From positions 1 through 29,715 of the IMG/VR virus record IMGVR_UViG_3300030329_003523: DNA of 29,715 nt, one strand, 5' to 3'. Shown here piece after piece: positions 1 through 29,715 of this stretch. Below the pieces are notes generated by a model. It had not been told where the DNA came from. It was given only the letters and a program-made list of their open reading frames with translations, and searched no databases. This stretch comes from a virus. Both the position numbers and the translations under genes were made by a program. Positions within the stretch are counted from its first letter, which is position 1. The number at the start of each line of letters is the position of its first letter.

Positions 1-122
1 TGTTACATTCCCTGTAACATCTCCTGTTACATCTCCTTCTAAGTTGGCAACAATAGTTCCTGCTGTCCCTGATACTACATCCGAGCTAAAGGAAGCATCC
101 GGAATATAAGTAAGCTTCGGTG
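1..122. repeat. Terminal overlap, left copy (matches 29594-29715)
   Basis: Bases 1-122 equal 29594-29715 except at position 100 (C here, T at 29693). The difference is silent (CCG versus CCA, Pro). Both copies lie in the same codon phase of the fibre frame. Other repeats inside the fibre gene are far more diverged at DNA level, so this is best read as an assembly overlap closing a circular or permuted genome. Confidence 0.85.
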
Positions 123-2169
123 CTGAAGCTGAAGTGCTTACATCTACACCAAGAAAAGCTGTCTTCGCAGTTGAGCCTGTATGCCAATGAGGTTTGATTC
201 CAAGATCAAATCCACTATCGGCTGAAGGTGCTGATCCGTTTGTAAGCCCCATAGCTATTGTAGGGTTGTCAACTACCAAATTATCAGCTTTGACTTCTGA
301 TGAATCACCAACTACTAAAAGATTTCCACTTACTGTAGCATTACCTGTTACAGTCAAGTTATCGGCAACTGTTGTCTCTGAAGTGCTATGACCTAAAGTA
401 ATGGCTGTTCCACTAATTCCCGTTCCAATACTAACAGATTCAGAACTATTCGCTGTGTCAACGATTAAATAAGCATCTGAACCTTGCTTAATGGTAAGGG
501 CTGTAGCTGAATTATCATCTACTGCTATATTAATATCTGTGCCATCTGCTGAAATACTATCCAATGCAATATCATTTACATTCGTGATGCTATTATCTCC
601 AAAGGAAGTAGCACCAAGTGTTACCGATCCTGTTGTGCTTAAAGCACTAGAACCAATATCAATAGCACCAAATCCACTTGAAATAGCACCTGAATTAAGA
701 GTTCCTACAGTTGTTACATTAGATAATGTATCAAGAGAACTTTCCATATATGCTTCTAAATCAGAAGCAGGAATTTGCTTAGTAGTTGTTCCATCAATAA
801 CAATAAAAGCATCTGCGTCTGCAATAGTGATGGATGAAGTAGATTTCGCTGAACCATCAAGTAGATTTAATTCAGATGCAGTTGATCCTATGGCTGTGCC
901 ATTCAAATTGATAGCATCAGCATATAAAGTTCCATCAAAATATCCATCCTTAAACTCATAAGAACTTGAGCCTAAGTCTACATCGTTATCTGTAGTTGGA
1001 AGGATAGAACCATCGTTAAATGTTACCTGAGTCTCTCCACCTGTACTTACTGTGATAACATCTGATCCTGAAAATTCAATAGATGTATTTGTATCCCCAT
1101 CTCCTGCGATAGAATCAAGTTGAATACTTCCTACGTTGGTAATGTCATTGTCACCGAATGTAGTTGCCCCTAAAGTAACTGAACCTGTTGTAGAAAGAGA
1201 ATTTGATCCAATGTCTATTGCACCGAAGCCTGAACTGATAGCACCACTATTTAATGTTCCAACTGTGGTAACATTGGACAAAGTATCTAAGGCTGATTCA
1301 AAATAAGTTTCAAAATCTGTTAGGGCTACCTGCTTCATTGTCCCTGCATCATTTACGACTACTCTATCAGCATCAGCCAATGTGGTAGAAGAAGCTGAGG
1401 TATCACCATCAACTATGTTTAATTCTGCGGCTGTTGAGGAAATCGCTGTACCATTAAAATCAATGGCATCTAAATAAGCAGTTCCATCTATATATATGTC
1501 CTGCCATTGTTTAGTTGAACTTCCTAAGTCATAAGTATCATCATCATCTGGGATTACATTAGAATCAATGTCAGCCCCAAAGGAAACTGTATCAGTATTA
1601 GCATCACCGAAAGTTAAATTTCCTGAGATCGTTGCATTTCCAGTGACAGAAAGATTTCCTGTAACAGATAAATTATCAGCCACAGTAGTTTCAGAGGTAG
1701 TATGCCCGATGGTTATGGCAATTCCTGAAGTTTCAGTAGCAACTTTTAAAGCTCCAACTGCATTGGTTATATAAGAATTAGAGCCATCATGATAAATTTG
1801 CATATCGCTACCAGTACCAAACTTAAATTTATCGGAATCTGGTACAATCAGATCGCCACTTGAGTCCACAGTAACAGCTTTTGAAGCTTGTGAAGTTCCA
1901 AGTGTTGCAATATCTAAATAGTTTAATTCGGCAGCACTACTCGTAACAAGCGTTCCACCAAGTTGTAAGCCATTACTTCCATCGTGGGAAGCGATGTCAA
2001 AATTATATGCACCATCTATAATAGATGCTGAAGCCGATCCTAGTTTTAAAACAGATAAAGTACCATCTCCATCATAAACCCCTGCTTCCGTAGAGCCTAA
2101 ACCACCATCTACATGAAGAAGTTGTCCGTAACCATCTGCTATCCTTGTGTTTGTTAAATCAGTTGCCAT
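1..2169 (-). CDS. Tail fibre/appendage protein, N-terminal 723 codons (continues across the contig ends)
   Basis: This is the N-terminal part of a very long fibre-type virion protein. The frame opens with ATG at 2169, sharing one base with the upstream stop (TGATG), and stays open to base 1. Joined in phase to the copy at 29594-29715, it continues to the stop at 26972, giving about 1,596 residues in total. The start (MATDLTNTRIADGYGQLLHV) is followed by low-complexity beta-type repeats rich in G, T, D, S and N. The motif AELNxLDG recurs, and the block LDTLSNVTTVGTLNSGAISS appears twice, about 560 bp apart. These repeats are typical of long fibre proteins in marine phages. It directly follows the zinc-ribbon gene in the late operon. 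Fibre identity is strong from repeat type and size; receptor and attachment point on the virion are unknown. Confidence 0.85.
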   Translation of the reverse strand, partial: MATDLTNTRIADGYGQLLHVDGGLGSTEAGVYDGDGTLSVLKLGSASASIIDGAYNFDIASHDGSNGLQLGGTLVTSSAAELNYLDIATLGTSQASKAVTVDSSGDLIVPDSDKFKFGTGSDMQIYHDGSNSYITNAVGALKVATETSGIAITIGHTTSETTVADNLSVTGNLSVTGNATISGNLTFGDANTDTVSFGADIDSNVIPDDDDTYDLGSSTKQWQDIYIDGTAYLDAIDFNGTAISSTAAELNIVDGDTSASSTTLADADRVVVNDAGTMKQVALTDFETYFESALDTLSNVTTVGTLNSGAISSGFGAIDIGSNSLSTTGSVTLGATTFGDNDITNVGSIQLDSIAGDGDTNTSIEFSGSDVITVSTGGETQVTFNDGSILPTTDNDVDLGSSSYEFKDGYFDGTLYADAINLNGTAIGSTASELNLLDGSAKSTSSITIADADAFIVIDGTTTKQIPASDLEAYMESSLDTLSNVTTVGTLNSGAISSGFGAIDIGSSALSTTGSVTLGATSFGDNSITNVNDIALDSISADGTDINIAVDDNSATALTIKQGSDAYLIVDTANSSESVSIGTGISGTAITLGHSTSETTVADNLTVTGNATVSGNLLVVGDSSEVKADNLVVDNPTIAMGLTNGSAPSADSGFDLGIKPHWHTGSTAKTAFLGVDVSTSASAPKLTYIPDASFSSDVVSGTAGTIVANLEGDVTGDVTGNVT

Positions 2170-2360
2170 CAGTCAAATGCCCCTGTCTTGTATTGTTCCT
2201 CATAAAAATCTTTATCAAAACGCGTCTGAACACGGCTAATAAGCCTTCTAAGAGCAGAACTCTTACATTCTGGACATATATGTCGTTTTTTAGAGTACAC
2301 GCCTGTAAATACCTCAAATACGTTTTGACATTTTTTGCATTGAAATTCGTATATCGGCAT
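2169..2360 (-). CDS. FmdB-type zinc ribbon protein, 63 aa
   Basis: This small protein begins MPIYEFQCKKC and carries two CxxC pairs (C8/C11 and C29/C32) spaced as in the FmdB/CxxC_CxxC_SSSS putative regulatory zinc-ribbon family. The N-terminal MPIYEFxCxxC signature is very characteristic. The start overlaps the previous stop as TAATG, and its own stop overlaps the fibre start as TGATG, so translation is probably coupled. The zinc ribbon is followed by a basic segment (RRLISRVQTRFDKDFYEEQY). Its place between capsid and fibre genes suggests a role in virion assembly or late expression, but that is inference; the family has no settled phage function. Confidence 0.85.
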   Translation of the reverse strand: MPIYEFQCKKCQNVFEVFTGVYSKKRHICPECKSSALRRLISRVQTRFDKDFYEEQYKTGAFD

Positions 2361-2503
2361 TATTTTTTTGATTTCTTTGCTTTTATCTCTTTTCCTGTTT
2401 CATCTACTTCCTTAAAGCCCTGTTTAATATATTCTTCTAACTGTTTTTTAGAAGGATTTACTTTTCCAATAATTGCTCCAGTTTTATTTTTTAGCCATTT
2501 CAT
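2360..2503 (-). CDS. Small basic protein, 47 aa, unknown function
   Basis: ATG at 2503 is preceded by a good ribosome site (AAAGGA, 6 nt spacer). The protein runs MKWLKNKTGAIIGKV and ends in a lysine-rich tail (KAKKSKK). The stop overlaps the zinc-ribbon start as TAATG. The middle (PSKKQLEEYIKQGFKEVDE) looks like a short amphipathic helix. I do not recognise a family. Position just after the major capsid gene is compatible with a minor capsid or decoration role, which is only a guess. Confidence 0.7.
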   Translation of the reverse strand: MKWLKNKTGAIIGKVNPSKKQLEEYIKQGFKEVDETGKEIKAKKSKK

Positions 2504-2544
2504 ATTTAGTCCTTTTGGATAGTTACTTTCATTCTAAGCACGTA

Positions 2545-2580
2545 TGAGTATCGGGGTGAGAAAACTCACCCCTTTACTCA
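2545..2580 (-). terminator. Strong hairpin downstream of the major capsid gene
   Basis: An 8-bp perfect stem GGGGTGAG/CTCACCCC with a four-base loop (2553-2572) is extended by a second 6-bp stem TGAGTA/TACTCA (2545-2550 with 2575-2580) across a 2x2 internal loop. It lies between the capsid stop (2598) and the next ribosome site. No T-tract follows on the minus strand, so it may be an attenuator, RNA-processing or mRNA-stabilising element rather than a full terminator. Confidence 0.65.
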
Positions 2581-2597
2581 GTTCAATCAATCAACCC

Positions 2598-3464
2598 TTA
2601 CGGATTGTTGAAGTTAGCAACTGCACAAGCTGTGCTATCAGCCGCATGACTAGCTTTTGCACCAAAAATAACGTCAGCTACGATTGATGTACTAAGGTAA
2701 TCAATATCATAACTTGACTGTACTCTTGGAGATAGTTGCATAGCAAAGTAAACTGCTTCTCTTTTGAAAAGAGTTGCAGTTTCATCGCCTGTGCCACCAT
2801 CATCATCCCAATCTGTGCTTACGAAAGTTGGAACGCCATATACCATACCAACTGAACCACTTGCAACTGGGTTTGCATCATCGCCTCTACGAGAAGCGTC
2901 ATAAAAGTCCTGCAAAGACAAAGCACTCATGTAACTTGCAGGTGAGCAATATAAGAAAGCTTCACCATCGGTGTATGAATGTCCTGCATCTAGGAACTTT
3001 TGTAAAGCACTTCTGATAAGTGCTGTCGTGAATGTATTGTCTGCACTGAGGGTAACATCATTTCCCGTTTGAGCTTGAAGAACGCTCACTGCAATATAAT
3101 TTTCAATATATTTTGCAATAGCATACCCCATACTCTTAGCATACATATTAAAAAGGTCGGCTGATTCTTGTACTTTGACAATATCGCCAATTCTTTTTGC
3201 TTCGTATGCATGTTGATCTATGGAAAGGTCAACTTTACCATCTGTATTCGCACCGTAAGTAACTGCTGAACCAGAACTTAAAGAAGCTGCTGTTTCTTCT
3301 GAGACTTTTGGAACGTGAATGGTGTCTCCACCTGACGATACAAGACTTGACAAGTCGGTTACTTGATTTCTTAGCTGAAATTGTCTTTCAGCGTAGTCAA
3401 GAATACCGTCTGACCATAGTTCGGGAATAAAATTAGCCGCAGTCGTTAAAGTGACTTCTGCCAT
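2598..3464 (-). CDS. Major capsid protein (HK97-fold type)
   Basis: This 288-residue protein follows the scaffold-like gene after 9 bp. It begins MAEVTLTTAANFIPELWSDG, a pattern common in major capsid proteins that have an N-terminal 'IPELWS' arm. Later segments (VKVQESADLFNMYAKSMGYA; YCSPASYMSALSLQDF; GMVYGVPTFVSTDW) fit the P-domain, spine-helix and A-domain pattern of HK97-fold shells of 280-330 residues. The start has an AGGA ribosome site 8 nt upstream. A strong hairpin follows the stop, which may balance capsid against downstream expression. The order terminase, portal, scaffold, capsid supports the call. A separate protease gene was not seen, in line with an unprocessed capsid with a separate scaffold. 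Confidence 0.88.
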   Translation of the reverse strand: MAEVTLTTAANFIPELWSDGILDYAERQFQLRNQVTDLSSLVSSGGDTIHVPKVSEETAASLSSGSAVTYGANTDGKVDLSIDQHAYEAKRIGDIVKVQESADLFNMYAKSMGYAIAKYIENYIAVSVLQAQTGNDVTLSADNTFTTALIRSALQKFLDAGHSYTDGEAFLYCSPASYMSALSLQDFYDASRRGDDANPVASGSVGMVYGVPTFVSTDWDDDGGTGDETATLFKREAVYFAMQLSPRVQSSYDIDYLSTSIVADVIFGAKASHAADSTACAVANFNNP

Positions 3465-3473
3465 TTTCTAATC

Positions 3474-4019
3474 CTATCTTTTTGTGTAACCTGCCAAAAC
3501 ATTTTTCCAGTTTTTTCTTTGATCGTCTCTATTCATGTCAGTAAATGGTTTTGACTGAACAGAAGAAAATCCTGCTAAAGAACTGTCTGTTTTTGCAGGT
3601 TTGTTGTTAATTAATTTATCATGTACCTTCTGTAATACGGGTGTTGGAAGGTCTGCATAGTCTTCCCTTTCATTTTCGGGAAAATCAGAAAGCAGTTTTT
3701 CTCTCGTAGATGTTTCAAGTGCGTTTGCCCGTTCAATAATGGGTTGCAAATCAGCAATCTCTTGATCCTTGCTTTCAAGTTGCTTTTTCAAGTCTTCAGC
3801 AAGTTCTTTAAATTGCTCATTATCTTCCATTTTTTTCTGCCTATCAACATCCATTTGCTTCTGAAGTTGGTCTAACTTCTTTTCTGCGTTCTGAGCCCTT
3901 TGCCGATATTTTTTGCTTTCTGCTATAAAATCGGCTACATTGACATTACTAAGAGTAGATTGCTCTACCACTTGCTCTGCTACTTGACTCTCCTGAGTCT
4001 CTATGGTTTCTTCGGTCAT
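3474..4019 (-). CDS. Capsid scaffolding protein (coiled coil)
   Basis: The 181-residue protein is highly charged, with a long heptad-like helix at roughly residues 30-95 (KKYRQRAQNAEKKLDQLQKQ onward) followed by a short proline-containing linker and a basic C-terminus (WKNVLAGYTKR). An acidic glutamine-rich start, central coiled coil and basic tail that could bind the capsid protein are the usual layout of phage scaffolds. It lies directly upstream of the major capsid gene. The start has a textbook AGGAGG site. No protease motif is visible. Family name not certain (DUF4355-like architecture); role is well supported by context. Confidence 0.82.
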   Translation of the reverse strand: MTEETIETQESQVAEQVVEQSTLSNVNVADFIAESKKYRQRAQNAEKKLDQLQKQMDVDRQKKMEDNEQFKELAEDLKKQLESKDQEIADLQPIIERANALETSTREKLLSDFPENEREDYADLPTPVLQKVHDKLINNKPAKTDSSLAGFSSVQSKPFTDMNRDDQRKNWKNVLAGYTKR

Positions 4020-4043
4020 GCTGACCTCCTATGTATTAAGTCT

Positions 4044-4499
4044 TTACCCAACGCCTTTATCTGTGGCTATATTAATTTTTCTTTGTATTTCTTGAGTAAT
4101 AGCACCTGCAATAAATGCGGCTACTCGATCTGAGATTCCAAACCATTTTCTTAGTTTGTTGTTTGCTTTACCTGTTTGATGCCAATTTCCTATTTTATCT
4201 CTCAATGCAGATACTCTTACTTCTACTTTATTCCGTTTTGGCGACTTTAAAATTAATTTTTTCATGGTGCCTGTAGCAAACAAAGGGGTTGCTGGCTGTT
4301 CATACCCTGCGGCTTTTTTTCGATTAATGGTTTTCTTTTCTAATTTCTCTAACGGTTTCATATTTACGCCAAGTCCAGCAGAGATTCTTTCATCATGATC
4401 CTGCACAATAGCCTCTCCAATCTGTTTCAATCCCTCAGTAAAGTCCTCAAAAGCATCGAACTCATACTCAACATCATCTATTTCCAGTGTAATTTTTAT
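4044..4499 (-). CDS. Virion morphogenesis / tail completion protein (Mu gpG- or HK97 gp10-like), probable ATA start
   Basis: The open frame reads KITLEIDDVEYEFDAFEDFT from the 5' end and extends well upstream of the first usual start (TTG at 4430). No ATG, GTG or TTG exists in the upstream 69 bases. An ATA codon at 4499 lies 6 nt after AAAGGA and overlaps the portal stop as ATAA, mimicking the ATGA overlaps used elsewhere here. The product would be 151 residues. The region from ATPLFATGTMKKLILKSP to the WHQTGKANNKLRKWFGISDR segment matches the pattern of the phage virion morphogenesis family, which acts in head completion or tail attachment. Between portal and scaffold is an unusual place for it. 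Function moderately sure, start codon inferred. Confidence 0.72.
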   Translation of the reverse strand: MKITLEIDDVEYEFDAFEDFTEGLKQIGEAIVQDHDERISAGLGVNMKPLEKLEKKTINRKKAAGYEQPATPLFATGTMKKLILKSPKRNKVEVRVSALRDKIGNWHQTGKANNKLRKWFGISDRVAAFIAGAITQEIQRKINIATDKGVG

Positions 4500-5824
4500 G
4501 ATTCATCCTTTATTTCATCAGAAATTCTTCCATCAGGCTTTACACTTTCTTCATTTGATTGAGAGGCTCTTTGCAATAGTCTTTGCACTTCTTCTTCCGA
4601 AGCATCTGGATTGTGTTCTATTATATAATCTTCTCTCGTAGCAAGACCCATTTCCAATAAAAACTTCCAATGCTCTCTTGTATCTTGAGCAGACATTGGG
4701 AATCTAGGCTCTGAAAAGTCTACAGGATTTTCCTCTCCTACACTTTTTCCGTGAAAACTTAAAATATTTTTGTCTACGTTAAATCTTTCTTTTTCAAAAG
4801 TACGCCATATAGACCCTATATCAGTTTTTAAACTTTCCGTTAGATCAATTTCTAACATTTTTAATGACTCTCCTGACAAAACAGTATCTTTCCCTTTCGA
4901 CCACTTTGTTTTTAAATTATTATTATAAGCGACGGAGTCTACAAAAAATCGTATAGACTCTACATAGTCGGACAGACTAGAGCTGGGAGACTGAAAAGAA
5001 AAAGAAGCACCTTCAGGCAGAGTAATAATATTGTCTACACCTAACTGAAAAGCAGACTCGTCATCAATACCTGTGGCGACAGGTTGTCCCAATGCCTGTA
5101 ATCTCATACCAAGCGATAACTCTGTAAGCATAACGTTAATAGTTTCATTCATACTAATCACATCTGAAGCACCTTCTCTGAACCAATCTGTTGTGAGAGG
5201 TCTTCTATGAGCATAGGTTACAGGAATTACTCCATAGGGATTAGTTCTGCCTTCATTTCCTTCTACTGAGTATGTATCGCCTTTAGCGTTAATTAAATAA
5301 TGTTCTTCCTTGCTCCAAAATGCAAAAAGGTCTTCCGAATCAGCTTGAGAGGACTCATAGGAGTATAATGGGTATAAAACGGCTACGGGTTCTTGCTCAA
5401 AAGACTGAAATAGAGGGTAAAACTCTGTTAAAAGATCATATTCTAGCTTTTCTTCATCTTCATTAAACTTACTTCTTAGTCCCATTGTACCTAAAAGATA
5501 GGTCAGTCTCTCAATATTAAGCATAGCACTATCAAGACCTGAAGTATTTTCTTGATAGGTAATATTTGCTCGTTTGGGAGGAATTTTATAAACAATACAA
5601 CGTGAATTTATAATTTTTGCTGTTACATTTTGTGCGACTAAAGGAACTTGGCTTAACGCCCCATCTGTAAAATAATCCCTTAAATCGCTTTCCATTTCAC
5701 TAATCATACCCTCGTAATACGAAACAAACTTCATTCTTTCGTCTGCTCGTTTCTTTTTTGAGGTATCTAGGTATTCTTCGAGGGCTTTTATTACACTTAA
5801 TTCAGAAAGATCATTAATTAACAT
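4496..5824 (-). CDS. Portal protein
   Basis: The protein is 442 residues and lies directly after the large terminase (1-bp gap), the classic position for the dodecameric portal through which DNA enters the capsid. Features include an N-terminal helical region (ALEEYLDTSKKKRADERMKF), the segment VAQNVTAKIINSRCIVYKIP typical of portal clip/wing regions, a central NPYGVIPVTYAHRRPLTTDW segment resembling the common 'G.iPvv.f.N..' motif, and a long helical region with LSGESLKMLEIDL like the 'sG.al..l..pl' motif of SPP1/HK97-type portals. It ends with an acidic, serine-rich tail. Length fits the family (about 400-500). Confidence 0.88.
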   Translation of the reverse strand: MLINDLSELSVIKALEEYLDTSKKKRADERMKFVSYYEGMISEMESDLRDYFTDGALSQVPLVAQNVTAKIINSRCIVYKIPPKRANITYQENTSGLDSAMLNIERLTYLLGTMGLRSKFNEDEEKLEYDLLTEFYPLFQSFEQEPVAVLYPLYSYESSQADSEDLFAFWSKEEHYLINAKGDTYSVEGNEGRTNPYGVIPVTYAHRRPLTTDWFREGASDVISMNETINVMLTELSLGMRLQALGQPVATGIDDESAFQLGVDNIITLPEGASFSFQSPSSSLSDYVESIRFFVDSVAYNNNLKTKWSKGKDTVLSGESLKMLEIDLTESLKTDIGSIWRTFEKERFNVDKNILSFHGKSVGEENPVDFSEPRFPMSAQDTREHWKFLLEMGLATREDYIIEHNPDASEEEVQRLLQRASQSNEESVKPDGRISDEIKDES

Positions 5825-5825
5825 A

Positions 5826-7064
5826 TTACCACCTAATTACAGAAGCTTTTTTTGCTACAATCGGAAAAAGAAAATGAAGCCCATAACCTAAAGCATCTGA
5901 CATGTGGGTAAGTGATGAGTCTGATTTGTCTATATCTCCCGATTTCCAAACAACTCTTTCTAAGTCAGAAACAAGTTTTGGACAGTTTTCTATTGAAAAA
6001 CGGCTTTTGCCGTCTCTAATTAATAACAAATTATTGACAGAATTAATCCTGTCCTTTACCGATGGATTTTTTCTTTTGGCTTTAATCTTAAAAAAATTAT
6101 CTCGTAAAATTTGATGATCTGACTTAGAACTAGAGGTTTTTCGAGATGCACCTGTAGCGTCAGGGTAAACATAGGCTCTGGGGAATTCTTTTCTTATCAT
6201 TTCAGCCATATCATAAGTATTTGCATTCTGAAGAGACCATTCTTTAAAAATATGTACGGTTTCTGCTATTTTTACAAATGCACAAGCTGACATTGGATTT
6301 ACATTGAAGTCCATACCAATATGAATGTCCCCGTGTTTTATCTCACTCTTTAAATCAGGTCGTTCTACTACATGAAATTCTCTATCAAAGTTTTTATATA
6401 CTCTTCCCTGTTGAAGATTGACAAACTTACCATAAACATAAGCATCTACCATTTCTGCTGAGTAGGTTTCTAATAAACTTTCTTTATATTGTTCGGGGAG
6501 GTGTGGATTGCTTAATGTATTTCCAAAAACAACTCCAACATCATATTGATCTTCATTATTTAAGGCTATATCATATCCCCAATTCAAAGATTCTGGAGTT
6601 CCTGTTAAAAATATTTCTCTTTTTGTTGCCTCGGGATGCCTTACTCTCGAAATACCTATATCAAAAACATCCTTACTCTGTATAAACGGCTCATCTATTC
6701 CGATTGCCGCTAATTCCTGACCTAATAAACCTTGAGGGTCATCTCCTGAACCTATCCATATCTTTCCATTCCAATTTACTATCTTTATTTCGTTGTCTGT
6801 TTTATTATGAGTATAGGTTATTCCTGATCTGTTCATTATTCCCTTAAGAGTAGGGAGAATTGTTCTCTTTGCCATTTTATAGGATGGGGATACATACATT
6901 ACTGGAATCCCTTGATTGATATAAGACAAATAGATTAGGCGTAATGCTCCTATATAGGTTTTACCCGATCCGTAGCCCCCAACCAGTATCTTTATATAAT
7001 TTGGTAAATCCCAAAAAGATTTCTGGTGGTCAAGAAAACCCTTAGATGATATCCGAAATTTCAA
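5826..7064 (-). CDS. terL: Terminase large subunit (packaging ATPase/nuclease)
   Basis: This 412-residue motor protein pumps DNA into the prohead and cuts it. The Walker A motif GGYGSGKT is at residues 29-36. An acidic pair in IGIDEP (D124, E125) fits Walker B, and TGTP (154-157) is the coupling motif. The C-terminal RNase H-like nuclease shows the three expected acidic residues: D252 in HIGMDFNVNP, D302 in VYPDATG and D390 in HMSDALGY. The call starts at TTG 7064. An in-phase ATG at 7097 overlaps the small terminase stop but meets TAA after four codons, so TTG reinitiation is the simplest reading. The compact length is at the short end for TerL but all motifs are present. Confidence 0.95.
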   Translation of the reverse strand: MKFRISSKGFLDHQKSFWDLPNYIKILVGGYGSGKTYIGALRLIYLSYINQGIPVMYVSPSYKMAKRTILPTLKGIMNRSGITYTHNKTDNEIKIVNWNGKIWIGSGDDPQGLLGQELAAIGIDEPFIQSKDVFDIGISRVRHPEATKREIFLTGTPESLNWGYDIALNNEDQYDVGVVFGNTLSNPHLPEQYKESLLETYSAEMVDAYVYGKFVNLQQGRVYKNFDREFHVVERPDLKSEIKHGDIHIGMDFNVNPMSACAFVKIAETVHIFKEWSLQNANTYDMAEMIRKEFPRAYVYPDATGASRKTSSSKSDHQILRDNFFKIKAKRKNPSVKDRINSVNNLLLIRDGKSRFSIENCPKLVSDLERVVWKSGDIDKSDSSLTHMSDALGYGLHFLFPIVAKKASVIRW

Positions 7065-7096
7065 AATCCAAAAGGGGGGTGTTTATGGATGAAACA

Positions 7097-7495
7097 TCAA
7101 GAGATTATTAGTTCATCCGCTTCAATCTCTTGGGTTCGGATTGTTTCAGGCGATTTGCCCCAAATTCTTGAAAGTAGTTCTTGGATTGCTCGAATGTCTC
7201 CACTTTCCGCCAGCTCATACAATCTATTTAGAACAGTTTCCATTCTAGATTTTGAGTGACCCTCTTTCTTCACATCTCCCATATTCTTCAAAAGATCAGA
7301 AACCGAGTTTCTCCGACCCTTCCCAACGCTGTAAGTGTTTCCCTTCTTAAATAGGGCGGAAGGGTTACCAGATGAACCCTTTAACCATTGTCCTTTGGAG
7401 TTTCTTTTGGGTTTTTCAAAGGTCTCTCCACTTTCCCTTGGTTTAACGTGCGATTCTTCGGAGTGCCCGCCATTAATAGAATTATCTAAACTCAT
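7097..7495 (-). CDS. terS: Terminase small subunit-like protein (DUF5681 type)
   Basis: This 132-residue protein is the first gene of the leftward arm and precedes terL. It has a disordered charged N-terminus, then SKGQWLKGSSGNPSALFKKG, resembling the 'W.kGqSGNP.Gr' signature of the DUF5681 family often found at the small-terminase position. A helical C-terminal half follows (MGDVKKEGHSKSRMETVLNR; YELAESGDIRAIQELLSRIW) that could be the oligomerisation core. ATG has an AAAGGA site 5 nt upstream. Small terminases recognise pac or cos DNA; that role here rests on position and the family signature. Confidence 0.8.
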   Translation of the reverse strand: MSLDNSINGGHSEESHVKPRESGETFEKPKRNSKGQWLKGSSGNPSALFKKGNTYSVGKGRRNSVSDLLKNMGDVKKEGHSKSRMETVLNRLYELAESGDIRAIQELLSRIWGKSPETIRTQEIEADELIIS

Positions 7496-7560
7496 TTAAT
7501 TCCTTTCATCTCTACTTTATACGGCTTTGTCTACCTTCTCATGAATACGGCTCACAAGTA

Positions 7561-7604
7561 AATCAATTACCTTGATTGTTAGATTATAGAATTAATTATA
7601 ATCT
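7561..7604. promoter_or_regulatory. Two inverted repeats, candidate operator region between the divergent arms
   Basis: AATCAA-5-TTGATT (7561-7577) and AGATTATA-8-TATAATCT (7581-7604) are perfect inverted repeats placed directly upstream of the early -35 box (7606). They lie in the only divergent intergenic region of the genome. The XRE-like protein at 9209 or the HTH protein at 10181 could bind them; no binding is shown by the sequence. Confidence 0.5.
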
Positions 7605-7605
7605 A

Positions 7606-7634
7606 TTGACTTATATATATAATATATTTATATT
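7606..7634 (+). promoter_or_regulatory. Early rightward promoter
   Basis: TTGACT at 7606-7611 and TATATT at 7629-7634 are separated by 17 bp in a very AT-rich stretch, a good sigma-70-type match. Transcription would begin near 7640, which excludes the ATG at 7635 as the first start and favours ATG 7680 for the first gene. Confidence 0.65.
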
Positions 7635-7679
7635 ATGGACATGTTATCACTTAATAACGTAAATAAAGGAATGTCAACA

Positions 7680-8021
7680 ATGAAAAATAATTGCAAAATC
7701 TGTGACCATAACGAAGAAATGAAGGAATATAACAGGGTTAATTTTCCCCATTTAATTGGAGTTGTAGATTTAAACATTAACCATAACAATCACCACTACG
7801 AAACAAGTCACGTTTGTCAAATATGCGACCAACACAAAACGAATCATAAAGATTTTAGATTTCTTGATGATGAATCAAACGATCTGAAAATCTGGATTTG
7901 TACATGGTGTCAGACGTTGTCAGACGATGCTAGACAAGATATTATTGAGTCTGGTTCGAATTGGAGACACCCCAAAAAAATAGATCCTCGAGAATATTAT
8001 GCCCAGAATTGGAGGTCTTAA
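7680..8021 (+). CDS. Early protein with three CxxC pairs, 113 aa, unknown function
   Basis: The start is placed at ATG 7680 (MKNNCKICDH), because AAAGGA (7665-7670) is 9 nt upstream and the likely transcription start falls after the ATG at 7635. Paired cysteines CKIC, CQIC and CTWC plus several histidines suggest a small zinc-binding protein. It is the first gene of the early arm. Such proteins often bind nucleic acid or host factors; nothing more specific can be said. The stop is followed by a strong GGAGG site embedded in its last codons, serving the next gene. Confidence 0.7.
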   Translation: MKNNCKICDHNEEMKEYNRVNFPHLIGVVDLNINHNNHHYETSHVCQICDQHKTNHKDFRFLDDESNDLKIWICTWCQTLSDDARQDIIESGSNWRHPKKIDPREYYAQNWRS

Positions 8022-8111
8022 ATGAGCTGGATATTAGTTTGTAGTTTAGCTTTTACTTGTTTTTATAGCTTTTGCCTATTCTTAATTAACATTATAAAAA
8101 GGAACAAGTAA
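8022..8111 (+). CDS. 29-aa single-membrane-segment peptide
   Basis: ATG at 8022 is preceded by GGAGG with a 6-nt spacer, one of the strongest ribosome sites in the window. The peptide starts MSWILVCSLAFTCFYSFCLF and is hydrophobic almost to the end, closing with KRNK. It looks like one transmembrane helix with a basic cytoplasmic tail. The next gene begins one base or less after its stop. It may act on the host membrane early in infection, or be a superinfection-exclusion type peptide; both are guesses. Confidence 0.6.
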   Translation: MSWILVCSLAFTCFYSFCLFLINIIKRNK

Positions 8112-8261
8112 ATGCTAATCTATAAAATAAACCTTGCAGAGATAGAAGGCGGCGATAAACCCCGAAACGAAAAAGAAGGGATTAAGTTTGTCATGCAGAA
8201 TATCGGGGAACTAATCCGAATTGCTTTGCTCAATGAAAATTTAGGGAAGGAGGAAAAATAA
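8112..8261 (+). CDS. Small early protein, 49 aa, unknown
   Basis: ATG at 8112 immediately follows the stop of the membrane peptide (TAAATG). The product starts MLIYKINLAEIEGGDKPRNE and has a helical second half (VMQNIGELIRIALLNENL). Its 3' end carries AAGGAGG, which serves the next start. No family recognised. Coupled position and intact frame support it as a real gene. Confidence 0.55.
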   Translation: MLIYKINLAEIEGGDKPRNEKEGIKFVMQNIGELIRIALLNENLGKEEK

Positions 8262-8262
8262 A

Positions 8263-8380
8263 ATGACAAAACAAGAAAATTGGTTTCAATTGTAAAGCAC
8301 CAAGTCAAAATGGATCTTGTTTAGACTGTCGAGCATGTTGGAATCCTACAATCAAAAATGTGTCTTATCATATCCACTAA
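8263..8380 (+). pseudogene. Frame-disrupted Cys-rich mini-protein
   Basis: ATG at 8263 has AAGGAGG 9 nt upstream but the frame closes after 10 codons (stop 8293-8295). From 8282 the +1 frame reads GFNCKAPSQNGSCLDCRACW and then NPTIKNVSYHIH before a stop at 8378-8380. Removing one T at 8280-8281 would join the ATG to this frame as a 38-residue protein with Cys-x8-Cys-x2-Cys-x2-Cys. That C-terminal arrangement (CxxCRxCW followed by VSYxxH) resembles tails of larger phage proteins that I cannot name with certainty. Either a frameshifted gene, a sequencing or assembly indel, or a decayed remnant. Confidence 0.5.
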
Positions 8381-8400
8381 ACAATAGTCAGGAGATTAAA

Positions 8401-8634
8401 ATGAAAAAATATAAATGTCGACTTTGTGGGTCGAAAAATGTACAAGAACTTAAATGGGTAAATGCAAATAATCAACAAATCTCACAATTAGAAGAAAATG
8501 ATTTGAATGTCATTGGGACTTGGGAAAAATGTAAAGATTGTTATTCAGGTCAGCAGATGAGCATCAAACTAAAATGGCATATTGGTCCAGATTACCCATT
8601 AATAATTGAAGCTGAAAGAAACTTAGACCAATGA
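8401..8634 (+). CDS. Small zinc-finger-like protein, 77 aa
   Basis: The start is set at ATG 8401, which has AGGAG 6 nt upstream. A longer frame from 8317 exists, but that part overlaps the disrupted Cys-rich ORF and has no ribosome site. The protein begins MKKYKCRLCGSKNVQELKWV and has a second pair at CKDC, giving CxxC...CxxC as in a treble-clef or zinc-ribbon fold. Function unknown. Its TGA overlaps the next ATG (ATGA). Confidence 0.7.
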   Translation: MKKYKCRLCGSKNVQELKWVNANNQQISQLEENDLNVIGTWEKCKDCYSGQQMSIKLKWHIGPDYPLIIEAERNLDQ

Positions 8635-8756
8635 TTAAATACACCAGTAAAATGAAATTCTTCATCAAGTTGAAGATATTGTTGCGGTTGCTGAGGAATT
8701 ACTTGAATATTAAATGGAGAATTCGTCGTGGAAATTGTAAACGTTGGTGGGGCTGA
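8631..8756 (+). CDS. Small very basic peptide, 41 aa
   Basis: ATG at 8631 overlaps the previous stop as ATGA. The product starts MIKYTSKMKFFIKLKILLRL and ends RIRRGNCKRWWG. It is rich in lysine, arginine and tryptophan with an amphipathic helix-like middle. It is the last ORF before the tandem hairpins. A nucleic-acid or membrane-binding role would suit the charge, but no family is recognised and the ORF could be fortuitous. Confidence 0.45.
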   Translation: MIKYTSKMKFFIKLKILLRLLRNYLNIKWRIRRGNCKRWWG

Positions 8757-8782
8757 TATAACCAATGTATGGTATTAATAAT

Positions 8783-8817
8783 ATCTCTCTGCACACTTGC
8801 GGGAGATTTTTGTTTTT
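8783..8817 (+). terminator. Rho-independent-type terminator T1
   Basis: ATCTCTCTGC (8783-8792) pairs with GCGGGAGAT (8799-8807) with one bulged T and a six-base loop, followed by TTTTGTTTTT. It stands after the first early gene block and before the second promoter, so it likely ends the first early transcript. Confidence 0.65.
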
Positions 8818-8830
8818 CTCACGCATACAA
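8799..8830 (+). repeat. 32-bp direct repeat, copy 1
   Basis: The 32 bases at 8799-8830 (starting GCGGGAGATTTTTG, ending CACGCATACAA) recur exactly at 8867-8898. Each copy contains the 3' half of a terminator hairpin plus its T-tract, and can also fold on itself (GCGGGAGA with TCTCACGC, one mismatch). Confidence 0.85.
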
Positions 8831-8835
8831 TATTT

Positions 8836-8886
8836 ATCTCCCACCCCCTCTGAAAATATCCTATCAGCGGGAGATTTTTGTTTTTC
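8836..8886 (+). terminator. Terminator-like hairpin T2
   Basis: ATCTCCC (8836-8842) pairs perfectly with GGGAGAT (8869-8875), with a 26-base loop that has an inner CTGA/TCAG stem, followed by TTTTGTTTTT. The 5' arm could instead pair with the identical GGGAGAT of T1 (8801-8807), giving mutually exclusive folds. Confidence 0.55.
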
Positions 8887-8898
8887 TCACGCATACAA
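8867..8898 (+). repeat. 32-bp direct repeat, copy 2
   Basis: Exact second copy of the 8799-8830 repeat, 36 bp after the first copy ends. It supplies the 3' arm and T-tract of T2. Confidence 0.85.
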
Positions 8899-8931
8899 GG
8901 TATATGTAAGTACATATTTTTAATAAATGAT

Positions 8932-8960
8932 TTGCTTTATTATATATTTATATATACATT
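8932..8960 (+). promoter_or_regulatory. Second early promoter
   Basis: TTGCTT (8932-8937) and TACATT (8955-8960) are 17 bp apart in an AT-only spacer, closely resembling the composition of the first early promoter. It lies downstream of the tandem terminators and about 27 bp before the next gene start (8987). Confidence 0.55.
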
Positions 8961-8986
8961 AACATATTGATAGACAAGGAAATAAA

Positions 8987-9193
8987 ATGAACACATACGA
9001 AAAACGAGAACTATTTCAATCTAACCACACTTGTCAAAACCAAAAATGTAGTGGCTATACCAAGCAGAAACTATATAATTGTGAGGTAATAGCAGGGAAC
9101 GGGATTGAGCAGGATGCTATGGTTTGCGAGGTATGTGAGACAGTGTATGATCACGATGAATTGGTAGATTGGGATACAGAACTAAACTTTTAA
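8987..9193 (+). CDS. Small CxxC-containing early protein, 68 aa
   Basis: ATG has AAGGA upstream. The protein begins MNTYEKRELFQSNHTCQNQK and carries two cysteine pairs (a Cys-x4-Cys type at the N-terminus and CEVC in the middle), with an acidic C-terminus (DHDELVDWDTELNF). It is the first gene of the second early unit. A zinc-stabilised fold is likely; the function is unknown. Confidence 0.7.
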   Translation: MNTYEKRELFQSNHTCQNQKCSGYTKQKLYNCEVIAGNGIEQDAMVCEVCETVYDHDELVDWDTELNF

Positions 9194-9208
9194 ATCAAGG
9201 GAGCAATA

Positions 9209-9409
9209 ATGAACAGATTAATTAAACACTTAACCGAAAATGGAATAAGTCAAGCCCACGTTATTAGACAGCTAGGTATTTCTAATATGACTTGGTACAA
9301 TTATAAAAACAAAAGAACACCTATGCCGAAGGTTACGAAATTAGCTTTATGTTATGTCTTAAATATTTCCTACGATCAAGTATTTTCCACAGAAGAAGCG
9401 TGTGCATAG
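9209..9409 (+). CDS. XRE/Cro-like helix-turn-helix protein, 66 aa
   Basis: A compact DNA-binding protein, likely a transcriptional regulator. The segment NGISQAHVIRQLGISNMTWY has the 'S.....r.LGIs..t.y.yk' pattern of the XRE/Cro helix-turn-helix, followed by LALCYVLNISYDQVF as the fifth helix. The length is typical of phage Cro-like proteins. No integrase or CI-size partner was seen, so a lysogeny switch is not demonstrated. The inverted repeats at 7561-7604 are its most obvious possible targets. It overlaps or abuts the next gene. Confidence 0.75.
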   Translation: MNRLIKHLTENGISQAHVIRQLGISNMTWYNYKNKRTPMPKVTKLALCYVLNISYDQVFSTEEACA

Positions 9410-9410
9410 C

Positions 9411-9836
9411 ATGTCGAATATATTTAAAGATATAGAAGGCGATGAGGATGTGGCAATTAAGCTACATCCAGAGTACGAAAACAATCAGCCTTGTTGCAGT
9501 GAAGATGCGATTGAAGAAGATCAAAACAAAGCTATGGGTTTAATTGTCAACTCCGACCAAATGTTGAAAGTGGCTAGACTTCTCAATATGATACAGAGTG
9601 ATCTCGGTAGGATTTTATCTATATCCGAACCAGCTATTAGTCATAGCGAGGAAAGAATGGCTTTATCTTGTTTTGGTATGATTTCAGAAATTGCCGAAGA
9701 ATCTCAAGCTTGTATTGAAAACTTCATGGACAACGCAACTGTTGATGGTGTTCCCATTAATGAACAAACTTATAATATGAATATTCTTGAAAAAATAATT
9801 GAAAACAAACGTAAAAGAGTAGGGGGTGCTAGATGA
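9411..9836 (+). CDS. Acidic helical protein, 141 aa, unknown
   Basis: ATG 9411 (MSNIFKDIEGDED) is preferred over a GTG at 9402 that lies inside the previous gene. The N-terminal third is acidic and contains a CC pair. The rest is helical (SDQMLKVARLLNMIQSDLGR; CFGMISEIAEESQACIENFM) and the C-terminus is basic. No motif recognised. It overlaps the next gene by 4 bp (ATGA). A replication or regulatory accessory role is possible from position only. Confidence 0.65.
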   Translation: MSNIFKDIEGDEDVAIKLHPEYENNQPCCSEDAIEEDQNKAMGLIVNSDQMLKVARLLNMIQSDLGRILSISEPAISHSEERMALSCFGMISEIAEESQACIENFMDNATVDGVPINEQTYNMNILEKIIENKRKRVGGAR

Positions 9837-10075
9837 GTGAGCAAGTAGTAAAAATTACATTGTCTGAAACTGATCTAGATCACATTATATGGGGGTTAAC
9901 GGCAATATCTACAATTCGATTACCCCTTGATCCGAAATGGAGAAAACCTTACGAGGCTAAGCTAAAGGAATTGCAAAAAATACAGGAGGAAATGATCGAG
10001 GTCAAAAGAGATAGAGAGATGATAGACGCTTCCAAAAAAGCGTTAGGAGATAGCTTTTGTGATGACTGTGATTGA
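9833..10075 (+). CDS. Small coiled-coil protein with Cys-containing tail, 80 aa
   Basis: ATG overlaps the previous stop as ATGA. The N-terminus (SEQVVKITLSETDLDHIIWG) resembles the start of many small phage helical proteins. A charged coiled-coil-like stretch follows (KLKELQKIQEEMIEVKRDRE), and the end is FCDDCD, one CxxC pair. The next gene begins inside its last codons. Function unknown. Confidence 0.65.
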   Translation: MSEQVVKITLSETDLDHIIWGLTAISTIRLPLDPKWRKPYEAKLKELQKIQEEMIEVKRDREMIDASKKALGDSFCDDCD

Positions 10076-10184
10076 TAAAATAAAAGTTGTTTTTCGCAAC
10101 TTGGTTACACGCATTAAACCTCAAGAGGGTAATAAGGTTTATTGTAAAGGTTGTGGAAAATATTATAAAAGGAGAGTAAAATGA
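10062..10184 (+). CDS. Basic mini-protein with CxxC, 40 aa
   Basis: ATG 10062 lies inside the 3' end of the preceding gene with AGGAGA 11 nt upstream. The product starts MTVIDKIKVVFRNLVTRIKP and ends with YCKGCGKYYKRRVK, a single CxxC knuckle in a basic context. Its TGA overlaps the next ATG (ATGA), which supports it as a real coupled gene filling what would otherwise be a 105-bp gap. Possibly a small nucleic-acid-binding peptide. Confidence 0.55.
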   Translation: MTVIDKIKVVFRNLVTRIKPQEGNKVYCKGCGKYYKRRVK

Positions 10185-10444
10185 GTTATACTCATATAGG
10201 AAATGTATTTGAAGAGGGTATGCCAAGTGCAGAGACAAAAAAAGATAGCCAAAACCAACAGATATTAAGGCACTTACAGAGTGGTAAAGCAATTACTCAG
10301 ATAGATGCTTTTGAACTGTTTGGATGTTTTAGGTTAGCCTCTAGGATTCACGATTTAAGACAACAAGGGTATGCCATAGAAACCCAAACAACAAAAAGTA
10401 GGAACTCAAAATATGCAACCTATTTCATAAAGGAGAGAAAATGA
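10181..10444 (+). CDS. Helix-turn-helix protein, 87 aa
   Basis: The middle and C-terminal part (QNQQILRHLQSGKAITQIDA; FRLASRIHDLRQQGYAIET) matches the pattern of a phage winged/helix-turn-helix domain family (HTH_39-like) often found beside replication genes. ATGA coupling with the preceding mini-gene; its own stop overlaps the next ATG region. It may regulate early genes or act in replication. Confidence in the HTH fold is good; target unknown. Confidence 0.75.
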   Translation: MSYTHIGNVFEEGMPSAETKKDSQNQQILRHLQSGKAITQIDAFELFGCFRLASRIHDLRQQGYAIETQTTKSRNSKYATYFIKERK

Positions 10445-10920
10445 GAGAATTGTACATTAAACTCAAGGATGGGGGAAGACCATTTCCCATTACCTTAAAA
10501 GAACCGATGGAAACAAGAGAAAATAAATTTGGATCGGTAGAACACCTATATTCTGTTGTATATCAAAACGAAACTAGGACTTTGGTTGTGAGTGATGCCT
10601 TAAACAGGCAAATATCTACACTCCCACCCAATACAAATGTTGTTATTACCCTTACAAAAGAAGGGGATAGAACAGTTTGGACAGTAATTCAAGAAGATGG
10701 GAATTTTGATGATCAATACAATGAGCTAAAAAACAAGGCGGTTAATATGCAAGGAACTTACGATCAAAAAATAAGAAAAGAGTCAGAAGGTAAAGTTAGG
10801 CACGGATTCGCGGTAGAGGCTTATAAAGCAGGTAAAAAACTAACCCCAGAGACAGCAGAAGAAATTAATTCTTGGGTTCAGTTTGTTATGTCAGGGAAAA
10901 CCGATGACCTCCCGTTTTGA
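10441..10920 (+). CDS. Single-stranded DNA-binding-like protein
   Basis: The 159-residue protein has a beta-rich N-terminal half compatible with an OB fold (VEHLYSVVYQNETRTLVVSD; TNVVITLTKEGDRTVWTVIQ). It ends DDLPF, the acidic tip ending in Pro-Phe that bacterial and phage SSB proteins use to recruit partners (consensus DDDIPF). Between them is a helical segment. It lies next to a NinG-like nuclease and the replication initiator-like gene, as expected for an SSB. Sequence identity to known SSBs cannot be measured here; the tail motif and context make the call reasonable. Confidence 0.65.
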   Translation: MRELYIKLKDGGRPFPITLKEPMETRENKFGSVEHLYSVVYQNETRTLVVSDALNRQISTLPPNTNVVITLTKEGDRTVWTVIQEDGNFDDQYNELKNKAVNMQGTYDQKIRKESEGKVRHGFAVEAYKAGKKLTPETAEEINSWVQFVMSGKTDDLPF

Positions 10921-11291
10921 AAATAAGTAAATGGGATAAAGTATTTTCTCAGATAATCAGAGAGCGAGATAAGTGGAGTTGTGTGAGGTGCGGGAAATAC
11001 TACGAACCCCCTACCTCAGCCTTGCACAACTCACACTATTTCGGGAGAACTAGGTTAAGCACAAGGTTTGATGAGCAGAATTGTGATGCCCTATGTCATG
11101 GATGCCATAGACATTGGGAAGTAACAGATAGAGAGTCATATAGAGCATTTAAGATAAAGCAATTAGGGGAAAATGGGTTTAACGCTTTATATGTACGATC
11201 TTATCAAACTTGCAGAAAATCAGACTACATCAACGAAATTTACTACAAAGCACTAAAGGAGAGATTAAATGAGCTTAAACAGGGGCGGTGA
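10917..11291 (+). CDS. NinG-like HNH-type recombination protein
   Basis: TTG start overlapping the SSB stop (TTGA). The 124-residue protein shows C22-x2-C25, then ALHNSHYFGR (residues 35-44), then C60-x2-C63 followed by HRHWE. This is the layout of the NinG/Rap-type and HNH-related zinc proteins of lambdoid phages, where the central histidines form the active site and the cysteine pairs hold zinc. NinG acts in phage recombination by processing branched DNA. The neighbouring SSB-like gene fits a recombination/replication role. Whether it is NinG proper or a general HNH nuclease is undecided. Confidence 0.7.
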   Translation: MKISKWDKVFSQIIRERDKWSCVRCGKYYEPPTSALHNSHYFGRTRLSTRFDEQNCDALCHGCHRHWEVTDRESYRAFKIKQLGENGFNALYVRSYQTCRKSDYINEIYYKALKERLNELKQGR

Positions 11292-11475
11292 AAAGCCACA
11301 AAATACAGATCAAGGTATTACTCTAAACGCAGAAGTTGTTGGGGTAAAGAACCTAAAAATTGCAGGGAATTGGAGAATTGAACTAGATACCTATAACAGC
11401 GAATTAAAGGAAGTACAAAAGCTTTTAGCACTGATAAACAGGTCAGTCGCTATTGCTGTTGTACCACAAGACTAA
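11269..11475 (+). CDS. Small early protein, 68 aa, unknown
   Basis: ATG at 11269 lies 23 bases inside the NinG-like gene with AAGGAG upstream. The product has a short disordered start and a beta-strand-rich middle (LNAEVVGVKNLKIAGNWRIE) ending in a hydrophobic helix (KLLALINRSVAIAVVP). Its stop (TAA) shares its final A with the next start. No family recognised; could assist the initiator that follows. Confidence 0.65.
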   Translation: MSLNRGGEKPQNTDQGITLNAEVVGVKNLKIAGNWRIELDTYNSELKEVQKLLALINRSVAIAVVPQD

Positions 11476-12161
11476 TGGCAAATAGATTCACAGATACCGA
11501 AAAATGGAAAAAGCGATGGATTCGTAAGCTTGATCCAAGAATGAAACTTGTGTGGTGTTATCTAACAGACGTTGTGGATCACGCAGGTTTATGGGATGTT
11601 GATATAGAATCATTAGAGTTTCATCTAGGAATTGAAGTAACGGCAGAAGAAATATTAAGTGTTTTTAATCGTAAGGTAATTCCAATTAAAAATGGAGAAA
11701 AATGGTTCTTACCAAAATTCCTAGAGTTTCAATATAAGGGAAAACTGTCAAGAAGAAACAACTGTCATAAGTCAGCATTAGAAAAAATAGAAAGATATGG
11801 ATTATATGATATTATACAGAATAAGGGGCTAGTTCAAGATGATTTAGGGGCTATAGAAATAGAAACAGAAGTGGAAGTGGATATAGAAGTGGAAAGAAGG
11901 TTTAATCTTTTTTGGCAAACTTACCCTAGAAAACAATCAAGGAAACAAGCGTATAAAGTTTTCTTAAAGATTAACCCCGATGATGAGTTGTTAGAAAAAA
12001 TGGTAACCTCTGTTGAAATGTGGAGTGTATCAGAACAATGGCAAGATAAAAAATATATTCCTATGCCAACTACTTTTTTAAACCAAGAAAGATGGAACGA
12101 TGAAGTAGAGCAGGGAGAAAACATATTAGATAAATATAAGGGGATGGAATGGAAAGACTAA
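11475..12161 (+). CDS. Replication initiator / replisome organiser-like protein
   Basis: The 228-residue protein has an N-terminal winged-helix-like region (LVWCYLTDVVDHAGLWDVDI), an acidic linker with repeated E/V/D (EIETEVEVDIEVE), and a C-terminal region FNLFWQTYPRKQSRKQAYKV followed by PMPTTFLNQERWNDE. The 'FW..YP.K..k..A...f' and 'P.p.tfLN..RW.dE' motifs are typical of phage replisome organiser/DnaD-DnaT-like initiators, which bind the origin and recruit helicase. The acidic linker may hide the origin, as in lambda O, but this DNA shows only short GAAGTGGA-type repeats (around 11866-11894). Confidence 0.75.
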   Translation: MANRFTDTEKWKKRWIRKLDPRMKLVWCYLTDVVDHAGLWDVDIESLEFHLGIEVTAEEILSVFNRKVIPIKNGEKWFLPKFLEFQYKGKLSRRNNCHKSALEKIERYGLYDIIQNKGLVQDDLGAIEIETEVEVDIEVERRFNLFWQTYPRKQSRKQAYKVFLKINPDDELLEKMVTSVEMWSVSEQWQDKKYIPMPTTFLNQERWNDEVEQGENILDKYKGMEWKD

Positions 12162-12646
12162 CACCTGACAAGGCTATTTTAAAGTTGTGGAATGGTTTTG
12201 GCAGAAACCCACAGACAAAAAGAGATCAGTTTGATCTACATATGAATTGGACTCAAGAAAAGTCATCGAAAGCAATAGAAGAAACAGTAGATTTTATTTT
12301 GAACAACGAGGATACATTTCCTACTATATCAAAACTCAATACTGTTTATAAGACATTTGAAAAGTCTACACCAATAGATTATAAAACTGATAGATGCTTT
12401 TTTTGTGATGGAACAGGTGTGCTTCCTTACTTGTACTCTCCTGATGGTGTTCATAATACATATCACACAAGATATTTGGCTTGTAGGTGTTCAGCAGGGT
12501 TATCGTTAAAACTACCCGCTTTCTTTGAGACAAAACAACCTCAGTTTGATATGTACCCAAAAGGAATGAATTATACACAATTTGTTGAAATGAAAAAAAC
12601 CGAACTAAACAGGAGTCTAAATGAGAAAAAACAAACAGATCAATAG
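12149..12646 (+). CDS. Possible helicase-loader-like protein with CxxC/CxC zinc motif
   Basis: The 165-residue protein overlaps the initiator end by 13 bp. Residues about 1-70 form a helical domain (DKAILKLWNGFGRNPQTKRD; IEETVDFILNNEDTFPTISK) resembling the N-terminal part of G39P-type helicase loaders ('W...l...........yi..n...fPti..l'). This is followed by CFFCDGTG and YLACRCSAG, a DnaJ-like zinc motif. No Walker A is present, so it is not a DnaC ATPase. Being next to the initiator supports a loader or primosome role. Moderately speculative. Confidence 0.6.
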   Translation: MERLTPDKAILKLWNGFGRNPQTKRDQFDLHMNWTQEKSSKAIEETVDFILNNEDTFPTISKLNTVYKTFEKSTPIDYKTDRCFFCDGTGVLPYLYSPDGVHNTYHTRYLACRCSAGLSLKLPAFFETKQPQFDMYPKGMNYTQFVEMKKTELNRSLNEKKQTDQ

Positions 12647-12902
12647 GTTGTGTCTTTTAATTGGGAATGCAATAGGAGAAAGTATTGAAATAGACTTGCA
12701 CGACAGGGGAGACTATCACTTGTCTAAAATATCAGCAAGTAAATTAGTTGCTCTCATTATGTCAATTATTGATAGAGATTATGATGATGTTGATTCAATA
12801 GAGTTTGAAAACGCAATCAAAAGTACCTATCATTATGAAAGACAGAAAAGGTTAGATAGGTTTGAGAAACTGCAGAGAGAGTTAGCAGGATTAACACCTT
12901 GA
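12621..12902 (+). CDS. Early protein, 93 aa, unknown
   Basis: ATG 12621 overlaps the upstream gene by 26 bp and has AGGAG 5-6 nt before it. The product has a beta-hairpin-like segment (ESIEIDLHDRGDYHLSKISA), then helices, and an RLDRFEKLQRELAGLTP tail. No family recognised; location near replication genes is the only clue. Confidence 0.65.
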   Translation: MRKNKQINRLCLLIGNAIGESIEIDLHDRGDYHLSKISASKLVALIMSIIDRDYDDVDSIEFENAIKSTYHYERQKRLDRFEKLQRELAGLTP

Positions 12903-12923
12903 ACTTTATAAAAAGAAAGAATC

Positions 12924-13124
12924 ATGCCTAAATATTCTAAATTAAAAAAATGGAAGTTTCCCTATGGAAACATAATAGAGAAAGATCAACCCATTGACCC
13001 ACAATATGTAAAGGATTTGCGTACATTGTTTAATTCTAATGGTGTTAATGGTTGGTGGTGGTATGAAGGTTGTAAGCTAGATGTTGTACCTATGCAGTTC
13101 AGAACCTCGAAAGGCAAATATTAA
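12924..13124 (+). CDS. Small early protein, probably cut short by an in-frame stop
   Basis: The 66-residue frame starts MPKYSKLKKWKFPYGNIIEK and ends at TAA 13122-13124. The same frame stays open past that stop for another 34 codons to TAA at 13227-13229, reading RSTEWGLADQHSSQKLGAKF and then HRTKGKQWRYYVYS. This looks protein-like, and the longer stop would overlap the next gene start by 14 bp in the style of this genome. So the gene may really be about 101 codons plus a stop, broken by a nonsense change at 13122. Aromatic-rich middle (NGWWWYEGC). Function unknown. Confidence 0.6.
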   Translation: MPKYSKLKKWKFPYGNIIEKDQPIDPQYVKDLRTLFNSNGVNGWWWYEGCKLDVVPMQFRTSKGKY

Positions 13125-13215
13125 AGAAGTACGGAATGGGGGCTCGCAGATCAGCATTCTTCCCAAAAGCTTGGAGCTAAATTCCACCGAACAAAAGGTA
13201 AACAATGGAGGTATT

Positions 13216-13554
13216 ATGTCTACTCGTAATAAAAATAAAAAGTTTGCATATTTATATGCCCTAAAATCAATTCTAAGCTACTTTATCAGTTTAAGTAAGG
13301 GTAAGTATCCAAAAAAACCCGATCATTCAGCAAAGAAACCGTTATTATGCTTACAATGTAATTCGGTACTTGGAGTTGAATGTGGATATGCAGAACCCGA
13401 CTTTTCTGATAAGTTTTGCTCTATTGGTTGCGTAAATAACCATATTTTACAACTTAGGAAGAAAATCGTAATATTAAGATCACAGGTAAAGCACCAAAAA
13501 AAGCTTTATAGCGAATTGTACTTTCAAAGTATTGAACCTTTTCGGCTTAACTAA
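13216..13554 (+). CDS. Early protein with CxxC and CxxxC pairs, 112 aa
   Basis: ATG 13216 has a strong GGAGG 4-5 nt upstream. A longer frame from 13081 exists but its first 45 codons overlap the protein-like continuation of the preceding gene and lack a ribosome site. The N-terminus is basic (RNKNKKFAYLYALKSILSYF). The centre carries LLCLQCNSV and FCSIGCVNNH, a zinc-ribbon or MYM-type arrangement, followed by a helix of K/R/Q/L. Function unknown. Confidence 0.65.
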   Translation: MSTRNKNKKFAYLYALKSILSYFISLSKGKYPKKPDHSAKKPLLCLQCNSVLGVECGYAEPDFSDKFCSIGCVNNHILQLRKKIVILRSQVKHQKKLYSELYFQSIEPFRLN

Positions 13555-13563
13555 GGAGATATT

Positions 13564-13782
13564 ATGAGTGTAAAGAAACAAATATTCCAAGAAATGTGGG
13601 ATCAGAAACTCGCAGAAGATGATTTTGATGTAATAACTAATTGGATATTAAATGATTGTGACGATCCACATGACGAGATTCAATGGTTATTACAGCTTTT
13701 ATATGGAGATAAGAAGCCACAGGGAAAGTTAAGCCTGAGAGATGCTTATGCAGATGTTTTTAGACATATAGCAAAGCAATAG
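13564..13782 (+). CDS. Small acidic protein, 72 aa, unknown
   Basis: A textbook AAGGAGAT site stands 6-7 nt before ATG 13564. The product (MSVKKQIFQEMWDQKLAEDD) is acidic and probably all-helical, with NDCDDPHDEIQWLLQLLYGD in the middle. No family recognised. The strong ribosome site suggests high expression. Confidence 0.7.
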   Translation: MSVKKQIFQEMWDQKLAEDDFDVITNWILNDCDDPHDEIQWLLQLLYGDKKPQGKLSLRDAYADVFRHIAKQ

Positions 13783-13786
13783 CTAT

Positions 13787-13906
13787 ATGAACAAACTAAA
13801 AGAAATATTTATGATGTTAGCTATTGTTCTGCCAATTATTCTTTGGTCATATTTAGTTCCAATAATGATTCTGTTTATTGCAATAATATTGTTATATTCT
13901 ATGTAA
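13787..13906 (+). CDS. 39-aa hydrophobic membrane peptide
   Basis: ATG 13787 lies 4 bp after the preceding stop, and the TAA at 13904 is followed directly by the next ATG. The product starts MNKLKEIFMMLAIVLPIILW and continues hydrophobic (LVPIMILFIAIILLYSM). This gives one long or two short membrane helices split by a proline. In the early module it might modify the host membrane; a holin role is less likely because the late arm has its own candidate. Confidence 0.55.
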   Translation: MNKLKEIFMMLAIVLPIILWSYLVPIMILFIAIILLYSM

Positions 13907-14119
13907 ATGAAAAATTATAGCACTAACAAAGAAATTCTTAATTATGTTGAAAGTAGGCTAGACTTAGGTAATATTAGGTTTGGGGGAGAAATGCCTATTA
14001 ATGGAAAGTATAATGAAGAAGATGCTTTAGAAGAACTCATAGATGGGTTAATATATTTAAGTAACAAGGCTTTATACATTAAAAAACAAAAAAAATGTTC
14101 GAACCTTGCCCAAAAATAG
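13907..14119 (+). CDS. Small acidic protein, 70 aa
   Basis: ATG directly follows the membrane peptide stop (TAAATG). The core NEEDALEELIDGLIYLSNKA has the 'ALEELxDxxxYL' helix seen in many small phage proteins, with a faint resemblance to the metal-binding helix of MazG-like pyrophosphohydrolases. It is too short for that full fold. Basic C-terminus. Function unknown. Confidence 0.65.
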   Translation: MKNYSTNKEILNYVESRLDLGNIRFGGEMPINGKYNEEDALEELIDGLIYLSNKALYIKKQKKCSNLAQK

Positions 14120-14283
14120 AGATGAAGATTTGTGGGTTCGCAGGAACAAGTAAAAAGGTGTTGCATTGTGGGTTAATGTTCGGATCGCTTGAAGCTACAA
14201 GTGTTTCAAATATTCCTAAATGCACAAAGGAAATGACTGTTACAGAAATTAGAGAACACATAAAAAGGTTTAGGGCTTATTAA
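14095..14283 (+). CDS. Small Cys-containing protein, 62 aa
   Basis: The frame opens at ATG 14095, overlapping the previous gene by 25 bp without a clear ribosome site. A second ATG at 14122 (MKICGFAGTSKK), 2 bp after the previous stop, is an equally good start. Four to five cysteines or histidines (C5, ICGF, LHCGL, KCTK) suggest a small metal-binding fold. It ends in a helix (TVTEIREHIKRFRAY). Unknown function. Confidence 0.55.
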   Translation: MFEPCPKIEMKICGFAGTSKKVLHCGLMFGSLEATSVSNIPKCTKEMTVTEIREHIKRFRAY

Positions 14284-14298
14284 TTATATAATAACACA

Positions 14299-14322
14299 GT
14301 TACAAAAACCGTGAGTTGTAAC
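14299..14322 (+). promoter_or_regulatory. Intergenic inverted repeat
   Basis: GTTACAA (14299-14305) and TTGTAAC (14316-14322) form a perfect 7-bp inverted repeat with a 10-base spacer in the 71-bp gap before the next gene. No T-tract follows, so an operator or RNA hairpin is more likely than a terminator. Confidence 0.4.
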
Positions 14323-14354
14323 CAATGTAATGTCGTTAGTAAGCCTTAAAAATT

Positions 14355-14648
14355 ATGGGAAGACATAAAATAAACCTCACAGATGTTACACTAAAGTTAG
14401 AGCAAAAGTATTCTCCAAAATCTATTGTGAGGGGAGATACAGAAACAGGTAGGTCATACATAAACCTTATTAAGCAAAAAAATTACAGGACATTAACAAA
14501 TTTTGGATCGTTAAACTCAACAGAGTTTATAATTGAGCAACTTGAGAAATCAAAAAAACCTTATGTTGTTGAACTGAAACCATCAACAGTTTCTAAATAT
14601 ATTAGAATTTGGACAAGGTTTCCTGACAGCTATGGAAGGAACGTATAA
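14355..14648 (+). CDS. Small basic protein, 97 aa, unknown
   Basis: The product begins MGRHKINLTDVTLKLEQKYS and contains basic, tyrosine-rich segments (RSYINLIKQKNYRTLTNFGS) with STVSKYIRIWTRFPDSYGRN near the end. No cysteines. It may bind DNA, judging by the charge, but no motif is identifiable. No good ribosome site is visible upstream. The stop is followed by an 8-T run (14651-14658) without a strong hairpin. Confidence 0.6.
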   Translation: MGRHKINLTDVTLKLEQKYSPKSIVRGDTETGRSYINLIKQKNYRTLTNFGSLNSTEFIIEQLEKSKKPYVVELKPSTVSKYIRIWTRFPDSYGRNV

Positions 14649-14690
14649 TTTTTTTTCTTTTAAAACCATATTATAGCTCTTATATTTTTA

Positions 14691-14757
14691 GGGGTAGTAA
14701 TCAAAGACAATCATCACATACACTCCAATCACATCGCAAACCTCTTTTTACTACCCC
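14691..14757 (+). repeat. 10-bp inverted repeat with 47-base spacer
   Basis: GGGGTAGTAA (14691-14700) is the exact complement of TTACTACCCC (14748-14757). This is the first of three inverted repeats in the 200-bp gap (14649-14848) before the terminal HTH gene; a shorter one, AGGGA/TCCCT, lies at 14774-14794. The gap otherwise holds no ORF. Confidence 0.65.
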
Positions 14758-14800
14758 CCCCTCCTTTAAAATTAGGGAACGAAAGGTAATCCCTGTGGAG

Positions 14801-14843
14801 ATCAGGGGGTCTGTTGTACCTGTTTACAAACTTTCCCCCTGAT
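14801..14843 (+). promoter_or_regulatory. Nested hairpin directly upstream of the HTH regulator start
   Basis: ATCAGGGGG (14801-14809) pairs with CCCCCTGAT (14835-14843). Inside the loop TTGTA (14814-14818) pairs with TACAA (14825-14829). The 3' arm ends five bases before ATG 14849 and occupies the place where a ribosome site should be. No purine-rich site is visible, so the fold could control translation of the regulator, or the repeat could be a protein-binding site. Confidence 0.55.
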
Positions 14844-14848
14844 TAAAT

Positions 14849-15160
14849 ATGAACTGGGCAGAAAGCAAAGCTATTATTGATCCCTGTCCTATGTGTGGAC
14901 ATCACGACCCAATTTTTATAGACGAAATTGAATCAGCTAAAAAAGCCTACGATATAATTAATTTTATACGAATAGGAAGAAGGTCAAAAGAGTTTCTTAC
15001 TAATAGAGAAAATGAAATTTTTGACTTACGAGATGGTGGATTAAAATATAGAGAAATAGCAGAAACACTTGATCTCCATATTTCTACTGTGCAGGAATAT
15101 TATACTAGAGCTTTAAATAAATTAAAGTTATTAGCAGATCAAATCTCTTCTACAATCTGA
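14849..15160 (+). CDS. HTH regulator with zinc pair and sigma-region-4/LuxR-like domain (late-gene regulator candidate)
   Basis: The 103-residue protein has an N-terminal CPMC pair (C13, C16) followed by HH. The C-terminal domain (residues about 51-95) reads LTNRENEIFDLRDGGLKYRE and IAETLDLHISTVQEYYTRAL, a clear sigma-70 region 4/LuxR-type helix-turn-helix. It is the last early gene, so it is a natural candidate for switching on the late arm, whose TerS promoter lacks an obvious -35 match. It overlaps the last late gene tail to tail by 22 bp. The upstream hairpin suggests post-transcriptional control. Role inferred from fold and position. Confidence 0.75.
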   Translation: MNWAESKAIIDPCPMCGHHDPIFIDEIESAKKAYDIINFIRIGRRSKEFLTNRENEIFDLRDGGLKYREIAETLDLHISTVQEYYTRALNKLKLLADQISSTI

Positions 15161-16056
15161 AGCTTACAGGAATATCTTTCTAATGCAACTTCTGTTATAT
15201 TAGTAGAACCACCTAATCTTCCATAATAAAAAGTAGGCGTAGCAGAGTCAGAGTTTAGGCTAAAATGAAATGGTAGTCTTCTGCCCTCTACAATATCAAA
15301 AAAAGTTTCAAAGTTGCTTTTTGCAGTTGCATCGAATAAATTAAAGTTTAAAGACCACACCCTTTTCCTTCCGAATCTTTTAGTAGAATATGATTGACCA
15401 CCTTGTGATGTATTAACTGTAACCCCAGAATATTGATTATCATACCCCACTCCTAAGTCTGGTCTAAAAGGTGCTGTAAATTTTTTACCCATTGTAATTT
15501 CGCCAATAGTTATATCTGCCGCATAATTATTTGATGAAGCCCTATCTAAATGCAATCTTCTATAAATACTGTTTGCGTTTGATGAGGTAGTAGTAATAAC
15601 AGTTATCCCATCTGCAACTGGATCGGTAATAATATGTGAGCCTACTGTACAAGCGGCTGTTGCACTTCCAAGTGTTCCCGAAACAGCAGAAGAAAGTCCT
15701 ACTAAATCACCAGTTCCAGTAAGATCACCTGATCGTATTTCAATGGCCGAGCCACCTGCTGTTGCTGTATCTAAATTATGATTATCTATTATAAAAAAGT
15801 CCCAATTTGCAGCATCAATGTTAGAAGCTGTATCTGCCGATGTTAAGTCAATAGCGGCATCACCAGACTCACCGTTTGTATCAATGGTTAATTTAGCAGA
15901 CCTTCTTCCATCGGCTACATCATTACATTGATCCCCGTCTGATAAACTTGTTCCATCACTTGCTGTACCGTTTTGACCTACCAAATCAGGTTTACCTGAA
16001 GCATGACCATACCTTAAGTTATATGGTGGATAAAAAGTTACTTCTGTTACTGCCAT
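15139..16056 (-). CDS. Minor tail / tail-tip protein
   Basis: The last gene of the late arm, 305 residues. The N-terminal two-thirds are beta-rich with ligand-binding-like segments (NWDFFIIDNHNLDTATAGGS). The C-terminal part (IGEITMGKKFTAPFRPDLGV; FGRKRVWSLNFNLFDATAKS; FFDIVEGRRLPFHFSL) resembles distal-tail or DUF2460-like tail proteins that form rings near the tail tip. It overlaps the preceding tail gene start/stop at 16056. The family name is uncertain; the tail-tip assignment rests on sequence style and its place after the tape measure. Confidence 0.65.
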   Translation of the reverse strand: MAVTEVTFYPPYNLRYGHASGKPDLVGQNGTASDGTSLSDGDQCNDVADGRRSAKLTIDTNGESGDAAIDLTSADTASNIDAANWDFFIIDNHNLDTATAGGSAIEIRSGDLTGTGDLVGLSSAVSGTLGSATAACTVGSHIITDPVADGITVITTTSSNANSIYRRLHLDRASSNNYAADITIGEITMGKKFTAPFRPDLGVGYDNQYSGVTVNTSQGGQSYSTKRFGRKRVWSLNFNLFDATAKSNFETFFDIVEGRRLPFHFSLNSDSATPTFYYGRLGGSTNITEVALERYSCKLQIVEEI

Positions 16057-18356
16057 TATACTTCCCTCGCACTAATGTTAATTTCTCCAAGCCTTCTACT
16101 TAAAGATGTAATAATAAATACTTTGCTAGTCCAAGCATTACCAAAAAGCTTACAAGGCATATTATCGTTATCAAAACCAATAAAATTACCAACATCTAGT
16201 AGCTTATCGCTACCTGTTTTAAAATAAGAAGGGTTTATTAGCCTAAAAGAAATTTTTGTTTTTATATCTCCAAATATACTATTATAATATTCAGCAAACC
16301 CACTATTCCTATTTCCAGTAAATCCAGTAGTACCAATGTTGCCAACAAGCATATCTAAAGATATTTCAGTAATATTTTCTTTTGCAGCTATATTCCATTT
16401 TGTTCTTGGAAGTGTACCACTTGCTAAAGTAGATGTTTGTGTAGAAAAATATCTGCTTTCCGCAGGATGTTTTTTATAACTAATATTCATCTTAGTTATT
16501 AGCTCTTCTAATGCGGTATGAGAAATTTGTAGGTTTTGAATATCATTTTTATCAAGAGTGATTTCAGCAGAAGGTGAGTTTGCAATATGAATATAATGCG
16601 AACCAGAACTAGGTGTAAACCTAAAAATAAAACCTCCTTCAAATTGCATTTGATCTAATACGCTTCGTAGCTCTACCTCTTTTAAAGTCCACCATCTAAT
16701 ATCCCAACCATCTCTTGCTGTATCAAGATCACTCCATCCTGTGGGTGTAGTGGTTGCTAAACCTGCATATCGAACTAATAAATCTCTATGAGCTTGATGG
16801 ACTTCTCCAACTGCACCACTTGAACCAGAATAAGTCTCATTTAACCCATCATTTGCGACATAAAGTTTGTCTGCTGGTTCATCAGTAATTCTTTGGGTGC
16901 GACTAAACACATCATACAAATTAAAAACTGCGTTTAATGTTCCTGTTGTAGAAGTGTCGTCTGCTGTAAATCGTACAGTCAATGATACTGTGTCAGTAGA
17001 AGTGGTAAGGTTAAAATATTTTGTTATTGTACTTAGCGTTGATGTTTTAGTTTCAGAAAAAGAATTACCATCGGTGTCAACAAGCAACTTTACACCACTC
17101 AAATCTCCCGAAATACTACTTATGGTAATCCCGTATTTAATCCCCAAAACATTAATCGTATCATTAATTAAAATCTGTGAGCCGTTATCATGTGCAACTG
17201 CTGTTGTTCCTGCAAATCCACGTTCAACAGTTAGGGTGTTTGAAGAAATAGCAGTTACTCTCATCTGTTCTTCATTAATCTTTATAATGTCATATACCGT
17301 TACGTTAGATGCACTAGTAATATCAATAGCTGTCTCAGAATTGCTAATCGCTTCATTAGCAGTTGTTCCTAAAAATCTAAAACTGTCTGATCTGTTCCCC
17401 GATACGCTAGGAAGTTTAAATACATAACTAGCTATATGTATATTGTTTGCGTTAGACTGATTTGAAGTAAAAGTCGCAAGTGTGGAATCGTCAGCATCTA
17501 TAGCGTTTGCTATGTTTGCTACAGTTACACCACTATTACTAGTTTCTTCAGAGCTATCTGCCCGATGTAAAAATGATCGCTTTTGAAAAGGCTCAACTTT
17601 AGCGTGATGAGCATTATCTGTATTGACAGTAGCAGCTTCTGCATTTTCAAGAGGCACAAAGACATCAAGACCTTTTTCATAAACAGCTAATTCTCCACTC
17701 CCAGATGTGGTAACTCCGTCAACATATAATGATTTACCATCACTTATCTTATTAAAAGGAACAGGTCTATATGCTTCACTAGAAAGACTAGAAGTATGTA
17801 ATGGGTTAGCAAAAGTAGTGGCAGCATTTTCTGTAAAATCACCATATGATACAGGAATTAAAATATTATTGGAGGTTGTCCTGTCTTGTGGAATAGTAAT
17901 ATTATCCCAAGGTCTATGAGAAACAATCTCAAATCTTACCCTATCGTCAGTATGAGTTGTAGCAACAAGTCTGCCCTGATATATTTGAACACAATTACTT
18001 AAAGAAGTGTCTCCATTTAATTGAGAGTATATTTTTACAACATGATTTACATAATACCTGCTACCACCTAATACTTCTTCAGACAATAAACCATTTTTAT
18101 AGGGAAAGTTTGCTACATCTAACGATACGTTAGAACTAGAAGCGGTAGAAGAGGCAAGATCAATAGATTCTCTTATGGATGGAAGGTTTAAAACAGCACC
18201 GTAATAAAACATATCAACGGTAGTGTCTTTATAAGAAAGAGCTATGCAGTTAGTAGCATTAGAAGTATCTGTATCATAAAATATTTTAAACAGCCAATTT
18301 TCTTCATAAGGTTTTCCAGCCTTATCTAAATAAGCAGAGGGAACGCTGATGCTCAT
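16056..18356 (-). CDS. Large tail-tip / baseplate hub-like protein
   Basis: The 766-residue protein starts inside the last codons of the tape measure gene (4-bp overlap). Its N-terminus (FYYGAVLNLPSIRESIDLAS; VSLDVANFPYKNGLLSEEVL) resembles baseplate/hub proteins such as DUF2163-like tail proteins. The middle contains a segment ITSASNVTVYDIIKINEEQM followed by LTVERGFAGTTAVAH, a beta-domain seen in many phage structural proteins. The C-terminus (LDVGNFIGFDNDNMPCKLFG) fits hub domains. Such proteins close the tail and contact the fibre or host surface. No peptidase motif seen. Confidence 0.7.
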   Translation of the reverse strand: MSISVPSAYLDKAGKPYEENWLFKIFYDTDTSNATNCIALSYKDTTVDMFYYGAVLNLPSIRESIDLASSTASSSNVSLDVANFPYKNGLLSEEVLGGSRYYVNHVVKIYSQLNGDTSLSNCVQIYQGRLVATTHTDDRVRFEIVSHRPWDNITIPQDRTTSNNILIPVSYGDFTENAATTFANPLHTSSLSSEAYRPVPFNKISDGKSLYVDGVTTSGSGELAVYEKGLDVFVPLENAEAATVNTDNAHHAKVEPFQKRSFLHRADSSEETSNSGVTVANIANAIDADDSTLATFTSNQSNANNIHIASYVFKLPSVSGNRSDSFRFLGTTANEAISNSETAIDITSASNVTVYDIIKINEEQMRVTAISSNTLTVERGFAGTTAVAHDNGSQILINDTINVLGIKYGITISSISGDLSGVKLLVDTDGNSFSETKTSTLSTITKYFNLTTSTDTVSLTVRFTADDTSTTGTLNAVFNLYDVFSRTQRITDEPADKLYVANDGLNETYSGSSGAVGEVHQAHRDLLVRYAGLATTTPTGWSDLDTARDGWDIRWWTLKEVELRSVLDQMQFEGGFIFRFTPSSGSHYIHIANSPSAEITLDKNDIQNLQISHTALEELITKMNISYKKHPAESRYFSTQTSTLASGTLPRTKWNIAAKENITEISLDMLVGNIGTTGFTGNRNSGFAEYYNSIFGDIKTKISFRLINPSYFKTGSDKLLDVGNFIGFDNDNMPCKLFGNAWTSKVFIITSLSRRLGEINISAREV

Positions 18357-20098
18357 ACAAGACCTCTTCTCCTTGCTCTTTGAATAGCAGGAATAATAGA
18401 GTCAACAACTGTATCATCTACAAGGGGTGCATTAATATTAACTGTAACACCTGACGATGCCCCTGCGTTGATTGCTTCAGCCGTTTCTACCCCTATATTT
18501 CTTACAGCATCTTTTGACAAAACAAACTCTCCTGATTGAAGCATAGCTGGTACTTGATCTCCAATAGTAGTTCCACCAACAGCACCACCTACGGCAAACT
18601 TTTGAGACTTAATTGCTTGAACTCTTGCCAACCCTGCCGCATAAGCACCTCCAGCCGCTACAATACTAAAAGGATATGGATAATCTTTCATAGCCCTAGA
18701 TGCTCCTGCATGAGCATTTATCATAGCCTCAAATGCTGCTAAAACTTGAGCCAACTTTGCAGTTTTTTTGTTCGTTGCCGCTAGTTGAGCAAACCCAGAT
18801 AACCCTTGAGCAGTAGCTTTTAGCTTTGATTCTGCAAGTTTAATTTCTGCATTTACTAGCTCATTTTTAATTTGTTTATCTTGAATCTGAAGTCCTATGT
18901 TTTCTTGCAATCCCTTATTTACTTCTTCTTGTGTCTTTCCAAATGTCTCTGTAAGCATATTATTAAATTCTATCTGTTTGCTCCTAGCTATTTCCACCTG
19001 AAGCGAACTTCCCTTTAGGGCGTGTTCAAATTCTAATGACTTTGCTGCTTCGACAGCAAGAGCAGTATCTAGTTTCATTAGTTGGATTCTTTGTTGAAGA
19101 GTTCTATTAATTTCTCCTTGCCCCTTAATATTAGGAGTAAGCTTCTGTGCTGTAATGTCATATAGTTTTGCAGCCTCTGCCATTTCTTGATTTATAGTAG
19201 CAAGACCATCTTTATACTCTTGTGTAGTTATCTTGCCAAATGCCTGTTTATACATTAAACTCAGTTTTCCCAGTTCTATTGTAAATAGATGTACACCTTT
19301 GATTCCCTTTAAAACAATTTCTTTTTGAAAAATCTCAAATGGCACAAGCACTCTTCCCATTACTTCAGACAAATCTCCAAGTTTCATCTCCATTTGTTTT
19401 AGCTCACTTGACCTAAGTTCACGAAGAGCTTTTTGATTTCCTTCTGATGCTTGTGTTAAAACGTCTAATATAAATGCAAATTCTTCTGTTGAACCTTTGG
19501 CTCTTGCTTGAGCTAGTGAAAATTGATCTATATTAATACCAAGCCTACTCATCATTCCCACTTGACCCTTCATAGTCTGACCAACAGCTCTAGTAACAGT
19601 TTCTAAACCATTTTGTCCAACGGAAAGGTCTAAAATATGTGGAATTAATTTTGCTATTGCAGCTTCATTTGCACCAAATTGAGTCAACATCGCCATTTGA
19701 GCAATAATTTGTTCATCGCCAAATTTTGAAGATGTCTGTAAGGCAGAAGCATATTGGATTAATCTTTCACTAGCCTGTTCTGCATTATTGCTAGTTCTTT
19801 GCAGTCCTATCGCCAAAAGAGTTTCTGCCTCTATTTGTTGTATAAACGCTTCTGTTGTTTGCCGACTAGCCCTTCTCAGTCCAGCAGTTGCAAACGTAGC
19901 AAGAAGCAATATATTTCTAAGTTGACCGACACTTCTTCTTAGCCCCGCAGTTGCAACTCGCATACGACCAAACCCCTTAGAGGTTGTAATGGCTCTATCA
20001 CCAGCTCCTTTTACTGATGTGGCAAAAGCTTCTAATTGCTTTTGTGCTTCTTTAGCACCAACTACTGCAACTACTAATTTTAGTTCGCTTTTAGCCAT
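18353..20098 (-). CDS. Tail tape measure protein
   Basis: The start is placed at ATG 20098 (MAKSELKLVVAVVG), overlapping the chaperone stop by 8 bp; an ATG at 20137 would add 13 residues. About 581 residues: N-terminal helical region with a putative hydrophobic segment (NILLLATFATAGLR), a long coiled coil, then YPFSIVAAGGAYAAGLARVQ and QVPAMLQSGEFVLSKDAVRN, the classic C-terminal signature of tape measure proteins ('GE.V....a'). It ends in a basic RARRRGLV. Tape measures set tail length; at about 0.15 nm per residue this suggests a tail under 100 nm. Preceded by the frameshifting chaperone genes, as expected. Confidence 0.9.
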   Translation of the reverse strand: MAKSELKLVVAVVGAKEAQKQLEAFATSVKGAGDRAITTSKGFGRMRVATAGLRRSVGQLRNILLLATFATAGLRRASRQTTEAFIQQIEAETLLAIGLQRTSNNAEQASERLIQYASALQTSSKFGDEQIIAQMAMLTQFGANEAAIAKLIPHILDLSVGQNGLETVTRAVGQTMKGQVGMMSRLGINIDQFSLAQARAKGSTEEFAFILDVLTQASEGNQKALRELRSSELKQMEMKLGDLSEVMGRVLVPFEIFQKEIVLKGIKGVHLFTIELGKLSLMYKQAFGKITTQEYKDGLATINQEMAEAAKLYDITAQKLTPNIKGQGEINRTLQQRIQLMKLDTALAVEAAKSLEFEHALKGSSLQVEIARSKQIEFNNMLTETFGKTQEEVNKGLQENIGLQIQDKQIKNELVNAEIKLAESKLKATAQGLSGFAQLAATNKKTAKLAQVLAAFEAMINAHAGASRAMKDYPYPFSIVAAGGAYAAGLARVQAIKSQKFAVGGAVGGTTIGDQVPAMLQSGEFVLSKDAVRNIGVETAEAINAGASSGVTVNINAPLVDDTVVDSIIPAIQRARRRGLV

Positions 20099-20489
20099 TT
20101 TTTTCGGCTTGATATTTTTCACAAGCCACAATTTCATTTGCTATAATTTTAAATTGATCTAAGCGAATAGAGTTCGCAGAGTCGAGAGAGGTAGAGACAG
20201 GAATGTTAAAGGCTTTACACACAGTATAGTCATCAATTACATCGTACATCCAATGCTCTGTAATATAATCTGGATTAGTAAAAGACGGAAGGAGATGGTA
20301 AAGTTCTTGACCTATGGTTCGTTTCGACTTTTCTTTTATCTCTTGACATAACATATCTACTTCATCATCTATATCTTTTTGCGTTTCAAATTTTTTGCGA
20401 GCATAAGAAGTCGGGGATTGAGCAGAGTAAGGAAGCCTAAAGGTGGTCTTGGGTATGCCGAAAAACCAAAACCATACTGCAACACTCAA
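20091..20489 (-). CDS. Tail assembly chaperone, C-terminal part (gpT-like), reached by -1 frameshift
   Basis: This open frame lies between the G-like gene and the tape measure. It has only a poorly supported TTG start (20489) and no ribosome site. It is in the -1 frame of the preceding gene, and the two are joined at a C CCC CCT heptamer (20507-20501). The -1 frame is open there (YVRGLSVAVWFWFFGIPKT). The expected fusion is about 224 residues: 88 from the first gene plus 136. In lambda and most siphoviruses this gpG/gpGT pair binds the tape measure and recruits tail tube subunits. The C-terminal domain is acidic and helical with a DEVDMLCQEIKEKSK segment. Confidence 0.75.
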   Translation of the reverse strand: MSVAVWFWFFGIPKTTFRLPYSAQSPTSYARKKFETQKDIDDEVDMLCQEIKEKSKRTIGQELYHLLPSFTNPDYITEHWMYDVIDDYTVCKAFNIPVSTSLDSANSIRLDQFKIIANEIVACEKYQAEKNG

Positions 20490-20764
20490 TCCCCTGACGT
20501 AGGGGGGTCTATTCCAAGATAATTTTCAAAAACAGCTTGTAATAAGCTGTCTAAATCTGGTATAGCCAAGCTATGTGCTTCTTTTAACTCTTCTAGCCCT
20601 GACATCTTTAATACTTCGTCTAAAATGTCTTGATAGGCTTCTACTGCTTCAAGAGATTCGTTATCTTGCGAAGCAAATCTTCCACTAAGCCTTTGAAGCT
20701 TTCTTTTTTCAACTAAGGAAATATCCTTTATTTCCCATTCTCGGTCTACGGCTTTTATTATCAT
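20486..20764 (-). CDS. Tail assembly chaperone, N-terminal product (gpG-like)
   Basis: A 92-residue helical protein lying between major tail protein and tape measure. It begins MIIKAVDREWEIKDISLVEK, with a small N-terminal beta-hairpin followed by acidic helices, as in the gpG class. Near its 3' end the frame passes GAC CCC CCT before stopping at TGA 20486-20488. Ribosomes that slip back one base there continue into the downstream frame. The short unslipped form should be the major product. Size and position fit the family. Confidence 0.78.
   Translation of the reverse strand: MIIKAVDREWEIKDISLVEKRKLQRLSGRFASQDNESLEAVEAYQDILDEVLKMSGLEELKEAHSLAIPDLDSLLQAVFENYLGIDPPTSGD
20501..20507 (-). promoter_or_regulatory. 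Programmed -1 frameshift slippery site (C CCC CCT)
   Basis: On the minus strand codons GAC CCC CCT give the heptamer C CCC CCT, an X XXY YYZ site in the zero frame. The -1 frame after it is open into the downstream chaperone frame. A 9-bp stem (TGGTTTTGG/CCAAGACCA, one T-G wobble, 20474-20466 with 20452-20444) lies 26 nt downstream, farther than usual for a stimulator. Confidence 0.7.
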
Positions 20765-20778
20765 AAGAGACTCCCATG

Positions 20779-21822
20779 TTAAGATACTGAAATACTAACC
20801 ACGTTATTTGCCAAAGCTGTATCAAGGAAGAAAGCTCTAAACGGCATTGATTGTGTCATAAAGCTATCTCCAACTTCAGGTTTTGGATTATCAAATTTAA
20901 CCTTTGGAAGGCTAATTGTAAAGTTACTAGCACCAGTAATTGTAAGAGAAACATAATCTGCTGATCCAATAAAATCATCGTATAAGAAGTCTATATTATC
21001 ATCTCGTTTTACATTAATTGTACCACTAACCTCATAACCACCTGTCATAGCATATCCATAAGGTAGGAATGTTTCTGTGCCTGAAGCTGCTGATGCAGGA
21101 GTACAAGCAATTCTCACAATTTCTCTTGAAATAGTAAGGTCATATCCTAAAAGAAAAAGCTCTCTATCGCTACCGTCATTGACCACACAAGTTGTGCTTG
21201 TTAATCTTTTCGGTGTTCCGAGATCAAATGCTGCGGTAGAAGCAAGATAGGCAGTAGCCACTTGCTCAGGTTTATAAGCACTTACAAAGCTTGTAGTTAC
21301 CGAGAGTTCACCACCCTCTGTTCCGTGATCTTGTGCAAGTGTTACGCTTGTACCAAGACAGGATTTATACAGCATATTTGTATTGGAAGAATCCGATGAC
21401 GCATTTTTAATTAAAAGATCAGGTGCTAAAACTGTTGCGGCTGAACCATGAACCATAGAAGTTGGACTGAAAGTTCCTGCTAGTGCCGCATCGGTTACAC
21501 CATCTTCAAAAACAGCATTTGTAGAAGCAAGAACAGAAAAAGCCGAACCTCGTAGCGTTGCATCAATTTGATACATTTGAGTATCAGCTCTGCTATATCC
21601 TTGCGATGTTCCCTCAACATATAGACCTGATCGAGTAGCTGACACTTCTAACGGAGCAGATACATCATCTACTGAAATTTCTGTAGCTTGAAGCCCCTTC
21701 CAAGCGTTACCACTTGCCGTTCCAACAGCAGTTCCTAAGTTATGATTATTGTCAGTATCCGTATGATCTGGTATCCACAGCTCTAAATTGTTTGATGTTT
21801 TAAAAGTTGTATCAGTTGCCAT
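20779..21822 (-). CDS. Major tail (tube) protein
   Basis: The 347-residue protein is rich in T, S, A, D and predicted beta strands, begins MATDTTFKTSNNLELWIPDH, and lies directly upstream of the tail chaperone pair. Segments such as EGTSQGYSRADTQMYQIDAT and LPYGYAMTGGYEVSGTINVK fit tail tube proteins of the siphovirus type with an added domain. The final VSISVS is typical of the last strand. The length is a little above the usual 150-300, suggesting an extra surface domain. Identification rests chiefly on position and composition. Confidence 0.75.
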   Translation of the reverse strand: MATDTTFKTSNNLELWIPDHTDTDNNHNLGTAVGTASGNAWKGLQATEISVDDVSAPLEVSATRSGLYVEGTSQGYSRADTQMYQIDATLRGSAFSVLASTNAVFEDGVTDAALAGTFSPTSMVHGSAATVLAPDLLIKNASSDSSNTNMLYKSCLGTSVTLAQDHGTEGGELSVTTSFVSAYKPEQVATAYLASTAAFDLGTPKRLTSTTCVVNDGSDRELFLLGYDLTISREIVRIACTPASAASGTETFLPYGYAMTGGYEVSGTINVKRDDNIDFLYDDFIGSADYVSLTITGASNFTISLPKVKFDNPKPEVGDSFMTQSMPFRAFFLDTALANNVVSISVS

Positions 21823-21997
21823 TTTTCTCTTCCTTTATTTTCTTTGGCTTTTGCTCTTGTAAATGATCTAAGAGTTCTTTTGGTGGATCAAAGTCAACTA
21901 CTCCTCCATGCAAAAGAATCCTATGTTTTTGTGGAGACAAAATCATAAAGTCATTTTGCTCTAATTTTTTATAACTTGCTTTGGCTTTATACTTCAC
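21812..21997 (-). CDS. Small protein before the tail tube gene, 61 aa
   Basis: Starts MKYKAKASYKKLEQNDFMIL with AGGAG upstream and overlaps the tail tube gene start by 11 bp. The middle (HRILLHGGVVDFDPPKELLD) looks like a small beta-domain and the tail is lysine-rich. Similar small proteins with a 'l..g..v......l..hl' pattern are common between neck and tail-tube genes of phages. No defined function. Confidence 0.65.
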   Translation of the reverse strand: MKYKAKASYKKLEQNDFMILSPQKHRILLHGGVVDFDPPKELLDHLQEQKPKKIKEEKNGN

Positions 21998-22005
21998 AGA
22001 ATCTC

Positions 22006-22542
22006 CTAGTTAAGTGTTTTTGTTGAAAATACCTCATAATGGTCAAAAGACGTATCGAACTCAAGAATACCTAAACTTGGGATTGCAGCTTCTTGATCGC
22101 TAAAAGTAGGATTGTAATTAACATTATTAATTGTGCCGTTATGATACCTGTATTCTGTTAATAAATTCCAATATTCAATATTCATAGTAAAAGTTGTTAC
22201 CGTAGTTGAAAATGTTACTTCCGAATTTTCTGGGTCTGGATCATTAGCAAAAATTCTCTGCAGTCTCTCAGCCATATTCATCAAAGGATCAAGATTTTGA
22301 TGTTTACTATACCCATCCCTTCTATAATAATAGCGAATGTTGACAAAGTATCTTCGTAAAGTTCCGTGTGGATACAATGCAAGAAGCTCTGTATTAACAG
22401 GCATAATATTAAAAAAAGCATTAGCCCTGTATTGAAACGGTTTATCAAAATACACAGCTAAACTTGTATTATTAGTAATTAGCTTTTTCATTTCGTTAGT
22501 TGCTTTAAGAAAATGAAAATCGTATAAAGGTACGTCAGCCAT
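22006..22542 (-). CDS. Tail terminator / tail completion candidate
   Basis: A 178-residue protein between the connector and the tail tube gene, where siphoviruses keep the tail terminator. It has an N-terminal helix (DFHFLKATNEMKKLITNN), then strands (PHGTLRRYFVNIRYYYRRDG; STTVTTFTMNIEYWNLLTEY). The pattern of a helix followed by a sheet with 'rryfvnirYyyr' and a later 'n.EYw' fits small alpha/beta tail terminators. The homology is not certain; called from position. Overlaps the connector gene by 8 bp. Confidence 0.6.
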   Translation of the reverse strand: MADVPLYDFHFLKATNEMKKLITNNTSLAVYFDKPFQYRANAFFNIMPVNTELLALYPHGTLRRYFVNIRYYYRRDGYSKHQNLDPLMNMAERLQRIFANDPDPENSEVTFSTTVTTFTMNIEYWNLLTEYRYHNGTINNVNYNPTFSDQEAAIPSLGILEFDTSFDHYEVFSTKTLN

Positions 22543-23563
22543 GATAACTCGTTGATATAGAAGAGTTTAACCGTCTTCTCTTATAGGGATACCTTATGGC
22601 ATTAACATTTTTTGGAAGCCCTGTTTCAGGATGTTCTGCACTAATATCTAATTCCCACTCATCGTTAGTTGTATATACGCCCATACTAAACTGAACATAC
22701 ATACCGTGTCCAACAGCCTGTAAATCACCATTAATTGCCTCTGCACTTGTGGATAATTGTACCTTATATCCATTTTCATTTTTTACATAGGTGGAAAATG
22801 TAACACTTGTATTCTCGCTACCGTAAGAAACTGTACCGCCATTAGCAATAATAATTTTAACTCTATCAGTTGAAGATGGACTTCCTTCTACGTTAATAAT
22901 TGAACCTGTGCTACTACCACCATACGTTACAGGATTAACGATACCTTTTTTCTTGGAGAAATCAGTTTCGTTCCAAAGTCTTATCTCACCTCGTTTAATT
23001 TTATCTAGATAGCCACTTTCTTCATCTATGTCGTAAGCGTGTTTTTCAATTTCTTCAGCTCGGTCAGGATCATATGGTCTTACTAAATATGCACACGCAA
23101 TAATAGCATTACACCTAATGATAATGTCCTCAAAATCTCTAGTAGTTGATCCTTGAACACCAACACCTCTTCGTTTATAAATAGGTTTACCAAGATATGA
23201 CCTAATAAATTCTGCCCCTCTTTTTATAGCCTCTGTTTTAAGCTCAGAGTAATCTCTACCACCCTCTACAATATGATGAGTCATAGGGTTATTAGAAGAA
23301 TGTACATAGGTAGTATCTGTAGAGGTATCGTAAAACCATTCTCCATCTGTATCTACATCACTTAATGATGATTGAGCATCACCAAGATCAAAGTTGTCTC
23401 TAAATAAAGTGTCAACGGTTCCTGTTGAACCTGCTTTAAAAACATTATCTCCATGATGTATCCAGCCTGTGATAGGAATTTTTCTATCAAAAGCCTGTAT
23501 ATCAGGTACTACAAACTCTAGGTCAGTAGTAGTATTACAAAAAAAGTCTTCGTATGAACTCAT
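22535..23563 (-). CDS. Head-tail connector (gp6/DUF1320-like) with extra flanking domains
   Basis: Residues about 100-200 (DYSELKTEAIKRGAEFIRSY; DIIIRCNAIIACAYLVRPYD; YLDKIKRGEIRLW) match the helical core of gp6-type head-tail adaptors, which bind beneath the portal. The first 100 residues and the C-terminal 140 (RVKIIIANGGTVSYGSENTS; DEWELDISAEHPETGLPKNV) are beta-rich additions, making 342 residues where typical adaptors have 100-150. The start overlaps the upstream stop (ATGA). Adaptor assignment is fairly good; the role of the added domains is unknown. Confidence 0.65.
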   Translation of the reverse strand: MSSYEDFFCNTTTDLEFVVPDIQAFDRKIPITGWIHHGDNVFKAGSTGTVDTLFRDNFDLGDAQSSLSDVDTDGEWFYDTSTDTTYVHSSNNPMTHHIVEGGRDYSELKTEAIKRGAEFIRSYLGKPIYKRRGVGVQGSTTRDFEDIIIRCNAIIACAYLVRPYDPDRAEEIEKHAYDIDEESGYLDKIKRGEIRLWNETDFSKKKGIVNPVTYGGSSTGSIINVEGSPSSTDRVKIIIANGGTVSYGSENTSVTFSTYVKNENGYKVQLSTSAEAINGDLQAVGHGMYVQFSMGVYTTNDEWELDISAEHPETGLPKNVNAIRYPYKRRRLNSSISTSYHG

Positions 23564-23760
23564 GCTTCAGCCCCTTTTAAGAATTCGGGATCAACTAAAG
23601 ATGGAATATCTATCTCAATTTCAATGACCCGAATAATCTCTTCTATGTAGCAAATAGCCATATCTTCATCATCTTTATAACATGATTCTTTATAGCCTAC
23701 TGCTAGTTTTTTTAATTCTAAAATTGCTTCTCCCAAGTTTAACGGTGTTTTAGTTTGCAA
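23560..23760 (-). CDS. Small acidic protein between phosphoesterase and connector, 66 aa
   Basis: The frame can be opened at 23829, but that part overlaps the phosphoesterase end. A TTG at 23760 with GGGGGCAAG upstream gives a cleaner start. The protein is helical with conserved-looking LNLGEAILELKKLAVGYKES and an acidic C-terminus (IEIEIDIPSLVDPEFLKGAE). Its TGA overlaps the connector start (ATGA). Unknown function. Confidence 0.55.
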   Translation of the reverse strand: MQTKTPLNLGEAILELKKLAVGYKESCYKDDEDMAICYIEEIIRVIEIEIDIPSLVDPEFLKGAEA

Positions 23761-24508
23761 CAATTTCTTGCCCCCAGACTGATGCTTTTCCTTTTTGGAT
23801 ATCAATAACCTCAATTTGAAAATTTCCATTACTTTGCCAAGTTATAATGCCAAACGCATGACACCAATTATGAAGCCTTCCTCTTAACCACTTATTCTTG
23901 TCTCCTGACATGTTTTTTAAACAACCCATTGACCACGCTGCTATTGTGCCTGAGTCAAGCTTTGTAAGAGTATGTCTTTGAACATCATGTGTATGTCCGT
24001 AGCAAATGTTTGACCCGTATGCTTCAAGATGTTTCTTAGCGTGATAGGTAGTTGCATAAGCCCCATGAATAAAGTTGATTTTGCCAAGTTTTAGTGGTTT
24101 GTTATGCTCATAATATTTGTACCCTCGTTCATCTAATAAACAAGCTTTGCGAAAAGTATAGCCTTTAAGATATGGGAATTTTTCGACAAACATATCAAGC
24201 CATTCATCGTGATTCCCCTGTAACATATACCTTGTTTTGCATTTTACTTTATCTAAAGCTCTGTCAATTTTATCAAGCCCCTCATTTACCAGTTCAATCT
24301 CTTCATCTATGAAAGGTAACTGGTATTCAAGTGGAGGGCATTTCCTTCGTTTCCACCTCCACGCACTAACACTTTCCCACTCTCCAACATCTCCTAAGTT
24401 AATTGCAATATCAGGCTTAATAATTTGTATTCCTTGTAGTAAAACCGACAATGCTTTATCGTCTACTAAAGGAAAATGCTGATCTGATATTACAACAGCT
24501 CTTTTCAC
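23750..24508 (-). CDS. Calcineurin-like metallophosphoesterase
   Basis: The 252-residue enzyme has all the two-metal phosphoesterase motifs: SDQH (D9, H11), GD (D40), GNHD (N99-D101), IHG (H148) and GHTH (H172, H174). These coordinate two metal ions and hydrolyse phosphodiesters or phosphomonoesters. It lies between the lysozyme and the head-tail connector in the late arm. Phage homologues are of unknown substrate; nucleotide, DNA-end or cell-envelope substrates are all possible. The fold and catalytic set are convincing. Late position hints at a virion or lysis-stage role rather than replication. Confidence 0.88.
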   Translation of the reverse strand: MKRAVVISDQHFPLVDDKALSVLLQGIQIIKPDIAINLGDVGEWESVSAWRWKRRKCPPLEYQLPFIDEEIELVNEGLDKIDRALDKVKCKTRYMLQGNHDEWLDMFVEKFPYLKGYTFRKACLLDERGYKYYEHNKPLKLGKINFIHGAYATTYHAKKHLEAYGSNICYGHTHDVQRHTLTKLDSGTIAAWSMGCLKNMSGDKNKWLRGRLHNWCHAFGIITWQSNGNFQIEVIDIQKGKASVWGQEIVAN

Positions 24509-24512
24509 TTAC

Positions 24513-24986
24513 TTATGTTGACAAAGCCCTCCTATACCAACCAAACCAAAATTTATCTAATGTAGGTTTCCTGCTCACAAGGTCAGCATAGTATCGTACT
24601 CTAAAGCTTCGTACTCTTTCTGCTTCAACAAACTTACTTGCATTAGCTGTGTTAATGCCTAATAAGCCGTCTACTTCTATTTTTTCTTTGTTCTTATGGT
24701 TACAAGCTTGTTGTAATATTTTACAAGCCCTTCTTTTCCCCATATTAACAGCCATATCAAAATAAATGTTCCATAAGCTCTCAGGTAAAATTTCTACCTT
24801 AGAAAGCTTCCAATAGTGATCGTAATATATTTTAATAGCATCGCTACGAGTTAGATTTTTAATGTCTACGTCAGGAAAAGCTTTTTTGGAAATACCAAAA
24901 TTAGTCTCCCCACCAGGGTCTTTTGGGTCATTAACATAGCCCCCTTCGTGCTTTAAAACTATTTCAACCGCTTCTTGAAAAGCCAT
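24513..24986 (-). CDS. Endolysin, GH108-type lysozyme (N-acetylmuramidase)
   Basis: The 157-residue protein begins MAFQEAVEIVLKHEGGYVND and continues DPGGETNFGIS, the defining start of glycosyl hydrolase family 108. The catalytic glutamate is E14 in HEGGY. The C-terminal half (CKILQQACNHKNKEKIEVDG; LLGINTANASKFVEAERVRS) matches the peptidoglycan-binding domain usually fused to it. It cuts the glycan backbone of peptidoglycan to free progeny. There is no signal peptide, so it depends on a holin, which is supplied by the upstream membrane genes. The start overlaps the AT-hook peptide stop (TAATG). Confidence 0.92.
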   Translation of the reverse strand: MAFQEAVEIVLKHEGGYVNDPKDPGGETNFGISKKAFPDVDIKNLTRSDAIKIYYDHYWKLSKVEILPESLWNIYFDMAVNMGKRRACKILQQACNHKNKEKIEVDGLLGINTANASKFVEAERVRSFRVRYYADLVSRKPTLDKFWFGWYRRALST

Positions 24987-25057
24987 TATTTTTTCTTCTT
25001 ATTCTTTTTTGGAGGTCTGCCACGCTTACCTTTGTAACTTCCTTTTCCTGTCGGCAC
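24986..25057 (-). CDS. 23-aa AT-hook-like basic peptide
   Basis: GTG start (25057) overlaps the preceding TAG as TAGTG, and its TAA overlaps the lysozyme ATG as TAATG. The peptide starts MPTGKGSYKGKRGRPPKKNK; GKRGRPPKK is the AT-hook core that binds the minor groove of AT-rich DNA. Both-sided coupling argues that it is translated. Similar short 'MPxGKGxYxxKRGRPxKK' peptides occur in other phages as far as I recall. Function unknown. Confidence 0.6.
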   Translation of the reverse strand: MPTGKGSYKGKRGRPPKKNKKKK

Positions 25058-25212
25058 TATTTCTTTCCCTTCAATACTTTTGCACCAGTTAACACCTTTT
25101 TAATTGAAGCCCATAATAAGTCATCCATTTTAGATGGTGAAAGAGCTACAATCTTATCAATTACGAGTATCCCAATAGTAACATATTCCCAGTTATTTAA
25201 TAGAATATCCAT
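25057..25212 (-). CDS. Small membrane-associated protein, 51 aa
   Basis: ATG 25212 has AGGAG 9 nt upstream. It begins MDILLNNWEYVTIGILVIDK, a moderately hydrophobic helix, followed by VALSPSKMDDLLWASIKKVL and a lysine-rich end. This arrangement is common in small phage lysis-cassette proteins. It lies between the lipoprotein-like gene and the AT-hook peptide. Function not established; could be an accessory holin. Confidence 0.6.
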   Translation of the reverse strand: MDILLNNWEYVTIGILVIDKIVALSPSKMDDLLWASIKKVLTGAKVLKGKK

Positions 25213-25250
25213 TAGATATATCTCCTATGTTATTTAATTTTTTTCACAGC

Positions 25251-25466
25251 TTAATAAGGACTAAGCATAATCCAATCTTCTGCGTTAAAATAATCTGCTG
25301 TTGCCACAGAATCTTCCTGAACTTCAGTAGAGTCTGTTTGAATGTCTGCCTCTTCTGTCTTCAAAGTAATTTCACACCCTGTAAATAGCATTATCATCGC
25401 CATAATAAAAAACATCATCAGCATACCTATAAAAATATTGCCAAAATTTTGCCTTAAATTATCCAC
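25251..25466 (-). CDS. Small lipoprotein-like protein (possible outer spanin)
   Basis: GTG start with GGAG 7 nt upstream. The N-terminus has a basic start and a long hydrophobic run (IFIGMLMMFFIMAMIMLFTG) ending at C31, a plausible lipobox (F-T-G-C). The mature 41 residues are acidic and disordered (EEADIQTDSTEVQEDS). A short lipoprotein among holin and lysozyme genes suggests an o-spanin-like role in disrupting the outer membrane, although the proline-richness of Rz1 is missing. The lipoprotein call is moderate, the spanin role is inference. Confidence 0.55.
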   Translation of the reverse strand: MDNLRQNFGNIFIGMLMMFFIMAMIMLFTGCEITLKTEEADIQTDSTEVQEDSVATADYFNAEDWIMLSPY

Positions 25467-25467
25467 A

Positions 25468-25689
25468 TTAATCTCCCATAACTACCCTAGTAACAAAAGC
25501 AAGAACAGCACCAAGAATAATACCAAGAAACGAACCAACCCCCTGCAACCACGATACCTTTTTCTCAAGATTAGACTGTTCAGCGTTGAGTCTTCCAATA
25601 TTGTCTTTAATCCAGCGTACATCTGTTTTTACAGAAGATAAATCCTCTGTTATGCGTTCTCGCCAATCAATCAGTTCTTTGCCGTTCAC
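25468..25689 (-). CDS. XhlA-like membrane-anchored coiled-coil protein
   Basis: GTG start. The 73 residues form an N-terminal coiled coil (DLSSVKTDVRWIKDNIGRLN; AEQSNLEKKVSWLQG) and a C-terminal membrane helix (VGSFLGIILGAVLAFVTRVV), the layout of the XhlA/haemolysin family found with holins and lysins. It probably sits in the inner membrane and helps lysis. It follows the holin-like gene by 3 bp. Confidence 0.7.
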   Translation of the reverse strand: MNGKELIDWRERITEDLSSVKTDVRWIKDNIGRLNAEQSNLEKKVSWLQGVGSFLGIILGAVLAFVTRVVMGD

Positions 25690-25692
25690 TAT

Positions 25693-25863
25693 CTACTTCT
25701 TCTTCCATAAAAATCCATTTTGTTTTACTAGGCGTTGACACCCATAGATCAACAGAGTTAGGAGTGTCCCCCAAAATATGTGAGGAAACGTATCTTTTAT
25801 CGCTGACAGCATCATCGCACTTACAACTGCAATCGCACCCACAAGTACAGGGTCTTTTCTCAT
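25693..25863 (-). CDS. Holin-like membrane protein, 56 aa
   Basis: ATG 25863 overlaps the upstream TGA as ATGA. The product has two membrane helices (PVLVGAIAVVSAMMLSAI and PHIFWGTLLTLLIYGCQRL) separated by a short charged turn, and a basic C-terminus ending FLWKKK. This is the layout of a class II holin, which forms membrane lesions that release the lysozyme. A longer frame over the same bases (25667-25870, GTG start, Cys-rich) is out of phase and less convincing. Position three genes before the lysozyme supports the call. Confidence 0.68.
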   Translation of the reverse strand: MRKDPVLVGAIAVVSAMMLSAIKDTFPHIFWGTLLTLLIYGCQRLVKQNGFLWKKK

Positions 25864-26114
25864 CTTGCACTTCCGTTAATCCTTCCCTTTAGAAATGAAA
25901 TACCATCGGATACATCATTCATTTCTTTGACAATGTCTTCTCGATGTCTTGCTGTCGTTTCATCAGACCTATTCCAACGATTGATCAGGGCAATTACCTT
26001 GTCATCTATTTCTTTTAGTTTTCCCATTAGCGTTTTTTGAAGAAATAAAATTTGACCTGCAAATAAAGCAATAACCACCCCGATTGCCCCATACTCAGCA
26101 AAAATCTCAATCAT
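25860..26114 (-). CDS. Membrane-anchored coiled-coil protein, 84 aa
   Basis: ATG overlaps the preceding gene end (ATGATTGA). N-terminal membrane helix (YGAIGVVIALFAGQILFLQK), then a charged helical domain (MGKLKEIDDKVIALINRWNR; HREDIVKEMNDVSDGISFLK). It resembles small holin-associated or BhlA-like proteins. Part of a run of similar proteins, possibly parts of one lysis complex. Confidence 0.65.
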   Translation of the reverse strand: MIEIFAEYGAIGVVIALFAGQILFLQKTLMGKLKEIDDKVIALINRWNRSDETTARHREDIVKEMNDVSDGISFLKGRINGSAR

Positions 26115-26331
26115 CTTTTTCTGTTAAAGCTTTAGACAAAGCACTTACAAACGCATTTCTTCCAATCTCCATTTGTTGTAAGTTAAACTTTGCCGAGTCT
26201 ACTTTTCGGTTTAAGTCGTTAATATGTGCTAACAAGACTTTTTGATCGTCTGTCATATCATTAATGTTGTATTCTACTCCATTTAAGTTAAGAGTAGGTT
26301 CAGATGTCGTGTCTTTTTTGTTTTTTGTCAT
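26107..26331 (-). CDS. DUF6447-like small coiled-coil protein, 74 aa
   Basis: GGAG upstream of the ATG. The product has LNLNGVEYNINDMTDDQKVL followed by a helical hairpin (NDLNRKVDSAKFNLQQMEIG), the pattern of a small conserved phage/cyanobacterial family (DUF6447: '..v.G.eY.l..ls..ak.ql.....') without known function. No membrane segment, unlike its neighbours. It may pack against the neighbouring coiled coils. Confidence 0.65.
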   Translation of the reverse strand: MTKNKKDTTSEPTLNLNGVEYNINDMTDDQKVLLAHINDLNRKVDSAKFNLQQMEIGRNAFVSALSKALTEKDD

Positions 26332-26380
26332 TTCGACTCCTTACCATTTTACTTTATTTACCTAATATGCGGATGAAAAC

Positions 26381-26707
26381 TTACCTTTGCGAATATTTTT
26401 GTGCCAATGCATAAACTTTCTCACTTAGTCTTTCAATCTCTGCCTGATGAATTGAAATCCTTTCTTCTATAAACCTAATACTTGTGTTTTGTACGTAATC
26501 GCTTGAGATAGGTGCATCCTGACTCTCTAGAATAGTTGTCTCAATGTCTGTGATAGATTCTTCATGCTTTCCAGTAACAGTTTCAAGAAAAGAAATGCGA
26601 TTAGACAGTTCACTAAAACCCCATACTCCCAATACAATAGCTGTAAGTATTTGAATAAGGAAGGAAAGGCTAAATGATACACCTGACGACTCTTGTATTT
26701 TACTCAC
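26381..26707 (-). CDS. Membrane protein with coiled coil, 108 aa
   Basis: GTG start. An N-terminal membrane helix (FLIQILTAIVLGVWGFSELS) is followed by helical segments (FLETVTGKHEESITDIETTI; FIEERISIHQAEIERLSEKV). The layout resembles a periplasm-facing i-spanin (Rz-like) with membrane anchor plus coiled coil, though the order with a lipoprotein partner is not adjacent. Alternative: accessory lysis protein. Function inferred only from layout and neighbourhood. The 49 bp after it (26332-26380) hold no gene. Confidence 0.6.
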   Translation of the reverse strand: MSKIQESSGVSFSLSFLIQILTAIVLGVWGFSELSNRISFLETVTGKHEESITDIETTILESQDAPISSDYVQNTSIRFIEERISIHQAEIERLSEKVYALAQKYSQR

Positions 26708-26713
26708 AATACT

Positions 26714-26950
26714 TTAATTTTGTTTGCTCATCAGACCAACAAGGAGTCGTAAGTCAGACTTAATTTCACCTAAAGAAACTTTAACTTCTGACATCGCCTT
26801 TGCATTATCCTCATGTCGTCTGCCAAATTCATTCTTAACCTCATAGAGACTGAACACTATAAAACGATAAAGGGCATATATAGCTGCCCCTAACAATATT
26901 ACGGGGAGTCCATATTGTTCAATTAATCCTAATACTGATTGAGCATCCAT
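26714..26950 (-). CDS. BhlA/UviB-like membrane protein, 78 aa
   Basis: Starts MDAQSVLGLIEQYGLPVILL, a membrane helix (residues about 13-34), then a charged helix (LYEVKNEFGRRHEDNAKAMS; EVKVSLGEIKSDLRLLVGLM). This is the common layout of BhlA/UviB-type holin-like proteins. First gene after the fibre in the late operon. Likely inner-membrane and lysis-related. Confidence 0.62.
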   Translation of the reverse strand: MDAQSVLGLIEQYGLPVILLGAAIYALYRFIVFSLYEVKNEFGRRHEDNAKAMSEVKVSLGEIKSDLRLLVGLMSKQN

Positions 26951-26971
26951 TTATTTCTTACCCTTTGATTC

Positions 26972-29715
26972 TTACTTATTATAGATATAGTAAAAATCTA
27001 TACCACTTTCTAAGTTCTTTTGTTTGACCCAATGACTTGGAATAATTGCACTTGTACGAACAGGTACTTGCCCAAGCAATCCAACAATAGCCCACTCTTT
27101 CGGTCTATCATTTCTTGCTATATACGGGATAGAAGGATCATAGCTATCACTATACTTTCTACGCTTTCCTGTAGTTTGTTTGAAGTTAGTGGCTGCTTTT
27201 TCTTCCTCAGTAGAGGGAACAACCACAGGCACTTTATTTCCTTCTTTATTAAGATAAAAATTAGATTCTTTTGTATGCCACCCTTTATCTCTGCCTACAT
27301 CAGCTCGTAATCTATAAGCTGGAATTTCGTCCTGATGATACCCATGACGATAAAGACCCTTACCATTTGCTCCCAATTCATCCCATGCTACATTTGTATA
27401 ATCTTCCATTTCATACTCATTCCACACATTACGAACATATTTGTCTTTCCATTTCAGACCATCTCCATGAACAGCTGTTCCCCTAGGTCTTATTACTCCT
27501 AATATTTTATCTTCTTCCCCTGCTTCTGCAAGTCTAATCTTATCGCCATCTAGCACAACACTCATTCCATACATATCTTTTACCGCATCATCAGAATCAA
27601 GCTCTGTTTTCCATTCAAAAAACTCAGCATAATCCCATTGATTATCTATCCATCCACCATCGGCTCTAGCGTTACCATCTGAATCAAAACGAAAAGTTTG
27701 ACCTGCGGTATTATCATTAAAATTTAATTCTAGTTGAGCACTTGCATTATGTTTGAAGTTGGCAATATCCTCAGAGTCATCACCTTGATCTGCGTAAAAA
27801 TATAATATCGCATGCTCGTCTTCACCACCAGCAATATTTAGATTAGTATTATCCGTACTGCCAGCCCCGATATGGAAATTAATTCTTCCTTCATTTGTAC
27901 CAAATCCTTGTGTAGCACCCTTGTTAATCTGACCATCACTTTCACCGTCCAACAAGCCCATCCAAATATCATTACCTGTTCCCCAAACAATTCCTTTGTC
28001 ATCGTCTAGATGAAGGTCTGAATTAAATTCAGCTAATCCAGCAACAATAAGTGTTGAAGCCATATCAACAGCACCGTCAATATCCACCACGTCAAGATTA
28101 GCCGTTCCATCTACGTCAATATCCCCGCTTATATCTAACGTAGCTGCGTCTATTTCACCTGCGACTGTTACTAATCCGTCTGCAACAGTTATCAAATCAG
28201 TATCATCAGTATGCCCAATCGTTGTTCCATTAATTAATACATTATCAATATCAAGAGAACCACCTGAAATAAGTCCAGTTGTAGTGATCGTTGAACTGCC
28301 TGTATCAATACTTCCAAATCCTGATGTGATCGAACCGCTATTTAACGCACCTGTTGTTACTATATTCCCACCACCTACGTTATGACTTGCAAAATATGTT
28401 GAAACTGTATCAACATTAGTCATACGCATAGTGCCACCATCATTGATTAAGATACCATCACCAGATGCTACGGCTGTCGTGCCTCTAGCTGTGCCACCAT
28501 CTATTAAATTTAATTCGGATGCTGTGGCTGATACTGCCGTGCTACCCAACACTAACTGTCCGTCAGGTACAACTACTCTAGCCGCACCATTAAAAATCAG
28601 ATCGTCTGCCGATGTATCCCATGTTATATTAGCCGAAGCTGTATCTCCGTAGAATATAATATCATAACCTTGATCATTAGCACCAACTGTAACTGTATTG
28701 TCAATTTGTACCGCACCATCTATATCTACTGCATCAAGGTTTGATGTGCCGTCAATATCTATATTTCCACTAATATCTAACTCTGTAGCAACTACTTTAT
28801 TATTAAAAGTTGCAGCACCTGCTTCTGACCCATCTAAAGTCAGCATCGTAATATCAGAGTTATTATCTGTACCTTTAAAAATAATATCTGTGTCATTAGC
28901 AGCAGCATCAATGGTTATATCTCCAGAAGATGTTGAAAGGGTGACTGCTCCATCACCTACAGTAAGATCGTCAGCAGCAATACTTCCACTTGTATAAGCG
29001 TTCAAAGCTGTAACAGCTACCTGTTTCATCGTTCCGTTATCGTTAAGAATAATTCTGTCATCATCAGCTATAGTAACTGAAGAAGCACTATTATCTCCAT
29101 CAAGAATATTTAGCTCTGCCGTAGTAGACGTCATTGTATCTAAGACATTAAGTTCAGCCGCAGTAGTGGTTACTGCTGTTCCACCAATAAGAAGCTTATC
29201 TTTAACAATATCAACAACAGCCCCACCTGCTGTCAAAAGTTTATCAGCACTTTCATCCCACAATAAATAAGCACCAGAGGTATCTCCAAAAAGTTTTACA
29301 TCTTTACCTGTTCCATCAACCCCTACTGTAAGTGTACCATCAAGCTGAACATCCCCATCTATATCTACATCATCTAAATTAGCTGTGCCGTCTATGTCAG
29401 CAGCTCCAGAAATATCTAAAGTAGTAGCATCTAATTCACCTGCTACTGTTAGAACACCACTTGCAACAGTTATTAGGTCTGTATCTGATGTGTGTCCTAT
29501 AGTAGCTCCGTTAATAATAACATTATCAACAGTAAGAGTAGTAAGCGTTCCTAAACTTGTAATATTACCTTGAGCCGCAGTTTGAAGTGTGCCTGTTACA
29601 TTCCCTGTAACATCTCCTGTTACATCTCCTTCTAAGTTGGCAACAATAGTTCCTGCTGTCCCTGATACTACATCCGAGCTAAAGGAAGCATCTGGAATAT
29701 AAGTAAGCTTCGGTG
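26972..29715 (-). CDS. Tail fibre/appendage protein, C-terminal part with autoproteolytic Peptidase G2-like domain
   Basis: This is the rest of the 1,596-residue fibre begun at 2169. The frame is open from the window end (TSGAYLLWDESADKLLTAGG around 29245-29280) to TAA at 26972; a shorter start at TTG 29263 is not real. The shaft has repeats such as LDISGDIDVDGTANLD (near 28080-28150, 28700-28790 and 29350-29440) and the 'TIGHTxDTDLITVA' block. The last about 230 residues begin WDYAEFFEWKTELDSDDAVK and include YGMSVVLDGDKIRLAEAGEE, matching the Peptidase G2 intramolecular chaperone domain of phi29-like appendages. That domain assists trimer folding and then cleaves itself off. It precedes the lysis cassette. 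Confidence 0.85.
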   Translation of the reverse strand, partial: PKLTYIPDASFSSDVVSGTAGTIVANLEGDVTGDVTGNVTGTLQTAAQGNITSLGTLTTLTVDNVIINGATIGHTSDTDLITVASGVLTVAGELDATTLDISGAADIDGTANLDDVDIDGDVQLDGTLTVGVDGTGKDVKLFGDTSGAYLLWDESADKLLTAGGAVVDIVKDKLLIGGTAVTTTAAELNVLDTMTSTTAELNILDGDNSASSVTIADDDRIILNDNGTMKQVAVTALNAYTSGSIAADDLTVGDGAVTLSTSSGDITIDAAANDTDIIFKGTDNNSDITMLTLDGSEAGAATFNNKVVATELDISGNIDIDGTSNLDAVDIDGAVQIDNTVTVGANDQGYDIIFYGDTASANITWDTSADDLIFNGAARVVVPDGQLVLGSTAVSATASELNLIDGGTARGTTAVASGDGILINDGGTMRMTNVDTVSTYFASHNVGGGNIVTTGALNSGSITSGFGSIDTGSSTITTTGLISGGSLDIDNVLINGTTIGHTDDTDLITVADGLVTVAGEIDAATLDISGDIDVDGTANLDVVDIDGAVDMASTLIVAGLAEFNSDLHLDDDKGIVWGTGNDIWMGLLDGESDGQINKGATQGFGTNEGRINFHIGAGSTDNTNLNIAGGEDEHAILYFYADQGDDSEDIANFKHNASAQLELNFNDNTAGQTFRFDSDGNARADGGWIDNQWDYAEFFEWKTELDSDDAVKDMYGMSVVLDGDKIRLAEAGEEDKILGVIRPRGTAVHGDGLKWKDKYVRNVWNEYEMEDYTNVAWDELGANGKGLYRHGYHQDEIPAYRLRADVGRDKGWHTKESNFYLNKEGNKVPVVVPSTEEEKAATNFKQTTGKRRKYSDSYDPSIPYIARNDRPKEWAIVGLLGQVPVRTSAIIPSHWVKQKNLESGIDFYYIYNK
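29594..29715. repeat. Terminal overlap, right copy (matches 1-122)
   Basis: Second copy of bases 1-122, with T at 29693 instead of C at 100. It keeps the fibre codon phase, so removing one copy joins the two fibre parts into a single uninterrupted frame of 4,791 bp. Confidence 0.85.

Follow-up and report, generated by a model that had tools for sequence, protein, structure and literature searches.

The tail genes of this virus record raise the question of how two overlapping reading frames, lying immediately ahead of the tape measure gene, are translated. The stretch of DNA analysed, called the window throughout, constitutes a virus record of 29.7 kb. The tape measure gene (18353..20098, minus strand) was recognised by its match to a PHROG tape measure profile (E 1.4e-8, over 18353-20107), and its ATG overlaps the end of the second frame. 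The gene on the other side of the pair (20779..21822, minus strand) is by position the probable major tail (tube) protein; its product showed weak similarity to the equivalent gene of locus L082 and gave no PHROG match in the profile search. The same gene order is present in the relatives. At this place phage lambda reportedly uses the G/GT frameshift, and Levin in 1993 and Xu in 2004 are said to have described it and its counterparts in most long-tailed phages. The two frames analysed here are very probably joined in the same way, by a lambda G/GT-type programmed -1 ribosomal frameshift, as judged from the sequence of the window and its relatives.

The upstream frame (zero frame; 20486..20764, minus strand) encodes a putative G-like tail chaperone of 92 aa and ends at a TGA (20488-20486). 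The minus strand at this site reads GGA ATA GAC CCC CCT ACG TCA GGG GAT TGA, and the first-pass annotation was right in seeing C CCC CCT (20507-20501, minus strand) as an in-phase heptamer. It lies four codons ahead of the stop of the zero frame. Relative to this frame, the second one has the -1 phase and stays open through the heptamer, as had also been noted; it is in fact open already from 20525 and runs to a stop at 20091. The overlap of the two frames spans 40 nt and contains one perfect heptamer. After a slip, the -1 frame (20091..20501, minus strand) would add a T-like extension of 136 codons plus the stop, and our recount of the slip product (88 + 136 = 224 residues) reproduced the fusion of about 224 aa proposed at first. 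A +1 shift at CCC CCT would not lead into the downstream frame, which is -1, and was rejected as a reading. Perfect in-phase heptamers occur at 65 of the 8842 codon positions in this genome (0.74%), and the chance of finding one is about 8% anywhere in the overlap and 0.7% at the single position used by the relatives. As it would arise by chance in about 8% of such overlaps, the heptamer alone is suggestive, not decisive. Among the genes counted, this is the only site with an in-phase CCCCCC. Only two other runs of at least six C or G are present in the window, CCCCCC on the minus strand immediately before the terminase start (7074-7079) and CCCCCCCC on the plus strand in an intergenic gap (14754-14761).

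Scans of viral contigs with single proteins (either frame or the tube protein) returned no relatives, and tail loci were found through alignment queries for the next tail gene and the tape measure C-terminus. An alignment query built from the downstream frame of three viruses yielded 38 loci with 33-48% identity; many of these are near-identical to each other, and together with the window they represent 26 distinct slip regions. All of them (38/38) have the downstream frame in the -1 phase and carry, at the homologous position, an X XXY YYZ heptamer in phase; it lies exactly four codons before the upstream stop in 37 and three codons before it in L173. Comparison of related phages therefore bore out the reading phase in full and the heptamer in part: its presence and position are conserved, but its letters vary. 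The relatives carry AAAAAAA, AAAAAAG, GGGAAAC, GGGAAAA or CCCTTTA, and CCCCCCT, present in none of the 38, is peculiar to the window, in agreement with the initial remark that an all-C site is less common than A/G-rich ones. The zero-frame endings can also be aligned (GIDPPTSGD-stop in the window; GIDPAKKDSGG-stop and GFNSGNITGD-stop in relatives). The sister pair L136/L141 (around 2983-3004) has GGGAAAC in one and CCCTTTA in the other, at the same position and with the stem retained. By comparison of the two sequences, the slippery heptamer has recently been replaced as a whole, and the site is therefore kept while its letters are exchanged. The full-length upstream frame could not be read in L132 (IMGVR_UViG_3300039050_000029), which has ten N inside this gene around 1523-1533.

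The -1 phase was also present in 20 more distant tail loci, whose overlaps carry GGGAAAC, A-runs or GGGGGAR; in that comparison, 21 loci besides the window had a second frame in this phase and open through the slip site. There is no ATG, GTG or TTG anywhere in the downstream frame of L103 (111-635) and L105 (3891-4412), and in L091 (3632-4114) and L095 (744-1262) the first usual start codon lies at the very end of this frame. The likely slip site of these four loci is GGGGGAR, which departs from a perfect X XXY YYZ. From their sequences, ribosomal slippage seems to be obligatory in them, on a non-canonical site. Scans of bacterial genomes and of annotated phages gave no relative of the downstream frame. 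The 20 near relatives identified through the terminase have no fragment covering the tail genes, and hence offer no near-identical C run for comparison. In the tree of the downstream frame, the window sits on a long branch whose place is uncertain.

Next to the heptamer, a 6-nt spacer (ACGTCA, 20495..20500, minus strand) is followed by an outer 10-bp stem. Its 5' arm (GGGGATTGAG, 20485..20494, minus strand) holds the zero-frame stop and pairs with a 3' arm (CTCAATCCCC) at 20413..20422 (minus strand). Nested within it, in the fold of 20500-20440, is an inner 9-bp hairpin formed by TGGTTTTGG (20466..20474, minus strand) and CCAAGACCA (20444..20452, minus strand). This inner hairpin is the 9-bp stem that the first-pass annotation had located 26 nt downstream; it is real, but the stronger outer stem that encloses it had been missed. 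The 95 nt after the heptamer fold with -33 kcal/mol (z -3.4; equally stable shuffles 0/200), which is the most stable of the 927 windows folded across the tail module. The outer-stem pairs are formed in 100% of cells (10 bp in 10 distinct sequences), compared to 23-43% in controls with a slid partner. Covariation in the ten sequences amounts to one two-sided change (C-G in eight, G-C in two), limited to one of the ten pairs, and three one-sided changes. Moreover, a stem of 9-14 bp starts 1-6 nt after the heptamer in 26/26 distinct sequences of the close family, the window included; the L147-L172 group has the stem CCGGGGGTT/AACTCCCGG at the same place, and L173 has a 14-bp stem of different sequence. 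The 10-bp outer stem is accordingly our candidate for the main stimulator, on the pairing and comparison just described. A second proposed structure, a CCCCT/AGGGG hairpin over the slip site itself, can form, but it reaches only -6.9 kcal/mol alone and shares its AGGGG with the larger stem; as a conserved signal it was rejected, since relatives with A- or G-rich heptamers cannot form one.

The products of both frames were analysed by structure prediction and profile searches. When translated from the heptamer onward, the downstream frame gives a confident AlphaFold2 model (pLDDT 92.6) whose first helix starts at residue 2; the model of the upstream 92-aa protein is fair (pLDDT 84.9), with residues 88-92 disordered. 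As this zero-frame tail is predicted to be disordered, whereas the -1 frame is predicted to continue folded, the former looks like a mere ending. Fold searches of the PDB returned nothing convincing, and the search of viral models returned only unnamed homologues and one identical entry: the 92-aa protein and A0A516L1M0 (BFVD/UniProt) share 100% identity along the full 92 aa, which indicates that the same or a near-identical virus was deposited earlier. Matches of both proteins to named chaperone families were all below threshold. The C-terminal 50 residues of the downstream frame matched phrog_9001 (tail assembly chaperone) with E 0.07. In the 23-member alignment of upstream proteins, weak matches to PF10109 (Phage_TAC_7; tail assembly chaperone proteins E, or 41 or 14) were obtained for six relatives (best E 0.0083) and none for the 92-aa protein of the window, which resembles this family in position and size.

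The heptamer, its phase and conserved position, the -1 phase of the second frame and the covarying stem were seen directly in this work, and from them we infer the slippage itself, its efficiency and the roles of both products. The majority of ribosomes would reach the TGA of the upstream gene and release the 92-aa tail chaperone. A minority, slowed by the branched stem 6 nt past the heptamer, would shift back by one base at C CCC CCT, the prolyl-tRNA on CCC re-pairing with CCC and the prolyl-tRNA on CCT re-pairing with CCC. Re-pairing would be good at both codons, because both slipped prolyl-tRNAs land on CCC. The slipped ribosomes would then continue in the -1 frame to give the 224-aa fusion, with a predicted junction peptide ...GIDPPYVRGLSVAVW... 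Lambda makes G and GT in a 30:1 ratio, and the proteins they act on are those of the tape measure and the tube (PMC5009743). By analogy, coating of the tape measure protein would fall to the short form and recruitment of the tail tube protein to the long one.

Three other explanations of the two frames were weighed against programmed -1 frameshifting. Ribosomes might terminate at the TGA (20488-20486) and restart on a TTG to make a separate 132-aa protein. The second frame had been described as having no good start, which holds only partly: a TTG does overlap the stop (TTGA; 20487..20489, minus strand) in the window and in many relatives, but the AGGGG that would serve it lies merely about 1 nt ahead. 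The conservation of this TTG can be explained without restart, because its bases sit in a stem arm. L146 and L173 lack it, as do L147-L149 and the loci near-identical to these, where TTAAG takes its place; the heptamer, by contrast, is present throughout. L103 and L105 have no usual start codon in the whole downstream frame. In the model of the downstream product, in addition, the first helix already starts at the heptamer, which lies upstream of the TTG. Since several relatives have no such start, we regard restart at the TTG as very improbable.

Errors or slippage in the C run itself would account for the frames differently. A six-C run is a usual place for indel errors in sequencing or assembly, and with one more C (a true run of seven) both frames would be a single gene. 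Yet no fused single frame, the arrangement that would have spoken against a frameshift from the start, was found in any of the relatives, and beyond the heptamer the relatives keep the length of the zero-frame ending and part of its sequence, which is to be expected only of a translated stretch. The identical 92-aa entry A0A516L1M0 also argues against an error, though it may come from the same source. As relatives whose sites are not homopolymers keep the two-frame layout and a similar zero-frame ending, a homopolymer error is hard to believe in. RNA polymerase, on the other hand, might add or drop a base in the C run, so that normal translation of the altered mRNA would yield the fusion. Homopolymer runs can cause such slippage, and the A-runs of many relatives would allow it likewise; however, six C is a short run, several relatives carry GGGAAAC or CCCTTTA at this place, and a conserved stem at ribosome spacing suits ribosomal slippage. 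We consider transcriptional slippage to be just as remote as a miscounted C run, and both to be even less probable than restart.

The programmed -1 frameshift proposed for this locus is ordinary in kind, and what is unusual is the slip site. The lambda G/GT frameshift has counterparts in most long-tailed phages (PMC5009743), and the window shares with it the overlapping frames between tube and tape measure genes, a second frame in the -1 phase, a heptamer near the end of the first frame and, by inference for the window, a fusion that is by design the minor product. It differs from lambda in the heptamer (CCCCCCT), in the strong branched stem 6 nt on and in having no above-threshold similarity to chaperone families. 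A heptamer shortly followed by a branched hairpin is also found in IS911-type signals with branched or three-way stimulators (PMC5009743, PMC4066793), but here the gene is a phage tail gene, not a transposase, and no clear upstream Shine-Dalgarno-like stimulator was established in the window. According to PMC4066793, stimulator structures generally begin 5-8 nt downstream of the slippery sequence.

The same study describes reporter tests of all 64 heptamers in E. coli, which may not be the host of this virus, and lists C_CCC_CCC among the efficient motifs; the tetramers C_CC.U and C_CC.C also shift (PMC4066793). These results with C heptamers make C CCC CCT a plausible slip site, with the reservation that the C_CCC_CCN reporters, although of the same motif class, are artificial constructs, whereas the window holds a natural gene of an uncultured virus. 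In the survey of IS1 and IS3 elements given there, 72% of the heptamers are A_AA.A_AA.G or A_AA.A_AA.A (PMC4066793), and it is by this measure that an all-C site is unusual. A literature search of partial coverage returned no paper naming CCCCCCT as a phage slip site.

A functional natural all-C heptamer read by tandem proline tRNAs, in a family where heptamers are swapped freely and the stem sets the product ratio, is a reading we put forward tentatively, at somewhat less than even chances. It is defined by the exchange of heptamers (all-A, G/A, C/U and all-C) with position and branched stem kept. With this locus, the well-known tail-assembly frameshift reaches an uncultured virus group in which profile searches miss the genes, and natural use of a C-only slip site gains support; the literature found knows C-only sites from reporter constructs. 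Six different heptamers, all at a single homologous site and combined with a stimulator whose position is conserved, constitute a natural series, which could be used to test how heptamer and stem strength are traded off in holding the product ratio.

Elsewhere in the record, a 122-base repeat with one mismatch was found at the window ends (1-122 and 29594-29715), and the genome in this record is therefore probably circular or has terminal redundancy. Two frames, of 723 and 913 aa, are open at the ends, and when joined they would form a single large, repetitive gene for a tail or fibre protein. An 89-aa frame (23560-23829, minus strand) overlaps the end of a phosphoesterase-like gene (23750-24508, minus strand) by 80 nt in another phase.
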